Part shown: positions 1 through 64,000 of the stretch, one piece after another
Position numbering within the stretch: the stretch's first letter is position 1
Layout: each line of letters starts with the position of its first letter
NCBI GenBank assembly: GCA_947446925.1
Contig: CANFHU010000011.1
Location: forward strand, 1-64,000
DNA from: Flavobacteriia bacterium
Lineage (GTDB): Bacteria; Bacteroidota; Bacteroidia; Flavobacteriales_D; Crocinitomicaceae
Direction of reading: 5' to 3'
Length of the DNA: 64,000 nt
Made by a program: the position numbers and the translations under genes
The notes under the pieces: generated by a model
What the model was told of the DNA's origin: nothing
What the model saw: the letters and a program-made list of their open reading frames with translations, nothing else
The model's database searches: none

Positions 1-135
1 AATGTTTACACTATTAATAACATCATTAACTATTCTTACTGGATGGTCTTTAGATATTAATTCTTCTAAAGATGGTGGTAACATCATGATTTGATGTTGG
101 TTGTATGGTTTGAATGTAGGAAAACGTTTTGCCAT
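1..135 (-). CDS. IS1182-like transposase, N-terminal fragment (runs off left edge)
   Basis: The minus strand reads 45 codons from an ATG at 135 to the window edge with no stop. The peptide begins MAKRFPTFKPYNQ and continues with MLPPSLEELI and HPVRIVNDVI. This order (short basic start, FKPYNQ, LPPSLEELI, then a DHPVR motif) is what I know from the N-terminal domain of IS1182-family transposases. The catalytic DDE domain would lie outside the window, so intactness cannot be judged. It is probably a full insertion sequence whose right end is the hairpin at 216-240. Confidence 0.72.
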   Translation of the reverse strand, partial: MAKRFPTFKPYNQHQIMMLPPSLEELISKDHPVRIVNDVINSVNI

Positions 136-215
136 ATAAAATCAATAACACAGACTAAATATACTGATTATCAATTTAATAACAAAATATTATTCTGATT
201 TTTAAGCAAAAAAAA

Positions 216-240
216 GAGGCTGTCCTTTTGAGACAGCCTC
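216..240. terminator. Perfect hairpin at the IS end, bidirectional terminator-like
   Basis: GAGGCTGTC (216-224) pairs perfectly with GACAGCCTC (232-240) around a 7-base loop. An A-run precedes it and a T-run follows it, so it could terminate transcripts from both sides. At an IS end such a hairpin would insulate the transposase from outside transcription. Confidence 0.6.
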
Positions 241-340
241 GTTTTTTTGTTATTCAAGTTGGTTATAACACTTATTTAATCCTTTTTTTCTTCAGGTATA
301 TTTATGTAAATAACTACTGAATTAATCGTTCAATAAAAAA
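241..340. other. Non-coding gap between the IS end and the groEL terminators
   Basis: The gene-free stretch from the transposase start to the groEL stop (136-452) is about 317 bases. It contains the IS-end hairpin (216-240) and two groEL-side hairpins (341-364, 421-440). The remaining AT-rich bases show no ORF with conserved sequence, no tRNA and no clear promoter. Confidence 0.6.
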
Positions 341-364
341 ACTCCCTTGGTTTCCCAAGAGAGT
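333..364 (-). terminator. groEL terminator with GAAA tetraloop
   Basis: On the minus transcript ACTCTCTTGG pairs with CCAAGGGAGT around a GAAA loop (364 down to 341) and is followed by TTTTTTATTG. One pair is U-G on this strand but would be C-A on the other, so the sense direction is minus. It lies about 90 bases after the groEL stop. Confidence 0.8.
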
Positions 365-420
365 TCTATATATAGGCATCCTTTTCTATCCTAATCGAGT
401 AGGGAAGGAAGGACGAGAAA

Positions 421-440
421 GGTTTGGGTTTCCCCAAACC
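421..440 (-). terminator. First hairpin after groEL, GAAA loop, no T-run
   Basis: GGTTTGGG and CCCAAACC form a perfect 8-bp stem with a GAAA loop on the minus strand, 12 bases after the groEL stop codon. The following TTTCTCG is a poor U-tract, so it may protect the 3' end or act together with the hairpin at 341-364 rather than terminate alone. Confidence 0.5.
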
Positions 441-452
441 TATAATTCCTAA

Positions 453-2096
<1,644 letters not shown>

Positions 2097-2125
2097 TTAT
2101 TGTTTTAATAAGTTCTTAAATGTTC

Positions 2126-2145
2126 GGGTTAGTCGTGACTAACCC
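2126..2145. repeat. REP-like palindrome in the groES-groEL spacer
   Basis: GGGTTAGTC and GACTAACCC form a perfect 9-bp inverted repeat around GT. It is preceded by GTTC. The same layout (GTTCGGGT..GTC-GY-GAC..ACCC) occurs at 7230-7251 and 58817-58840. In the groE transcript it would form a stable hairpin between the two cistrons. Confidence 0.7.
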
Positions 2146-2148
2146 CCA

Positions 2149-2195
2149 TTAATTTGGTTTAGTTAATTTGGTTTGGTTTAGTTAATTTGGTTTAG
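2149..2195. repeat. Short tandem repeat, 14-bp unit TTAATTTGGTTTAG
   Basis: Units lie at 2149-2162 and 2163-2176 (one mismatch), then a 5-base partial unit, then 2182-2195. A diverged copy of the neighbouring GTGACTAACCC..CCATTAA string recurs at 2231-2251, so the whole spacer looks like a duplicated block. There are no unique spacers between units, so it is not a CRISPR. Confidence 0.75.
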
Positions 2196-2254
2196 TTGTA
2201 ATTTAACAATTAATTGTACGACTATGCCGTGACTAACCCTCCATTAAATTAAAA

Positions 2255-2533
2255 TTACCCAATCACTCCGTAAACATCCGCTTCTTTCATGATAAGATAT
2301 TTGTTTCCATCTATCTTAATTTCAGTCCCTGAATATTGACCATACATTACTTTATCCCCAACTTTCAATGTAATAGGCTCATCTTTCTTGCCATTTCCAA
2401 TCGCTTTTACAACACCATGCAACGGTTTTTCTTTTGCAGTATCTGGAATGATTATTCCACTTGCTGTTTTTTCTTCTGCTACAGCTGGTTCGATTAGAAC
2501 GCGGTCTGCCAATGGTTTAAATGATATAGACAT
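2255..2533 (-). CDS. groES: Co-chaperonin GroES (Hsp10), 92 aa
   Basis: This is the heptameric lid of GroEL. The start is placed at 2533 ([16 protein letters not shown]), because the [12 protein letters not shown]-terminus is the family's usual one and gives the usual length of about 92 aa. An upstream in-frame ATG at 2599 would add 22 unrelated residues. Further signatures are the mobile-loop region [25 protein letters not shown] and [16 protein letters not shown], and the end YGVIG. It is the first gene of the groE operon, with a terminator for the upstream secG operon 100 bases before its start. Confidence 0.98.
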
Positions 2534-2564
2534 ATATAATAAATTTAAAGTTTCATTTTCTGTT

Positions 2565-2591
2565 ACACCAAATATGTGCCACGTACACATA
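2565..2591 (-). promoter_or_regulatory. Candidate groES promoter/operator region
   Basis: Between the secG terminator and groES, the minus strand has TGGCAC (2581-2576), which matches a sigma-54 -24 box. The -12 position reads GGT instead of GC, so the match is partial. The same bases form an inverted repeat, TATGTG-N7-CACATA (2573-2591). No good TAnnTTTG box is seen here. Either reading is an inference. Confidence 0.35.
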
Positions 2592-2632
2592 ATTGACATT
2601 TTTTCATTTTTTGTCCATGTTTAAACAAAAAA

Positions 2633-2661
2633 AATGTCAGTATGTTCGACATACTGACATT
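2633..2661 (-). terminator. Terminator of the miaB-secG operon
   Basis: A perfect 13-bp stem (AATGTCAGTATGT / ACATACTGACATT) has a 3-base loop. It is followed on the minus strand by eight T and on the plus strand by ATATTTTTTTT. It lies 23 bases after the secG stop and separates that operon from groES-groEL. Confidence 0.9.
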
Positions 2662-2684
2662 ATATTTTTTTTAAATAAGAAATT

Positions 2685-2966
2685 TTATTGTTGTGGAGCA
2701 CCGTTTTGTGGTGTCTGTTCTGTTGGTTGTGGTTGAACAGTTTTCTTTGGTGTTGAAATTACAGTCATCGTAATACTACATATAGCAATTACCACTGCTA
2801 AAATTTTTGTGAAATTATCAATAAATTCATTCGTTTTTTGAATACCACCAATTTGTGTTGCAGAACCAAAGTCAGAAGATAATCCTCCACCTTTAGGATT
2901 TTGAATGAAAATTACTGCAATTAATAAAATACTTGCTAAAATGATAATAATAGATAATACCGCCAT
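2685..2966 (-). CDS. secG: Preprotein translocase subunit SecG, 93 aa
   Basis: SecG is the small accessory subunit of the SecYEG channel in the inner membrane. The protein has two hydrophobic segments (about 3-22 and 52-72). Between them lies the conserved loop FIQNPKGGGLSSDFGSATQIGG, close to the family's QxxKGGGLSxxFG pattern, and a Pro/Gln-rich tail follows. It is the last gene of the miaB-lptE operon, 3 bases after the preceding gene, and is followed by a strong terminator. SecY is encoded elsewhere in the window (49297). Confidence 0.95.
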   Translation of the reverse strand: MAVLSIIIILASILLIAVIFIQNPKGGGLSSDFGSATQIGGIQKTNEFIDNFTKILAVVIAICSITMTVISTPKKTVQPQPTEQTPQNGAPQQ

Positions 2967-2969
2967 AAC

Positions 2970-3941
2970 TTATGAATTTAATTTTTCTTTTAACTCTTTA
3001 ATTTTTTGTACAAAGAAAGTCTTTTTTTCTGGAATTGTCAAGCATAATTGTTCATATGCCAAAATAGCTTTTGGATAATTACCTTGAACACTTAAAATAT
3101 TTGCTAATGTCTCTGTATATTGTAAGTTTTCAGAATCTAAACTTTTCTTTGCCTGTTTGATAGGTGAATAAAATTCTTTCTTTGGTTGACTTATTTTTGG
3201 GTCTTCTTGTATGAAATTCTCGATAATTTTGTCAACAGAATTTTCAGGTTTTTCAACTACGATAGTTTTATTTCCAACTTTTAACCAGTTGCTAAACGAT
3301 TGTCTTGATTCTTTAATTGATTTTTCTATTGGGACAGATATATCTAAAATACTTGTTTCAGAAGGAGTATCAATAGTACTAGTTTTCTCTTTTTCTATGG
3401 TTCTTTCAGGCTCAAACTCTCTTTCAAATACGCTAGAAATCGCATTCGAAATTACAGCTAGATCTAATTCTTTTTCATTGTTTATTTGAATCTCCTCTTG
3501 CTTTTCTATAACAATTTCGTCAGTTAAATAATCCTCTTGTTTAGGGTTTTCTAATTGATCTTTAGTTATAGGATTATCTTCTATTATTTCGGTAGTCTCC
3601 GTTAGATTTTCTGTTTTTGAAATTGGTTCATCTACTACTGTTTTTGCTGAAACATTCACAGACTCGGAATCAATGTCGTACAGTTCTTGCACTAAAATAT
3701 TTTCTTCCTCTTTTTCGTTTAAAATTTCATATAAACGTACACGATCTGTAATCTTATAGGCGTGTTTTGCTAACGCATCTTCTAATTCCAGCGACTGTTC
3801 TTTTGCTAATGCTTTTAAGTAAAGTAGTGAGATTAATTGTGCGTACGGATATTTTTTGGATAATTCATGCAAAACAGGAATATCACTAGATACTAGTAAC
3901 GCAGGATTTTCAATACGTAAAGCAATATCGTGTATATTCAT
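2970..3941 (-). CDS. TPR-like protein with a long acidic linker, 323 aa
   Basis: I do not know a specific function. The N-terminal 85 residues are helical and leucine-rich (HELSKKYPYAQLISLLYLKAL). The middle (about 90-245) is a low-complexity Glu/Lys/Thr/Ile linker likely to be disordered. The C-terminal 60 residues (YTETLANILSVQGNYPKAILAYEQLCL) look like one or two tetratricopeptide repeats. There is no signal peptide. It lies between lptE (1-base gap) and secG (3-base gap), a position where Bacteroidota commonly carry a TPR protein. It may be an adaptor for envelope biogenesis, but this is inference. Confidence 0.75.
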   Translation of the reverse strand: MNIHDIALRIENPALLVSSDIPVLHELSKKYPYAQLISLLYLKALAKEQSLELEDALAKHAYKITDRVRLYEILNEKEEENILVQELYDIDSESVNVSAKTVVDEPISKTENLTETTEIIEDNPITKDQLENPKQEDYLTDEIVIEKQEEIQINNEKELDLAVISNAISSVFEREFEPERTIEKEKTSTIDTPSETSILDISVPIEKSIKESRQSFSNWLKVGNKTIVVEKPENSVDKIIENFIQEDPKISQPKKEFYSPIKQAKKSLDSENLQYTETLANILSVQGNYPKAILAYEQLCLTIPEKKTFFVQKIKELKEKLNS

Positions 3942-3942
3942 G

Positions 3943-4455
3943 TTACCAATTAGATAATAATTTATTTATAATATCTTGAACGACTTGTTTATTAATCTCT
4001 TTTAACAATTCGTTCTCAACCGTTCCTAAATCTTGATCAGAATTGTAGTCCGCAAAACGAGAACAACTCACCTGCATTTCTTGTTCTTTCGGTGCAAGTA
4101 TATGAATTTTATAATTACTAGTAATTGTTAATCTGTTTTTAGCCGCATTATCCCCTGGTTGCATCGCGATAGGGGAGATCATATAACTTGAAATAACCCC
4201 TTCAATCCTAACTTCTCCGCTGTTTGGTAAGGTAGATAATTTAAGTCTGGTATTATTTTGAATACCGTCACGAATATCGTCTGCTAATTGTGATGGATAA
4301 TTAATTGGTGCATTTGGTGCATTATTCTCTAAAGTGTTAATTGAGAATATTTTCCACTCTTCAGGCATGGATCCTGTATCTTTGAAGGAGATACTGCTCG
4401 GCCAACAAGATGCTAATGTAATTAATAAAAAAAGAAAGTAGATTAAAATTCTCAT
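3943..4455 (-). CDS. lptE: LptE-family LPS-assembly lipoprotein, 170 aa
   Basis: LptE is the outer-membrane lipoprotein that plugs LptD during lipopolysaccharide insertion. The N-terminus MRILIYFLFLLITLASC is a lipoprotein signal with lipobox LASC and Cys17 as the lipidated residue. The body matches the Bacteroidota LptE pattern: YPSQLADDIRDGIQNNTRLKL, a GEVRIEGVISSY strand, and a DLGTVENELLKEINKQVVQDIINKL end. It overlaps the preceding activator gene by one base, indicating translational coupling. Conservation in this family is low, so the call rests on the signal, length and neighbourhood together. Confidence 0.85.
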   Translation of the reverse strand: MRILIYFLFLLITLASCWPSSISFKDTGSMPEEWKIFSINTLENNAPNAPINYPSQLADDIRDGIQNNTRLKLSTLPNSGEVRIEGVISSYMISPIAMQPGDNAAKNRLTITSNYKIHILAPKEQEMQVSCSRFADYNSDQDLGTVENELLKEINKQVVQDIINKLLSNW

Positions 4456-5693
4456 TACGCCTGAATGTTATATTCCTTAATTTTTCGATACAAAGTACGT
4501 TCTGAAATACCTAGTTCTTCTGCTGCATATTTACGTTTTCCACGGTGCTTCTCCAAAGCCTTTTGAATTAATTCTTTCTCCCTATCTTCCAAAGATAAAG
4601 ATTCTTCTACTTCTACATGTTCGTGAAAATCCTGTTGGAAAGCAGCATCATTCTTTACAAAGTTTGTACCTTCTATTGTTGGTTGATAAATATGTGTCTC
4701 AACCGTGTTTGGCGACATCTCATTATACATGCGATTTATCATGGCTGATTGTTCAGAATTTAATTGAATATCAGTTCCTTTATTAATCAATTCATGCACC
4801 AGCTTTTTTAAATCATTTAAATCACTTTTCATATCGAAAAGAAACTTGTACATAATATCTCTTTCTGAAATAGATTCTTCGGTTTTAGAAATTACACTTG
4901 GTAAATTTTCACTTACAACTGGAAGATAACTTTGGATAGTTAACGCATCTATTTCTCGCTTACTTTCAATGACAGAAATTTGTTCAACCAAATTTTTTAA
5001 TTGACGAATATTTCCGGACCAAGTGTAATTTTCTATAATTGCAACAGCTTCTGGTGTAAGTCTTATTGCTGGCATTCTATATTTCTCTGCAAAATCATTT
5101 GCAAACTTTCGGAATAACAAGTTAATATCTTCTTTTCGTTGTCGTAAAGCGGGTAATGTAATCGGAACAGTACTCAAACGGTATAATAAATCTTCTCTAA
5201 ATTTTCCAGAAGATATTGCTCTTTGCATGTTCTCATTGGTAGCTGCTACAACACGAACATTGGTTTTGATGACTTTGGAAGAACCAACTCGAATAAATTC
5301 TCCGGTCTCCAATACACGTAGCAAACGAACTTGGGTTTGCATTGGTAACTCTGCTACTTCATCCAAAAATAATGTGCCTCCATTTGCAACTTCAAAATAC
5401 CCTTGTCTACTTCCGCTTGCACCTGTAAAAGAACCTTTTTCATGACCAAACAGTTCAGAATCAATAGTTCCTTCTGGGATTGCGCCACAGTTAACTGCAA
5501 TATATTCTCCGTGTTTTCGAGCACTTAATTGATGAATAACTTGGGGAATAATTTCTTTACCGGTACCACTTTCTCCTGTTACCAAGATCGAAATGTCTGT
5601 CGGTGCTACCTGTGCTGCGATTTCCAACGCACGATTCAACAAAGGAGAATTTCCTATTATACCAAACCGCTGCTTAATTTGTTGTAAATTCAT
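4455..5693 (-). CDS. Sigma-54-dependent transcriptional activator without a receiver domain, 412 aa
   Basis: This is an AAA+ bacterial enhancer-binding protein that remodels sigma-54 RNA polymerase. Visible motifs are Walker A GESGTGKE (40-47), the sigma-contacting loop GSFTGA (87-92, Ser for the usual Ala), Walker B GGTLFLDE (105-112), the sensor region ATNENM with FREDLLYRLS, and a C-terminal Fis-type helix-turn-helix (AAEELGISERTLYRKIKEY). It starts almost directly with the ATPase domain and has no response-regulator, GAF or PAS domain, so any signal must act through partners or expression level. It is embedded between miaB and lptE with 3-base and 1-base junctions. Confidence 0.95.
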   Translation of the reverse strand: MNLQQIKQRFGIIGNSPLLNRALEIAAQVAPTDISILVTGESGTGKEIIPQVIHQLSARKHGEYIAVNCGAIPEGTIDSELFGHEKGSFTGASGSRQGYFEVANGGTLFLDEVAELPMQTQVRLLRVLETGEFIRVGSSKVIKTNVRVVAATNENMQRAISSGKFREDLLYRLSTVPITLPALRQRKEDINLLFRKFANDFAEKYRMPAIRLTPEAVAIIENYTWSGNIRQLKNLVEQISVIESKREIDALTIQSYLPVVSENLPSVISKTEESISERDIMYKFLFDMKSDLNDLKKLVHELINKGTDIQLNSEQSAMINRMYNEMSPNTVETHIYQPTIEGTNFVKNDAAFQQDFHEHVEVEESLSLEDREKELIQKALEKHRGKRKYAAEELGISERTLYRKIKEYNIQA

Positions 5694-5696
5694 AAG

Positions 5697-7139
5697 TTAT
5701 AAAGTTACCACTTCGCCAATCAATGTGGCAGAAGTACAATCTTTGATTTTTACCTGAACATAGGAGTTGATAGGTAAGTCTGTTTTTGGAAATACTACCT
5801 TAATATTGTTTTGATTTCGACCAACTTGATGTTCTTCAGAACGTCTAGAAAAACCTTCAATCAATACTTCTTGTGTTTGTCCAACAAATTCTTTGTGTGC
5901 TTTTAAGGAGTTTTTTTGTTGTAAATTAATGACTTCAGTTAATCGCGCTTTTTTTATCTCTTCTGGTACATCATCCTTGAATTTACGTTCCGCTAATGTT
6001 TTAGGACGCTCAGAATACATATACATATATGCAAAATCAAATCGTGCTTCTTGCATAATTGAAATGGTATCTTGGTGCTCTTCGTCAGTTTCTCCACAAA
6101 AACCTGTAATAATATCTGTTGAAATAGTACAATTTGGTAAGATACGACGTATAGCACCAACTCTTTCCAAAAACCATTCTCTTGTATATCCTCTATTCAT
6201 ACGATACAACATTTCGTTGTTTCCGGATTGAACAGGTAAATGTATATGATTCGCTATATTAGAATATTTCGCCATCGTTTCTAAAACTTCATCCGTCATA
6301 TCTTTTGGGTGTGAAGTGGAAAAACGAATACGTAACAATGGATGAATCAAGGCAACCATTTCTAATAATTCTGCAAAATTAGTGGTTGGTAAATTTTGAT
6401 CCTTAATCTCACCTTTACTGGTCATGTTCCAACGATAACTATCAACATTTTGTCCTAATAAAGTAATTTCTCGGTAACCATTATTAAATAAGGTAGTGCA
6501 TTCTTCTACAATGGTTTTAGGGTCACGAGAACGTTCTCTACCTCGAGTAAATGGAACTACACAAAATGAGCACATATTGTCGCATCCTCGTGTTATACTA
6601 ACAAAGGAACTTACTCCTTTCTCGTCCAAACGAACAGGACTAATATCTGCATATGTTTCATCCCGAGATAACAATACATTAACAGCTTTATGACCACTTT
6701 CAACTTCTACAATTAAATTTGGTAAATCTCTGTAAGAATCTGGTCCTGCAACTATGTCGACTAATTTTTCTTCTTCTAATAGATTTTGTTTTAAGCGCTC
6801 TGCCATACAACCTAAAACTCCAACGATTAATCCGGGTTGTCTTTTCTTACGATTTTTAAAATCATTCAAACGCATGCGTACTTTTTGTTCCGCATTTTCA
6901 CGGATCGAACAGGTATTTAACAAGATAATATCTGCCTCAAGTTCGTCACGTGTTGTACTATATCCTTCCTGACTTAATATGGACGCAACTACTTCGCTAT
7001 CAGAAAAGTTCATGGCACAACCATAACTTTCTAAAAATAATTTTTTACCATTCAAAGGAACACGCGTTTCAACTTGCATTGCTTCTCCTTGTCTTTTCTC
7101 ATCAATGACTTTGCTTGCTCCTAAATCAATGTTGCTCAT
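5697..7139 (-). CDS. miaB: tRNA-2-methylthio-N6-isopentenyladenosine37 synthase MiaB, 480 aa
   Basis: This radical-SAM enzyme adds the 2-methylthio group to i6A37 of tRNAs reading UNN codons. The N-terminal UPF0004 domain carries cluster cysteines C41, C77 and C111. The radical-SAM motif CDNMCSFC supplies C186, C190 and C193. FLQ-type motifs [10 protein letters not shown] and [12 protein letters not shown] follow, and a C-terminal TRAM domain ends GEVVTL. The first 30 residues are an extension often seen in Bacteroidota. It is the first gene of the operon running to secG, with a strong promoter at 7162-7193. Confidence 0.97.
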
Positions 7140-7161
7140 TTTAGTTATTTTTAATAGTATG

Positions 7162-7193
7162 CAAATTTATCAAAAAAATCAATTTATGCCAAA
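7162..7193 (-). promoter_or_regulatory. miaB operon promoter
   Basis: On the minus strand TTTG (7193-7190), a 20-base spacer and TAAATTTG (7169-7162) match the Bacteroidota -33/-7 consensus TTTG-N19..20-TAnnTTTG. The predicted start of transcription is about 16 bases before the miaB ATG. Confidence 0.8.
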
Positions 7194-7229
7194 ATGTCAG
7201 TTGTTAATTTTTCCAAAACTCCAACAGTT

Positions 7230-7251
7230 CGGGTGAGTCGTGACTCACCCG
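7230..7251. repeat. REP-like palindrome
   Basis: CGGGTGAGTC and GACTCACCCG form a perfect 10-bp inverted repeat around GT, preceded by GTT. It shares GTTCGGGT, the GTC-GT-GAC centre and ACCC with the copy in the groE spacer. Confidence 0.75.
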
Positions 7252-7518
7252 CAGACCCGCAGACCCGCCTCAACTTACCGCCACATCCGCCTGCTTTATC
7301 TATTCACCCTCCAAACTTTATCTACTAACCCAACTATCTATAAACACCCACCCAAAATACTATTACATACTAACTAGTCTTACCTTTAAATTTATATACT
7401 CGCTAATCACTTCCTTTTCTTGCATCAATTCGTACAATTATCAACCCTCCTTACACATTGTAACACTTTTTGTGCTTACGTCACATTACCAACTCTTTTC
7501 TCCTTTTTATACTTTCCG

Positions 7519-7550
7519 TTTGTTTTTCAATTTTAAATCACCTTATTTTG
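7519..7550 (+). promoter_or_regulatory. topA promoter
   Basis: TTTG at 7519-7522 is followed after 21 bases by TATTTTG (7544-7550), one base short of TAnnTTTG. The predicted start is about 22 bases before the topA ATG. Confidence 0.6.
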
Positions 7551-7578
7551 CAACGCATTTATATAAAGCAATATTTAC

Positions 7579-9939
7579 ATGGCTAAGAATTTAGTAATTG
7601 TTGAGTCCCCTGCAAAAGCAAAAACAATTGAAGGGTATCTCGGAAAAGATTTTGTTGTTAAATCTAGTTATGGTCACGTTCGAGACTTAGCATCCAAAGG
7701 TATGGCGATAGAAATTGAGAATAATTTCCATCCAAACTATGAAGTTTCTGCGGATAAAAAAGCAGTAGTCGCAGAACTGAAAAAATTGAGTAAGGAAGCA
7801 GAGATTGTTTGGCTAGCAACGGATGAGGACCGCGAAGGAGAAGCAATTTCTTGGCACTTATATGAAACGTTAGGACTAGCAAAAAAGGAAACAAGAAGAA
7901 TTACCTTTAACGAAATTACTAAGTCTGCAATTACGAAGGCAATTGAAAATCCAAGAGGGATTGATATTAATTTAGTAGATGCGCAACAAGCAAGAAGAGT
8001 ATTGGATAGATTAGTTGGTTTTGAACTTTCGCCAGTATTATGGAAAAAAGTAAGGCCAAGTTTGTCTGCTGGTCGTGTGCAATCTGTCGCTGTTAGATTA
8101 ATCGTAGAAAGAGAAAAGGAAATTCGTGCGTTTGCATCTGAAACTTTTTACAAAATCCAAGCTGTTTTTTCAAAAGGGAAAGAGAAAATTAAGGCAGATA
8201 TCGCTCGAAATATTGGAACCCTTGAAGAAGTGCATACGTTGGTAGAGAAGTTTCGGGATACTGATTTTAATGTCCTTGATGTTCAAACAAAGCCTGCAAC
8301 AAAAACACCTGCTGCTCCATTTACTACATCTACGCTTCAACAAGAGGCAAGTTTAAAATTAGGATTTTCTGTTTCTCGAACAATGACAGTAGCGCAGCGT
8401 TTGTATGAAGCTGGAAAAATTACCTACATGAGAACGGATTCGGTAAATTTTTCGGATACCGCTTTAAATGGCGCGAAAGCAGAAATTATAAGTGCTTATG
8501 GTGAAACGTATTCTAATCCTACAAAATATAAAACCAAAAACGCGGGCGCACAAGAAGCTCACGAAGCAATAAGACCAACCGATTTTTCAGTTCATACTAT
8601 TGCGGGTGAATCAGATGAGGTACGTTTATATGATCTAATCTGGAAACGTTCAATTGCTTCTCAAATGAGTAATGCTAAATTAGAACGTACTACTATTAAA
8701 ATTGGAAACCAGTCATTAGAAGATGTTTTTACGGCGAAAGGTGAAGTTATTAAATTTGATGGTTTCTTGAAAGTGTATCTTGCTGCGACTTTGGATGAAG
8801 AGGAAGATGAAAATTCAGACTTGTTACCGGAAGTTTTTGTTGGAGAGAAATTAGAAAGAGTTAATATTAAAGCAACTCAACGTTTTTCTAGACCTTCTCC
8901 TAGGTATGTAGAGGCATCTTTAGTGAAGAAGTTAGAAGAATTAGGTATTGGTAGACCGTCAACCTATGCGCCAACTATTTCTACAATCCAAAAAAGAGGA
9001 TATGTAGAAAAAGAAGAGAGAGAGGGAGAGATAAGAGAATATACGGTAGTAGAGTTAGTAAACGATACAATTTCGGAAGAGAAAAAAACAGAAGTTACAG
9101 GAAAAGAAAAGAATAAATTGTTTCCAACCGATATCGGTATTGTAGTAACTGATTTTTTATGTGAACACTTTGATCGTATTATGGACTACCATTTTACTGC
9201 AAAAGTGGAACAGCAATTCGATGAAATCGCACATGGTGAAATCGTTTGGACTAAAATGTTACAAGATTTTTATAGTCCATTCCATGAAAATGTAACAAAT
9301 ACCTTAGAACATTCAGATCGTGCAACTGGCGAAAGAGAATTGGGTATTCATCCGGAATCTGGAAAGAAAATAATTGTTCGTATTGGTCGCTTTGGACCAA
9401 TGGTGCAAATTGGGGATGAAAAGGAAGATGGAGAAAAACCACAATTCGCATCACTTCGAACAGGTCAAAATTTAGATTCGATGACACTTGAAGCTGCTTT
9501 AGAACTTTTTAAATTGCCTAGAACTTTAGGAGAGTTTGAAGACCTAGTTGTGAAAGCAAATGTTGGTAGATTCGGACCGTACCTTCAACATGGGAAAGCA
9601 TTTGTATCTCTTAAAAAAGAAGACGATCCGATGACGGTTTCCCTAGAGAGAGCTTGCGAGATAATCTTACAAAAAAGAGAAGATGATGCAAATAAAATTT
9701 TAAAGGTCTTCCCAGAACAAGAAGATATGCAAATTTTAAATGGTCGTTGGGGTGCATACTTGAAAGTTGGTAAGGATAATGTTAAACTTCCAAAGGATGG
9801 AAATTGGGAAACATTAACCTACGAAGATTGTGTTAAATTGCACAAAGAACAACCAGCAGCTAAGAAAACAGGTCGATTTGCAAAGAAAGTAGCACCAAAA
9901 GCTACTGCTAAGAAAGCACCTGCTAAAAAGAAAAAATAA
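7579..9939 (+). CDS. topA: DNA topoisomerase I, 786 aa
   Basis: TopA is a type IA topoisomerase that relaxes negative supercoils. The Toprim domain begins at once (VIVESPAKAKTIEGYLG, Glu9) with its acidic cluster DEDREGE at 82-88. The catalytic tyrosine is Y283 in KITYMRTDS, and RPTDF and GIGRPSTYAPTI follow in order. The C-terminus has zinc-free topoisomerase repeats (RIGRFGPMVQ, ANVGRFGPYLQHG, NGRWGAYLKVG) and a Lys/Ala tail of about 25 residues like those that bind DNA or RNA polymerase. Length is normal. The next gene begins 23 bases downstream. Confidence 0.98.
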   Translation: MAKNLVIVESPAKAKTIEGYLGKDFVVKSSYGHVRDLASKGMAIEIENNFHPNYEVSADKKAVVAELKKLSKEAEIVWLATDEDREGEAISWHLYETLGLAKKETRRITFNEITKSAITKAIENPRGIDINLVDAQQARRVLDRLVGFELSPVLWKKVRPSLSAGRVQSVAVRLIVEREKEIRAFASETFYKIQAVFSKGKEKIKADIARNIGTLEEVHTLVEKFRDTDFNVLDVQTKPATKTPAAPFTTSTLQQEASLKLGFSVSRTMTVAQRLYEAGKITYMRTDSVNFSDTALNGAKAEIISAYGETYSNPTKYKTKNAGAQEAHEAIRPTDFSVHTIAGESDEVRLYDLIWKRSIASQMSNAKLERTTIKIGNQSLEDVFTAKGEVIKFDGFLKVYLAATLDEEEDENSDLLPEVFVGEKLERVNIKATQRFSRPSPRYVEASLVKKLEELGIGRPSTYAPTISTIQKRGYVEKEEREGEIREYTVVELVNDTISEEKKTEVTGKEKNKLFPTDIGIVVTDFLCEHFDRIMDYHFTAKVEQQFDEIAHGEIVWTKMLQDFYSPFHENVTNTLEHSDRATGERELGIHPESGKKIIVRIGRFGPMVQIGDEKEDGEKPQFASLRTGQNLDSMTLEAALELFKLPRTLGEFEDLVVKANVGRFGPYLQHGKAFVSLKKEDDPMTVSLERACEIILQKREDDANKILKVFPEQEDMQILNGRWGAYLKVGKDNVKLPKDGNWETLTYEDCVKLHKEQPAAKKTGRFAKKVAPKATAKKAPAKKKK

Positions 9940-9962
9940 TTTAATTACGTATCGTCACCAAA

Positions 9963-11114
9963 ATGGATATTTCTTACTTTTTTCAACCTATTTCAGTTGA
10001 TTCGTTGGAGGATCAATCTATTGCTACTACCATACTTGCACATACGGAAGGAAATTTTCCAGATATGGAAAAAGGTGGAATCGCAATTTTTTATTGCCCT
10101 GAATTTAGAAATGGTATTCAAGAATATCAAAATCAAAAGGATGAACGATTTAGAACGGAGTTTTATAACTTATTTCCAAGTGCACATTGGGAAAAAAAAA
10201 TATATGATTTAGGAAATATATTACCAGGTGAAAAAATAGAAGACACTTATTTTGCTATTTCTCACGTCATCGAAGTATTGGTGAAAAATGAAATTATTCC
10301 AATAATAATAGGTGGTTCACAAGATTTATTATTCCCTCTTTATAAAGGCTATGAAAACCTAGAACAATCCGTAAATATCACCACGATTGATTCTAATATG
10401 GATTTTGGAGATACCGAAAATAAACCAAAATATGATGGTTACTTGAGTTCTATTTTGGTACATAATCCATCGTTCTTATTCAACTATTCGATCATTGGTC
10501 TTCAAGCTCCATTTGTGAAGCAGTCTGAAATGGATTTGTTTGAAAAATTATACTTTGACACCTTGAGACTTGGTGAATTTAACGCGGATTTTAGAAAAGC
10601 AGAACCATTAATTCGAAATGCGGATATTTTAAATATAGATCTATTTTCAATAAAAGCATCTGATTTTAAAGGAGATATATATAATTCCCCAAATGGTTTT
10701 TATGCAGAACAAATTTGTCAAATAGCAAAATACGCAGGTATAAGCGATAAACTTACTGCTTTTGCTTTATTTAATCTTTTTCCTAATGTTGCTTCAACTG
10801 CATCCAGTCAATTAATTGCACAAATTCTTTGGTATTTTATAGACGGAGTTGCAGACCGTAAAGGGGATTTCCCAAAATGTGCTAAAACGGAATATACAAA
10901 ATTCATGGTAAATCATGAAGATTTTGATAACGACTTAATTTTCTACAAAAGCAATAAATCTCAAAGATGGTGGATGGAGGTTCCTCATCCAAAACAAGCC
11001 CATTCACGATACGATAGACATTATCTAATCCCATGTAATCAAGAAGATTATGATTACGCTTTAAAAAATGAAATCCCCGATCTTTGGTGGAGAACATATC
11101 AAAAACTAAAATGA
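9963..11114 (+). CDS. Ureohydrolase-fold (arginase/formimidoylglutamase-like) protein lacking metal ligands, 383 aa
   Basis: Homologues between topA and the gliding operon in flavobacteria are usually labelled formimidoylglutamase or arginase. The fold signatures are present but the metal-binding residues are not. The GGDHS position reads GGSQD (117-121). The DAHxD position reads DSNMD (143-147), with Asn for His. The SxDxDxxDP position reads NIDLFSIKASD (224-234), with the second Asp replaced by Phe. The C-terminus (WWMEVP, LIPC, IPDLWW) is a conserved extension absent from classical arginases. It has no signal peptide, so it is cytosolic. It is probably not an active binuclear-manganese hydrolase; the role is unknown. 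The T9SS operon starts 209 bases downstream with its own promoter. Confidence 0.85.
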   Translation: MDISYFFQPISVDSLEDQSIATTILAHTEGNFPDMEKGGIAIFYCPEFRNGIQEYQNQKDERFRTEFYNLFPSAHWEKKIYDLGNILPGEKIEDTYFAISHVIEVLVKNEIIPIIIGGSQDLLFPLYKGYENLEQSVNITTIDSNMDFGDTENKPKYDGYLSSILVHNPSFLFNYSIIGLQAPFVKQSEMDLFEKLYFDTLRLGEFNADFRKAEPLIRNADILNIDLFSIKASDFKGDIYNSPNGFYAEQICQIAKYAGISDKLTAFALFNLFPNVASTASSQLIAQILWYFIDGVADRKGDFPKCAKTEYTKFMVNHEDFDNDLIFYKSNKSQRWWMEVPHPKQAHSRYDRHYLIPCNQEDYDYALKNEIPDLWWRTYQKLK

Positions 11115-11225
11115 CAAAAAACTTTTAGAATAGCATATTTCGTAAAAAAAAGAACATCTTTTTTTTCTCTGTTTTTCAAAAAGTAACAAATCATTGTTGA
11201 AAACTACACTTTTTTGAAGTGAACG

Positions 11226-11256
11226 TTGAAAATTCAACATTTTTTCCGTACTTTAG
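11226..11256 (+). promoter_or_regulatory. Promoter of the porP-gldKLMN operon
   Basis: TTG (11226-11228), a 20-base spacer and TACTTTAG (11249-11256) give one mismatch to TAnnTTTG. The -33 box lies inside a small palindrome, GTTGAA-AA-TTCAAC (11225-11238). The 5' leader then contains an 8-bp hairpin, AACCTAAA with TTTAGGTT (11258-11294). Confidence 0.6.
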
Positions 11257-11323
11257 CAACCTAAATTTAGAATTTTACAACCCTATTTTTAGGTTAACAA
11301 CTTGATAAATATAAAATTACAAG

Positions 11324-12244
11324 ATGATTAAAAATCTTCTTTTTGGTTTATTAATTATGACTGGTGCACAAGTTATGTTTGCGCAGCAAGATATATTAAT
11401 GACAAATTTTATGTTTGATAAGTTGAGAATTAACCCTGCAATAACTGGGGTAGAGGATGGTATTTCTAGTGCTATGATTTATCGTAACCAGTGGGATAAA
11501 GTTGCTGGCGCTCCAAATACAGCTATTTTTAATTGCGAAATGAATTTGAATAAAAACGCTGTAGGTGGTGCAGGTATTTCATTTTACCATGATGCGATTG
11601 GACCCATACGTCAAAATAGATTGTTGTTAAATTATTCGTATCCGTTTCAAATTGGTGAAGTAGGAGTGTTACACGCTGGAATTGGCTTAGGTTTATTGAA
11701 TTTTGGATTAGATCCTAATTGGATTCCACCAACATCTTCTGTAGATGCATCACTTCCAACCGCAAGTTCTGGAAATAATATGGATGGAAATTTTGGTCTT
11801 TATTATAAAAGTTTTAAAGGATACTTTGTAGGTTTATCCAGCGCACATTTAAATAAACCAGCAATTCACGCATCTAATTTTACCTATGAGAGACATTATT
11901 TTTTAAATGCTGGGCATCGCTTACAAAATATTTTAGGGCCTAAAAGAGATTTGGAAGTTCAACTTTTAGTCATGAGTGATTTGATAAAACATGTAGGTGA
12001 TATTAATGTACGTTATACACATGGAAATGTTTTTTATGCTGGCTTAACAGTAAGAACAACAAATACTTATTGTATGCTAGCGGGTTTTTATCCACTAAAA
12101 AACATTACCCTTGGTTACTCGTTTGATTTAAATGCAAATAGTATTTTAAGTGCCTCGAACGGTACACATGAAATTGTAATTAGATATAAATATATTGCCC
12201 CAATACCACCGTCGGAAAAATCAAAACATCCAAGGTGGTTGTAA
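11324..12244 (+). CDS. PorP/SprF-family type IX secretion outer-membrane protein, 306 aa
   Basis: A signal peptide (MIKNLLFGLLIMTGAQVMFAQ, cleaved near residue 21) is followed by the family's hallmark start QDILMTNFMFDKLRINPAITG and SAMIYRNQWD. The rest is a predicted outer-membrane beta-barrel with alternating aromatic strands, for example VNVRYTHGNVFYAGLTVR and a late ILSASNGTHEIVIRYKY. PorP/SprF proteins help place T9SS substrates such as SprB at the cell surface. Because the gene stands directly before gldK, it probably belongs to the core machine. Several paralogues are usual in a genome, so I give no SprF symbol. Confidence 0.93.
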   Translation: MIKNLLFGLLIMTGAQVMFAQQDILMTNFMFDKLRINPAITGVEDGISSAMIYRNQWDKVAGAPNTAIFNCEMNLNKNAVGGAGISFYHDAIGPIRQNRLLLNYSYPFQIGEVGVLHAGIGLGLLNFGLDPNWIPPTSSVDASLPTASSGNNMDGNFGLYYKSFKGYFVGLSSAHLNKPAIHASNFTYERHYFLNAGHRLQNILGPKRDLEVQLLVMSDLIKHVGDINVRYTHGNVFYAGLTVRTTNTYCMLAGFYPLKNITLGYSFDLNANSILSASNGTHEIVIRYKYIAPIPPSEKSKHPRWL

Positions 12245-12357
12245 ATTAAAAAAAAAATATAGATTTTTGTAACCATTTTTAAGTAATTCCGTTATATCAT
12301 AAACGCATTTGATCCTGTAGATTGTTAAATGATGTCCGGAATTTAAAACAAAGTAAA

Positions 12358-13908
12358 ATGAATAAAGTAGTTTTTTTAGGTCTTTTAAGTATTGTACTCA
12401 CAGCGTGTAGTACAAGAACTGGTCACTTAACTGGTGTTTTGGGACGGCCAACGTATCAACCGGAACTTCCATTAGGAATGGTCTATGTCAAAGGTGGTGC
12501 CTTTAATATGGGAGATGACGACCAAGATGTACCATTCTTACATAATTCGCGTAAGAAAACAGCATCTGTGCAAGCGTTTTATATGGATCAAACAGAAATT
12601 ACAAACAACGAATATCGTCAGTTTTGTGATCACGTTCGAGATTCTATGGCTCGTGAGTTGATTTATGCAAACACGGATTTAATTGAAGACGAAATTTCTG
12701 GAGAGTATATCAATTATAAAGAACGTTATTTCGACGAAAGTTCTAAGGAAATGGTAGATTATGAAGCAAGTGATCGTCCTAAAAATAGAGAATTGTTTTC
12801 CTTGAATTGGGATAAGCAGTTTAGTTATGAAGATGAAAAAATGCTGCCTATTCTAGCGGATATGTATTATCCTTCTAACGAACGTTTTTACAAAAAACGT
12901 GAAATAGATACACGTAAATTATTATACAAATACTACTGGTTAGATCTTCGTGAAGCAGCTAGACGTGGTCGAGTAGAAATAGTACCAAATGGAATTGATG
13001 GAAAAGGACAAGTTATATCCGATAATCACCGTAAATTAAGTACTCCAGCAAATCCATATAATGAGGAACCTCAAGGAATGGACCTAAATTTAGGTCACGT
13101 AAATAAAAAATTACAAAATAATGCGATTCGTGGTCACGCTGACAGATCTCGTTTTATTATTGAAGAGGTTATAAATGTATATCCGGATACTTTATGTTGG
13201 GTTAGAGATTTTACTTATGCTTTTCATGACCCAATGACAAACATGTATTTTCATCACCCAGCATATGATAACTATCCTGTTGTTGGTGTAACGTGGACGC
13301 AAGCAAGAGCATTCAGTAATTGGAGATCACATTTGTTAAATTCTTGGTTGTTAGCAATGGGTGATATGTATCTGAATGATTTCCGTTTGCCTAGTGAAAC
13401 AGAATGGGAAAGAGCTGCAAGAGGTGATTTAGCTGGTTCCCAATACCCATGGGGGGGGCCATACACGCGTAATTCCTATGGATGTTTCTTAGCTAACTTT
13501 AAACCTATGCGTGGCCGTTATCAAGAAGATGGAGGTTTCCATACAGTTAAAGCTTTCTCTTACCAACCAAATGGTTTCGGTTTATATTGTATGGCTGGTA
13601 ACGTTGCAGAATGGTGTGAAACTGCTTTTGATGAGTCTGTATATGAATTCTCAAATGATATCAACTCTGAATACAGATACGATGCGTTAGATTGGGATCC
13701 ACCGAAATTAAAACAAAAAGTATTGAGAGGTGGCTCATGGAAAGATATAGGATATTACTGTATGACTTCCACAAGATCCTATGAGTACCAAGATACTGCT
13801 AAATCATACATTGGATTCCGTAATGTAATGACCCACATGGGTAGAGGTGGTGCTGATCTATTACAAGAGGGTAGTGCAGAAGAAATTGATGAGATTGAAT
13901 TAAAATAG
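12358..13908 (+). CDS. gldK: Gliding/T9SS lipoprotein GldK (PorK), 516 aa
   Basis: GldK forms, with GldN, the large periplasmic ring under the outer membrane of the type IX secretion system. The ATG at 12358 is chosen because it gives a proper lipoprotein signal (MNKVVFLGLLSIVLTAC, lipobox LTAC, Cys17). The body is a formylglycine-generating-enzyme-like domain: GMVYVKGGAFNMGDDD, DQTEITNNEYRQF, PVVGVTWTQARAF, RLPSETEWERAARGD, YPWGG, GLYCMAGNVAEWCE, VLRGGSWKD and YIGFRNV. The fold is used structurally here. The YPWGG codons contain a run of eight G (13451-13458), very unusual in this AT-rich gene. gldL follows 45 bases later. Confidence 0.97.
   Translation: MNKVVFLGLLSIVLTACSTRTGHLTGVLGRPTYQPELPLGMVYVKGGAFNMGDDDQDVPFLHNSRKKTASVQAFYMDQTEITNNEYRQFCDHVRDSMARELIYANTDLIEDEISGEYINYKERYFDESSKEMVDYEASDRPKNRELFSLNWDKQFSYEDEKMLPILADMYYPSNERFYKKREIDTRKLLYKYYWLDLREAARRGRVEIVPNGIDGKGQVISDNHRKLSTPANPYNEEPQGMDLNLGHVNKKLQNNAIRGHADRSRFIIEEVINVYPDTLCWVRDFTYAFHDPMTNMYFHHPAYDNYPVVGVTWTQARAFSNWRSHLLNSWLLAMGDMYLNDFRLPSETEWERAARGDLAGSQYPWGGPYTRNSYGCFLANFKPMRGRYQEDGGFHTVKAFSYQPNGFGLYCMAGNVAEWCETAFDESVYEFSNDINSEYRYDALDWDPPKLKQKVLRGGSWKDIGYYCMTSTRSYEYQDTAKSYIGFRNVMTHMGRGGADLLQEGSAEEIDEIELK
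13451..13458 (+). repeat. G8 homopolymer inside gldK
   Basis: Eight consecutive G encode part of Trp-Gly-Gly in the conserved YPWGG motif. The reading frame is intact. Neighbouring glycines mostly use GGT, so GGG-GGG is atypical codon use. Confidence 0.9.
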
Positions 13909-13953
13909 AATACAATTTGTAGATAAGTAAAGTTAAATTTAATAAGTAGAGTT

Positions 13954-14823
13954 ATGAAGATTTTTGGAATGGTCCCTGGTAGTTTGAAATGGAAAACTTT
14001 TATGAAGTATTTCTATGGGTATGGAGCAGCTGTTGTAATCCTTGGTGCGTTATTTAAAATCATGCACTGGCCTGGAGCTTCTGCCATGCTTATCACTGGT
14101 CTTCTAGTGGAGGTAGCGATTTTCATTATGTCTTCATTTGAACCTCTACCACACGATTATCACTGGGATTTAGTATATCCTGAATTAGCCGAAGTACACG
14201 AACCAGGTCATGGCGAGGATGATTTACATGATTTAGTTGAAGAAGGACACAATGAACATGATAAACATGTAGAAGCAGCTCCTGTTAATACTGGTTCTGG
14301 TTTAACACAACAGTTAGATTCTATGTTGGCTGAAGCAAAAATTGACTCAGAGTTACTTGAAAGTCTAGCTTCTGGAATGAGAAGTTTAGGTGAAAATGCA
14401 AATTCATTACAAGGTATATCTTCAGCAGTTTCTGCAACTGATTCATATGTATCAAGTTTACAAGCTGCTTCGGATAAAGTTTCTTCTTTGTCGGATGCAT
14501 ATGAAAGAGCTTCACTTGCTATTTCTGGTATGACTTCAACTTCACAAGAAGGAGAATCTTTTGGAGAGCAAATGCAAAAAGTATCTAGAAATTTAGCTGC
14601 ATTAAACAATGTATATGAATTGCAATTGAAAGGGTCATCTGCGCATTTAGAAGCAACAGAGAAATTCCAATCACAAGTAACTGAAATGATGCAAAACTTA
14701 TCTGCATCTACAGAGGATACAAGACTTTATAGAGAAAATATGGCAATGCTTTCTAAAAACCTTACAGATTTAAATAATGTGTATGGTAATATGTTGAAAG
14801 CAATGACTATCACTAGAGATTAA
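13954..14823 (+). CDS. gldL: T9SS/gliding motor protein GldL, 289 aa
   Basis: GldL is the inner-membrane stator ring that, with GldM, turns proton flow into rotation. Two transmembrane helices lie at about 20-35 and 42-62. Helix 1 holds YGYGAAVVILGALFKIMHWPG with H38. Helix 2 holds LLVEVAIFIMSSFEP with a membrane-embedded glutamate at E53 and a second at E63, matching the conserved protonatable residues of the family. The rest is a cytoplasmic, acidic and Ser/Ala-rich coiled-coil region ending in a conserved helical stretch (SKNLTDLNNVYGNMLKAM). The gene sits between gldK and gldM. Confidence 0.97.
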   Translation: MKIFGMVPGSLKWKTFMKYFYGYGAAVVILGALFKIMHWPGASAMLITGLLVEVAIFIMSSFEPLPHDYHWDLVYPELAEVHEPGHGEDDLHDLVEEGHNEHDKHVEAAPVNTGSGLTQQLDSMLAEAKIDSELLESLASGMRSLGENANSLQGISSAVSATDSYVSSLQAASDKVSSLSDAYERASLAISGMTSTSQEGESFGEQMQKVSRNLAALNNVYELQLKGSSAHLEATEKFQSQVTEMMQNLSASTEDTRLYRENMAMLSKNLTDLNNVYGNMLKAMTITRD

Positions 14824-14872
14824 CATCTCACATTTAATTTATCAGATTATTAACTTTTAATACTATAAGAAA

Positions 14873-16645
14873 ATGGGAGGTGGTAATGAGTCACCAAGGC
14901 AGAAGATGGTAGGTATGATGTACCTTGTACTTACCGCACTTTTAGCCTTGAACGTATCTAAATCAATTTTGGAAGCGTTTGTAGCAATCGAAGAAAACAT
15001 TCAGGTTGCAAATGAAAACGAGTATGCTCGTGGTCAAGAAAAAAAAGAAGAATTACAAGAAGTTGCTGAAGATAAATCTAATCCAGCTTTAAGTGAAAAA
15101 GCATCTGTCTTTTTAAAAGATGTAGAAGCAATTGAGAAAAAAACAGCTGAAATGATTGTCTTCTTAGATGGTTGTAAGTTGGACATAATGATGCAATGTC
15201 AAGAAGCGATTACAAAAGATGGTAAAAACGCTCCTGGAATTCCGGAAGAGGAAGCTTTGATTCACGATGAATATGATGCTAAAAAAGCCCCTTGTAAACC
15301 TATCCGTATGCATTTAGGACACGTAATGGGTCCAGATAAATACGATGAGCCTATGCTTATCATGGGTATTAATGAGGATATCAAGAGTCCTAAAGGTAAA
15401 GGGAAAGAATTGTGGGAAAATTACAACAAATACCGTAAAGAACTTGTTGAAATTTTAGTGAAAAGTGCATCTACTCCTGAAAATCAATATAGCCTAAAAT
15501 GTGCTGATATTAATAAATTCGAAGGAAATAAAGATTTAGAGAAGCAGGTCGACGCAATGATTAAAAAAGGAAAGATAAGTCCAGATGAAGTTGCTGAGGT
15601 TAAAAAGATTTATATTTCTATGTCTAAAAATGAATTCTATAAAGTACACGATATTGAAGGAGTTCATTGGGTAGGTAAAACTTGGGACCACAATCCACAA
15701 GTTGCAGGTATTGCATCTTTATCTGCTTTGGAAAAAGAAGTATTGACCGCTCGTGCAGATGCTATTGCATTGATTCGTTCAAGAGTTGGTGGTGGTGATT
15801 TCTCATTCAATAAAGTTCAAGGTTTTGCGAATGGTCAATTACTTGCAACTAAAGGTGATGAAGTGGAAATTAGTGTCATGATGGCTGCATTCGATTCCGA
15901 CAAACAACCGGAAGTAAAAGTTACTTCTGGAGGAGGAAAAGTTGAACCTGCTGTAGATGGTCAAGCGAAAGTGAAAGTTACTGCTAGTGGTTCTGGTGAA
16001 ATGAAAGTGAAAGGTACTGTAATGATTCGTAAGAAAAATGGTACTCCTGTTGAAAAAGAATGGGAACATACAATTACAATTCAGGAACCTTCTGGTTCTA
16101 TCTCCTTACCAGATATGACTGTACTTTATCAAGGTTATGCTAATAAAGTAGTTGGTACTGCAGCTGGATTTAACCAATGTGATTTATTAGGTACAGGTGT
16201 ATCTATTCAAAAACAAGGTGCTATTTGGATTGCTACACCAACTGTAGGGCCTGGTAAAACTTGTCAAATTGCTATTAAGGGTACAAATACAGTTACCAAA
16301 AAATCAGCAAACTTAGGATCATTTACATTTAAGGTTAAACCTTTACCTCCTGCAGCAATCTATTTTGCTGGTAAAGGTACTGGTGAAGCTGCTCCTAAAA
16401 CAGCAATGGGTCTTTCAGCTAAATTCCCTCCATCAATTGATTTACAAGGTATTAATTTTACAGTGCTTGATTGGAAAATGGATTTCAAAGGGCGTACAGT
16501 TAAAGGTCAAGGTAATGTTATTGATGCCGCTGCTTCTGGATTGTTAAAACAAGCAAAACCTGGAGATATGGTTACTTTCTTGTGTAAATATACAGATGGT
16601 AAAACAGGAGCCAAATTTGGTGCGTGTACCGTAACTCTAAATTAG
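14873..16645 (+). CDS. gldM: T9SS/gliding motor protein GldM, 590 aa
   Basis: GldM couples the GldL motor to the outer-membrane GldK-GldN ring. The N-terminus MGGGNESPRQKMVGMMYLVLTALLALNVSKSIL is the family's single transmembrane anchor (helix about 12-28). The remainder is the long periplasmic shaft of four domains, with a helical D1 region rich in Lys/Glu followed by beta-rich D2-D4 (QGYANKVVGTAAGFNQ, FTFKVKPLPPAAIYFAGKGTG, CTVTLN end). At 590 aa it appears longer than the roughly 510-530 aa of better-known GldM proteins. The extra length seems to be in D1, which also has several cysteines. It is followed after 20 bases by gldN. Confidence 0.96.
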   Translation: MGGGNESPRQKMVGMMYLVLTALLALNVSKSILEAFVAIEENIQVANENEYARGQEKKEELQEVAEDKSNPALSEKASVFLKDVEAIEKKTAEMIVFLDGCKLDIMMQCQEAITKDGKNAPGIPEEEALIHDEYDAKKAPCKPIRMHLGHVMGPDKYDEPMLIMGINEDIKSPKGKGKELWENYNKYRKELVEILVKSASTPENQYSLKCADINKFEGNKDLEKQVDAMIKKGKISPDEVAEVKKIYISMSKNEFYKVHDIEGVHWVGKTWDHNPQVAGIASLSALEKEVLTARADAIALIRSRVGGGDFSFNKVQGFANGQLLATKGDEVEISVMMAAFDSDKQPEVKVTSGGGKVEPAVDGQAKVKVTASGSGEMKVKGTVMIRKKNGTPVEKEWEHTITIQEPSGSISLPDMTVLYQGYANKVVGTAAGFNQCDLLGTGVSIQKQGAIWIATPTVGPGKTCQIAIKGTNTVTKKSANLGSFTFKVKPLPPAAIYFAGKGTGEAAPKTAMGLSAKFPPSIDLQGINFTVLDWKMDFKGRTVKGQGNVIDAAASGLLKQAKPGDMVTFLCKYTDGKTGAKFGACTVTLN

Positions 16646-16665
16646 ATTACTTAAAAATTTAAGTT

Positions 16666-17700
16666 ATGAAAAAGTTATTTTTATACATCTTTGCTTTTGC
16701 TTCATTTACAGGTGTAAATGCTCAAAACGAAATAAATGGTGGTCCAGTAAATATTCCTGCGGAAGGGGTTATTGATGGTATTTATATTCAAGAGCACATT
16801 CCTACAAAGCGACTTGTTCCATACGAATTTGTTCGTGAAGCAGATGTTATGTTTCAAAAACGTATTTGGAGATCGATAGACATGCGTGAAAAGATTAACC
16901 ATGCAATGTATTATCCAATGGATGAATTTACTGGTGCTGGTGATTGGGTAAAAAACACTACTCGCTGGTCTTTATGGACAGTTATCCGTCAACATATCAT
17001 GAAAGGTGATTTAGTGATGTACGATAATGAAAATCCTAATAATATTGGTTCTTACGATGGGGATTTATTTAAATACCCAGTTCAATTAGCACCAGGTAAA
17101 AGTTATGATACAGATACAACTTTCAAAGATAATGTACTTCGTTTGATCGCAACAACGACTCAAAAAATGAATTCTGATGGTACACCGATGGTAAAAACAG
17201 ATCCAATGACAGGTGAGCCAATTATGGAGAATGATAAAAATGGTGTTCCTCAACAAGTATTGGCTGATCCAGATATTCGTTGGGTCAAATCGGAAGACAT
17301 TGTTGAATATCGCTTAAAAGAAGATTGGTTTTTTGATAAAGAACGTTCTCAATTTGATGTTAGAATTTTAGGATTAGCGCCTGTAGTATATGATGCAGAA
17401 AGAGATGCTAAAGGAGATATAACTACTATTAAAGGTAAAAAAATCTTATTTTGGTTATATTTTCCTCACTGTCGTTTTGTATTTGTCAACTACAACGTTT
17501 ACAATCCGAAAAATGATGCACAATGGATGAGTTTTGATGATTTATTTCAAAAACGTCAATTTAATAGTACTATCTACAAGCAATCGAATACATTTGATCG
17601 TACAATTGACACTTACAAGTCAGGTATTGATGCATTATATGAATCTCAAAAAATTACAGAAGAATTTAGAAATTTTGAACACGATTTGTGGCATTTCTAA
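16666..17700 (+). CDS. gldN: T9SS/gliding protein GldN (PorN), 344 aa
   Basis: GldN is the periplasmic partner that forms the ring with GldK. A signal peptide (MKKLFLYIFAFASFTGVNA) leads to the family core: VPYEFVREADVMFQKRIWRSIDMREKINHAMYYP, RWSLWTVIRQHI, WFFDKERSQFDVRILGLAPV and KILFWLYFPHCRFVFVNYNVYNPKNDAQ, ending near EEFRNFEHDLWHF. All these are diagnostic. It is the last gene of the operon and is followed by a clear terminator at 17725-17756. Confidence 0.97.
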   Translation: MKKLFLYIFAFASFTGVNAQNEINGGPVNIPAEGVIDGIYIQEHIPTKRLVPYEFVREADVMFQKRIWRSIDMREKINHAMYYPMDEFTGAGDWVKNTTRWSLWTVIRQHIMKGDLVMYDNENPNNIGSYDGDLFKYPVQLAPGKSYDTDTTFKDNVLRLIATTTQKMNSDGTPMVKTDPMTGEPIMENDKNGVPQQVLADPDIRWVKSEDIVEYRLKEDWFFDKERSQFDVRILGLAPVVYDAERDAKGDITTIKGKKILFWLYFPHCRFVFVNYNVYNPKNDAQWMSFDDLFQKRQFNSTIYKQSNTFDRTIDTYKSGIDALYESQKITEEFRNFEHDLWHF

Positions 17701-17724
17701 ATTTATCTAATTATTTATTTATAT

Positions 17725-17756
17725 AGACTGTGTATATTTGTACACAGTCTTTTTTA
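17725..17756 (+). terminator. Terminator of porP-gldKLMN, with a -7 promoter box in its loop
   Basis: AGACTGTGTA and TACACAGTCT form a perfect 10-bp stem with loop TATTTG (17735-17740) followed by TTTTTTATTT. Bases 17733-17740 read TATATTTG, a perfect TAnnTTTG promoter element for the ferredoxin gene just downstream. No TTG is seen at the -33 position. Confidence 0.85.
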
Positions 17757-17762
17757 TTTATT

Positions 17763-18089
17763 ATGGCACAAGATATTACAGTTACAATTATTGATAGAGA
17801 TGGTGTTACACATGAATTAGTTGCACCAACAGATATGAATATGAATATCATGGAATTATGTAAATCCTATGATTTACCTGTGAAAGGAGAATGCGGAGGT
17901 ATGGCTATGTGTGCAACATGTCAATGTTATTTAGAATCTGATACTTCTTTGGAAGAACAAAGTGATGCAGAATTGGATATGTTGGATCAAGCTTTTTTTG
18001 TTAAACCTAATTCTCGTTTAGGCTGTCAAATTCCAATCGAGGATTCGATAGATGGTATAATATTACGATTGGCGCCTGAAATTGACTAA
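17763..18089 (+). CDS. Adrenodoxin-type 2Fe-2S ferredoxin, 108 aa
   Basis: A small electron carrier. The start at 17763 (MAQDITVTIIDRDG) is preferred over an upstream in-frame codon at 17730, which would begin inside the gldN terminator. Cluster ligands are in GECGGMAMCATCQCYL (C-x5-C-x2-C) with the fourth Cys in SRLGCQIP, the adrenodoxin spacing. SDAELDMLDQAFFV is the usual acidic partner-docking helix. The partner reductase is not in the window. Its stop codon overlaps the nadE stop on the other strand by two bases, so the two transcripts converge without a terminator. Confidence 0.93.
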   Translation: MAQDITVTIIDRDGVTHELVAPTDMNMNIMELCKSYDLPVKGECGGMAMCATCQCYLESDTSLEEQSDAELDMLDQAFFVKPNSRLGCQIPIEDSIDGIILRLAPEID

Positions 18090-18859
18090 TATAGTTCTTT
18101 AGGTATTGTACAAACTGGTATAGGAATCATTTTGTGTTGATTGACTTTATGCAATCTTCTATATATTTCTATCACTTCTTTTTCTCTAGTAGATAAAGTT
18201 TTTTCATTTCCTTGGAAATCCATTGCCCATTCCAATTCAGAATAACTTGCACCCATTTGAATTTCATCCGTTCGGTCTTCATCCCATAATCCATCAGTGG
18301 GTGCAGCATCTATAATATCTGGATGTATTCCTAATTCTTTTGCTAATAATCGAACTTGTGTTTTTGTTAAATCAGCGATTGGACTAACGTCTACACCTCC
18401 ATCTCCATATTTTGTAAAAAAACCAACTCCAAAATCTTCGATTTTATTACCTGTTCCTGCAACTAATAACCCATTTGCTTGTCCTAGTGCATAAAGTGTA
18501 GTCATTCTTAATCTAGAACGAGTATTAGCCATTGCTAATTTATTAGATACTGTTTCTTTGGGTAAGGAGGTTTCTAATATGTTAAATACGTTAGTTAATT
18601 CTATATCCATAGATTTAACGTTTTGATAATCTGCTTTTAAATTTTTTATATGTGCTAATGCACGATCATATTCTTCCTTACGTTGTCGTAAAGGGAGTGT
18701 TACGATTAATGCATCTAGACCTGTTTTTGCACATAATGTAGATGTTAATGCTGAATCAATACCGCCTGAAATTCCTATTATATATCCGTTTTGATTGGAT
18801 TTTATTGCATAATTTTTTAACCATTCAGTTATATGCTCAATTACTTTACTGTTTTGCAT
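18086..18859 (-). CDS. nadE: NAD+ synthase, ammonia-dependent type, 257 aa
   Basis: NadE converts nicotinic acid adenine dinucleotide to NAD+. The ATP pyrophosphatase P-loop SGGIDSALTSTL (about 30-41) and the substrate motifs VAGTGNKIEDFGVGFFTKYGDGGVDVSPIADL and LYALGQ are visible. The protein has no N-terminal glutaminase domain, so it uses free ammonia or an external amidotransferase. The upstream outer-membrane gene ends 2 bases before its start, suggesting co-transcription. nadE neighbours gldB in other gliding flavobacteria too. Confidence 0.96.
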   Translation of the reverse strand: MQNSKVIEHITEWLKNYAIKSNQNGYIIGISGGIDSALTSTLCAKTGLDALIVTLPLRQRKEEYDRALAHIKNLKADYQNVKSMDIELTNVFNILETSLPKETVSNKLAMANTRSRLRMTTLYALGQANGLLVAGTGNKIEDFGVGFFTKYGDGGVDVSPIADLTKTQVRLLAKELGIHPDIIDAAPTDGLWDEDRTDEIQMGASYSELEWAMDFQGNEKTLSTREKEVIEIYRRLHKVNQHKMIPIPVCTIPKELY

Positions 18860-18861
18860 TG

Positions 18862-19662
18862 TTAAAATAAAAAGGATATTTTTATTGATAGTTGATTTTG
18901 AGTGTTTTTCAAAGTAGTATAGGAAGTTCTAGTTATGTTTTCGTAAATACTTTTGTTTTTATCTACATCTCCAACAAGAGCATTTCCACGATGAATATTA
19001 TTAATTCCATAGTAATATCCCATTTCAAATACCATTGTGGAAGTACCATAATAATTCCATTCCATACCACCAGAAATCCCGATACTTCCTTTGTATATCG
19101 ATAAATCTTTTGGTAATTCTATTCGTGTTAAACTAGTACTAGTTAAATTGTGATTTTCAAAACCTTTGTCATTAGTCATACTTTTTAATAAGAAAGAGTG
19201 TCGCATACCGAATTTTGCAAAAAAGCGATGATATCCAATGTAATCTGTTCTAAAAACAAACATTGTTGGAATACTCAAATAGATTGGAGTTTGTGTTCTA
19301 TCTATTAACCTGAAAATAGAACTTGTAGTTTCAAAATCATTTTTGGATAAAATTCTAGAATCTGTAAATGAATAATATGCGGTGTCTTGAAAAGAATAAT
19401 TTTGTCGTGAAAAATCAAATTCAAAACCAGTTGTAATACCTAAATTATCATTCCAATTTTTGATAATATTCATTCCAATTGTCAAATCTGTACCTAAAGT
19501 TCCATTAGCTAGTTTAGTATTCATTTTATTAAAATTTAAACCACTTGATAATACAATTCCCATTTGTAATTTTGGAGTTGTTGTAGTTTGTGTTTTACCA
19601 ATAAAAAAATGTGCACTAAGTAATAAGAATAGTACTAAGCGTTTAATTTCAATTTTCTTCAT
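18862..19662 (-). CDS. Outer-membrane beta-barrel protein, 266 aa
   Basis: The N-terminal signal (RLVLFLLLSAHFFIGKTQ) is followed by alternating hydrophobic and polar strands: KLQMGIVLSSGLNF, LGTDLTIGMNII, NLGITTGFEFDFSRQ, FFAKFGMRHSFLL, GSIGISGGMEWNYYG and QLSIKISFLF. It ends in phenylalanine, the usual recognition residue for barrel assembly. It resembles the PorT-type or generic outer-membrane beta-barrel families of Bacteroidota, but I cannot assign a specific member. It shares the intergenic region with gldB, which is divergent, and is probably co-transcribed with nadE. Confidence 0.8.
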   Translation of the reverse strand: MKKIEIKRLVLFLLLSAHFFIGKTQTTTTPKLQMGIVLSSGLNFNKMNTKLANGTLGTDLTIGMNIIKNWNDNLGITTGFEFDFSRQNYSFQDTAYYSFTDSRILSKNDFETTSSIFRLIDRTQTPIYLSIPTMFVFRTDYIGYHRFFAKFGMRHSFLLKSMTNDKGFENHNLTSTSLTRIELPKDLSIYKGSIGISGGMEWNYYGTSTMVFEMGYYYGINNIHRGNALVGDVDKNKSIYENITRTSYTTLKNTQNQLSIKISFLF

Positions 19663-19679
19663 ATTTCAAAGACTTTCCG

Positions 19680-19687
19680 TACATTTG
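19680..19687 (+). promoter_or_regulatory. gldB -7 element
   Basis: TACATTTG matches TAnnTTTG exactly and lies 22 bases before the gldB start. No TTG is found at the expected -33 distance. It lies in the 47-base divergent region with the beta-barrel gene. Confidence 0.5.
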
Positions 19688-19709
19688 GTTACTAATTTAA
19701 TTAATATTA

Positions 19710-20723
19710 ATGATACAAAGAATTTTTTTATATTTTTCAAGTCTTCTATTCATTTTTACTTCTTGTACAAGTAATCGTTTGGATGTAGATGTATCTGATT
19801 CTAATGTGAAAATCTCATTTGTTAATTTAGATTCTTTGTTAATACATACTCCCAAAATCAGTATTCCTAAGGTTTTAGAAGTTTATGCAGTAAGTTCAGA
19901 GGGTGTTTTAGCTTATCAGTTGATTCATTGTTTGGGTATTGGTGGTTTTAAAGATTCTAGTAGTTTAAGCAGAATAGAATTGTTTCGTAAAGATCCATAT
20001 ATAGAACGTTTAGAATCTCAAATTTCATCGTCTTTTACCTCAAAAAATAATATGCAATTTCAATTAATCGATGGATTTAAGCATTTGCATTTTCATTTAG
20101 CTTCGGTTCCTTTACCTAAAGAAATCTATTATATTAATTCTTTATTTGTTTCAAATGTTTATTGTACAAACAAAGAAATTGGGATAGGTTTAGAACGATA
20201 TTTAGGTCCTAAAGAAGAAGTGATTAAAGAATTACCTTCTCAAGAATTTTTCCAATGGATGAAGGACGGAATGTTAAAAGAGTACATTCCAAGAGATGTT
20301 ATATCGGAATGGATTGCAGCCAATATCGTAAAAGAAGTAAATGGAACTTTTGCTGAAAAAATGATACGATGGGGTAAAATTATTTATTTGACAGAATCTG
20401 CATTTCCTGAAATGGAAAAACATACATTATTGAGATATACCAAAAATGGATATGCTTGGGCAGAACATAATGAATCTTCTATCTGGAAATACATAGTAAA
20501 TCAGAATTTATTGTTTTCTAAAAATGAAAGGGACCATGCTAATTTTTTACATGAAGGACCGTTTACTGTTGGTTTACCTGAAAAAAGTCCAGATCGCTTG
20601 GGTCAATTTTTAGGTTGGAAAATTGTACATGAGTTTATGGAACAAAACGAATCTATATCTTTTAATGAACTAGTTAAATTACCGTATAACACGATTTTAC
20701 AGTCGTATGAAATTGAAGAATAA
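19710..20723 (+). CDS. gldB: Gliding motility lipoprotein GldB, 337 aa
   Basis: GldB is an outer-envelope lipoprotein required for gliding in Flavobacterium. The signal MIQRIFLYFSSLLFIFTSC has lipobox FTSC with Cys19. The mature part has family features: YLGPKEE, PRDVISEWIAANIVKE, EMIRWGKIIYLTESAFP, the YAWAEHNESSIWKYIVNQNLLFS segment, and the C-terminal PFTVGLPEKSPDRLGQFLGWKIVHEFM, which resembles a degenerate zincin region. The stop overlaps the gldC start by one base (TAATG), so the two are translationally coupled. Confidence 0.95.
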   Translation: MIQRIFLYFSSLLFIFTSCTSNRLDVDVSDSNVKISFVNLDSLLIHTPKISIPKVLEVYAVSSEGVLAYQLIHCLGIGGFKDSSSLSRIELFRKDPYIERLESQISSSFTSKNNMQFQLIDGFKHLHFHLASVPLPKEIYYINSLFVSNVYCTNKEIGIGLERYLGPKEEVIKELPSQEFFQWMKDGMLKEYIPRDVISEWIAANIVKEVNGTFAEKMIRWGKIIYLTESAFPEMEKHTLLRYTKNGYAWAEHNESSIWKYIVNQNLLFSKNERDHANFLHEGPFTVGLPEKSPDRLGQFLGWKIVHEFMEQNESISFNELVKLPYNTILQSYEIEE

Positions 20724-21067
20724 TGAGTAAAGAAATTGTAAAAACATCCAAAATTGAAGTAAATGTTGGTTTAAATGAAAATCATGTTCCACTTAAAATG
20801 AAATGGAGTGCAACAGATGGTCAGGTAGAAAATCAAGATACCAAAGCAATGATGTTGGCTATGTGGGATGCAACAAAAGGCCATACATTAAAGATCGATT
20901 TATGGACGGAGGATATGTCTGTTGAAGAAATGAAACAGTTTTTTCATCAAACTCTATTGACTATGGCTGATAGTTTTGAGCGTGCTACAGGAGAAACATT
21001 AATTTGTGAAGATTTACGTGATTATTGTTTCCATTTTGCAGATAAAATGAATGTCTTACCAGAATAA
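20723..21067 (+). CDS. gldC: Gliding motility protein GldC, 114 aa
   Basis: GldC is a small soluble protein that supports gliding and T9SS stability in Flavobacterium. It has the family's start (EIVKTSKIEVNVGLNENHVPLKMKWSA), a LKIDLWTEDMSVEEMKQFFHQTLLTMADSFERAT helix and the end LRDYCFHFADKMNVLPE. It has no signal peptide. It is coupled to gldB by a one-base overlap, and the next gene begins 17 bases inside its 3' end. Confidence 0.95.
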   Translation: MSKEIVKTSKIEVNVGLNENHVPLKMKWSATDGQVENQDTKAMMLAMWDATKGHTLKIDLWTEDMSVEEMKQFFHQTLLTMADSFERATGETLICEDLRDYCFHFADKMNVLPE

Positions 21068-22442
21068 ATTAATTGGAGTATTATTTCTTTGTTTACTCCC
21101 ATTTTTGATCTTATTTTCTTATTGCCATCCATCAGGGGATGATTTTTCGTATGCTGTATTGGGAACAAATCAAGGACTCTTACCCGCATTAATCGATGAA
21201 TATAATTTATGGAATGGTAGATTTTTTTCTAATGTTTTTGTATTAAAAAATCCTTTAGTATTTCGAGATTCTTGGTTGTGGATTTATCGTATAAGTCTAT
21301 TTGGAATTTTTGTTTTTACGATTCTTTCCGTTTTTAATTTTTTCCATTATTTTCTTCAAAAAATAATAAACAGAAGGTTGATTTTAATAATCACACTGTT
21401 TTTTATGCTTTTGAATCTTTTTCAAATGCCTATTTTATCCGAAGGGACGTATTGGTATACAGGTGTTGTGACGTATCAACTTGCAAATTGTTTTACGCTT
21501 TTTTATTTTATTGGATTACATCGTTTTTCATCCATGCAACAGGGTTGGAAGAAAACTTTATGTTTTTTTTTTCTTTGTGTTTCCATTATTCTATTAGCAG
21601 GATTCAATGAAGTTGAAATGTTATTATTAGTAGCATTTCATTTACTAATTTTATTTATTCAATGGAAAAATAAATTACCCAATCAATCTTGGTTTGTAGG
21701 TTTATTTATTACCTCGTTAATAGGTTTTAGTCTTGTATATTTTGCACCAGGTAATAAAATTAGAGAAGCTTATTTTACGGATGAATCTCATCGTTTTACC
21801 TATTCGATGTTTCAAACGTCCCTTCAGATGATTCGTTTTACTTCTCATTGGATAATTAGTGGTGTACTAATTTTATTATCAATAATATACCTTTCTTTTA
21901 ATCAATTTGTTGATTATGTTTATAAGTTAATGCTGGTTCGTTTTTTTATAAACAGATGGATAGCATTATTCACTTTATTTGGTGTGTTATTCCTTGCTAT
22001 TTTTCCAGCGTATTGGAGTACAGGCATCATGGGACAGCATAGGACAGTTAATATGGCCTATTTTTATTTTATTTTTCTTTGGTTTATAAATATTACACTC
22101 TGGAGAGAAGCTATTCTAAAAATAAAATTCTTATCAAATTTCAGATTTAAAAAATTTGCACTAATTCTATCAATTATGATAGTAGGATTTACAAATAATA
22201 GTTTATCAGTTTGGAAAGATTTGTTGTCGCAAGATGTTGGTATCTTTAATTATCAACTTAATTCTCGTTATTTGTTACTCGATTCTCTAGATAAAAAAAA
22301 CACTAAAGTACAAGTTTTACCTGTTTTGACGAAGAAGCCTAAATCTATTTTTATTTATGATATTTCAACTGATCCAAATTATTTTCCGAATACGTGTTAT
22401 AAATCCTATTGGAATTTGACTGCATTTATTATCTCAAAATAA
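21051..22442 (+). CDS. Polytopic membrane protein (DUF6056-like, possible GT-C glycosyltransferase), 463 aa
   Basis: Function unknown. About ten to twelve hydrophobic helices span the protein, for example LIGVLFLCLLPFLILFSYC, LILIITLFFMLLNLF and WFVGLFITSLIGFSLVYF. After the first helix comes HPSGDDFSYA and then LWNGRFFSN, an acidic loop plus aromatic-Gly-Arg motif reminiscent of periplasmic loops in GT-C enzymes. Other conserved-looking pieces are EGTYWYTGVVTYQL, FNEVEMLLL, FAPGNKIR and QHRTVNMAYFYF. It overlaps gldC by 17 bases, so it is part of the gldB-gldC transcript. A link to envelope glycans is inference. Confidence 0.8.
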   Translation: MSYQNKLIGVLFLCLLPFLILFSYCHPSGDDFSYAVLGTNQGLLPALIDEYNLWNGRFFSNVFVLKNPLVFRDSWLWIYRISLFGIFVFTILSVFNFFHYFLQKIINRRLILIITLFFMLLNLFQMPILSEGTYWYTGVVTYQLANCFTLFYFIGLHRFSSMQQGWKKTLCFFFLCVSIILLAGFNEVEMLLLVAFHLLILFIQWKNKLPNQSWFVGLFITSLIGFSLVYFAPGNKIREAYFTDESHRFTYSMFQTSLQMIRFTSHWIISGVLILLSIIYLSFNQFVDYVYKLMLVRFFINRWIALFTLFGVLFLAIFPAYWSTGIMGQHRTVNMAYFYFIFLWFINITLWREAILKIKFLSNFRFKKFALILSIMIVGFTNNSLSVWKDLLSQDVGIFNYQLNSRYLLLDSLDKKNTKVQVLPVLTKKPKSIFIYDISTDPNYFPNTCYKSYWNLTAFIISK

Positions 22443-22445
22443 AAA

Positions 22446-22466
22446 GGGTTGAACATTGTTCAACCC
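22446..22466. terminator. Shared convergent terminator
   Basis: GGGTTGAAC and GTTCAACCC form a perfect 9-bp stem with loop ATT. The minus side is followed by TTTTTATTTT, a good U-tract for the peptidase gene. The plus side is followed by TCACTATCTTTT. It lies between two converging genes. Confidence 0.8.
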
Positions 22467-22484
22467 TCACTATCTTTTCTGAAT

Positions 22485-24650
22485 TTACATTTTTCTGCGT
22501 TTATCCTTTTCGGTTATAATATGCATTTCTTCAATTAAATTGTCTGCTTCTGCATAAACATCTATTACCCACAGAATGTATCTAGAGTCGCACACGATGT
22601 TTCGACATCTTGAAGGATCAAACATATAATCACTCATCGTACTTTCCCACGTTCTATCGAAATTAATACCTATAAAGTAGCCATCTTTATTTAATACCGG
22701 AGAACCAGAGTTACCTCCTGTTGTGTGATTAGAAGCCGTGTAACACACCCATAACTCTCCATCTTGATCGTATCCCCCGTATTCTTTTTTCTCGTACAAT
22801 TCTTTTATACGCGGTAATAGTTCAAAATCAGGATTATTTGTTCTGTTTTTTTCTAATATACCCTCTACAGTAGAATGATTTTTGTATTCTAAACCATCTT
22901 TAGGTGTTGATCCTTCTAATTTACCATAAGCAATACGGAGTGTTCCGTTAGCATCAGGCCAATGTTTATCTTTAGGAAACATAACGTGTTTACCTTCAAT
23001 ATATATTTTGATTAGGTCATCCATTTTCGAATTAAAATCATCCAATTTTGGAACGATTTCACTCGAATATTTATTAATAATTTCTGTATATAAAATGTAT
23101 GCTGGATCTTGTTTTATTTTGAGAATAGATTCATCATTTAAAGAAGCGTAAAAATTTGCTAATTTTTCTTTATCTGTAAAAATCGATTTTGTATATATTT
23201 CGTTAGACCATTCTTCTGTTTTTTTACTTAATACAGACGTTGGAAGATAGTTTGGATTCATTAAATGAATAAACTCTGCATGTAATAGGTTAAAAATAGT
23301 TTGATCTATCTCTTTGTTATAATTTTTAAAGAACTTTTCATATGAATTTTTTATTTTTTCAATTTTATTTGAGATTTCACCAGCAGTTTTATATTTTTCA
23401 TAATTTTTAACTAATTCATCTATAACTCTTACTTGTTTAAAAAATTCAGGTCCACCGCCGATATAGATGTATTCCATAATCATCGTATTTGTGAAGTCAT
23501 ATTCTTTATTTTCTTCAAATAAATTATTCATTTTCTGAACAATATCACCATATCGGTATTTCCATTGTTCTGTTTTTTGCGCGCTTTTCGTATATTTTGC
23601 TTCGTATTCTTTTTTAATTTCAATGGCATTAAGTTCAACTAAACCTTGAACTTGACCGATCCATTTTTTATAAGAATTTGCAATTGTTGCCTGTTTAGCA
23701 GCATATTTTATACGAATATCATCGCTAGCTCGCATACGTGTGTTAATGATGGATAAAGATTTTTCACGCATTCCAATACGAGCTGGTCTTTCTTTGTTTA
23801 TTAGATAAGCAAGTTGACCAGAGACTGTATGTTGTTCGGTTACTCCTGGAAATCCATACACCATCGTAAATTCCCCTGATTTTCTATGACCCACGTCAAT
23901 AGTTAAGGAGTATTCTGGTACATATGGTACATTCATTTGATTGAAAGTTGCAGGTTTATTGTCGGATCCAGCATATATCCTAAAAAGTGCAAAATCTCCT
24001 GTATGTCTAGGCCAAACCCAGTTATCAGTATCTCCACCAAATTTACCAATAGAACTAGGGGGTGCACCAACAAGTCTAACATCTGTAAATACTTCTGTAG
24101 TCATAGCATAATAACTATTACCATAGTCAAATTCTTTAATCTCAATTTTGTAATGGGTATTCAAAGACTTGTCTTTTATGATCTGTTGAATATTTTCTCT
24201 GATTTTTTGATTTCTTTCGTGCAAAGGTGTTTCATCTGTAATTCCAAAAAGTACATTTGAAGTTACATCATCAATACGAACAATTCTTGTCGCTGTTAAT
24301 CCTGGATTTGCTAATTCTTCTGCTTTTGTTTTAGCCCAAAATCCATTTTTTAAGTAGTCATTTTCTAAAGAAGAATGGGATTGAATATTATAGAAACCAC
24401 AATGATGATTTGTTAGAATTAATCCTTGATCTGAAATTATTTCGGCAGTACAACCTCCGTTAAAACTTATTACTGCATCTTTTATACTTGAATTATTTAT
24501 ACTGTAAATTTGTTCAGCGGTTAACTTCATCCCTTTTGCTTTCATATCAGACTGAAAAGCTTGAATTAAAGAGGGGATGAGCATTCCTTCTTCTGCAAAT
24601 GAAATAAGTGAAATAAAACTTATTGAGACGATGAATAGAAATTTTTTCAT
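22485..24650 (-). CDS. S46-family dipeptidyl-peptidase, DPP11-like, 721 aa
   Basis: A periplasmic serine exopeptidase releasing dipeptides, important for peptide-feeding Bacteroidota. It has a signal peptide (about 1-19), His in TNHHCG (82-83), Asp in RHTGDF (219) and Ser in TGGNSGSP (648). S46 enzymes with Arg 18 residues after the catalytic Ser prefer Asp/Glu at P1 (DPP11), while those with Gly there prefer hydrophobic residues (DPP7). Here the stretch is INFDR with Arg at Ser+18, so acidic specificity is predicted. Length and the central helical domain match the family. No T9SS C-terminal domain is present. A TATATTTG -7 box lies at 24680-24687. Confidence 0.93.
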   Translation of the reverse strand: MKKFLFIVSISFISLISFAEEGMLIPSLIQAFQSDMKAKGMKLTAEQIYSINNSSIKDAVISFNGGCTAEIISDQGLILTNHHCGFYNIQSHSSLENDYLKNGFWAKTKAEELANPGLTATRIVRIDDVTSNVLFGITDETPLHERNQKIRENIQQIIKDKSLNTHYKIEIKEFDYGNSYYAMTTEVFTDVRLVGAPPSSIGKFGGDTDNWVWPRHTGDFALFRIYAGSDNKPATFNQMNVPYVPEYSLTIDVGHRKSGEFTMVYGFPGVTEQHTVSGQLAYLINKERPARIGMREKSLSIINTRMRASDDIRIKYAAKQATIANSYKKWIGQVQGLVELNAIEIKKEYEAKYTKSAQKTEQWKYRYGDIVQKMNNLFEENKEYDFTNTMIMEYIYIGGGPEFFKQVRVIDELVKNYEKYKTAGEISNKIEKIKNSYEKFFKNYNKEIDQTIFNLLHAEFIHLMNPNYLPTSVLSKKTEEWSNEIYTKSIFTDKEKLANFYASLNDESILKIKQDPAYILYTEIINKYSSEIVPKLDDFNSKMDDLIKIYIEGKHVMFPKDKHWPDANGTLRIAYGKLEGSTPKDGLEYKNHSTVEGILEKNRTNNPDFELLPRIKELYEKKEYGGYDQDGELWVCYTASNHTTGGNSGSPVLNKDGYFIGINFDRTWESTMSDYMFDPSRCRNIVCDSRYILWVIDVYAEADNLIEEMHIITEKDKRRKM

Positions 24651-24753
24651 TCTAATTTTTATTATTTGGATATGAACACCAAATATATTAATTAATTCTA
24701 GATTGCTTTTTTAGAAATGAATCGTATATGACTTTTTTTTGCAAATTTGTACT

Positions 24754-25416
24754 ATGAATTTATTAAAATTTGCCTTTCTGATGGGCGTTATGTTTGCTGT
24801 GTTTGCTTTTTTGTGGGGATTTGTTCGTTTATCAATTACCTTATTAAGGCCCAAACATTTTGAAAGAAGTATCATTGAAGAATATTCTATCAAGACACTT
24901 CAATATTTTTTTTTAATAGATGTCACTTTTTTATTTTGTTTGCATCATAATAATTCAGGTTATATTTTGCCGTACGAATTGTATACTGGAACTTTGATAT
25001 TAGTAGTTTATTTTGTTGGAAAATTACAAAATCGCCAAAAAAGATCTACATTATTTAAAGCTTCTTTAGGGGAATCAATGAAGTTTCTAACTCCTGTTTT
25101 TAATTTAAAAGCTGAGATTGGAGTAATTTTATTTGGGATTGGAATGTTTGTATTCTTTATTTTTTATCCAGATTTTGCTCAAAACCCTATAAGTAATTGG
25201 TTTTATGCATCAATAATTGGAATTGAAGAGGCTCCAATTATTGGATTTATTTTTAAAGTTATTGGATTTTTTATTTTATTAAGTATCTTAAACAAGTTGA
25301 TTAATGGTGTTTTTTATTTGGTTTCAGGCAAACCTTTAGTTACAACACAAATGCATGTAAACGATGATGTTACGAAGGATGACTCTTCTAAATTTGATGA
25401 TTTTGAAGAATTATAA
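24754..25416 (+). CDS. Conserved inner-membrane protein of unknown function, 220 aa
   Basis: I do not recognise a function. The ATG at 24754 is preferred over a TTG five codons earlier. Five hydrophobic segments are visible: FAFLMGVMFAVFAFLWGFV, TLQYFFLIDVTFLFCL, YTGTLILVVYFVG, IGVILFGIGMFVFFIF and IIGFIFKVIGFFILLSIL. Polar pieces include LLRPKHFERSIIEEYSIKTLQY and NRQKRSTLFKASLGESMK. The tail (VTKDDSSKFDDFEEL) is acidic and cytosolic. Similar proteins sit next to coaE in other Flavobacteriales. Its 3' end overlaps the convergent coaE by 6 bases. A TTTG ends five bases before the ATG, suggesting a leaderless message. Confidence 0.75.
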   Translation: MNLLKFAFLMGVMFAVFAFLWGFVRLSITLLRPKHFERSIIEEYSIKTLQYFFLIDVTFLFCLHHNNSGYILPYELYTGTLILVVYFVGKLQNRQKRSTLFKASLGESMKFLTPVFNLKAEIGVILFGIGMFVFFIFYPDFAQNPISNWFYASIIGIEEAPIIGFIFKVIGFFILLSILNKLINGVFYLVSGKPLVTTQMHVNDDVTKDDSSKFDDFEEL

Positions 25417-25998
25417 CGATGTAATTTTTAGATACTCTATACACTGCATTATTTGTGGTAACAATAGTTTGTCTTCATTGTTTTCTATGACGTAATCTGC
25501 TAATTTCAATTTCATTTCATCGGTAAGTTGGCTATTCATACGATGTTTAATTTCAATTTCATTTAAATGATCTCTTTTTTTGATTCGTTTCATTTTTATG
25601 GCAATATCTGCAGTAATTAAAACTGTTTTATCAAATCGTTTGTAAGATTCAGTTTCGAATAATAGAGCTGATTCGTTGAAAACAATTTTATTACCTTGAG
25701 ATATACTCCAATTTTCAAATGCAAGATATACTTCTGGATGGACTATAGAGTTTAATTCATTGCGTAATGAAGGAATTTCAAAAATTTTCTGTGAAATGAA
25801 CGATTTATTTATTATTCCATTTAAATATGCCTCATTACCTAATAACTTCTCTATTTTTAGTTTCAAATCGAGATTTTTGTTCATCAATTTTTGTGCTTCC
25901 TGATCGGAATAAAAAACTGGATAGCCTAATTTTTCTAGAATGTGGCAAACAAAAGTTTTCCCTGATCCCATTCCTCCAGTAATACCAATTTTTATCAT
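25411..25998 (-). CDS. coaE: Dephospho-CoA kinase, 195 aa
   Basis: CoaE phosphorylates the 3'-OH of dephospho-CoA, the last step of coenzyme A synthesis. The P-loop GITGGMGSGKT (4-14) is at the very start, followed by YPVFYSDQEAQKLM (substrate Asp). The lid segment VLITADIAIKMKRIKKRDHLNEIEIKHRMNSQ and the final ADYVIENNED match the family. The start MIKIGITGG is normal. It has a strong promoter (26023-26052). Its 3' end overlaps the convergent membrane-protein gene. Confidence 0.95.
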   Translation of the reverse strand: MIKIGITGGMGSGKTFVCHILEKLGYPVFYSDQEAQKLMNKNLDLKLKIEKLLGNEAYLNGIINKSFISQKIFEIPSLRNELNSIVHPEVYLAFENWSISQGNKIVFNESALLFETESYKRFDKTVLITADIAIKMKRIKKRDHLNEIEIKHRMNSQLTDEMKLKLADYVIENNEDKLLLPQIMQCIEYLKITSL

Positions 25999-26022
25999 AA
26001 TGAATTTCTATTAATAATGTTT

Positions 26023-26052
26023 CAAAGATAGGTTAAACTAAAAATGTAGCAA
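26023..26052 (-). promoter_or_regulatory. coaE promoter
   Basis: On the minus strand TTG (26052-26050), exactly 19 bases, then TATCTTTG (26030-26023) match the Bacteroidota consensus. The leader would be about 20 bases. Confidence 0.75.
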
Positions 26053-26071
26053 TAATTCATTCTATAATGTC

Positions 26072-26079
26072 TATTTTTG
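26072..26079 (+). promoter_or_regulatory. -7 box of the methyltransferase/ZIP operon
   Basis: TATTTTTG is a perfect TAnnTTTG, and the ATG follows after only 7 bases, implying a leaderless or nearly leaderless mRNA. It is back-to-back with the coaE promoter. No clear -33 TTG is seen. Confidence 0.55.
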
Positions 26080-26086
26080 TAGTAAT

Positions 26087-26833
26087 ATGTCGGATAAAGT
26101 AGATCAAAATAAAGCATGGTTTAGTACTTGGTTTGATACCAAATATTACCATTTACTCTATAAAAATAGAAACGAGTCAGAAGCTGAATTGTTTATTTCT
26201 AATTTATATAAATACTTGAATTTATCCAATGAATATGTACTTGATTTAGCGTGTGGTAAAGGTAGACATTCATTGACTCTTAATAATTTAGGATTACGTG
26301 TTTTAGGCGTAGATTTATCTCCACAAAGTATTCAAAGCGCAACGAAATTTCAAAATAATCATTTGAATTTTCAAGAGCATGATATGCGTGAAGTCATTGA
26401 AAATGAAAGTTTTGATGTCGTTTTTAATCTTTTTACAAGTTTTGGATATTTTGAAAATGAAGCGGATAATTTTACGGTATTAAGATCTATTTATGAAATG
26501 TTACATGTAAATGGATTATTAGTAATCGATTTTATGAATACTACAAAAACGTTAAATTCACTTGTTGAAGAGGAAGTTAAAGTAGAAGATAATATTGTAT
26601 TTAATTTGAAACGAGAATTTGACGGGAAATTTATCAAAAAATATATTTCTTTTTCTGATCAAGGGGAAGTCTTCAATTTTCAAGAATCAGTTAGGGGTTT
26701 CTCATTGGATGATTTTCACAATATGCTTACGGAAACTAATTTTAAAATTGAATCTGTTTTTGGAGATTTTCAATTAAATCCATTTAATGCAACAACTTCA
26801 GATCGTTTAATTATAATTGCACGAAAATTATGA
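26087..26833 (+). CDS. Class I SAM-dependent methyltransferase, 248 aa
   Basis: The Rossmann SAM-binding motif I is VLDLACGKGRHSLTL (about 51-65). Motif II is VLGVDLSPQSI, the acidic loop is FQEHDMREV, and motif IV is FDVVFNLFTSFGYFENEADN. These place it in the broad methyltransferase type 11/25 group. The C-terminal half is beta-rich with FNLKREFDGKFIKKYISF. The substrate cannot be read from sequence. It overlaps the ZIP transporter start by four bases (ATGA), so the two are co-translated. Confidence 0.9.
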   Translation: MSDKVDQNKAWFSTWFDTKYYHLLYKNRNESEAELFISNLYKYLNLSNEYVLDLACGKGRHSLTLNNLGLRVLGVDLSPQSIQSATKFQNNHLNFQEHDMREVIENESFDVVFNLFTSFGYFENEADNFTVLRSIYEMLHVNGLLVIDFMNTTKTLNSLVEEEVKVEDNIVFNLKREFDGKFIKKYISFSDQGEVFNFQESVRGFSLDDFHNMLTETNFKIESVFGDFQLNPFNATTSDRLIIIARKL

Positions 26834-27555
26834 TGGACCTTTTCAATATTTTATTACTCGTTTTTGCTGTTTTTTTAGGTGGTATAATTGTTTCTTTGAT
26901 GGATGGTCTTAAGCAGAAAAAGTTGATTAAGATTATGTTAGCTTTTAGTGGAGGTTTTTTATTATCGATTGCATTTGTACATTTTCTTCCTGAACTTTAT
27001 GAATCTGAATCTAAATATAGTATTGGCTTATTTATTCTTATTGGTTTTTTAATTCAATTATTTCTAGAATATTTTTCAGGAGGGATTGAGCATGGACATA
27101 TTCATATTCACAAAAATCAAAGAATACCTTGGGCTTTGTTTATTTCTTTATCTGTGCATTCTTTTATTGAAGGTATTCCATTAGCAGGAGGGGATATACA
27201 TGCACAACATAATCATATGTCTGGACAATCGCTTTTACTTGGTATATTGTTTCATCAAACGCCTGTTGCAATTGCATTAATGACATTATTAAAGGGGTCA
27301 GGAATTACGAATAAAAAATCTTGGATTATCCTTATGTCTTTTTCGTTTATGACACCTCTTGGTTTACTTTTTGGAAAAATTGCCCATAATGCTATTGATA
27401 TGTTTTCTATGAATATATTACTTGCAATTGTGGTAGGAATGTTTTTACATATATCTACTACGATTATTTTCGAAGCAAGTGAAAATCATCGATTTAATTT
27501 GATAAAGTTGTTAAGTATTATAGTAGGAGTAGTTTTAGCAGTTGTGATAGCTTAA
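26830..27555 (+). CDS. ZIP-family divalent metal transporter, 241 aa
   Basis: An inner-membrane uptake or exchange transporter for zinc, iron or related metals. It has about eight hydrophobic helices, with the paired metal-site motifs HSFIEGIPLAGG (helix 4) and HQTPVAIALMTLL (helix 5), both with the His and Glu/Gln positions of ZIP proteins. A His-rich loop (EHGHIHIHKN, then HAQHNHMSG) lies on either side, as usual for metal sensing. The start is ATG at 26830 or the ATG one codon on. It is coupled to the methyltransferase gene and is followed by a long-loop terminator. Confidence 0.92.
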   Translation: MMDLFNILLLVFAVFLGGIIVSLMDGLKQKKLIKIMLAFSGGFLLSIAFVHFLPELYESESKYSIGLFILIGFLIQLFLEYFSGGIEHGHIHIHKNQRIPWALFISLSVHSFIEGIPLAGGDIHAQHNHMSGQSLLLGILFHQTPVAIALMTLLKGSGITNKKSWIILMSFSFMTPLGLLFGKIAHNAIDMFSMNILLAIVVGMFLHISTTIIFEASENHRFNLIKLLSIIVGVVLAVVIA

Positions 27556-27575
27556 TGGTGCAATTTTTTTAGATC

Positions 27576-27634
27576 AAAGAGTAAAAATTCATCCTTTATT
27601 TATTATAAAAATTTAGAGCCTTTACTCTTTTTTC
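27576..27634 (+). terminator. Terminator with a long loop after the ZIP gene
   Basis: AAAGAGTAAA (27576-27585) and TTTACTCTTT (27621-27630) form a perfect 10-bp stem around a 35-base AT-rich loop, followed by TTTTC. It lies between the converging ZIP and hemH genes. Confidence 0.6.
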
Positions 27635-27644
27635 TATATACAAA

Positions 27645-28664
27645 TTACAATCTTTCTCTAACTAATGTTTCTAAGCAGTTTACAAATGCTGGATGATCAT
27701 TAGAACTTGGAACTAATTGTACTTTTTCACCGCCATGTTCTTCAAATATTTCTTGATATTCTTCTCCAATTTCCACGATTGTTTCAAGGCAATCTGCAAT
27801 GAAAGCTGGACTAAATACTAAAAGTTTTTTTGCTCCATTTTTAGCTTGTTCTTCAACAATTTTATCTGAAAATGGATGTAACCATTTTTTATTTAAACGC
27901 GATTGGAAACAAACTGTGTAATCTTTTTCTGTTATTCCTAATTTTTCTGCTATTAAACGTGTCGTAGCATAGCATGTAGCTTTATAACAAAGTTTATTAT
28001 TCTCGTTTATTTCGGTTTCGCAAGGTTGGTCTTCACATAATCCGTCATTATACACTTTATCTACATGTCTATCCGGTAAACCGTGATATGAGAATAAAAT
28101 ATGGTCATAAGCTTTTAAATCGTAAGCTTTTGCTCTCTCAATGATGGATGTAATATAATCTGGATTGTCGTAAAATTGAGAAACAATTTTTAATTCTGGT
28201 ATTACCCACCATTTTCTGATGATATTCATTGCTTTTTCAATGGCCGAACCACTAGAAGCACTTGCATATTGAGGAAATAATGGAATAATTATAATTTGAT
28301 CGTAATTAGCTTTATGCATTTTATCTAATACAATTTCCATCGAAGGATTTTGATATCGCATCGCCATCTCCACTGTCACATTTTCTTTTTGAAATTGTTT
28401 TTGTAATAATACTTGAACTTTTTCGGAATAATCTAGAAGTGGCGATTTTCCATTACCATGATCCCATAATTTCTTGTAAATCTTTGCAGATTTTGGTGCA
28501 CGAAAAGGAACAATGATACCATTTACTAGAAGTTTTCGACCTAACCAAGGTAAATCAATAACACGAGGGTCATTTAAAAATTCGTTTAAATAACGTCTAA
28601 CATCAGATGTACTTGGACTATCTGGTGTTCCTAATTGTAATAATAAAACTCCTGTTTTTTTCAT
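27645..28664 (-). CDS. hemH: Ferrochelatase, 339 aa
   Basis: HemH inserts Fe2+ into protoporphyrin IX, the last step of haem synthesis. Family motifs in order: GVLLLQLGTPDSPS at the start, FLNDPRVIDLP, YSEKVQVLL, the signature LFSYHGLPDRHVDK with the catalytic His, the CFQSRLNKKWLHPFSDK segment, and VFSPAFIADCLETIVEIGEEYQEIF with the second active-site region. Several Cys (GLCEDQPCE, LCYKATCYATTR) lie near the active site. The length is normal and no C-terminal membrane helix is present. Confidence 0.97.
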   Translation of the reverse strand: MKKTGVLLLQLGTPDSPSTSDVRRYLNEFLNDPRVIDLPWLGRKLLVNGIIVPFRAPKSAKIYKKLWDHGNGKSPLLDYSEKVQVLLQKQFQKENVTVEMAMRYQNPSMEIVLDKMHKANYDQIIIIPLFPQYASASSGSAIEKAMNIIRKWWVIPELKIVSQFYDNPDYITSIIERAKAYDLKAYDHILFSYHGLPDRHVDKVYNDGLCEDQPCETEINENNKLCYKATCYATTRLIAEKLGITEKDYTVCFQSRLNKKWLHPFSDKIVEEQAKNGAKKLLVFSPAFIADCLETIVEIGEEYQEIFEEHGGEKVQLVPSSNDHPAFVNCLETLVRERL

Positions 28665-28685
28665 ACGTAATGATCTAAAATAAAT

Positions 28686-28709
28686 AAGGGTAAATTTTCA
28701 TTTACCCTT
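28686..28709 (-). terminator. lpdA terminator with GAAA tetraloop
   Basis: A perfect 10-bp stem (AAGGGTAAAT / ATTTACCCTT) has a GAAA loop on the minus strand and is followed by TATTTATTTT. It lies between lpdA and hemH, so hemH likely has its own start further down. Confidence 0.75.
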
Positions 28710-28731
28710 AAATTAATTCATTGAAAATTTC

Positions 28732-30135
28732 TTAAATGTGAAGTGCTCTTGCTTCAGTTGCATCTAAAGCAGCTTCTTTAACTCCTTCTGAATAGGTCGG
28801 GTGCGGATGACAAATACGAGAGATATCTTCTGCAGATGCTCTATATTCCATAGCAACTACTGCTTCCATAATTAAATCCGCTGCACGTGGTGCTATCATA
28901 TGTACCCCTAATACTTCATCTGTTACTTTGTCTGCTAAAATTTTAATAAATCCTGCAGTATCCATGCTTGCTCTTGCTCTTCCTAACGCCTTTATAGGAA
29001 AATTACCTACTTTATATTCGATATTAGCCGCTTTTAGTTCTTCTTCTGTTTTACCAACTGCGGCAACTTCTGGCCAAGTATAAACAACCCCTGGTATCAA
29101 GTTATAATTGATATGTGGTTTTTGTCCTGCTATTAATTCTGCAACATAAACTCCTTCTTCTTCAGCCTTGTGCGCTAGCATTGCACCTCTTACTACATCC
29201 CCAATGGCATAAATGTTAGGGATAGTTGTTTGTAAATGATCATTGACTTCAATTTGACCTCTATTATTAACTGTAAGTCCTATATTTTCTAATCCTAATC
29301 CTGTTGTAAATGCTTTTCTTCCAACCGCTACCAAACAATAATCTGCTTCAAATATTACTTCTTCGCCTTTTTTGTTTAATGCTTTTAAAGTTACAGAATC
29401 ACCATTATTTACAACGCCTTGAACTTTATGTTCCATGTGAAATTTAAAACCTTCTTTCTTAAGAACTTTTGTTAATTCTTTTCCTAAAGATTTATCCATC
29501 GTTGGGATAATAGAATCTGCAAATTCAATTACCTGAATTTCAGTTCCTAATCTGCCATAAACAGACCCTAATTCTAAACCGATAACTCCACCGCCAATAA
29601 CTAACATCTTTTTAGGGATTTCTGTCATTTTCAACGCTTCAGTAGATGTGATGATTCGTTTTTTATCAGGTTCCATTCCTGGGAAAAAGTTTGGTTTAGA
29701 TCCTGTTGCAATAATCGAGTATTTTGCTTCGATAATTTCCTCCGAACCATCTGCTTTTTTTACTGCTATTTTAGTGTTGGAAATGAAAGATCCACTACCA
29801 TGAAGCACTGTAACTTTGTTTTTATCCATTAAAAACTTAATACCACTACAAGTTTGGCTAATCACCTCTTCTTTGCGTTTTACCATTTGGTGTATATCAG
29901 CAGTAAGATTTTCTAGTCCAATTCCATGCGTTGCAAACGTATGTTTAGCATTATGGTAATGTTCAGAAGAATCTAATAACGCTTTGGATGGAATACAGCC
30001 TACGTTCAAGCAAGTTCCTCCTAATGTATCGTATTTTTCTATTAATGCTGTTTTAAAACCTAATTGTGCGCAACGTATTGCAGCAACATATCCACCAGGT
30101 CCTGATCCAATAATGGCAACGTCGTATGAACTCAT
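28732..30135 (-). CDS. lpdA: Dihydrolipoyl dehydrogenase (E3), 467 aa
   Basis: This flavoenzyme reoxidises dihydrolipoamide in 2-oxoacid dehydrogenase complexes and glycine cleavage. The FAD motif GSGPGGYVAAIRCAQLG (11-27), redox disulfide GGTCLNVGCIPSKALL (near 40-55), NAD motif VIGGGVIGLELGSVYGRLG, second FAD site IYAIGDVVRGAMLAHKA and catalytic HPHPTYSE near the C-terminus are all present. It is a single gene without E1 or E2 next to it. A TAACTTTG box at 30164-30157 gives a leader of about 16 bases. lipA, which makes the lipoyl cofactor, lies upstream on the same strand. Confidence 0.97.
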   Translation of the reverse strand: MSSYDVAIIGSGPGGYVAAIRCAQLGFKTALIEKYDTLGGTCLNVGCIPSKALLDSSEHYHNAKHTFATHGIGLENLTADIHQMVKRKEEVISQTCSGIKFLMDKNKVTVLHGSGSFISNTKIAVKKADGSEEIIEAKYSIIATGSKPNFFPGMEPDKKRIITSTEALKMTEIPKKMLVIGGGVIGLELGSVYGRLGTEIQVIEFADSIIPTMDKSLGKELTKVLKKEGFKFHMEHKVQGVVNNGDSVTLKALNKKGEEVIFEADYCLVAVGRKAFTTGLGLENIGLTVNNRGQIEVNDHLQTTIPNIYAIGDVVRGAMLAHKAEEEGVYVAELIAGQKPHINYNLIPGVVYTWPEVAAVGKTEEELKAANIEYKVGNFPIKALGRARASMDTAGFIKILADKVTDEVLGVHMIAPRAADLIMEAVVAMEYRASAEDISRICHPHPTYSEGVKEAALDATEARALHI

Positions 30136-30631
30136 TTTATTTGTTTTTAAAAATACAAAGTTAGAATTTAAGTTTGTTTAGATACCCGGGTTTAACGATA
30201 AAATTCATTTAGTTTAATGCTTTTTTTATGCGTTTTAAACAAGGTATTTGTTCGACTTTACAAATTTAACTGCAAATTTTCGATTCTAATGGAGAATATC
30301 AATACGTATTTTAGTTTGTAACCCGCGTAAATACTGAGGTAAATTGGGAAGTTAATTGATTTTGGAAATTATAAAAATTAAATCAATTTTTCTATTTTTT
30401 GAGTGTGACTTTGTAAAATTTAATGGTTTTAACCTTAAAATGATGATTTTTTTGAAAAACTTTCATTAAATCTTGTTGAATTTGTTTAATCCAACAAATT
30501 TTTAGTTGATTATTTGTTAATTAATAGATAATCATATGTTATTTTATCTAAATATTTAGATAGTTTTATTTAATTAACAAGTTATCAAAATTTTACTGTT
30601 GATAAACTAAAGTTTTTATTAACTTGAGTAA
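30136..30631. other. 496-base AT-rich gap between lipA and lpdA
   Basis: It contains the lpdA -7 box TAACTTTG (minus, 30164-30157), a perfect 18-bp palindrome at 30545-30562 (TATCTAAAT / ATTTAGATA), and an overlapping inverted repeat TAGATAA (30525-30531) with TTATCTA (30544-30550). I see no credible gene, no RNA gene and no repeat shared with other gaps. The size is large for this compact window. Confidence 0.6.
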
Positions 30632-31513
30632 CTATAATTCAAAAATATGTTTTTCAGCATGATAAGATGATCTAACAAGTGGTCCACTTTCTACATATCT
30701 AAAACCCATTTTCAATCCTAATTCTTTGTATTCTTCGAAGCGTTCTGGAGTGATAAATTCGACAACCTGAAGGTGTTTCGGAGTTGGTTGTAGGTATTGA
30801 CCAAGGGTTAAAATATCAACTTGTACACTGCGTAAATCTTCCATGGTTTCAATCACTTCTTCGTGTGTTTCTCCAAGTCCTAACATTACTCCGGATTTGG
30901 TACGCATTCCTCCTTTTTTCAAACGAAATAAGACTTCTAAACTTCTGTCATATTTTGCTTGAATTCTAACTTGTTTTGTTAATCTTCTTACGGTTTCAAG
31001 GTTATGAGAAACAATCTCTGGCGCTACGTCAATAATATTTTGAAGATTTTCCCATTTTCCCATAAAATCAGGAATCAAGGTTTCTAATGTTGTACCTACT
31101 GATTCTTTGCGTATGGCATTAACAGTTGCTGCCCAAATTTCTGAACCACCATCTTTTAAATCATCACGGTCAACAGAAGTAATGACAGCGTGTTTAACTC
31201 CCATAGTTTTGACACTATGTGCAACACGACTTGGTTCTAGTAAATCAGCTGCTAAAGGTTTTCCAGTTTGTACGGCACAAAATCCACAACTACGTGTACA
31301 AATGTTGCCAAGAATCATAAATGTAGCAGTTCCTTCTCCCCAGCATTCTCCCATGTTTGGGCAACTTCCACTTTCACAAATAGTGTGTAATTTATGCTCA
31401 TCAACTAAAGCACGAACTTTCTTGTAATTTTCACCAATTGGCAATTTTACGCGTAACCAATTTGGTTTTTTAATACGAATAGGTTGGTCGTCTTTATTGA
31501 TAATCTCGCTCAT
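30632..31513 (-). CDS. lipA: Lipoyl synthase, 293 aa
   Basis: LipA is a radical-SAM enzyme that inserts two sulfurs into octanoyl-proteins. The auxiliary-cluster motif [13 protein letters not shown] (three Cys) and the radical-SAM motif CTRSCGFC are adjacent as the family requires. [27 protein letters not shown] and [11 protein letters not shown] follow, and the C-terminal [11 protein letters not shown] supplies the essential Ser of the auxiliary cluster ligand. A TATCTTTG box at 31538-31531 lies 18 bases upstream of the start. Lipoate made here is used by the LpdA-linked complexes. Confidence 0.97.
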
Positions 31514-31603
31514 TTGTACAACTATTTATACAAAGATACAGCAAGTAAAATCTCGATTTTGGAGATTTCTCAACAGTTAATAAGATCGAATTGTTGATAT
31601 GTG

Positions 31604-32500
31604 TTATTCTAAAGCTCCATGTTCTTTCGCAACCTCAATCCAGTGTTCAGCTAATTCTTTACTATTAGCGCCAATAGAAATTGCCAGGTAAAGTGCCATA
31701 TTCATTAGTAATATAGCAGCATCGCTAAATTCTTTGATGGTAGTTAAACTTCCAAAACATGCTTGAATTTTTTGTTGAAGGTATTCATTGTGTTGTTCAA
31801 TGAAAATAGTTGGATCTTCATTATAATCAACAGTTGGATTTATTAGTGCTTTCAACCAATCTTCTTCAAGATTTAAAAATAAAGAACTTGGATTTTCAAT
31901 GGAAAGTTTTCTCCAGGCTTTGAGCGTTCTTATATCTCCAGAGGAAGCTAACGGTGTGTCTAATAATAAAGCAAATGCATTATCCGCTAAATTTTGCACG
32001 ACTTCTAAATATCCAACTTGAGCGATTTCATAATGTTTCGTGTTTTGACCAATCAAGTATTCATAAACGGATAATTGCGGTAAGGTTTTAACTTCTGGAC
32101 ATTCATTGAAACAAGGAAATTCATCCCCTTGGTATACATACCTTGTTTCTCCATGTTGAATTTGTCTACCCAAGGGATACATGCGACAAGCAAGGGGTCT
32201 TCCGACGTGAACACTACATCCATTTGTTGAATGATATAATAAACAACTTTTTTTACCAGTCGAATTTGGATTTCCTTCGAATTTTAATCGAATACCACCA
32301 AAGTCTGTATTTGTTTTACAAAATTCCGATACGGAAATTTGTTTCGTTTTTGCCAATTGTTGTACCTCCCAAGGATTTATCCAAACTTGATTGCCGTGAC
32401 AACATGTTCCAGTTCTTGAACAGGTGAGAGGCAAGACGTCTGTTTCTGAAAGTAACTTTGTTTTTATTGGTTTCATCGAATCAAAGTTATTGTTTTTCAT
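31604..32500 (-). CDS. YkgJ-family cysteine-cluster protein, 298 aa
   Basis: The N-terminal half has the zinc/iron-chelating cluster pattern: CSRTGTCCHGNQVWINPWE, later KSCLLY, GCSVHVGRPLACRMYPLGR and FPCFNECPEV. The C-terminal half is helical with no motif I know. Function is unknown. Two starts are possible: ATG at 32500, or ATG at 32476 (MKPIKTKLLSETDVLPL). A good promoter (TTTG 32510-32507, 17-base spacer, TAACTTTG 32489-32482) ends five bases before the second ATG, so the 290-aa leaderless version may be the real one. Confidence 0.85.
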   Translation of the reverse strand: MKNNNFDSMKPIKTKLLSETDVLPLTCSRTGTCCHGNQVWINPWEVQQLAKTKQISVSEFCKTNTDFGGIRLKFEGNPNSTGKKSCLLYHSTNGCSVHVGRPLACRMYPLGRQIQHGETRYVYQGDEFPCFNECPEVKTLPQLSVYEYLIGQNTKHYEIAQVGYLEVVQNLADNAFALLLDTPLASSGDIRTLKAWRKLSIENPSSLFLNLEEDWLKALINPTVDYNEDPTIFIEQHNEYLQQKIQACFGSLTTIKEFSDAAILLMNMALYLAISIGANSKELAEHWIEVAKEHGALE

Positions 32501-32510
32501 TCAGTGACAA
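32482..32510 (-). promoter_or_regulatory. Promoter inside the annotated 5' end of the YkgJ-type gene
   Basis: On the minus strand TTTG (32510-32507), a 17-base spacer and TAACTTTG (32489-32482) match the consensus. Transcription would start at or within a base or two of the ATG at 32476. Confidence 0.5.
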
Positions 32511-32559
32511 AGTTTATCACATAAAAAGAAGTAATTTTACAATTCATAATTAATGAACT

Positions 32560-32967
32560 ATGATTACTTCAAAAGTTGAATATGTAGGAGGATTAAGAAC
32601 TTCTGCAATGCATCTTGCATCTGGTACAACTATCATAACAGATGCACCAATTGATAACCATGGAAAAGGAGAGGCTTTTTCACCAACTGATTTAGTTGCT
32701 ACTTCTTATGCTTCTTGTATGTTGACAATTATTGGAATTTATTGTCAGTCACACGATCTTCCCTTTACACATGGAAAAGCCGATGTAACAAAAATTATGT
32801 CTTCTACTCCTCCTCGTAAAATTGAAAAATTAATTGTTACAATCGATATATCGAATAATGGTTGGGACGAAAATCAAACAAAACATGTCATCGCTGCTGG
32901 AAAAGCATGTCCTGTCGCTAAAACATTAGGAGATAATGTGGAAGTTGAATTAACTATTAACGCATAA
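32560..32967 (+). CDS. OsmC-family protein, 135 aa
   Basis: OsmC/Ohr proteins are dimeric thiol peroxidases that reduce organic hydroperoxides. The conserved peroxidatic Cys is in YASCMLTIIGIYCQ (about residue 52), and the resolving region is AAGKACPVAKTLGDNVEVEL near the C-terminus. EAFSPTDLVATSYASC is the family pattern. Length is typical. It is closest to the YhfA-like OsmC group, so substrate preference is open. The next gene begins 14 bases downstream on the same strand. Confidence 0.92.
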   Translation: MITSKVEYVGGLRTSAMHLASGTTIITDAPIDNHGKGEAFSPTDLVATSYASCMLTIIGIYCQSHDLPFTHGKADVTKIMSSTPPRKIEKLIVTIDISNNGWDENQTKHVIAAGKACPVAKTLGDNVEVELTINA

Positions 32968-32981
32968 GGTCAAAATATACT

Positions 32982-33779
32982 ATGGAAAAAAGATTCGATA
33001 AACCTTTTCTAAGAAAAGAAGAAAAATACACTCCTCGTGAAAAGGAAAATGACGATATTATTTTTGGTGTTAGGGCGGTAATCGAGGCGATCAATTCTGG
33101 TCGCGAGATTAACAAGTTGATGATTCAAAAAGGAATGCAAAAAGAACTTTTCTTTGAGTTAAAAGAAGCAACAGCAAATAAAAATTATTTCATCCAGTTT
33201 GTACCAGTTGAACGTTTAGATCGTATTACAACTGCAAACCATCAAGGTGTTATCGCTTATTTATCTCCGATGGAGTATTCAAACTTTGAAGAGTTAGTAG
33301 ATAAAGCGGTAGAGAATGAAGAAAAGGCTTGTTTCTTATTTTTAGATCGATTAACAGATGTACGTAATTTCGGAGCAATAGCAAGAACTGCAGAATGTGA
33401 AGGGGTGACCGCAATTGTTATTCCTGGAAAAGGATCTGTTCAAGTAACTCCAGATGCTATCAAAACAAGTGCTGGTGCTTTGAATCGTATACCGGTATGT
33501 AAAGTTGGTAATTTAAAAGACAGTTTATTTTATTTACAACAAAGTGGATTTAGAATAGTTGCTTGTACTGAAAAATCTTCTGTCCCTTTATATGAAGTAA
33601 ACTTACGTGGTCAGGTTGGAATAGTGATGGGTTCTGAAGAAGATGGTGTTAGTGGAGATATTCTTAAAATGTGTGATATTAAAGCACGTATTCCGATGAA
33701 AGGTCAAATCGCTTCTTTAAATGTTGGAGTTGCTACTGGTATGATTTTATATGAACGTTTGAGACAAGAGTTGTATTAA
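32982..33779 (+). CDS. rlmB: TrmH/SpoU-family RNA 2'-O-methyltransferase, RlmB type, 265 aa
   Basis: It probably methylates G2251 of 23S rRNA. After a basic N-terminal extension comes the substrate-binding domain (IIFGVRAVIEAINSGREINKLMIQ). The SPOUT knot follows with its three motifs: FLDRLTDVRNFGAIARTAE, GIVMGSEEDGVS, and IPMKGQIASLNVGVATGMILYE. That domain layout is RlmB's, but TrmH-family paralogues are hard to separate by eye, so the exact target is less certain than the chemistry. It follows the osmC-like gene closely. Confidence 0.88.
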   Translation: MEKRFDKPFLRKEEKYTPREKENDDIIFGVRAVIEAINSGREINKLMIQKGMQKELFFELKEATANKNYFIQFVPVERLDRITTANHQGVIAYLSPMEYSNFEELVDKAVENEEKACFLFLDRLTDVRNFGAIARTAECEGVTAIVIPGKGSVQVTPDAIKTSAGALNRIPVCKVGNLKDSLFYLQQSGFRIVACTEKSSVPLYEVNLRGQVGIVMGSEEDGVSGDILKMCDIKARIPMKGQIASLNVGVATGMILYERLRQELY

Positions 33780-33801
33780 TTTTATTTAAAAAAGAGTAAT
33801 T

Positions 33802-34359
33802 ATGAAAAACTTATTTTTGATTTGGTTGTTTATTTCAAGCAATTTTATTTTTGGACAAAAATTAATTGTTACACCTGATGGTTTAAGAGATTTAAATGAT
33901 AATAATAAAACATTTATTGTAATTAATTCAGATGGTAAAACTTCAAAGTTACTGTATGATAATTCATTAAAGTATATAAATAAAAATTATAAAAGTCCTG
34001 AAGATGTTATAAAAGGAAAAATAGAAGGGGAGTATTTAAAATTCAATACACATGTTGATAATTTTTTAATTGTGAATAATTCAGGAGCAAAAATTCCTAT
34101 TAATACTGATTATACTATTGAATTAAATTTTAAAGATGGCAAAGTGAAATTTGAAGTTACTTCAATAGATATGTATACAAAAAATGGAAGTTATAAGGTT
34201 CTTTTTAATGGCGGAGCTTTTGATGGGTATCCGATATTCAATAAAAAGGGAGAGCTTAAAAGACCAGAAACTAAAAAGGAAATAGAAACGTATTTTAATG
34301 AACAAATTAATTCATTAAGCGAGTTTTTATTCGAGAAAAACAATACAGATAATTGGTGA
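33802..34359 (+). CDS. Small secreted protein, DUF4468-like, 185 aa
   Basis: Function unknown. A signal peptide (MKNLFLIWLFISSNFIFGQ) is followed by a mixed alpha/beta domain with LYDNSLKYINKNYKSPEDVIKGKIEGEYLKF, then DYTIELNFKDGKVKFEVTSIDMY. This arrangement resembles the DUF4468 (TBP-like fold) exported proteins common in Bacteroidota. It ends in a helical NEQINSLSEFLFEKN. It is 22 bases after rlmB. The A-rich composition, with many Asn and Lys codons, sets it apart from its neighbours and may mean recent acquisition or weak selection. Confidence 0.7.
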   Translation: MKNLFLIWLFISSNFIFGQKLIVTPDGLRDLNDNNKTFIVINSDGKTSKLLYDNSLKYINKNYKSPEDVIKGKIEGEYLKFNTHVDNFLIVNNSGAKIPINTDYTIELNFKDGKVKFEVTSIDMYTKNGSYKVLFNGGAFDGYPIFNKKGELKRPETKKEIETYFNEQINSLSEFLFEKNNTDNW

Positions 34360-34479
34360 TTAATTTAGGTTATTATGTCATTAAGTCATAATTAAAGTTA
34401 ATCAACAATCATTTATCTTTATTAATATAAGTAGAATTTATTTTTGGTTGTTTTTGTAAGGCAGTTAGTTATAGATTAT

Positions 34480-36768
34480 TTAATCTAAAACTTCCAATTT
34501 CGCAAATTTCAATAACAAAGTTTTACTTCCTTCTTGCGGGAAAAAGATAACTGCTTTCTTTTCTGCACCTGTACCTTCCAAACGAATTACTTTTCCTTTA
34601 CCAAATTTCTCATGTAATACATTATAACCGACTTTTAAAGTGGATTCTAGTTCTCCAGAATTTTTACTCGGTCTAGCTGTTACTTCAGAAAGTGAACGTA
34701 AACTTCGTGCTGGTTCAGGCGTACGATTTAAGCCATGAGAGATTGTGCGTTCCGAAATACCCGAATGTGAATTTAAAGATCTGCCCCCAGTTCTGTTTTG
34801 GTAAGGATTTTCGTATTGTATGTAATCCTTATTTATTTCAGATATGAAACGACTCGGTTCGCTGGTTGTTAATGATCCGAATACAAAACGCGAAGCTGCA
34901 TGTGAAATAGTGCATGTTTTTTCTGCCCGAGTAACTGCGACATAGAATAAACGTCTTTCCTCTTCTAGTTCACTTCGTGTATTTAAAGCCATTTGTGATG
35001 GAAAGAGATTTTCCTCTAACCCAACTAAATATACATGCGGAAATTCTAGTCCTTTACTGGAGTGTATGGTCATTAATGTGATGTGATTTTTTTCATCTTC
35101 TTTTTCATTGTCTGCATCGGTAAGTAACGCAACATCAATCATGAATTCCGAAAGCGTATTGTTTTCATCCTCCGCTTTACTATTTGTGAATGCTTTAATA
35201 CCGTTTAATAACTCTTCAATGTTTTGATAACGCTCTACTTCTTCAGGACCTTTGTCTTTTTCAGAATGTAATTCTTTTAGTATCCCAGATGATTTTGCAA
35301 TTTCGTATGAAAGGTCGTATGCCTTCATCTTGTCGATTTGCACATGAAAACTTTCGATCATAGTTGCAAATTCGGTAAGTTTAGCCTTCGTGGTAGCATT
35401 GAGGGCAATTGGATAACGATTGAAGTCATTAATTATATCCCAAATACTTACTTGGTAGGTATTGGATGCGATTATTAAATTTTCAATAGATGTTTTACCA
35501 ATCCCTCGTTTTGGGTAATTTACGACACGTTTCAAAGCTTCTTCATCTCTTGGATTAGCTGTCAAACGAAAATATGCTAAAATATCTTTGATCTCTTTAC
35601 GTTGATAAAACGATAAGCCACCATATATTTTATAAGGCATATTCAATTTTCGTAAAGCCTCTTCAAATGCTCTGGACTGTCTATTAGTACGATAAAGTAT
35701 CGCAAAATCGTTAAAAGTTAAACCTTCAGATTGTTTTAAATCATATATTTTATTGGAGATAACTTTTCCTTCTTCGTTGTCCGTTAAAGTTTTTATGATT
35801 GTAATTGGTTTCCCATCATCGTTTGCGGTCCAAACATTTTTTTGAATCTGATCTTTGTTTTTGGAGATGACACTATTCGCAGCTTCTACAATTGATTTCG
35901 TACTACGATAGTTTTGCTCTAATTTAAATACACGGAAATCTGGATAGTCATTTTTGAAGTTCAGTATGTTTTGAATATTCGCACCACGGAAAGAGTAAAT
36001 ACTTTGGGCATCATCCCCAACGACACAAATGTTTTCATAAACCGCTGCCAATTTTTTTACAATTAAGTATTGTGCATAATTGGTATCCTGATACTCATCG
36101 ACCAATACATACTTAAATTTGTGTTGGTAATATTGTAGTACGTCAGGGAAATCTCTTAATAGAACATTTGTCTGATATAGTAAATCATCAAAATCCATTG
36201 CCCCAGCTTTGAAACAACGATTTGCATAGGTCAGATAAATACGACTGATTTCAGGTCGGCGACTCATTTTATCTTCATCCATTATTTCCTTATTTTGCAC
36301 ATATGCTTCAGGAGAGATTAGGTTGTTTTTTGCTGCAGAAATTCTACCTAAAACCATACTTGGTTTATAAGTCTTATCATCTAGATTTAATTCTTTAATG
36401 ATATCCTTTAGTAAACTCTTGGAGTCAGATGTGTCATAGATGGTAAAATTTTGAGGATACCCTAAACGGTCACTGTTGAAACGTAAGATACGTGAAAAGA
36501 CAGAGTGAAATGTTCCCATGGTAATATTTCGAGCTTCGCCACCACCAACAATAACATTGATTCTTTCTGTCATTTCTTTTGCTGCTTTATTCGTAAATGT
36601 TAGCGCTAAAATATTGAAAGGGTCTATGCCTTGTTTAATCATGTGGGCGATACGGTAGGTTAGAACACGTGTTTTACCTGATCCTGCTCCTGCAATAACC
36701 ATGATTGGTCCATCAATTTGTTCTACAGCCTCACGTTGGCTACTGTTTAATCCGTCTAAATATTCCAT
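34480..36768 (-). CDS. pcrA: ATP-dependent DNA helicase, UvrD/PcrA type, 762 aa
   Basis: A superfamily 1A 3'-5' helicase for repair and replication-fork clearance. The motifs appear in order: Q-motif LNSSQREAVEQ, Walker A AGAGSGKTRVLTYRI (26-40), TFTNKAAKEM, Walker B VDEYQDTNYAQ, VGDDAQSIYSFRGA, LEQNYRS, and late motifs LMTIHSSKGLEFPHVYLVGLEE and LFYVAVTRAEK. The C-terminal VGYNVLHEKFGKGKVIRLEG is the Tudor-like domain found in PcrA/UvrD. A promoter (TTG 36804-36802, TATCTTTG 36781-36774) sits five bases from the ATG. Confidence 0.97.
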   Translation of the reverse strand: MEYLDGLNSSQREAVEQIDGPIMVIAGAGSGKTRVLTYRIAHMIKQGIDPFNILALTFTNKAAKEMTERINVIVGGGEARNITMGTFHSVFSRILRFNSDRLGYPQNFTIYDTSDSKSLLKDIIKELNLDDKTYKPSMVLGRISAAKNNLISPEAYVQNKEIMDEDKMSRRPEISRIYLTYANRCFKAGAMDFDDLLYQTNVLLRDFPDVLQYYQHKFKYVLVDEYQDTNYAQYLIVKKLAAVYENICVVGDDAQSIYSFRGANIQNILNFKNDYPDFRVFKLEQNYRSTKSIVEAANSVISKNKDQIQKNVWTANDDGKPITIIKTLTDNEEGKVISNKIYDLKQSEGLTFNDFAILYRTNRQSRAFEEALRKLNMPYKIYGGLSFYQRKEIKDILAYFRLTANPRDEEALKRVVNYPKRGIGKTSIENLIIASNTYQVSIWDIINDFNRYPIALNATTKAKLTEFATMIESFHVQIDKMKAYDLSYEIAKSSGILKELHSEKDKGPEEVERYQNIEELLNGIKAFTNSKAEDENNTLSEFMIDVALLTDADNEKEDEKNHITLMTIHSSKGLEFPHVYLVGLEENLFPSQMALNTRSELEEERRLFYVAVTRAEKTCTISHAASRFVFGSLTTSEPSRFISEINKDYIQYENPYQNRTGGRSLNSHSGISERTISHGLNRTPEPARSLRSLSEVTARPSKNSGELESTLKVGYNVLHEKFGKGKVIRLEGTGAEKKAVIFFPQEGSKTLLLKFAKLEVLD

Positions 36769-36773
36769 ATAAA

Positions 36774-36804
36774 CAAAGATACGTTACTAGGATGAAATTT
36801 TCAA
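36774..36804 (-). promoter_or_regulatory. pcrA promoter, leaderless
   Basis: TTG, a 20-base spacer and a perfect TATCTTTG on the minus strand end five bases before the pcrA ATG. Transcription should begin at or next to the start codon. Confidence 0.65.
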
Positions 36805-36990
36805 TGATTTTTGGGAATCACATTTTATATATTTTAAAATAAATCCCAATGAATGAGTTTACAATTTGTTGATAACCTACGTTTCTTTAAGAATAGTAAG
36901 CGTCACGATGTTTATAACCTTTGACAAAGTGAATAAATTGTTTATTTCAACATGTACATGTGAAAAAAATAGATAAAATCTAGTGTTTAC

Positions 36991-37020
36991 TTGTATTGTA
37001 TACTTTATTTCGTATCTTTG
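36991..37020 (+). promoter_or_regulatory. Promoter of the ribosomal superoperon
   Basis: TTG (36991-36993), exactly 19 bases, then a perfect TATCTTTG (37013-37020). The predicted transcript starts near 37026, giving a leader of about 50 bases. Confidence 0.8.
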
Positions 37021-37025
37021 TAGTT

Positions 37026-37043
37026 CCCAAAAGTATGTTTGGG
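37026..37043 (+). other. Hairpin at the 5' end of the rpsL mRNA
   Basis: CCCAAA and TTTGGG pair around AGTATG directly at the predicted transcription start. A 5'-terminal stem like this could protect the long ribosomal mRNA from decay. Confidence 0.5.
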
Positions 37044-37077
37044 CTGTTTATTTATTAATAAAAGTTAGAGTTTAAGT

Positions 37078-37458
37078 ATGCCAACTATTCAACAATTAGT
37101 TCGCAAAGGACGAACGGCAGTAGTTAAGAAAAGCAAGTCAGCTGCTCTTGATTCTTGCCCGCAACGCAAAGGTGTATGTGTAAGGGTTTACACCACTACT
37201 CCTAAAAAGCCGAACTCAGCTATGAGAAAAGTAGCGAGGGTACGTCTCACTAATGGTAAGGAAGTGAATGCTTACATCGGTGGTGAAGGACACAATTTAC
37301 AAGAGCACTCTTTGGTGCTTGTACGTGGAGGAAGAGTAAAAGATCTTCCTGGGGTAAGATACCACATCGTACGAGGAGCTGAAGATACAGCTGGTGTAGA
37401 AGGTAGGACACAACGTCGATCTAAGTACGGAACTAAGAGACCAAAAGCGAAAAAATAA
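37078..37458 (+). CDS. rpsL: 30S ribosomal protein S12
   Basis: S12 lies at the decoding centre. The core [18 protein letters not shown] and [14 protein letters not shown] is intact. Lys43 and Lys88, whose substitution gives streptomycin resistance, are wild-type, and 126 aa is normal. It is the first gene of the superoperon, 18 bases before rpsG. Confidence 0.99.
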
Positions 37459-37475
37459 TTTAAAGCTTTCAAGAA

Positions 37476-37946
37476 ATGAGAAGAAGAAAAGCCAAAAAAA
37501 TCCCGATTCTCCCGGATCCAAAATTTAACGAAATTATCGTAACTAAATTCGTTAACAATTTAATGTATGACGGGAAAAAAACTCTAGCTTTTAAAATTTT
37601 CTACGATGCTATCGAATTGGTAGATTCAAAAGTAGAAGAACAAAGCGGGTTAGACGTATGGAAAAAAGCATTGGAAAATGTTACTCCTAGCGTAGAAGTA
37701 AGAAGTCGCCGTGTAGGTGGAGCAACGTTCCAAATTCCTACACCGGTTCGTGAAGAAAGAAAACAATCGTTAGCTATGAAATGGTTAATTGGTTATTCAC
37801 GTAAACGTAATGAAAAATCTATGGCTGGGAAACTAGCTTCTGAAATCATCGCTGCTTCGAAAGAAGAAGGTGCTGCATTTAAGAAAAAAGCAGATACATT
37901 ACGTATGGCTGAAGCAAACAAAGCGTTCTCACACTTTAGATTTTAA
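37476..37946 (+). CDS. rpsG: 30S ribosomal protein S7
   Basis: S7 nucleates the 30S head. [19 protein letters not shown], the [16 protein letters not shown] beta-ribbon and [13 protein letters not shown] are diagnostic, with 156 aa as usual. It sits between rpsL and fusA (5-base gap). Confidence 0.99.
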
Positions 37947-37951
37947 TAGTC

Positions 37952-40057
37952 ATGGCTAGAGATTTAAAATTCACAAGAAATATTGGTATTGCTGCGCATA
38001 TTGATGCTGGTAAAACTACTACTACTGAGCGTATTCTTTATTATGGTGGTGTAAACCATAAAATTGGTGAGGTACACGATGGTGGTGCTACTATGGACTG
38101 GATGGAGCAAGAGCAAGAAAGAGGTATTACTATCACTTCTGCTGCTACTACTTTGAAATGGCAATACCGTAATCAAGAGTATCATATGAATATTATTGAT
38201 ACTCCTGGACACGTTGATTTTACAGTTGAAGTGAATCGTTCATTACGTGTATTAGATGGTTTAGTTTTCTTATTTTCTGCTGTTGATGGTGTTGAACCAC
38301 AATCTGAAACTAACTGGAGACTTGCAAATAACTATAATGTTCCTCGTATTGGTTTCGTTAACAAAATGGACCGTTCTGGTGCAGATTTCTTAAACGTGTG
38401 TAAACAAGTTAAAGAAATGCTTGGAAGTCACGCTTTACCACTTCAATTAAACATTGGTGCTGAAGACGATTTTCAAGGTGTTGTTGACTTAATTAACTTC
38501 AGAGGTGTAGTTTGGAATGAGCACGATATGGGTATGACTTTCAAAGAAATTGAAATTCCTGCTGATATCATTGATGAAGCTCGTCAATTACGTGAAGAAT
38601 TATTAGAAGCAGTTGCTGAATTCGATGATACATTAATGGAGAAATATTTCGTTGATCCAGAATCATTAACAGAAAGAGAAATCTTAGATGCATTAAGAGC
38701 TGCTACTATCGCTGGTAAAGTTGTACCAATGATGTGTGGTTCTGCTTTTAAAAACAAAGGTGTTCAGGCAATGTTGGATATGGTAATGGAAATTTTACCT
38801 TCACCAATGGATGTTGATGGAATTACAGGAACTGACCCAAAAACTGGAGAAGAAACTTCTCGTCAACCTTCTTATAACGAACCTTTCGCAGCATTAGCTT
38901 TTAAAATTGCAACAGATCCTTTCGTAGGACGTTTATGTTTTATTCGTGCTTACTCAGGTAACTTACAAGCTGGTTCTTATGTTTTCAATACAAGATCAGA
39001 AAATAAAGAGCGTATTTCTCGTATCTTCCAAATGCATGCTAACAAACAAAATCAAATTGATGAGTTAGGTGCAGGTGATATTGGTGCAGTAGTAGGATTT
39101 AAAGATATTCGTACAGGAGATACTTTGTGTGATGAAAAACACCAAATTATTCTTGAGTCAATGAATTTCCCTGAGCCTGTAATTGGTTTAGCGATTGAGC
39201 CTAAAACACAAGCAGATACAGATAGACTTTCGATTGGTTTGAATAAACTTTCTGAAGAGGATCCAACTTTCCGTGTTAACACAGATGAAGAGACTGGACA
39301 AACAATCATTAGTGGTATGGGTGAGCTTCACCTTGAAATCATTGTTGATCGTTTGAAAAGAGAATTTAAGGTTGAAGTAAATCAAGGTGCACCTCAGGTA
39401 TCTTACCGTGAAGCAATTACTGCTGAAGTTGAGCACAGAGAGCAATACAAAAAACAATCAGGTGGTCGTGGTAAATTTGCTGACATTTTAGTTAAAATTT
39501 CTCCTCAAGATAATCAAGAAAAAACAGGATTAGAGTTTGTAAACTCAATTAAAGGTGGTAACATTCCTCGTGAATTTATTCCTTCTGTTGAAAAAGGTTT
39601 TAAGGAATCTATGAAAAATGGTGTATTGGCTGGATATTTAGTTGATTCTATGAAAGTAGAATTACTAGATGGTTCTTACCATAACGTCGATTCAGATTCT
39701 TTATCTTTTGAGATTTGTGCTAAAATGGCATACCGTGAAGCTTTGAAAAAATGTAAGCCTATTTTATTAGAGCCAATCATGAAATTAGAAGTGGTTACTC
39801 CAGAAGAAAACATGGGTGATGTTGTAGGTGACTTAAACCGTCGTCGTGGAATGATGAAAGGTATGGATGATAGAGCTGGTGCAAAAGTGGTTAAAGCGGA
39901 TGTTCCATTATCTGAAATGTTTGGATATGTAACACAATTACGTACTATCACTTCTGGTCGTGCTACTTCAAGTATGGAGTTCTCTCATTATGCTGAAGCA
40001 CCACGTAACGTTGCTGATGATGTAATTGCGAAAATTAACGGTAAAGTAAACGCTTAA
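37952..40057 (+). CDS. fusA: Elongation factor G, 701 aa
   Basis: EF-G is the GTPase that drives translocation and ribosome recycling. G-domain motifs are [20 protein letters not shown] (G1), the [11 protein letters not shown] switch, [12 protein letters not shown] (G3) and NKMDRSGAD (G4). Domains II-V are collinear, with [20 protein letters not shown] and a final [14 protein letters not shown]. In many bacteria tuf follows here; instead rpsJ follows after 12 bases, which is usual for Flavobacteriales. Confidence 0.99.
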
Positions 40058-40069
40058 TAAGATTAACAG

Positions 40070-40375
40070 ATGAGTCAAAAAATAAGAATTAAATTAAAAT
40101 CGTACGATCACAATTTAGTTGATAAATCAGCTGAGAAAATTGTTAAGACGGTTAAAGCTACAGGTGCTGTAGTTAGTGGACCAATTCCATTACCAACACA
40201 CAAAAGAATCTATACTGTATTAAAATCTCCACACGTTAACAAGAAAGCTCGTGAGCAATTCGAGTTATGTTCTTACAAACGTTTGTTAGATATCTACAGT
40301 TCTTCTGCAAAAACTGTAGACGCATTAATGAGATTAGAACTTCCTAGTGGAGTTGACGTAGAAATTAAAGTTTAA
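40070..40375 (+). CDS. rpsJ: 30S ribosomal protein S10
   Basis: 101 aa with [21 protein letters not shown], the [29 protein letters not shown] loop and a [13 protein letters not shown] end. S10 also serves as NusE in antitermination. It is the first gene of the S10 block and joins it to fusA without a new promoter that I can see. Confidence 0.99.
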
Positions 40376-40392
40376 TTATAATAAAATAAAGT

Positions 40393-41007
40393 ATGCCTGG
40401 AATAATTGGTAGAAAAGTCGGAATGACTAGCATCTATAGTGCCGAGGGTAAGGCAACGCCATGCACAGTAATAGAAGCTGGTCCTTGTGTAGTAACTCAG
40501 TTAAAAACACAAGAAAGAGATGGATACGACGCAGTACAATTAGGATTTGGAGAACGTAAAGAAGTACGTACTCCAAATGCTTTAAAAGGTCATTTCAAAA
40601 AAGCGAACACAACACCTAAAGCGAAGCTTGTTGAGTTCAAAGGTTTTGATGGTTTGAACCTTGGAGATGTTGTGAAAGTAGATATCTTTGAAGAAGGAGA
40701 ATTTGTTGGAGTAGTAGGTACTTCTAAAGGTAAAGGTTTCCAAGGGGTTGTTAGAAGACACAATTTTGGTGGAGTAGGTCAAGCTACACACGGTCAACAC
40801 AACCGTCTTCGTGCACCTGGTTCAATCGGAGCTTGTTCTTATCCTGCTCGTGTATTCAAAGGAATGCGTATGGCTGGACAAATGGGTAACAAACGCGTGA
40901 TGACTGAAAACTTAGTAGTATTGAAAGTTCTTACTGACAAAAATTTAATAGTAGTGAAAGGATCGGTTCCTGGAGCTAAAGGTTCAACTGTATTAATCGC
41001 GAAATAA
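40393..41007 (+). CDS. rplC: 50S ribosomal protein L3
   Basis: 204 aa, [15 protein letters not shown] start, then [19 protein letters not shown] and a peptidyl-transferase-reaching loop [15 protein letters not shown]. The Gln in the GQHNR stretch is the usual PrmB methylation site. Its last base is the first base of the rplD start codon. Confidence 0.99.
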
Positions 41008-41633
41008 TGGAAGTAAAAGTAATTGACCAAAATGGAAAAGCTACTTCTAAAAAAGTAGCGCTTTCAGATGCAATCTTTGGTATTGAACCAAACGATCACG
41101 CAATTTATCTTGATGTTAAGCAACATTTAGCTAACCGCCGTCAAGGAACACACAAAGCGAAAGAAAGAGCAGAAATTGCTGGTTCTACACGTAAGATTAA
41201 AAAGCAAAAAGGTACTGGTGGTGCTCGTGCTGGTAGTATCAAGTCTGGTACTATCGTAGGAGGTGGTCGTATTTTCGGACCTCGCCCACGTAACTACCAT
41301 TTCAAATTGAATATCAAATTGAAACGTTTAGCTCGTAAATCTGCGTTCGCATACAAAGCAAAATCTGATTCATTAATCGTATTAGAAGATGTAAATTTTG
41401 ATACAATTAAAACAAAAGGATTTATTTCACTTATTAATAATCTTGAGTTAACGAATGATAAAGTGCTTTTCATTTTGGGATCACAAAATGATAACGTATA
41501 TTTGTCCTCTCGTAACTTAAAAAGAGTGAAAGTTGTTACTGCTGATTCAGTTAATACATTTGATGTGTTAAATGCTAAAAAAGTAGTAATGGCTGCTAGT
41601 TCCATTGAAGTTATCGAAAACATTCTAAACTAA
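41007..41633 (+). CDS. rplD: 50S ribosomal protein L4
   Basis: 208 aa. The exit-tunnel loop KQKGTGGARAGSIKSGTIVGGGRIFGPRPRNY is intact. It overlaps rplC by one base (TAATG). E. coli L4 also represses its operon; no equivalent leader was identified here. Confidence 0.98.
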   Translation: MEVKVIDQNGKATSKKVALSDAIFGIEPNDHAIYLDVKQHLANRRQGTHKAKERAEIAGSTRKIKKQKGTGGARAGSIKSGTIVGGGRIFGPRPRNYHFKLNIKLKRLARKSAFAYKAKSDSLIVLEDVNFDTIKTKGFISLINNLELTNDKVLFILGSQNDNVYLSSRNLKRVKVVTADSVNTFDVLNAKKVVMAASSIEVIENILN

Positions 41634-41640
41634 TTTAGTG

Positions 41641-41937
41641 ATGAATAGAATTATTAGAAAGCCACTTATTACAGAAAAAGCAACGCTTGCGATGGAAACT
41701 CGTAATCGTTTTACTTTTGAAGTAGAGAAAAGTGCTAACAAAATTGAAATTAAAAAAGCTGTCGAAAAAATGTATGGAGTTCACGTAACTGAAGTTCGTA
41801 CACAAACCTATGGCGGTGGTAAATCCTCTGTTAAGCAAACTAACAAAGGTATCGTTGTGCAACCTAACAATCCTTGGAAAAAAGCGATTGTTACAGTAGC
41901 AGATGGAGAAACGATTGATTTGTATAATAACATTTAA
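41641..41937 (+). CDS. rplW: 50S ribosomal protein L23
   Basis: 98 aa from ATG 41641 (MNRIIRKPLITEKATLAME); a GTG one codon earlier is possible but less likely. EVEKSANKIEIKKAVEKMYGVHVTEVRT is the family core. L23 frames the tunnel exit and docks trigger factor and SRP. Confidence 0.98.
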   Translation: MNRIIRKPLITEKATLAMETRNRFTFEVEKSANKIEIKKAVEKMYGVHVTEVRTQTYGGGKSSVKQTNKGIVVQPNNPWKKAIVTVADGETIDLYNNI

Positions 41938-41946
41938 CAAAAAGAA

Positions 41947-42771
41947 ATGGGTCTTAAAAAATTCAAGCCTACTACTCCAGGGCAAAGACACAAGATCAAC
42001 AGTACTTATACTGAAGTAACTACGAATGTACCTGAAAAGTCATTAGTAACGAAAAAGAGTAAAACTGGTGGTCGTAACAATGACGGTAGAATGACCATGA
42101 GATACATTGGAGGTGGTCACAAACAAAAATACCGTATCATTGACTTTAAAAGAGACAAACAGGATATCCCTGCAACTGTCAAAACTATTGAGTACGATCC
42201 AAATCGTACAGCTCGTATAGCTTTGTTATTCTATGCTGATGGTGAAAAAAGATATATTATCGCACCTGAAGGATTGAAAGTTGGAGACACTGTTGTTGCT
42301 GGTAAAAATGCTACACCTAATGTTGGTAACGCAATGTTCTTGGCTGATGTTCCTCTAGGAACAGTTATTCATAACATCGAATTACAACCAGGTAAAGGTG
42401 GTGCTATTGCTCGTGGAGCTGGTACTTATGCACAGTTGAACGCTCGTGATGGTCGTTTTGCAATTATTAAACTTCCTTCTGGTGAAACTAGAATGATTTT
42501 GACTACTTGCTTAGCTACTATCGGTTCTGTTTCAAATTCTGAGCATAGCTTAGTTGTTTCAGGTAAAGCTGGACGTTCAAGATGGTTAGGTAGAAGACCA
42601 CGTGTTCGTGGAGTTGTGATGAATCCAGTGGATCACCCAATGGGAGGTGGTGAAGGAAGAAATTCCGGAGGTCACCCTAGATCTCGTAACGGTGTTCTTG
42701 CTAAAGGATTCAAAACACGTTCTAAAACCAAATATTCTGATAAATATATCATCTCGAAAAGTAAGAAATAA
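41947..42771 (+). CDS. rplB: 50S ribosomal protein L2
   Basis: 274 aa. [12 protein letters not shown] start, [29 protein letters not shown], and the PTC-proximal [25 protein letters not shown] segment with the conserved His are all present. Confidence 0.99.
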
Positions 42772-42777
42772 TAAGTT

Positions 42778-43056
42778 ATGAGTAGATCGTTGAAAAAACC
42801 ACCATTCGTACACTATAAATTGTTTAAACGAGTGGAAGAAGCACAAGCTTCAAACAGCAAAGCAGTAATCAAGACTTGGTCAAGAGCTTCTACAATTACC
42901 CCAGATTTTGTTGGGTTAACTATAGCTGTACACAATGGGAATAAGTTTATTCCTGTTTTCGCAACAGAGAACATGGTAGGACACAAGTTAGGAGAATTTT
43001 CTCCAACGCGTAACTTCCGTGGTCATGGTGCTGATAAGAAAAATAAGAAAAGATAG
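42778..43056 (+). CDS. rpsS: 30S ribosomal protein S19
   Basis: 92 aa with [10 protein letters not shown] start, [22 protein letters not shown] and [24 protein letters not shown] end, the normal layout. It is 6 bases after rplB. Confidence 0.99.
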
Positions 43057-43076
43057 TTTTTAAAATTAGTAGTGAC

Positions 43077-43472
43077 ATGGGCGCTAGAAAAAGAATAAGA
43101 GCTGAGAAATTAAAAGAAGAGAAAGCTACAACTGCAATTGCAAGTTTGAATGCTTCTCCTATTGCTCCAAGAAAGATGAGATTAGTTGCAGATCTTGTAA
43201 GGGGAGTTGATGTAAATAAAGCTCTAAATATTTTGCAACATAATTCTAAATTTGCTTCTAAAAGTCTTGAAAAGTTATTGCGTTCAGCAATTGCAAATTG
43301 GGAACAAAAAAATGAAGGAAAAAGTATTGAAGACGAAAAATTAGTTGTATCTTCTATCCAAGTTGATAGTGCTGCAATGATGAAACGTATTCAAACTGCC
43401 CCTCAAGGTAGAGCTCATAGAATTAGAAAAAGATCGAACCACGTTACCATCATTGTAGATGGTGCTAAATAA
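43077..43472 (+). CDS. rplV: 50S ribosomal protein L22
   Basis: 131 aa. [27 protein letters not shown], and the tunnel hairpin around [25 protein letters not shown], where macrolide-resistance changes occur, are intact. Confidence 0.98.
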
Positions 43473-43482
43473 GTAATAGAAC

Positions 43483-44217
43483 ATGGGACAAAAAACAAAT
43501 CCAATTGGAAATAGATTAGGTTTCATCCACGGATGGGAATCTAATTGGTATGGTGGAAACGACTATAAGGATAAAATTGTTGAAGACGATAAAATCCGTA
43601 AATATTTGTTTACACGTTTATCAAGAGCTAGTCTTTCTAAAATTATCATTGAGAGAACTTTGAAACTTGTTACTGTTACTATTAATACTGCACGTCCAGG
43701 TGTAATTATTGGTAAAGGTGGTCAAGAAGTTGATAAACTGAAAGAAGAGTTAAAAAAATTGACGAAAAAAGAAATTCAAATCAATATTTTCGAGGTTAAA
43801 CGTCCAGAATTGGATGCTCGTTTAGTTGCTGATGGAATTGCTCGTCAAATCGAAGCTCGTATCTCTTTTCGTCGCGCAATCAAGATGGCTATTGGTTCAA
43901 CGATGAGAATGGGTGCTGAAGGTATCAAGGTTAAAATATCTGGTCGTCTTAATGGTGCTGAAATGGCACGTAATGAGATGTACAAAGATGGACGTACTCC
44001 GTTACATACGTTCAGAGCAGATATTGATTACTCTGTTAGTGAAGCGCATACGACTTACGGTCGTATTGGAATTAAAGTTTGGATTTGCAAAGGTGAAGTT
44101 TACGGAAAAAGAGATTTATCTCCAAACGTAGGCATGTCTGCTGCAGGTGCTAAAGGTGGTGCTACATCACAAGCTCCAAATAACCGTAAGGCTGCTCCAA
44201 AAAGAAAGAAAAAATAA
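43483..44217 (+). CDS. rpsC: 30S ribosomal protein S3
   Basis: 244 aa. [13 protein letters not shown] start, the KH domain with [20 protein letters not shown], and [31 protein letters not shown] basic Ala/Lys-rich tail of about 25 residues extends the C-terminus, as often seen in Bacteroidota. Confidence 0.99.
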
Positions 44218-44239
44218 TTGATTTAATACATTATTAAAG

Positions 44240-44668
44240 ATGTTACAACCAAAAAGAACCAAATTTAGGAGAGTACAAAAAGGAAGAAATCGTGGTGAAG
44301 CTCAAAGAGGTAGCACTATTGCTTTTGGATCTTTTGGACTTAAAACATTGGAACCTGCATGGATAACTTCTAGACAAATTGAGGCTTCTCGTATCGCTGT
44401 AACTCGTTACATGAAAAGAGAGGGTCAGGTTTGGATTAGAATTTTCCCTGATAAACCTGTAACTTCTAAGCCTGCAGAGGTAAGGATGGGTAAAGGTAAA
44501 GGAGCACCAAGTCACTGGGTAGCAGTTGTTAAACCAGGACGTATCTTATTTGAAGCAGACGGTGTACCTTACGAAACTGCAAAAGAAGCATTGCGCTTAG
44601 CTGCACAAAAACTTCCAGTAAAATGTAAGTTTATAGTTCGTAATGATTATGTTGTACCTGGTAAATAA
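44240..44668 (+). CDS. rplP: 50S ribosomal protein L16
   Basis: 142 aa. [24 protein letters not shown], then [38 protein letters not shown]16 positions A-site tRNA. The length is about 5 residues over the common size. Confidence 0.99.
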
Positions 44669-44675
44669 TTAAGAT

Positions 44676-44870
44676 ATGAAACAACAAGAAATCACCAAGT
44701 TATCAGATGCAGACTTAAGAGGTCGTATCGAGACTCTAGAAGAGAAATTGATGAAGATGAAAGTATCACATGCAGTAACTCCAATAGAAAATCCGTTACA
44801 AATCCGTGCAACAAGAAAAACTGTTGCGCGTCTGAAAACAGAATTGGGTAAACGTTTAATTCAAGCTTAG
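44676..44870 (+). CDS. rpmC: 50S ribosomal protein L29
   Basis: 64 aa, two-helix protein: EITKLSDADLRGRIETLEEKLMKMKVSHAVTPIENPLQIRATRKTVARLKTEL pattern of L29. It lies 7 bases after rplP and 28 before rpsQ. Confidence 0.97.
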   Translation: MKQQEITKLSDADLRGRIETLEEKLMKMKVSHAVTPIENPLQIRATRKTVARLKTELGKRLIQA

Positions 44871-44898
44871 GCTTGTTTAATTTGAAATTTGCTTAGTA

Positions 44899-45159
44899 AT
44901 GGAAGAAAAGCGTAATTTAAGAAAAGAAAGAGTAGGTGTTGTTACTAGCGATAAGATGGAAAAATCTATCGTTGTTTCTGTAGAAAGAAAAGTAAAACAT
45001 CCAAAGTATGGTAAGTTCGTAAAAAAAACTACTAAATTTGTTGCTCATGATGAAAACAATGACTGTAACGAAGGCGATACAGTTAGAATCATGGAAACAA
45101 GACCCTTGTCAAAGAACAAGAATTGGAGATTAGTAGATATTGTTGAAAGAGCTAAATAA
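44899..45159 (+). CDS. rpsQ: 30S ribosomal protein S17
   Basis: 86 aa. [43 protein letters not shown] and the [23 protein letters not shown] motif are diagnostic. Confidence 0.98.
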
Positions 45160-45168
45160 TCATTAATA

Positions 45169-45537
45169 ATGATACAACAGGAATCAAGACTTTCAGTAGC
45201 CGATAACTCGGGAGCAAAAGAGGTATTATGTATTCGCGTTTTAGGCGGTACTAAACGTCGTTATGCTTCAGTTGGAGATAAAATCGTAGTTGCTGTAAAG
45301 AGCGCAACGCCCTCTGGTGCCGTTAAAAAAGGTCAGGTAGCCAAGGCAGTTATAGTAAGAACAAAAAAAGAAGTACGTAGAGCTGATGGCTCTTACATTC
45401 GTTTTGACGACAATGCTGTGGTTATTTTAAATCAAGCAGGAGAGATGAGAGGTACTCGTATTTTCGGACCAGTAGCACGTGAGCTTCGTGAAAACAATTT
45501 TATGAAAATTGTTTCTTTAGCTCCTGAAGTACTTTAA
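45169..45537 (+). CDS. rplN: 50S ribosomal protein L14
   Basis: 122 aa. [27 protein letters not shown] start and [14 protein letters not shown] end are near-universal. It is the first gene of the classical spc block, with no separate promoter visible. Confidence 0.99.
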
Positions 45538-45550
45538 AATTGTGGAAGTT

Positions 45551-45868
45551 ATGCAAAAGAAATTACACATTAAAGTTGGAGACACAGTTAAGGTACTTAG
45601 CGGTGACTCTCGTGGACAAGAAGGGAAAATTCTTGTTATCGACAAAAAGAAAAACCGTGCTGCAGTAGAAGGTTTGAATTTGGTTAAGCGTCATGCTAAA
45701 CCTAGTGCATCAAATCCTCAAGGAGGCATTGTTGAAAAAGAGAGTGGAATACATATTTCCAATCTTATGGTTGTTCATAATGGTGTAGCTTCAAGAGTTA
45801 CACGTCAAGTGAACAAAGCAGGTAAATTAGTTCGTCATTCTAAAAAGTCAGGGGAGGAAATTAAGTAA
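45551..45868 (+). CDS. rplX: 50S ribosomal protein L24
   Basis: 105 aa from ATG 45551 ([18 protein letters not shown]); a GTG three codons earlier is less likely. The KOW motif [16 protein letters not shown] and [18 protein letters not shown] are visible. The final base overlaps the rplE ATG. Confidence 0.97.
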
Positions 45869-46419
45869 TGAGTTATACACCGAGACTAAAGGAAAAGTAT
45901 GCACAGGAAATTATTCCTGCGCTTACTGAAAAATTTGGGTACAAAACCGTTATGCGTGTGCCTAAATTAACTAAAATTGTATTAAGCCAAGGAGTTGGTG
46001 ATGCAGTTGCTGATAAAAAATTAGTAGATAATGCTGTAGTTGAATTGTCTAGAATTGCTGGTCAAAAAGCAGTTGCTACAATCTCTAAAAAAGATATCTC
46101 TAATTTCAAACTTCGTAAAGGAATGCCAGTTGGTACTAAAGTTACTTTACGTGGTGATAAAATGTTCGATTTCTTAGATCGTTTTATTTCTGTTGCATTA
46201 CCTCGTACCAGAGACTTTAGAGGAATTAATCCTAAAGGTTTTGACGGAAGAGGAAATTACAACTTAGGTATTAAAGAACATATCATTTTCCCAGAAATTG
46301 ATATCGACAAAGTGAGTCGTATGATGGGTATGGATATTACCTTTGTAACAACAGCAGATAGTGATGAAGAAGGAAAAGCTTTGTTAGATGCTTTTGGTTT
46401 TCCTTTCATTAAAAAATAA
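45868..46419 (+). CDS. rplE: 50S ribosomal protein L5
   Basis: 183 aa. [43 protein letters not shown] and [32 protein letters not shown] are typical. L5 contacts 5S rRNA and P-site tRNA. It overlaps rplX by one base. Confidence 0.99.
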
Positions 46420-46424
46420 GTAAG

Positions 46425-46739
46425 ATGGCTAAGGAATCAATGAAAGCGCGTGAGCGCAAAAGAGAAAGAATGGTAGCTAGAGATGTTTCTAAAAGAGCAG
46501 CTTTAACTACTATTATTAAGTCTTCTAGTACAGATGAATCTGTTCAGAATGCTAAATGGGATGCTATGTTAGCAATTCAAAAATTACCAGCTAATGGTGC
46601 TAAAGTACGTTTACATAACCGTTGTGGTTTGACTGGACGTCCTAGAGGTTATATGCGTCAGTTTGGTATCTCAAGGGTAACATTCCGTGAGATGGCACTT
46701 GCAGGTAAAATCCCTGGAATTAAAAAATCAAGTTGGTAA
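46425..46739 (+). CDS. rpsN: 30S ribosomal protein S14, long zinc-free form, 104 aa
   Basis: MAKESMKARERKRERM start and RLHNRCGLTGRPRGYMRQFGISRVTFREMA end identify S14. The zinc-ribbon Cys pairs are absent (only one Cys), so this is the zinc-independent type. The central segment (TTIIKSSSTDESVQNAKWDAMLAIQKLP) is about 15 residues longer than the 89-aa form I know from flavobacteria and resembles the length of enterobacterial S14. Confidence 0.98.
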   Translation: MAKESMKARERKRERMVARDVSKRAALTTIIKSSSTDESVQNAKWDAMLAIQKLPANGAKVRLHNRCGLTGRPRGYMRQFGISRVTFREMALAGKIPGIKKSSW

Positions 46740-46758
46740 AATCTTAATTAGGTAAAAA

Positions 46759-47157
46759 ATGAATACAGATCCTATTGCAGATTTCTTGACTCGAATTAGA
46801 AATGCGAGTAGTGCTAATTTGAAAATGGTTGAGATCCCTGGCTCTAATGTTAAGAGAGCTATGACTCAAATCCTTTTCGATCAAGGTTACATTACAAACT
46901 TCAAATTCGAAGATGACGAGAAACAAGGTGTAATTAAAATTGCACTAAAATACAATCAGTCTACGAAAGTTCCTGCTATCACTAAACTTGTTCGTGCTTC
47001 ACGTCCAGGATTAAGAAAGTATAGCGGTTCAGCTGAAATGCCACGCGTTTTAAACGGGTTAGGTATTGCAATCGTTTCTACTTCTAAAGGTGTTATTACT
47101 GATAAAGAAGCTAGAAAAAACAATGTTGGTGGAGAAGTTCTCTGCTATGTATATTAA
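46759..47157 (+). CDS. rpsH: 30S ribosomal protein S8
   Basis: 132 aa. MNTDPIADFLTRIRNASSANLKMVEIPGSNVKRAM start and LGIAIVSTSKGVITDKEARKNNVGGEVLCYVY end. In E. coli S8 represses the spc genes. Confidence 0.99.
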   Translation: MNTDPIADFLTRIRNASSANLKMVEIPGSNVKRAMTQILFDQGYITNFKFEDDEKQGVIKIALKYNQSTKVPAITKLVRASRPGLRKYSGSAEMPRVLNGLGIAIVSTSKGVITDKEARKNNVGGEVLCYVY

Positions 47158-47175
47158 TTAAATTTAATTAGTAAA

Positions 47176-47730
47176 ATGTCAAGGATAGGTAAAAATCCAA
47201 TTACGATCCCGAGTGGAGTAGAAGTAAAACTTAATGGAAACGTTGTTTCTGTTAAAGGTTCGAAAGGTACTTTGACACAAGAAATTGATTCTTGTGTCAC
47301 TATTACAATTGAGGACAACGTAATCACTTTTAACCGCGAATCAGATGCTCCAAATCATAGAGCTAAGCATGGTTTATACCGTGCATTAGTTAATAATATG
47401 ATTACTGGTGTTTCGGAAGGGTACAAGAAGGAAATGGAAGTAATCGGTGTAGGTTATCGTGCAACTGCTACAGGTCAAACTTTAGAGTTGTCATTAGGTT
47501 ATTCTCACGCTATTATTTTGGAAGTTCCTTCAGAAATTAAGGTATCTGCAGAAACCCTTAAGGGTAAAGCTCCAGTTGTAACATTAGAATCTCACGATAA
47601 ACAATTAGTGGGTCAAGTTGCTGCCAAAATTCGTTCCCTTCGTAAACCAGAGCCTTATAAAGGTAAAGGTATCAAATTTGTTGGTGAAATAATTAGAAGA
47701 AAGGCTGGTAAAGCTGCAGGTAAAAAATAA
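47176..47730 (+). CDS. rplF: 50S ribosomal protein L6
   Basis: 184 aa with two repeats of the L6 fold: [16 protein letters not shown] start, [30 protein letters not shown], and [29 protein letters not shown] near the end. Confidence 0.99.
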
Positions 47731-47741
47731 TTTATAATATC

Positions 47742-48095
47742 ATGGCATTTAGTAAAATAAATAGAAGAGCTAAGATTAAAAGAAGAATCAGAAAGAAAGT
47801 TTCTGGTACTGCTCAATTGCCTCGTTTGACTGTATTCCGCTCTAATAAGCAGATTTACGCTCAATTGATTGACGATACAAAAGGTGTTACTTTGGTTGCA
47901 TCAAGTTCTTACAAAAACGCTGCAGCGGATAAATTAACGAAAGTTGAACAAGCTGCATTAGTTGGAAAAGAAGTTGCTGCAAAAGCAATTAAAGCTGGTA
48001 TCGAAAAAGTAGTTTTTGATAGAAATGGTTATTTGTATCATGGAAGAGTTAAATCATTAGCTGACTCTGCAAGAGAAGGCGGACTTAAATTTTAA
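47742..48095 (+). CDS. rplR: 50S ribosomal protein L18
   Basis: 117 aa. [37 protein letters not shown] and [26 protein letters not shown] are diagnostic. L18 binds 5S rRNA. It is 3 bases before rpsE. Confidence 0.98.
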
Positions 48096-48098
48096 ACG

Positions 48099-48617
48099 AT
48101 GGCGACATTAAATTTAAATAGAGTAAAATCTACAGAAACTGAGTTGAAAGACAAATTAGTCGCTGTTAACCGTGTAACTAAGGTTACAAAAGGGGGACGT
48201 ACTTTTAGTTTTTCTGCTATTGTTGTAGTAGGTGACGAAAACGGAATCGTTGGTCATGGATTAGGAAAAGCTAAAGAGGTTACTGAAGCTATTACTAAAG
48301 GTATTGACGATGCGAAAAAGAATTTGATACGTGTTCCAATTTTAAAAGGAACAGTTCCTCATGCACAAAAAGGTAAATTCGGTGGAGCACAAGTTCTACT
48401 TAAACCAGCTACTCCTGGTACAGGAGTTATTGCAGGTGGTGCTATGCGTGCAGTTTTAGAGAGTGTGGGAGTACATAATGTACTTGCAAAGTCTCAAGGT
48501 TCATCAAATCCTCATAACGTTATTAAAGCGACTATGGATGCATTATCTCAAATGAGAGATGCAGTTACTGTTGCTAGACAACGTGGTATTAGTTTGGATA
48601 AAGTGTTTAACGGTTAA
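48099..48617 (+). CDS. rpsE: 30S ribosomal protein S5
   Basis: 172 aa. [42 protein letters not shown] (the double-stranded-RNA-like domain and spectinomycin loop, wild-type Lys/Gly residues) and [22 protein letters not shown]. Confidence 0.99.
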
Positions 48618-48627
48618 TATTTCAATC

Positions 48628-48804
48628 ATGGCTACAATTAAAATTAAGCAAGTAAGAAGTTCGATTAAACGTCCTGCTATTCAAAAAGCTACTATGCAAG
48701 CTTTAGGATTAAAAAAAATGAATCAGGTAATTGAACACGAAGCTACACCTCAGATATTAGGTATGGTTAAAAAAGTACAACATCTTTTGGAAGTTGTTGA
48801 GTAG
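48628..48804 (+). CDS. rpmD: 50S ribosomal protein L30
   Basis: 58 aa from ATG 48628 (MATIKIKQVRSSIKRPAIQKATMQALGLKKMNQV). A longer frame opens at 48559 but would overlap rpsE heavily, so the short form is chosen. It is 10 bases after rpsE. Confidence 0.97.
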   Translation: MATIKIKQVRSSIKRPAIQKATMQALGLKKMNQVIEHEATPQILGMVKKVQHLLEVVE

Positions 48805-48824
48805 AATTTTTAAATCTAATTGAT

Positions 48825-49271
48825 ATGAATTTACATAATTTAACTCCTGCAAAAGGTTCTGTTAAGAAGACAAAACGTATTGCTCGTGGTCAAGGATCTG
48901 GGCATGGTGGAACTTCTACACGTGGACATAAGGGAGCAAAATCTAGATCTGGTTATAGTACGAAAATCGGTTTTGAAGGAGGTCAAATGCCACTTCAAAG
49001 ACGTGTACCTAAATTTGGATTTAAAAACATAAACAGAGTAGAATATAAGGCTATTAATTTAGATATTATTCAGTCTTTGATTGAACGCAAAAATGTAACT
49101 GAAATTACTCCTGATGTATTACGTACTTATGGTCTTATTTCTCGCAATGATTTAGTAAAAGTATTAGGTCGTGGAGAGTTAAAATCTAAAATAAGTGTAA
49201 GTGCACATAAGTTTTCTGATACTGCGAAAGCAGTTATTGAAGGACAAGGTGGTAATTGTTCAGAAATCTAA
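48825..49271 (+). CDS. rplO: 50S ribosomal protein L15
   Basis: 148 aa. MNLHNLTPAKGSVKKTKRIARGQGSGHGGTSTRGHKGAKSRSGYSTKIGFEGGQMPLQRRVPKFGF is the conserved glycine-rich start. It is 25 bases before secY. Confidence 0.98.
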   Translation: MNLHNLTPAKGSVKKTKRIARGQGSGHGGTSTRGHKGAKSRSGYSTKIGFEGGQMPLQRRVPKFGFKNINRVEYKAINLDIIQSLIERKNVTEITPDVLRTYGLISRNDLVKVLGRGELKSKISVSAHKFSDTAKAVIEGQGGNCSEI

Positions 49272-49296
49272 TTAACTTTGCCTTTATTTTATAAAA

Positions 49297-50637
49297 ATGA
49301 AGAAGTTTATACAGAATATTAAAAATATCTGGAAAGTAGAAGAATTGAGAAAGAGGATTATATTGACTCTTTCTCTAATTCTTGTATACAGAGTTGGTTC
49401 TTTTATCATCTTACCAGGTGTTAATTATGATGCGTTAGCGGCAGCTAATGCAAAAGGAGATTCCAATGCATTAGAGTCATTATTGTCTCTTTTCTCTGGA
49501 GGTGGATTTTCTAATGCTTCAATCATGGCTTTAGGAATTATGCCTTATATCAGTGCCTCTATCATTATGCAATTGTTAGGTATGGCTGTTCCAGCTGTTC
49601 AAAAAATGCAAAATGAAGGTGAATCTGGTAAAAAGAGAATTAATAATTATACTCGTATTTTAACGATTATTATTTGTGCATTACAAGCTCCAACATATTT
49701 AACGATGTGGATAGGTAATAAGGGAGCATTACCTTTAGATGCTGGGTCTATTTGGTGGGTTCAGTCCACAATAGTTCTAGTTGCAGGTTCTATGTTTGCA
49801 GTTTGGTTAGGTGAAAGAATCACTGATAAAGGTATTGGTAATGGTATTTCATTATTAATTACTGTTGGTATTCTATCACGATTTCCTCAAGCTTTGTTTG
49901 CTGAAATTGGATTTAACAAAGATAACTTGATTATGATTGTTCTAGAATTAGTAGCATTTATGTTAATTGTTTTAGGTACAATATTAATTGTTCAAGGTGT
50001 ACGTAAGATTCCTATGAGTACTGCAAAAAGAATTGTCGGTTCTAGAGGAGTTGATTCTGAGGCTGCACGAAGTTATTTACCTATTAAAGTAAATGCTAGT
50101 GGTGTTATGCCTATTATTTTTGCGCAAGCAATAATGACTATTCCAGTTATGATTTTTTCAAAAGCTAGTGCTGAGGGCTCAACTAATTTTATTCAACGTA
50201 CATTAGGGGATGTTTATGGTTTTTCTTACAATGGTTTATTAGCATTGTTGATTATTGTTTTTACATTTTTCTATACTGCGATTATGATTAATCCTCGCAA
50301 AATGGCGGATGATATGAAACGAAGTGGAGGTTTTATACCTGGTGTTAAACCTGGTGATGAAACAGCAGATTATATCGATACATTAGTATCTAGAATTACT
50401 CTACCTGGTTCCATATTTTTAGCTTTAATTGCTATATTGCCATCTATTGCTCATGGTGCTGGTATTACTTCTGGTTTTGAGATGTTTTTTGGTGGTACTT
50501 CTTTATTAATTATGGTTGGTGTTGTTTTGGATACTCTTCAACAAATAGAGACCTATTTATTAAATAAACATATGGATGGTTTAATGGAAGGTTCAAGAGT
50601 TAGAGGTAGACAAACAAGTGAAATAGCATCTTATTAA
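49297..50637 (+). CDS. secY: Preprotein translocase subunit SecY, 446 aa
   Basis: SecY is the channel-forming subunit of the Sec translocon. Ten transmembrane helices are visible. The plug region ([37 protein letters not shown]), [12 protein letters not shown]-type motif ([18 protein letters not shown]), [23 protein letters not shown] loop and [20 protein letters not shown] end are conserved. adk and map, which follow secY in many bacteria, are absent: infA begins 2 bases later. SecG is encoded at 2685. Confidence 0.98.
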
Positions 50638-50639
50638 TT

Positions 50640-50858
50640 ATGGCAAAGCAAACTTCTATAGAACAAGATGGTGTAATTATTGAAGCACTTTCTAATGCAA
50701 TGTTTCGTGTTGAGTTAGAAAACGGTCATGTTATCACCGCGCATATTTCTGGAAAGATGAGAATGTTTTACATTAAAATTCTTCCAGGTGATAGAGTAAA
50801 GGTTGAGATGTCGCCTTATGATTTATCAAAAGGGCGTATCTCTTTTAGATACAAATAG
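50640..50858 (+). CDS. infA: Translation initiation factor IF-1, 72 aa
   Basis: An S1-fold protein binding the A site during initiation. [70 protein letters not shown] pattern, normal length. It sits between secY and rpmJ. Confidence 0.99.
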
Positions 50859-50882
50859 GATTTCTCCTTAAAAAATAAAAAA

Positions 50883-50999
50883 ATGAAAGTAAGAGCTTCA
50901 GTTAAAAAACGTTCTGCAGACTGCAAGATCGTAAAGAGAAAAGGTAGAGTTTATGTGATTAATAAAAAAAATCCTAAACTTAAACAAAGACAAGGATAA
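50883..50999 (+). CDS. rpmJ: 50S ribosomal protein L36, 38 aa
   Basis: A short gene read directly from the sequence: [20 protein letters not shown], then [18 protein letters not shown] and TAA at 50997-50999. The zinc ribbon has lost its usual four ligands. Only one Cys (C14) remains, and the second Cys and the His positions read Lys/Val and Asn, so it is the C-minus form. It lies between infA and rpsM as usual. Confidence 0.96.
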
Positions 51000-51011
51000 T
51001 TTAGTAGGTAT

Positions 51012-51386
51012 ATGGCACGTATAGCAGGTATAGATTTACCAAAGAAAAAAAGAGGTGTAATTGGATTGACTTACATCTATGGTATTGGTCGTAGCACGGC
51101 TAAGCAAGTTTTGGACAAAAATGGTATTGATGAAAATATCAAAGTTCAAGATTGGAACGATGATCAAATTGGTTTGATTCGTGAGTCTATCAACGAGTTT
51201 AAAGTTGAAGGCCAATTACGTTCTGAAGTTCAATTAAACATTAAACGTTTAATGGACATTGGTTGTAATCGTGGAATTCGTCATAGAGCTGGTTTACCAT
51301 TAAGAGGTCAACGTACAAAAAACAACTCTCGTACAAGAAAAGGTAAAAGAAAAACAGTTGCGAACAAGAAAAAAGCGACTAAATAA
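51012..51386 (+). CDS. rpsM: 30S ribosomal protein S13
   Basis: 124 aa. [34 protein letters not shown] start, [38 protein letters not shown] and a Lys-rich end. Confidence 0.99.
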
Positions 51387-51394
51387 TAAATAGT

Positions 51395-51781
51395 ATGGCA
51401 AAAGCTGATAAAAAGAAGAAGAAAAACGTCAAAGTAGAGGCATTGGGTGAAGCGCATATTCAAGCTACCTTCAACAATGTTATTATTTCTTTGACTAACA
51501 ACGCTGGTCAAGTTATATCTTGGTCATCGGCTGGTAAAATGGGATTCAGAGGATCAAAGAAAAACACGCCTTATGCTGCGCAAATGGCTGCTGAAGATTG
51601 TTCCAAAGAAGCATTTGACTTCGGATTACGTAAAGTTAAGGTTTTCGTAAAAGGACCAGGTGGAGGTCGTGAATCTGCAATTCGTTCAATTCATAATTCT
51701 GGTATTGAAGTAATTGAGATCGTTGATATCACTCCATTACCACATAATGGATGTCGTCCACCTAAACGTAGAAGAGTATAG
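51395..51781 (+). CDS. rpsK: 30S ribosomal protein S11
   Basis: 128 aa. A Lys-rich start, then [49 protein letters not shown] and [18 protein letters not shown]. The gap to rpsD (74 bases) is the largest in the alpha block and contains a strong stem structure. Confidence 0.99.
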
Positions 51782-51789
51782 TATAAACC

Positions 51790-51841
51790 AAAAGAGAATA
51801 TAGAGTGTCGAAGGAAAGCCTTAATTCACACTCTCTCTTTT
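51790..51841 (+). promoter_or_regulatory. Three-tier RNA stem just before rpsD
   Basis: Outer stem AAAAGAG (51790-51796) with CTCTTTT (51835-51841); middle stem AGAGTGT (51802-51808) with ACACTCT (51828-51834); inner stem AAGG (51811-51814) with CCTT (51819-51822). The 3' arm runs into TTTTTAAATT. rpsD starts 14 bases later. It may be a partial terminator, a processing site or an S4-responsive leader. Confidence 0.6.
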
Positions 51842-51855
51842 TAAATTAAATAAAA

Positions 51856-52464
51856 ATGGCAAGATACACAGGTCCAAAGTCGAAAATAGCTCGACGTTTT
51901 AATGAACCTATCTTCGGACCAGATAAAGCTTTAGATAAAAGAGCTTACGGTCCTGGACAACATGGTCCAAACAAAAGAAGAGGAGGTAAAAAGTCTGAGT
52001 ACGCAGTTCAGTTAGCGGAAAAGCAAAAAGCTAAATATACTTATGGTATATTGGAGCGTCAGTTCTCTAATTTATTTGAGAAAGCTTCACGTATGAAAGG
52101 AATTACTGGTGAGAATTTATTGCAATTGTGTGAATCTCGTTTAGATAATACTGTTTACCGTTTAGGTATTTCTCCTTCTCGTCGTGGTGCAAGACAATTA
52201 GTTTCTCACAGACACATTACAGTAAATGGAGAGGTTGTAAATATTCCTTCTTATACTATTAAAGTTGGTGATGTTATTGGTGTTCGTGAAAAATCTAAAT
52301 CTTTAGAGGCAATCACTTCTTCTTTAGCTTCTTCTAGCAAAAAATATGATTGGTTGGATTGGAATAATTCTGAGTTAGCAGGTAGATTTTTAGCTACACC
52401 AGCACGTGAGATGATCCCTGAAAACATCAAAGAACAATTAATTGTCGAATTATATTCTAAATAA
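51856..52464 (+). CDS. rpsD: 30S ribosomal protein S4
   Basis: 202 aa. [26 protein letters not shown] start, [42 protein letters not shown], and the S4 domain [34 protein letters not shown]. The N-terminal zinc Cys are absent. S4 is a known autoregulator in other bacteria, which makes the stem upstream notable. Confidence 0.99.
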
Positions 52465-52480
52465 TAATTAAAGAATTAAC

Positions 52481-53473
52481 ATGGCTATTTTAGACTTCCA
52501 AAAGCCTGACAAGGTTATCATGATTCAATCAGATGAGCATAAAGGACAATTTGAATTCCGTCCTTTGGAGCCTGGTTATGGTATCACTGTAGGTAATGCA
52601 TTACGTCGAATATTATTATCTTCCTTAGAAGGATTCGCAATATCTTCCATTCGCATTGAAGGGGCAGATCATGAGTTTACTACTTTAAAAGGTGTAGTAG
52701 AAGATATTACTGAAATTGTGTTGAATTTAAAACAAGTTTGTTTTAAACAACAGATTGATGGTACGGATAACGAAACTGTAATTGTTTCTGTTACTGGGCA
52801 AAATCAATTAACTGCTGGAGATTTAGGTAAATTTACATCAGCTTTTCAGGTTTTAAACCCTGATTTAGTTATTTGTAATATGGAACCAACTGTTAAATTT
52901 GAAATGGAATTAACCATTATCAAAGGAAGAGGTTATGTGCCAGCTGAAGAAAATAAAATTCAAGGTGTTCCATTTGGAACTATTTTCATTGATTCTATTT
53001 TTACACCTATCAAAAACGTAAACTACGCAATTGAAAACTTTCGTGTAGAACAAAAAACGGATTATGAGAAGTTAGTAATGGAAATCACTACAAATGGTTC
53101 TATTCATCCTAAAGATGCTTTGAAAGAAGCTGCTAAGATTTTAATTCACCATTTCATGTTGTTTTCTGATGAGAAAATTACTTTAGATAGTGAGTCTAAA
53201 TCTGATTCTGATGAATTTGATGAAACATCTTTGCATATGCGTCAATTGTTAAAAACAAAATTAGTGGATATGGATTTATCTGTAAGAGCACTGAATTGTT
53301 TAAAAGCAGCTGATGTTGAAACGCTTGGTGATTTAGTATCGTTTAACAAAAATGACTTATTGAAATTCCGTAATTTCGGTAAAAAATCTCTTACTGAATT
53401 AGATGATTTAGTAGATAATAAGGGGTTAACTTTTGGTATGAACGTAGCCAAATATAAATTAGACAAGGACTAA
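52481..53473 (+). CDS. rpoA: RNA polymerase subunit alpha, 330 aa
   Basis: The assembly platform of RNA polymerase. The N-terminal dimerisation domain has [30 protein letters not shown]. The C-terminal domain ([46 protein letters not shown]) carries the HhH fold that contacts UP elements and activators. It is followed by rplQ after 23 bases. Confidence 0.99.
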
Positions 53474-53496
53474 TAACCATATTATAAAGTATTACA

Positions 53497-54039
53497 ATGA
53501 GACACGGAAATAAAGTAAATCATTTAGGTAGAAAATCAGAGCACAGAAAAGCTATGCTATCTAATATGGCTAATTCTCTTATTGAGCATAAACGCATTAC
53601 TACTACTGTAGCTAAAGCTAAAGCTTTAAGAGGGTATGTTGAGCCATTAATTACAAAATCTAAAACTGATTCTACACATTCTCGTAGAACTGTTTTTAGT
53701 TATTTAAAAAACAAAGAAGCTGTTTCTGCTCTTTTTAGAGATGTAGCACCTAAGGTTGCTACAAGAAATGGTGGTTATACACGTATTATTCGTTTAGGTT
53801 TCCGTTTAGGGGATAACGCAGAAATGTGTATGATTGAATTAGTAGATTTCAATGAGTTAATGTTAGCTAATGAAGCTCCTAAGAAAACAACTAGAAGATC
53901 AAGAAAACCAGCTGGTTCTAAATCTGCTGCTACTAATGAGTCAACAGTTGAAGAGGTTTCTACTGAAGAAGCTACGGATACATCTGTAGAAGATTCTACT
54001 CCAGAGGCATCAACAGACGATACTTCTGCTGAAGCATAA
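53497..54039 (+). CDS. rplQ: 50S ribosomal protein L17 with acidic tail, 180 aa
   Basis: [37 protein letters not shown] identifies L17. The core ends near residue 125. A basic patch ([14 protein letters not shown]) and a tail of about 35 residues rich in Glu, Asp, Thr and Ser follow, probably disordered. Similar extensions occur in Bacteroidota. It is the last gene before the superoperon terminator. Confidence 0.98.
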
Positions 54040-54061
54040 TATTGTTTATCAATATTTCGAG

Positions 54062-54090
54062 AAAAGGGTGATTTAGATCACCCTTTTTTT
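54062..54090 (+). terminator. Terminator of the ribosomal superoperon
   Basis: AAAAGGGTGAT and ATCACCCTTTT form a perfect 11-bp stem with loop TTAG, then a T-run. It closes the 17-kb block begun at rpsL. Confidence 0.92.
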
Positions 54091-54148
54091 ATGCCTTATT
54101 GTTAAGAACCTATTCAATTTGTTAATTGAATTTTACGTGTATTTCATA

Positions 54149-54175
54149 TTGTTAAATTTTGATTTTTTATTTTTG
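54149..54175 (+). promoter_or_regulatory. carA-eno promoter
   Basis: A perfect TATTTTTG (54168-54175) is preceded by TTG (54149-54151) with a 16-base spacer, shorter than ideal. The ATG is 15 bases after the box. Confidence 0.55.
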
Positions 54176-54189
54176 CATAAATTATTATT

Positions 54190-56575
<2,386 letters not shown>

Positions 56576-56605
56576 AAAAAACATTTTATGTTTTTTTGAT
56601 CCGTT

Positions 56606-56630
56606 AAAGCTCCCGAGAGGGAGCTTTTTT
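56606..56630 (+). terminator. eno terminator with GAGA tetraloop
   Basis: AAAGCTCCC and GGGAGCTTT form a perfect 9-bp stem closed by GAGA, followed by TTTT and more. Confidence 0.92.
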
Positions 56631-56653
56631 ATGGGATTAAGTTATTTTAGATT

Positions 56654-56696
56654 ATAGGACTTTGTCCTATGTTTAGATATATCGTCCTTTCAGGAC
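56654..56696. repeat. Pair of GGAC/GTCC hairpins, likely dispersed intergenic repeat
   Basis: ATAGGAC-TTT-GTCCTAT (56654-56670) is a perfect 7-bp stem, and GTCCT-TTC-AGGAC (56684-56696) follows 14 bases later. Strings of this kind (paired GGAC/GTCC hairpins joined by AT-rich bases) recur between genes in many Bacteroidota genomes, from memory. It has no T-run and comes after a complete terminator. Confidence 0.45.
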
Positions 56697-56804
56697 TAGA
56701 AGAGGTTTAGGATTTATTTATGTTAGTTTTATTTTACGTTCTTGATTCGGAATTTGTTTTTCTTCTTTCTATCTTTATGGCACCAAAAAATCAAAATTCA
56801 TACT

Positions 56805-58802
56805 ATGACAACTCAGGAATTTCAACAAGATATTTTACAAGGTATTCCAAGTGTTTTACCTGCTAAAAAAGCATATGAAAGTGTTATTAATCATGCGCCA
56901 AAACGTAAGGAAATTTTATCTAAAGAAGAAACACGTTTGGCATTGGAAAATGCTTTGCGTTATTTTTCAAAGGAATTACATGCTGAATTAGCACCTGAGT
57001 TTTTACAAGAATTGAAAGATTTTGGTCGTATTTATATGTATCGTTTTCGACCAGATTATACCATGTTTGCTCGTCCAATTGAAGAGTATCCTGGTAAATC
57101 TTTACAGGCTAAGGCAATTATGTTGATGATTCAAAATAATTTGGATTATGCAGTTGCACAACACCCACATGAGTTAATTACTTATGGAGGAAATGGCGCT
57201 GTATTTCAAAATTGGATTCAATATCGTTTGACGATGAAATATTTAGCGGAGATGACGGAAGACCAGACTTTGGTTATGTATTCAGGTCATCCGATGGGGT
57301 TGTTTCCTTCGCATAAAGATGCTCCACGTGTTGTTGTGACGAATGGAATGGTTATACCTAATTATTCTAAACCAGATGATTGGGAGAAAATGAATGCCTT
57401 GGGAGTTTCTCAGTATGGACAAATGACCGCTGGTTCTTATATGTATATTGGTCCACAAGGAATTGTGCATGGAACAACCATTACTGTTTTGAATGGATTC
57501 CGAAAAATCAAAAAATCTCCTGCGGGTTCTTTATTTGTTACTTCTGGATTAGGGGGAATGTCAGGAGCTCAACCAAAAGCAGGAAATATTGCAGGTTGTG
57601 TGACTGTTTGTGCGGAGGTAAATCCAAAGATTACAAAAATAAGACACGAACAAGGATGGATTAACGAAGTAATTGAAGATATTAATCAATTAGTTGTTCG
57701 TGTAAAAGAAGCGCAAGTAAATAAAGAGGTTGTTTCGATTGCTTATTTAGGAAATATCGTAGATGTTTGGGAAGCTTTTGACAGTCAAAATATTCATATT
57801 GATTTAGGTTCTGATCAAACTTCCCTACACAATCCATGGGCAGGAGGATATTATCCTGTTGGATTAACGTTCGAAGCGTCTAATGCTTTAATGGCAAATA
57901 ATCCTGACGAATTCAAACATAAAGTTCAAGCGACATTAGTACGTCATGCAGCTGCAATAAATAAGCACACTTTAAAAGGTACGTATTTCTTTGATTATGG
58001 AAATGCCTTTTTATTAGAAGCTTCTCGTGCAGGAGCGGATGTGATGGCACCAAATCATATTGATTTTAAATACCCTTCCTATGTACAGGATATCATGGGT
58101 CCAATGTGTTTTGATTATGGTTTTGGTCCATTTCGTTGGGTTTGTGCATCCGGGAAAGCAGAAGATTTAGCTAAAACGGATGAAATTGCTTGTCAAGTAC
58201 TAGAAGAATTAATGAAAACTAGTCCAGACGAGATTCGTCAGCAAATGGACGATAATATTACGTGGATCAAAGGTGCGCAACAAAATAAATTAGTTGTTGG
58301 TTCACAAGCACGTATTTTATATGCGGATGCTGAAGGTAGAATGCTCATTGCAGAAGCTTTCAATAAAGCAATTGCGGCAGGTCATATTGGACCAGTTATA
58401 TTAGGTAGAGATCACCACGATGTATCCGGAACAGACTCCCCTTATCGTGAAACATCTAACATCTATGATGGTTCTAAGTTTACAGCAGATATGGCAATTC
58501 AAAACGTGATTGGAGATAGTTTCCGAGGAGCTACTTGGGTTTCTATCCATAATGGAGGTGGCGTAGGTTGGGGAGAAGTTATTAACGGAGGATTTGGGAT
58601 GTTATTGGATGGTTCTGCTGATGCAGATAGACGTTTGAAGTCTATGTTGCATTGGGATGTAAATAATGGTATTTCAAGAAGAAGTTGGGCTAGAAATGAG
58701 GGGGCGATCTTTGCGATTAAACGCGCAATGGAGCGCGAGCCTTTGTTGAAGGTTACGATTCCGGAGTTGGTGGATGGAAGTGTATTGGATGGGTTGATAT
58801 AA
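56805..58802 (+). CDS. hutU: Urocanate hydratase, 665 aa
   Basis: The second enzyme of histidine breakdown, NAD+-dependent. The start at 56805 (MTTQEFQQDILQGIP) is chosen because the upstream frame begins with a hydrophobic stretch foreign to the family. Motifs: ITYGGNGAVFQNWIQYRL, MYSGHPMGLFPS, the NAD-binding VTSGLGGMSGAQPKAGNIAG, CFDYGFGPFRWVCASGK with the conserved Cys region, and RETSNIYDGS. It is the long form (about 665 aa) usual in Bacteroidota rather than the 557-aa form. hutH, hutI and a true hutG are not in the window. Confidence 0.96.
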   Translation: MTTQEFQQDILQGIPSVLPAKKAYESVINHAPKRKEILSKEETRLALENALRYFSKELHAELAPEFLQELKDFGRIYMYRFRPDYTMFARPIEEYPGKSLQAKAIMLMIQNNLDYAVAQHPHELITYGGNGAVFQNWIQYRLTMKYLAEMTEDQTLVMYSGHPMGLFPSHKDAPRVVVTNGMVIPNYSKPDDWEKMNALGVSQYGQMTAGSYMYIGPQGIVHGTTITVLNGFRKIKKSPAGSLFVTSGLGGMSGAQPKAGNIAGCVTVCAEVNPKITKIRHEQGWINEVIEDINQLVVRVKEAQVNKEVVSIAYLGNIVDVWEAFDSQNIHIDLGSDQTSLHNPWAGGYYPVGLTFEASNALMANNPDEFKHKVQATLVRHAAAINKHTLKGTYFFDYGNAFLLEASRAGADVMAPNHIDFKYPSYVQDIMGPMCFDYGFGPFRWVCASGKAEDLAKTDEIACQVLEELMKTSPDEIRQQMDDNITWIKGAQQNKLVVGSQARILYADAEGRMLIAEAFNKAIAAGHIGPVILGRDHHDVSGTDSPYRETSNIYDGSKFTADMAIQNVIGDSFRGATWVSIHNGGGVGWGEVINGGFGMLLDGSADADRRLKSMLHWDVNNGISRRSWARNEGAIFAIKRAMEREPLLKVTIPELVDGSVLDGLI

Positions 58803-58816
58803 TTGGGGTTATATCA

Positions 58817-58840
58817 TCGGGTGCGTCGCGACACACCCGA
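58817..58840. repeat. REP-like palindrome between hutU and the next gene
   Basis: TCGGGTGCGTC and GACACACCCGA pair with one mismatch around GC. On the minus strand it is preceded by CCGT and reads GTTCGGGTGTGTCGCGAC, matching the copies at 2126 and 7230 in layout. It lies between converging genes, where it may double as a transcript barrier. Confidence 0.7.
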
Positions 58841-58880
58841 ACGGTAACATAATTGATTATTAGTGGTTAGTAACGAAAAG

Positions 58881-60134
58881 TTACGTTTTACGTTTTTTCT
58901 TTTTTGCTGCAGGGAATAGGATATTGTTAAGAATTAAACGGTATCCTGGTGAGTTTGGGTGAAGGTTTAAATCCGTTGGAGGATCTTGCACCATGTGTCG
59001 GTAATCTTCTGGATCATGACCTCCGTAGAATGTCCATGTACCTTGACCTAATTCACCGTGTACATATTTCGCAGTTCCAAGCGCTTTGTTTTCTCCTAAG
59101 ATAAGAACATTTGATTTGATAAATTCTTTTTTAAAGTCGGTAGTCTGTCCCATGAAATCATCGATGATGTCTGTGTGGCATTGTGTTAACATAGTTGGAA
59201 TCACATCCCATTTAGCAGAAAATTCAAATAAGGAGAATTTGTCCATTGCTTCCGATTTGTGTAAATCCGTTCCGTCGATGTTAGAATACTCATATACTAG
59301 TGGGTTTCGTTCTAGGGTAAATTTATCAAATGCAAATGTGTTATTGAAATCTAGTTTTTGTTGACATTTTGGATCTGCTGGATCCCCATCATACATGCTT
59401 TCACACACGTCTGTATTATGAGCTGCAAGCGCAATATCAAAACTATCGGTTCCGCTACACATTGTAAATAAGAATCCGCCTCCAAGAACAAAATTCTTTA
59501 AGTTGTTCGCAACCGCTAATTTTAGTTGTGATACCTTATGGAAACCTAACATTTTAGCATCGTTTTCCGCTTCTTCTACTTGCGCAAGGTACCATGGAGC
59601 GTTTTTGAAGTTGCTATAAAATTTACCATACTGTCCTGTAAAATCTTCGTGGTGTAAGTGTAGCCAATCGTATTTTGGGAGCACCCCCATGACAATGGCA
59701 GAATCATAAATTTTATCGTACGGAATTTCAGCGTACTCCAAGACTAAAGTAACAGCATCATCCCATGGTTGTTTACCTTTCGGGGTATACACCGCAATTT
59801 TAGGTGCTTTTTCTAATTGTATAATTTCTTGATTTACATCTGGATTGGAGATTTCATTCCTAATAGCGTTCGCTTTTCCATCTGTAATGACCTCGTATTT
59901 TACACCTCGAATGGTTAATTCCTCTTCGATTTTCACATCGTGCGGACATAAAAAAGAACCTCCACGGTAATTCAGTAACCACTCTAAGGTTAGACCGTTG
60001 TTTAACATCCAATAAGCAATTCCATAGGCTTTTAAGTGGTTTGTTTGCCCATTATCCATCGGAATCAATACACTTGTGGCGTTTAGTCGTAAACTAAAGG
60101 AAATAAGTAGAACAAGAAAAAGTAGTTTTTTCAT
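58881..60134 (-). CDS. Conserved exported protein, amidotransferase-like features, 417 aa
   Basis: Homologues in flavobacteria are often labelled asparagine synthetase B, which nothing in the sequence supports. A signal peptide (MKKLLFLVLLISFSLRLNAT) is followed by SVLIPMDNGQTNHLKAYGIAYW, LLNYRGGSFLCPHD, the His-rich HLHHEDFTGQYGKF (159-172), GGGFLFTMCSGTDSFDIALA with Cys226, and YGGHDPEDYRH (370-380). The strand-then-CSG elbow plus a late HDPE recall the Cys/His/Glu of class I glutamine amidotransferase-like folds. It is probably periplasmic. dnaB ends 3 bases upstream, so the two are likely co-transcribed. Function unknown. Confidence 0.75.
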   Translation of the reverse strand: MKKLLFLVLLISFSLRLNATSVLIPMDNGQTNHLKAYGIAYWMLNNGLTLEWLLNYRGGSFLCPHDVKIEEELTIRGVKYEVITDGKANAIRNEISNPDVNQEIIQLEKAPKIAVYTPKGKQPWDDAVTLVLEYAEIPYDKIYDSAIVMGVLPKYDWLHLHHEDFTGQYGKFYSNFKNAPWYLAQVEEAENDAKMLGFHKVSQLKLAVANNLKNFVLGGGFLFTMCSGTDSFDIALAAHNTDVCESMYDGDPADPKCQQKLDFNNTFAFDKFTLERNPLVYEYSNIDGTDLHKSEAMDKFSLFEFSAKWDVIPTMLTQCHTDIIDDFMGQTTDFKKEFIKSNVLILGENKALGTAKYVHGELGQGTWTFYGGHDPEDYRHMVQDPPTDLNLHPNSPGYRLILNNILFPAAKKKKRKT

Positions 60135-60137
60135 TCT

Positions 60138-61712
60138 TTAGAAAGGATCGTCCAGGCTATCGGTATTGAAGTCAAAATTTTCTTCCGCTTCATTCATTTT
60201 ACTTTGAACCGTATAACTATTTCCAGCAGGAGCACTGTCAAAACCAGTATTTACTCCTAATGCACCCATGGTTTTACCAATTGGTTGAAAATCTTCATCA
60301 AACGAGTCAAAGTTATCAAAACGTGCGTATTCACCAATAAAACGTAAACGAACAGAGTCTGTAGCACCATTACGGTGTTTTGCGACAATAATTTCTCCTA
60401 CACCAAGATTGGATTCTCCTTCTTCGTTTTGAAGAATTTGGTAATATTCTGGACGGTATAAGAAAGATACGATATCTGCATCTTGCTCAATTGCTCCAGA
60501 TTCACGTAAGTCGGAAAGTATTGGTTTTTTATCACCACCACGTGTTTCCACGGAACGACTTAACTGTGAAAGTGCAATTACGGGAATGTTTAATTCTTTT
60601 GCAATCTCTTTGATGGAACGTGATATGGTTGAAATTTCTTGTTCACGGTTACCGGAACCTTTACCTCCACCAGCAGTCATTAATTGTAGGTAATCGATAA
60701 TTACAATTTGAATATCGTATTGACTTTTTAGTCGTCGGCATTTTGCACGTAAATCGAATACCGAAATACCTGCAGTGTCATCGATGTAAATTGGCGCAGT
60801 AGCAAGTTTTGCAATTCGAGTATGTAGTTGTTGGAATTCGTGTTCCGCTAAATCTCCTTTTCTTAGTTTTTCAGCACTGATTCGCGATTCTGATGCAATC
60901 AAACGTTTCACTAATTGCACGGAAGACATCTCTAATGAGAAAATTGCTACCCCCATTCCATAATCTACTGCCGTATTTCTAGCCATAGATAGTACGAAAG
61001 CGGTTTTACCCATCGCAGGACGAGCAGCAATAACAATCATATCCGAACGTTGCCATCCAGAAGTAAGTTTATCTAATTCACGGAAACCAGTTGGAATACC
61101 AGAAATACCATCTGTATTTTTAGATGCCTTTTCAATTTCTAAAATTGCTTCACGCACTACGTTTTGCATCACGTCTACGTTCTTTTTCATGTTGTTTTCA
61201 GCAATCTTGAAAAGGTCGCCTTCTGCCTTGTTTAATAGATCAAAAACATCTGTAGTTTCATCGAATGCATCGCGAAGGACTTCGTTACACATACGAATGA
61301 TTTCGCGTTGGATGTATTTTTGAGAGATAATTCTTGCGTGGTATTCTGCGTGTGCAGCAGAAGCGATGCGGTGCGTTAATTGAGATACATATAAAGCACC
61401 ACCAGCCATTTCTAACTCACCTTCTTTACGAAGTTGTGTTGTAACAGTAAGTAGATCGATAGGATTTGTACTAGCGAAAAGTTCACGAATGGCTTTGTAA
61501 ATCACCACGTGTTTTGGATCATAAAAACTACTAGGTGTCAGTACATCAATTGTGTCGTTCACCGCATTTTTGTCTAACATCATTGCTCCCAAAACAGCCT
61601 GCTCTAAATCAACAGCTTGTGGAGGTCGCTTACCGAAAGCCTCTGGAAAATCTGCGTTTGCAGGTTTCGTTCTGGTTAGCGGTTTTTTGATTTTATCCGA
61701 ATTATTTTCCAT
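60138..61712 (-). CDS. dnaB: Replicative DNA helicase DnaB, 524 aa
   Basis: The hexameric fork helicase. The ATG at 61712 (MENNSDKIKKPL) is chosen because a perfect promoter lies directly before it and because the upstream frame has no family similarity. The N-terminal DnaB domain (PPQAVDLEQAVLGAMMLDKNAV) and the RecA-like domain with Walker A AARPAMGKTAFVLSMA, VAIFSLEMSS, IVIIDYLQLM and the KHRNGAT arginine-finger loop are intact, with no intein. A short acidic tail ends SLDDPF. The exported protein gene follows after 3 bases. Confidence 0.97.
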   Translation of the reverse strand: MENNSDKIKKPLTRTKPANADFPEAFGKRPPQAVDLEQAVLGAMMLDKNAVNDTIDVLTPSSFYDPKHVVIYKAIRELFASTNPIDLLTVTTQLRKEGELEMAGGALYVSQLTHRIASAAHAEYHARIISQKYIQREIIRMCNEVLRDAFDETTDVFDLLNKAEGDLFKIAENNMKKNVDVMQNVVREAILEIEKASKNTDGISGIPTGFRELDKLTSGWQRSDMIVIAARPAMGKTAFVLSMARNTAVDYGMGVAIFSLEMSSVQLVKRLIASESRISAEKLRKGDLAEHEFQQLHTRIAKLATAPIYIDDTAGISVFDLRAKCRRLKSQYDIQIVIIDYLQLMTAGGGKGSGNREQEISTISRSIKEIAKELNIPVIALSQLSRSVETRGGDKKPILSDLRESGAIEQDADIVSFLYRPEYYQILQNEEGESNLGVGEIIVAKHRNGATDSVRLRFIGEYARFDNFDSFDEDFQPIGKTMGALGVNTGFDSAPAGNSYTVQSKMNEAEENFDFNTDSLDDPF

Positions 61713-61717
61713 AGAAA

Positions 61718-61748
61718 CAAATGTACGGAAAGGGAAGAGAGATACAAA
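61718..61748 (-). promoter_or_regulatory. dnaB promoter, perfect consensus, leaderless
   Basis: On the minus strand TTTG (61748-61745), exactly 19 bases, then TACATTTG (61725-61718) match TTTG-N19-TAnnTTTG without error. The ATG follows five bases later. Confidence 0.85.
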
Positions 61749-61864
61749 ATTTTGTTGATAAATGAAGTGGAGTAACTTCCACCTTTTTGCATCGCCCAAA
61801 AAGGTGTTGTAATATTTTGAATATTGTAAGTTTATTTTTGTTTCAAAAGGTCATCCCCCTCGGT

Positions 61865-61880
61865 CCCCCTTCGAAGGGGG
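61865..61880. repeat. GC-rich palindrome, likely dispersed repeat
   Basis: CCCCCTTCGAAGGGGG is perfectly self-complementary and lies in a short GC-rich island (61852-61882) inside AT-rich sequence. Such CCCCCTTCGAAGGGGG blocks occur repeatedly between genes of Bacteroidota, from memory. It lies between the divergent dnaB and fumarase promoters. Confidence 0.55.
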
Positions 61881-61964
61881 AAGATTTATGTTTTGCTTCA
61901 AATTAGAATAGTAATTCAAGGTTTTTAGAAGCTTTAAATTAATTTTAAGCGTTAAATATTTTCT

Positions 61965-61972
61965 TACATTTG
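61965..61972 (+). promoter_or_regulatory. -7 box of the fumarase gene
   Basis: TACATTTG is a perfect TAnnTTTG with the ATG 19 bases downstream. The -33 region is AT-rich without a clear TTG. Confidence 0.5.
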
Positions 61973-61991
61973 CAGTCAAAAATTACTTGTT

Positions 61992-63596
61992 ATGGCTGAC
62001 TTTTTTTATCAAAATCCATTTCCAATTTTAGGAGATAAAACAGAATATAGAAAAATCACTTCTGATTATGTGAAGGTAGTAAACTACGGCAATAGAGAGG
62101 TGTTAGAAATCGATCCAAAAGGATTGGAATTATTGGCGCAAGAAGCGTTAAGCGATGTTTCTTTTTACTTGAGAGCATCTCACTTAGAAAAATTACGTGC
62201 AATTATTGAAGACCCAGAAGCGACAGATAACGATCGTTTTGTTGCATATAACTTATTGCAAAATGCTACGATTGCAGCGGAAGGTCAATTACCTTCTTGT
62301 CAGGATACAGGTACAGCAATTGTGATGGCGAAAAAAGGGGAGGATGTTTATACCGGTGCTATTGATGAAGAGTATTTATCTAAAGGAATTTACAATACTT
62401 ACCAAGAAAAGAATTTACGTTTTTCACAGGTTGTTCCATTGACGATGTTTGATGAGAAAAACTCAGGAACAAACTTACCAGCACAAATTGATATTTATGC
62501 GAAAAAAGGAATGTCTTATGAGTTCTTGTTTTTAGCAAAAGGTGGAGGTTCTGCAAACAAAACATTTTTATACCAACGTACAAAATCCTTATTAAACGAT
62601 GCTTCTTTAGAGCAATTTGTAAGAGAGCGTATCAAAGATTTAGGGACATCTGCATGTCCTCCATATCACCTAGCATTGGTTATCGGAGGTACTTCTGCTG
62701 AATCAAACCTAGCAACAGTGAAGAAAGCATCCGCTGGTTATTTTGATGAATTGCCAACTGAAGGAAACGAAGGAGGTCAAGCATTCCGTGATTTGGAATG
62801 GGAAGCACGTGTTCATAAAATTTGTCAAGAGAGTTTGATTGGAGCGCAATTTGGCGGTAAATATTTTACCCATGATGTTCGTGTGATTCGTTTACCTCGT
62901 CATGCGGCTTCTTGTCCAGTAGGATTAGGTGTTTCTTGTTCTGCAGATAGAAATATCAAAGCAAAAATCACGAAAGATGGAATTTTTGTAGAGCAATTAG
63001 AACAAAATCCACGTAGATTATTGCCAGAGACTGCTCCACACTTAGAGCCTGCAATCGAAATTGATTTAAATCGTCCGATGGCGGAAGTATTGGCTGAATT
63101 GTCGAAATATCCGATTAAAACGCGTTTGAAATTAAATGGAACATTGATTGTTGCGCGTGACATGGCACATGCTAAAATCAAAGAAATTATCGACGCTGGT
63201 CAACCAATGCCAGAATACTTTAAAAACCACCCAATTTATTATGCTGGTCCAGCGAAAACACCAGAGGGAATGCCTTCCGGAAGTTTTGGACCTACGACAG
63301 CGGGAAGAATGGATGCTTATGTAGATCAATTCCAATCGTTAGGAGGAAGTATGATTATGTTGGCGAAAGGAAATCGTTCGAAAGATGTTACGAATGCTTG
63401 TAATAAGTATGGTGGTTTCTATTTAGGTTCGATTGGTGGTCCTGCGGCTATTTTAGCGAAAGAGAATATTACATCTGTTGAGGTGGTTGATTTTCCAGAG
63501 ATGGGGATGGAGGCAGTGAGAAAGATTACGATTAAGAATTTCCCAGCGTTTATTATTACGGATGATAAGGGGAATGATTTTTTTGAAAATATTTAG
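61992..63596 (+). CDS. Fumarate hydratase, class I (iron-sulfur), 534 aa
   Basis: Interconverts fumarate and malate in the TCA cycle. It is the single-chain class I enzyme with a [4Fe-4S] cluster. The probable ligands are Cys in [29 protein letters not shown] and [18 protein letters not shown]. The N-terminal alpha-type and C-terminal beta-type domains ([69 protein letters not shown]) are fused, and the length is normal. Such enzymes are oxygen-sensitive. The symbol (fumA/fumB) is not assigned because naming differs between lineages. Confidence 0.96.
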
Positions 63597-63634
63597 AAAA
63601 GTTTTAGCGATTATTTTTTTGATGTTATAGATTG

Positions 63635-63661
63635 AGTCCTGGTTTTACTGGGGCTTTTTTT
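63635..63661 (+). terminator. Fumarase terminator
   Basis: AGTCCT pairs with GGGGCT (two wobble pairs) around a 9-base loop and is followed by seven T. It lies 40 bases after the stop. Confidence 0.6.
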
Positions 63662-63954
63662 GTTTCGCTTTGCGAAACAGAGGTTTTTCTCTTACTTTTT
63701 TCTGGCCAAAAAAGTAAGCAAAAAGGCCTTGTCGCTCGAAAAGCAACCACCCATTACGAAACGTAAACTAGAAAAAACAAACTCGCCTTCACTGACGTTA
63801 CGTCTCAAACACTGTTTTTTCTTGCGTTTACTTTTTCTATGGGACCCGGTTTTACTTTTCTAATGCGACGACTTTCGGTTCACGTATTTTAATGGTTCGA
63901 AAATAGTTCAATCGCATTTTTGGAGGGGTGGTTGTATTTTGACTTTGTCAAAAT
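63661..63954. repeat. Hairpin cluster, probable interspersed repeat
   Basis: Three perfect hairpins are seen: TGTTTCGC-TTT-GCGAAACA (63661-63679), CTTACTTTTTT-CTGGCC-AAAAAAGTAAG (63691-63718) and ATTTTGAC-TTT-GTCAAAAT (63936-63954). A frame of 67 codons at 63660-63863 crosses the first two and is low-complexity (Lys, Phe, Leu), so I do not call it a gene. The last 404 bases of the window contain no other gene I can support. Confidence 0.55.
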
Positions 63955-64000
63955 GGACTCTGCGGCCTCTAAAACGAGTGAGCGTCAAATTCTCTAAAAA

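Follow-up and report, generated by a model that had tools for sequence, protein, structure and literature searches.

The metal-binding motifs of arginases and other ureohydrolases are given as GGDHS, DAHxD and SxDxDxDP in the literature (PMC6988801). Among described systems, formimidoylglutamase, or HutG (TIGR01227; PDB 3m1r and 1xfk), stands closest to the gene analyzed here, which we call URH for ureohydrolase-fold protein: HutG is its best NCBIfam match, the two share fold and order of motifs, and they align over profile positions of about 40 to 305. URH differs from HutG in its score for the family model, in lacking three of the six metal ligands, in an extra tail of about 83 residues and in occurring with no hutU match in a number of genomes. 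Hai and colleagues are said to have described in 2015 an arginase-like protein of Trypanosoma brucei without a manganese cluster; it too has the ureohydrolase fold with no binuclear manganese site, but it is eukaryotic, whereas URH is bacterial, shows a half-site pattern and carries a new C-terminal domain. Among the metformin hydrolases, two reports describe MetCb as the metal-free partner of MetCa, with five of six ligands changed (PMC11271267), and the MefH-beta subunits as inactive (PMC11399263). Both resemble URH in having the ureohydrolase fold with metal ligands lost, and both are retained as protein partners. Unlike MetCb, which has an active paralogue adjacent to it, URH keeps the aspartates of one metal site (site A), has no such paralogue adjacent and is found class-wide.

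Literature searches by enzyme and fold names, locus tags and accessions returned no study of the role of the URH family among the top-ranked results, and yet the gene is present in 233 of 247 genomes of its class, down to genomes of 1.7 Mb. Annotation pipelines presumably name URH formimidoylglutamase, and if they do, a false step would enter metabolic reconstructions. One genome is described as having no histidine degradation 'except for formiminoglutamase' (PMC11278836), and our guess is that this formiminoglutamase is URH. The half-lost site of URH also offers a testable case of a two-metal enzyme turning into something else, and its location warns against assigning T9SS functions from gene order alone.

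Fold, metal ligands and C-terminal extension

The window is the whole stretch of DNA under analysis, 64,000 nucleotides of a Flavobacteriia bacterium contig (CANFHU010000011.1, positions 1 to 64,000 of the forward strand). URH and its elements lie in it as follows.

9963..11114, + strand: URH, ORF of 383 aa with metal-B ligands lost (ORF list and translation, PF00491, family alignment)
10311..10325, + strand: motif 1, GGSQD, residues 117-121; H101 replaced by Q120 (alignment)
10389..10403, + strand: motif 2, DSNMD, residues 143-147; H126 replaced by N145, D124 and D128 kept (alignment)
10638..10646, + strand: motif 3, DLF, residues 226-228, within NIDLFS (224-229); D232 kept, D234 replaced by F228 (alignment)
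10863..11111, + strand: C-terminal extension, residues 301-383, with W336 and C358 (core-row alignment, Pfam search)

Profile searches place URH in the arginase/ureohydrolase superfamily, with a PF00491 score of 25.5 bits against the curated Pfam cut-off of 22, and 67 of the 69 members of a 69-row URH alignment match the same profile at an E-value of 0.01 or better. Searched against the PDB, the profile of this alignment recovers formimidoylglutamase 3m1r at 1e-13, together with other ureohydrolases. TIGR01227, the best NCBIfam match, gives URH 32.7 bits against an equivalog cut-off of 229.15, which leaves it outside HutG by that measure; judged by E-values only, 68 of the 69 alignment members match this model at 0.01 or better (best 6.6e-32). 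Given the PF00491 and 3m1r matches and a TIGR01227 score far under the cut-off, the fold assignment stands up and the enzyme name does not. The protein is probably cytosolic, its start having, by eye, no obvious signal sequence. An AlphaFold2 model computed with five close sequences in the alignment was poor (pLDDT 43.5), and statements about the pocket therefore rest on the family alignment.

That alignment has 108 rows: the URH of the window and 107 homologues that represent 51 families of its class, picked among the stronger matches, with several families of weaker matches left outside it; eight HutG-like paralogues, taken from the weaker matches of the profile searches, were added. A core set of 99 rows excludes nine divergent rows from families f16 and f18, where the alignment is less certain. 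Ligand columns are named by what we take to be the arginase numbering (H101, D124, H126, D128, D232, D234), on the assumption that H126 and D234 are ligands of metal B only and that H101, D124, D128 and D232 hold metal A.

In the window, H101, H126 and D234 are changed to Q120, N145 and F228, and D124, D128 and D232 survive, as D143, D147 and D226. Four ligands are kept in 25 of the 108 rows, three in 69, two in four, one in nine and none in one; no aligned URH row has five or six, and none has both H126 and D234. The six-ligand site of the enzymes is accordingly absent from the URH of the window (3/6) and from all 108 rows (at most four), and it is complete in six of the eight HutG-like paralogues. 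A chance motif in URH was dropped as an explanation on the same count of rows with five or six ligands (0/108). The H101 column holds Q in 70, H in 23 and N in nine of the 108 rows; the H126 column holds K or R in 55 (54 of the 99 core rows) and His in four; Asp occupies the D234 column in seven.

Conservation differs sharply among these columns. Ranked over the 99 core rows, D143, D147 and D226 fall among the top 7-8% of columns and H101 at the 24th percentile, against the 81st for H126 and the 70th for D234. A metal-A-like set, [HQN]-D-D-D, is present in 89 of the 99 core rows and the complete H-D-D-D in 21, and the downstream loop retains P243 in 97/99 and G245 in 99/99. Column conservation, the [HQN]DDD pattern and the K or R at H126 together point to loss of the metal-B site and to continued selection on an acidic, site-A-like pocket.

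The C-terminal extension sets URH apart in a second respect: a median of 83 residues follows column 301 in core rows, against 0-7 in the eight HutG-like rows, and a Pfam search with residues 300-383 alone gave zero matches. Every row of the 69-row alignment has E214, P215, R218, W336 and C358; in core rows E214, R218, W336 and C358 are present in 99/99 and C252 in 97/99. Among the eight HutG-like rows, E214 occurs in two, R218 in one and C358 in one, with P215, C252 and W336 in none. A 40-row tree splits these eight rows cleanly from URH with support of 100/99.

Compared with two relatives (L021 and L022), the URH of the window shows pN/pS values of 0.109 and 0.182, dS being high in both comparisons (1.87 and 2.06). 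Seven neighbouring genes span 0.012-0.105 against L021, where URH is highest, and 0.031-0.253 against L022, where only porP exceeds it. URH is under purifying selection: its pN/pS ranks high among those of the neighbours and is far below 1; gene decay was dropped on these two values. Catalytic residues lost under purifying selection are the mark of a pseudoenzyme, and URH has this mark, both B-site ligands being found together in 0/108 rows.

Part of what the initial annotation had read from the gene itself stands: the ureohydrolase fold, the C-terminal extension, and the GGSQD, DSNMD and DLF readings with their three changed ligands. Its statement that flavobacterial homologues beside gldK share these changes agrees with three of six ligands being changed in 10/10 gldK-adjacent loci of f17, a Flavobacterium-like family whose label is inferred from tandem gldN copies, and the scoring of ligand columns that it had proposed found no intact site in any of the 108 rows. 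Its claim that the metal ligands are lost went too far: D124, D128 and D232 are intact in the window, and the metal-A-like set of the core rows contradicts a total loss. The proposed retained pseudoenzyme is borne out as far as sequence comparison reaches, with URH kept in 233 of 247 class genomes, its ligands altered family-wide and a formimidoylglutamase role most likely excluded.

Our preferred reading, to which we give a probability of about 0.5 on the basis of these comparisons, is that URH is a class-wide core pseudo-ureohydrolase which has given up the metal-B site, kept the site-A aspartates and acquired a new C-terminal domain, and whose place beside porP-gldKLMN is inherited. The family would descend from a formimidoylglutamase- or agmatinase-like enzyme and, with H126 and D234, would have given up binuclear ureohydrolase chemistry. 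It would have kept the three aspartates of site A, the adjoining Q or H, the P243/G245 loop and the fold; its additions would be an E-P-x-x-R element, a conserved Cys and a C-terminal domain whose Trp and Cys are invariant. The remaining pocket may hold one metal ion or, in members with K or R at H126, a salt-bridged cation that stands in for metal B, and could bind a small ligand that it would not hydrolyze in the usual way. In a general cell process, the new tail would then perform a binding or regulatory task through partner contacts; URH would be co-expressed with topA, and its position beside porP-gldKLMN would reflect inherited gene order. A narrower version of this proposal is speculative and in our view rather doubtful: a near-essential core protein of the class, made together with topoisomerase I, in which the site has become a one-metal or Lys/Arg-balanced sensor and, with the Trp/Cys tail, links a guanidino- or glutamate-like metabolite to an undescribed general process.

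The same columns bear on whether URH could still be an enzyme, acting as a one-metal (site A) hydrolase or lyase on a changed substrate, at least in lineages that keep H101. The frequency of [HQN]DDD and of the P243 and G245 loop is consistent with this, and the complete H-D-D-D of 21/99 core rows makes activity with a single metal conceivable in some members. A change at H101, moreover, need not abolish function, since the solved formimidoylglutamase 3m1r shows GGDN at that position in the profile alignment. Set against these points, the columns of H126 and D234 show no constraint, K and R, which are not usual metal ligands, occupy H126 in 54/99 core rows, and the two-metal requirement is satisfied by 0 rows; we regard a surviving one-metal activity as unlikely.

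Gene order and transcription around URH

The neighbours of URH in the window are the following, with topA, porP, gldK, gldL, gldM and gldN all above their NCBIfam cut-offs.

7579..9939, + strand: topA, separated from the URH start by 23 nt; likely shares a transcription unit with URH (NCBIfam, spacing)
11226..11256, + strand: promoter-like TTG-N20-TACTTTAG upstream of porP, one mismatch (read by eye against a Bacteroidota-type consensus)
11324..17700, + strand: porP/sprF, gldK, gldL, gldM and gldN, T9SS genes; judged a separate unit from URH (NCBIfam)

Gene order from 2970 to 17700 in the window (a TPR gene, an lptE-like gene, a sigma-54 regulator gene, miaB, topA, URH, porP and gldKLMN) is common to many families of the class and forms an unusually long conserved stretch; gldB and gldC lie a few genes past gldN, at 19710-21067. 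The contig of L021 is titled Chryseobacterium gleum and encodes a URH 86% identical to that of the window; L054, of equal length and taken as the same contig, shows the porP-containing arrangement, and the organism name of this MAG may be wrong.

Across the 107 homologous loci, topA lies upstream of URH in 68, in 66 of these within 512 nt; the gap has a median of 16 nt, and there are several short overlaps. Downstream, porP or gldK follows on the same strand in 63 at a median of about 145 nt, all gaps being measured with approximated start codons. The order is not universal. URH has neither a topA nor a gld neighbour in 23/23 loci of families f14, f15, f19 and f20, each viewed over a stretch of about 15 kb. 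In f16, topA but not gld lies near URH in 3/4 loci, and in 3/5 loci of f18 a gldK-like gene is found about 2.5 kb from URH on the opposite strand; two of those loci also have porP, and the GldN of f18 lies elsewhere.

The motif before porP was read against what we take to be the Bacteroidota-type promoter consensus. For the 63 loci in which porP or gldK follows URH, the first 220 nt after URH were scanned and compared with shuffles that preserve base composition only. A relaxed form, TTG-N18-22-TAnnTT[TA]G, picked after sight of the window's own site, occurs in 30 of the 63 gaps (shuffles: 2.0, maximum 7) and in 2 of 107 coding controls, and the strict form, TTG-N18-22-TAnnTTTG, in 9 of 63 (shuffles: 1.0, maximum 5). 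Scans for sigma-70 promoters (22 vs 20.2) and for terminators (2 vs 3.3) did no better than shuffles. One study handles P. gingivalis porPKLMN as an operon that has a promoter fragment of its own (PMC5005315). The contrast between gaps of 16 nt and about 145 nt, together with the promoter-like motif before porP, argues that URH shares a unit with topA rather than with porP. That URH belongs with topA is most likely, as judged for co-transcription from spacing; read-through from URH into porP is possible.

Distribution across the class and the T9SS question

Presence and absence were assessed by profile searches for URH, GldN and hutU in 247 genomes of the class, each at least 90% complete. The URH profile matches 235 of them, of which 233 are counted as carriers: G498 (7.9e-18) and G526 (5.2e-16) were set aside, judged HutG-like by E-value alone, G524 (4.0e-25) was counted, and the remaining carriers all match at 1e-40 or better. 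GldN matches 239 genomes, 218 above cut-off, and hutU 212. The hutU matches are mostly of two kinds, frames of about 550-600 aa at roughly 1e-250 to 1e-290 and frames of 660-700 aa at roughly 1e-120 to 1e-135, just above cut-off; the latter set is perhaps a urocanase-like paralogue, so the hutU count may be too high.

A HutG would be expected to occur with the histidine utilization pathway, and 29 of the 233 carriers have no hutU match, the other 204 having one. This count and the TIGR01227 score led us to drop a hut function as the main role of URH. GldN is unmatched in two carriers (G402 and G496). The initial annotation had suggested weighing co-occurrence with gld against that with hut genes, and URH does keep closer company with GldN (2 vs 29 exceptions among 233), but this says little because most class genomes sampled have URH, GldN and hutU.

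Family f14 carries URH in 101/101 genomes, including genomes of 1.7-2.0 Mb, and GldN in 99/101. Fourteen genomes lack URH by our count. Eight have GldN and also SprA (G463, G393, G550, G429, G595, G612, G246 and G498); six have no GldN match (G468, G286, G294, G396, G526 and G645), among them the very small genomes G468 and G645 and three members of f22, with G526 probably possessing a T9SS in view of its SprA match. None of the five sampled members of f22 has URH, with or without GldN. Within the order of the window's own genome, 55 of 59 genomes have a URH match, some of them weak, and G009, G018 and G042 (90-100% complete) give only weak matches to a deeper profile, which indicates that URH can be lost. 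Among the class members of a 392-genome draw from the phylum, GldN occurs without URH in G246, G305, G411, G393 and G429, and URH without GldN in G402.

Three genomes, G402, G660 and G496 (the last 95% complete, in 130 contigs), each encode a full-length URH and give no match to GldN, GldM or SprA. For f14 the SprA result is weak evidence, since GldM and GldN are both matched in G060 and G678, which share their genera with G402 and G660, and SprA is again unmatched there. In G060 and G678, GldN lies on the strand opposite to GldM, and their T9SS is perhaps diverged or partial.

These distributions bear on the proposal, made in the initial annotation, of a non-catalytic job in T9SS or gliding. 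Its placement of the gene was right, URH lying between topA and porP-gldKLMN in the window. URH might then be a cytosolic factor for assembly or regulation of the T9SS or gliding motor, acting for instance on the cytoplasmic part of GldL as PorX acts on PorL, so that its position beside porP-gldKLMN would be functional. The long-kept gene order, in which URH is directly followed by porP or gldK at 63 of 107 loci, speaks for it, as do the gldK-like gene and porP near some f18 copies and the rarity of carriers with no GldN match (2/233). PorX binds the cytoplasmic domain of PorL (PMC5005315). In P. gingivalis delta-rel delta-rshB, the hypothetical gene PGN_1678, a candidate counterpart of URH by its number just before porP (PGN_1677), is up 3.44-fold and porPKLMN 2.1-2.8-fold (PMC6994654), which suggests co-regulation. 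A component of the secretion system would, however, be present only together with it, and URH outlives T9SS genes in the three genera of G402, G660 and G496 and is missing in several T9SS lineages, including the eight genomes with GldN and SprA; both facts make URH unlike a T9SS part. Its loci in f14, f15, f19 and f20 have no gld neighbour (23/23), topA is its close neighbour by median gap, and spacing and the promoter-like motif set it apart from porP and gldK. We consider a T9SS role improbable and the link to the T9SS most likely one of gene order, as the preferred reading of a core pseudo-ureohydrolase has it.

URH could also be a non-catalytic subunit that pairs with an active ureohydrolase in a hetero-oligomer, on the model of MetCb in metformin hydrolase. 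This reading has its precedents in MetCb and MefH-beta (PMC11271267 and PMC11399263) and a conceivable partner in a second arginase-family gene of the window's own genome (L126), complete in its six ligands, but it is very improbable, as an adjacent active paralogue of the MetCb type is lacking at all 107 loci, each with a single URH match, and 60 of 101 f14 genomes, G402 included, have no second match to the URH profile, which distant ureohydrolases could escape. On that f14 count an obligate active paralogue as partner was judged unlikely.

Several loci related to URH deserve separate mention. The f16 copies (L117-L120) are strongly diverged, reading N-S-x-S-N-D at the six ligand columns, and are adjoined, as seen by eye, by exopolysaccharide-type genes. 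URH-like genes of f18 (L121-L125) are very diverged and partly shortened, with the ligand columns mostly gone and the C-terminal half still matching. The six-ligand arginase-family gene of the window's own genome, at 1495-2481 of L126 on contig C44, belongs to another clade than URH.
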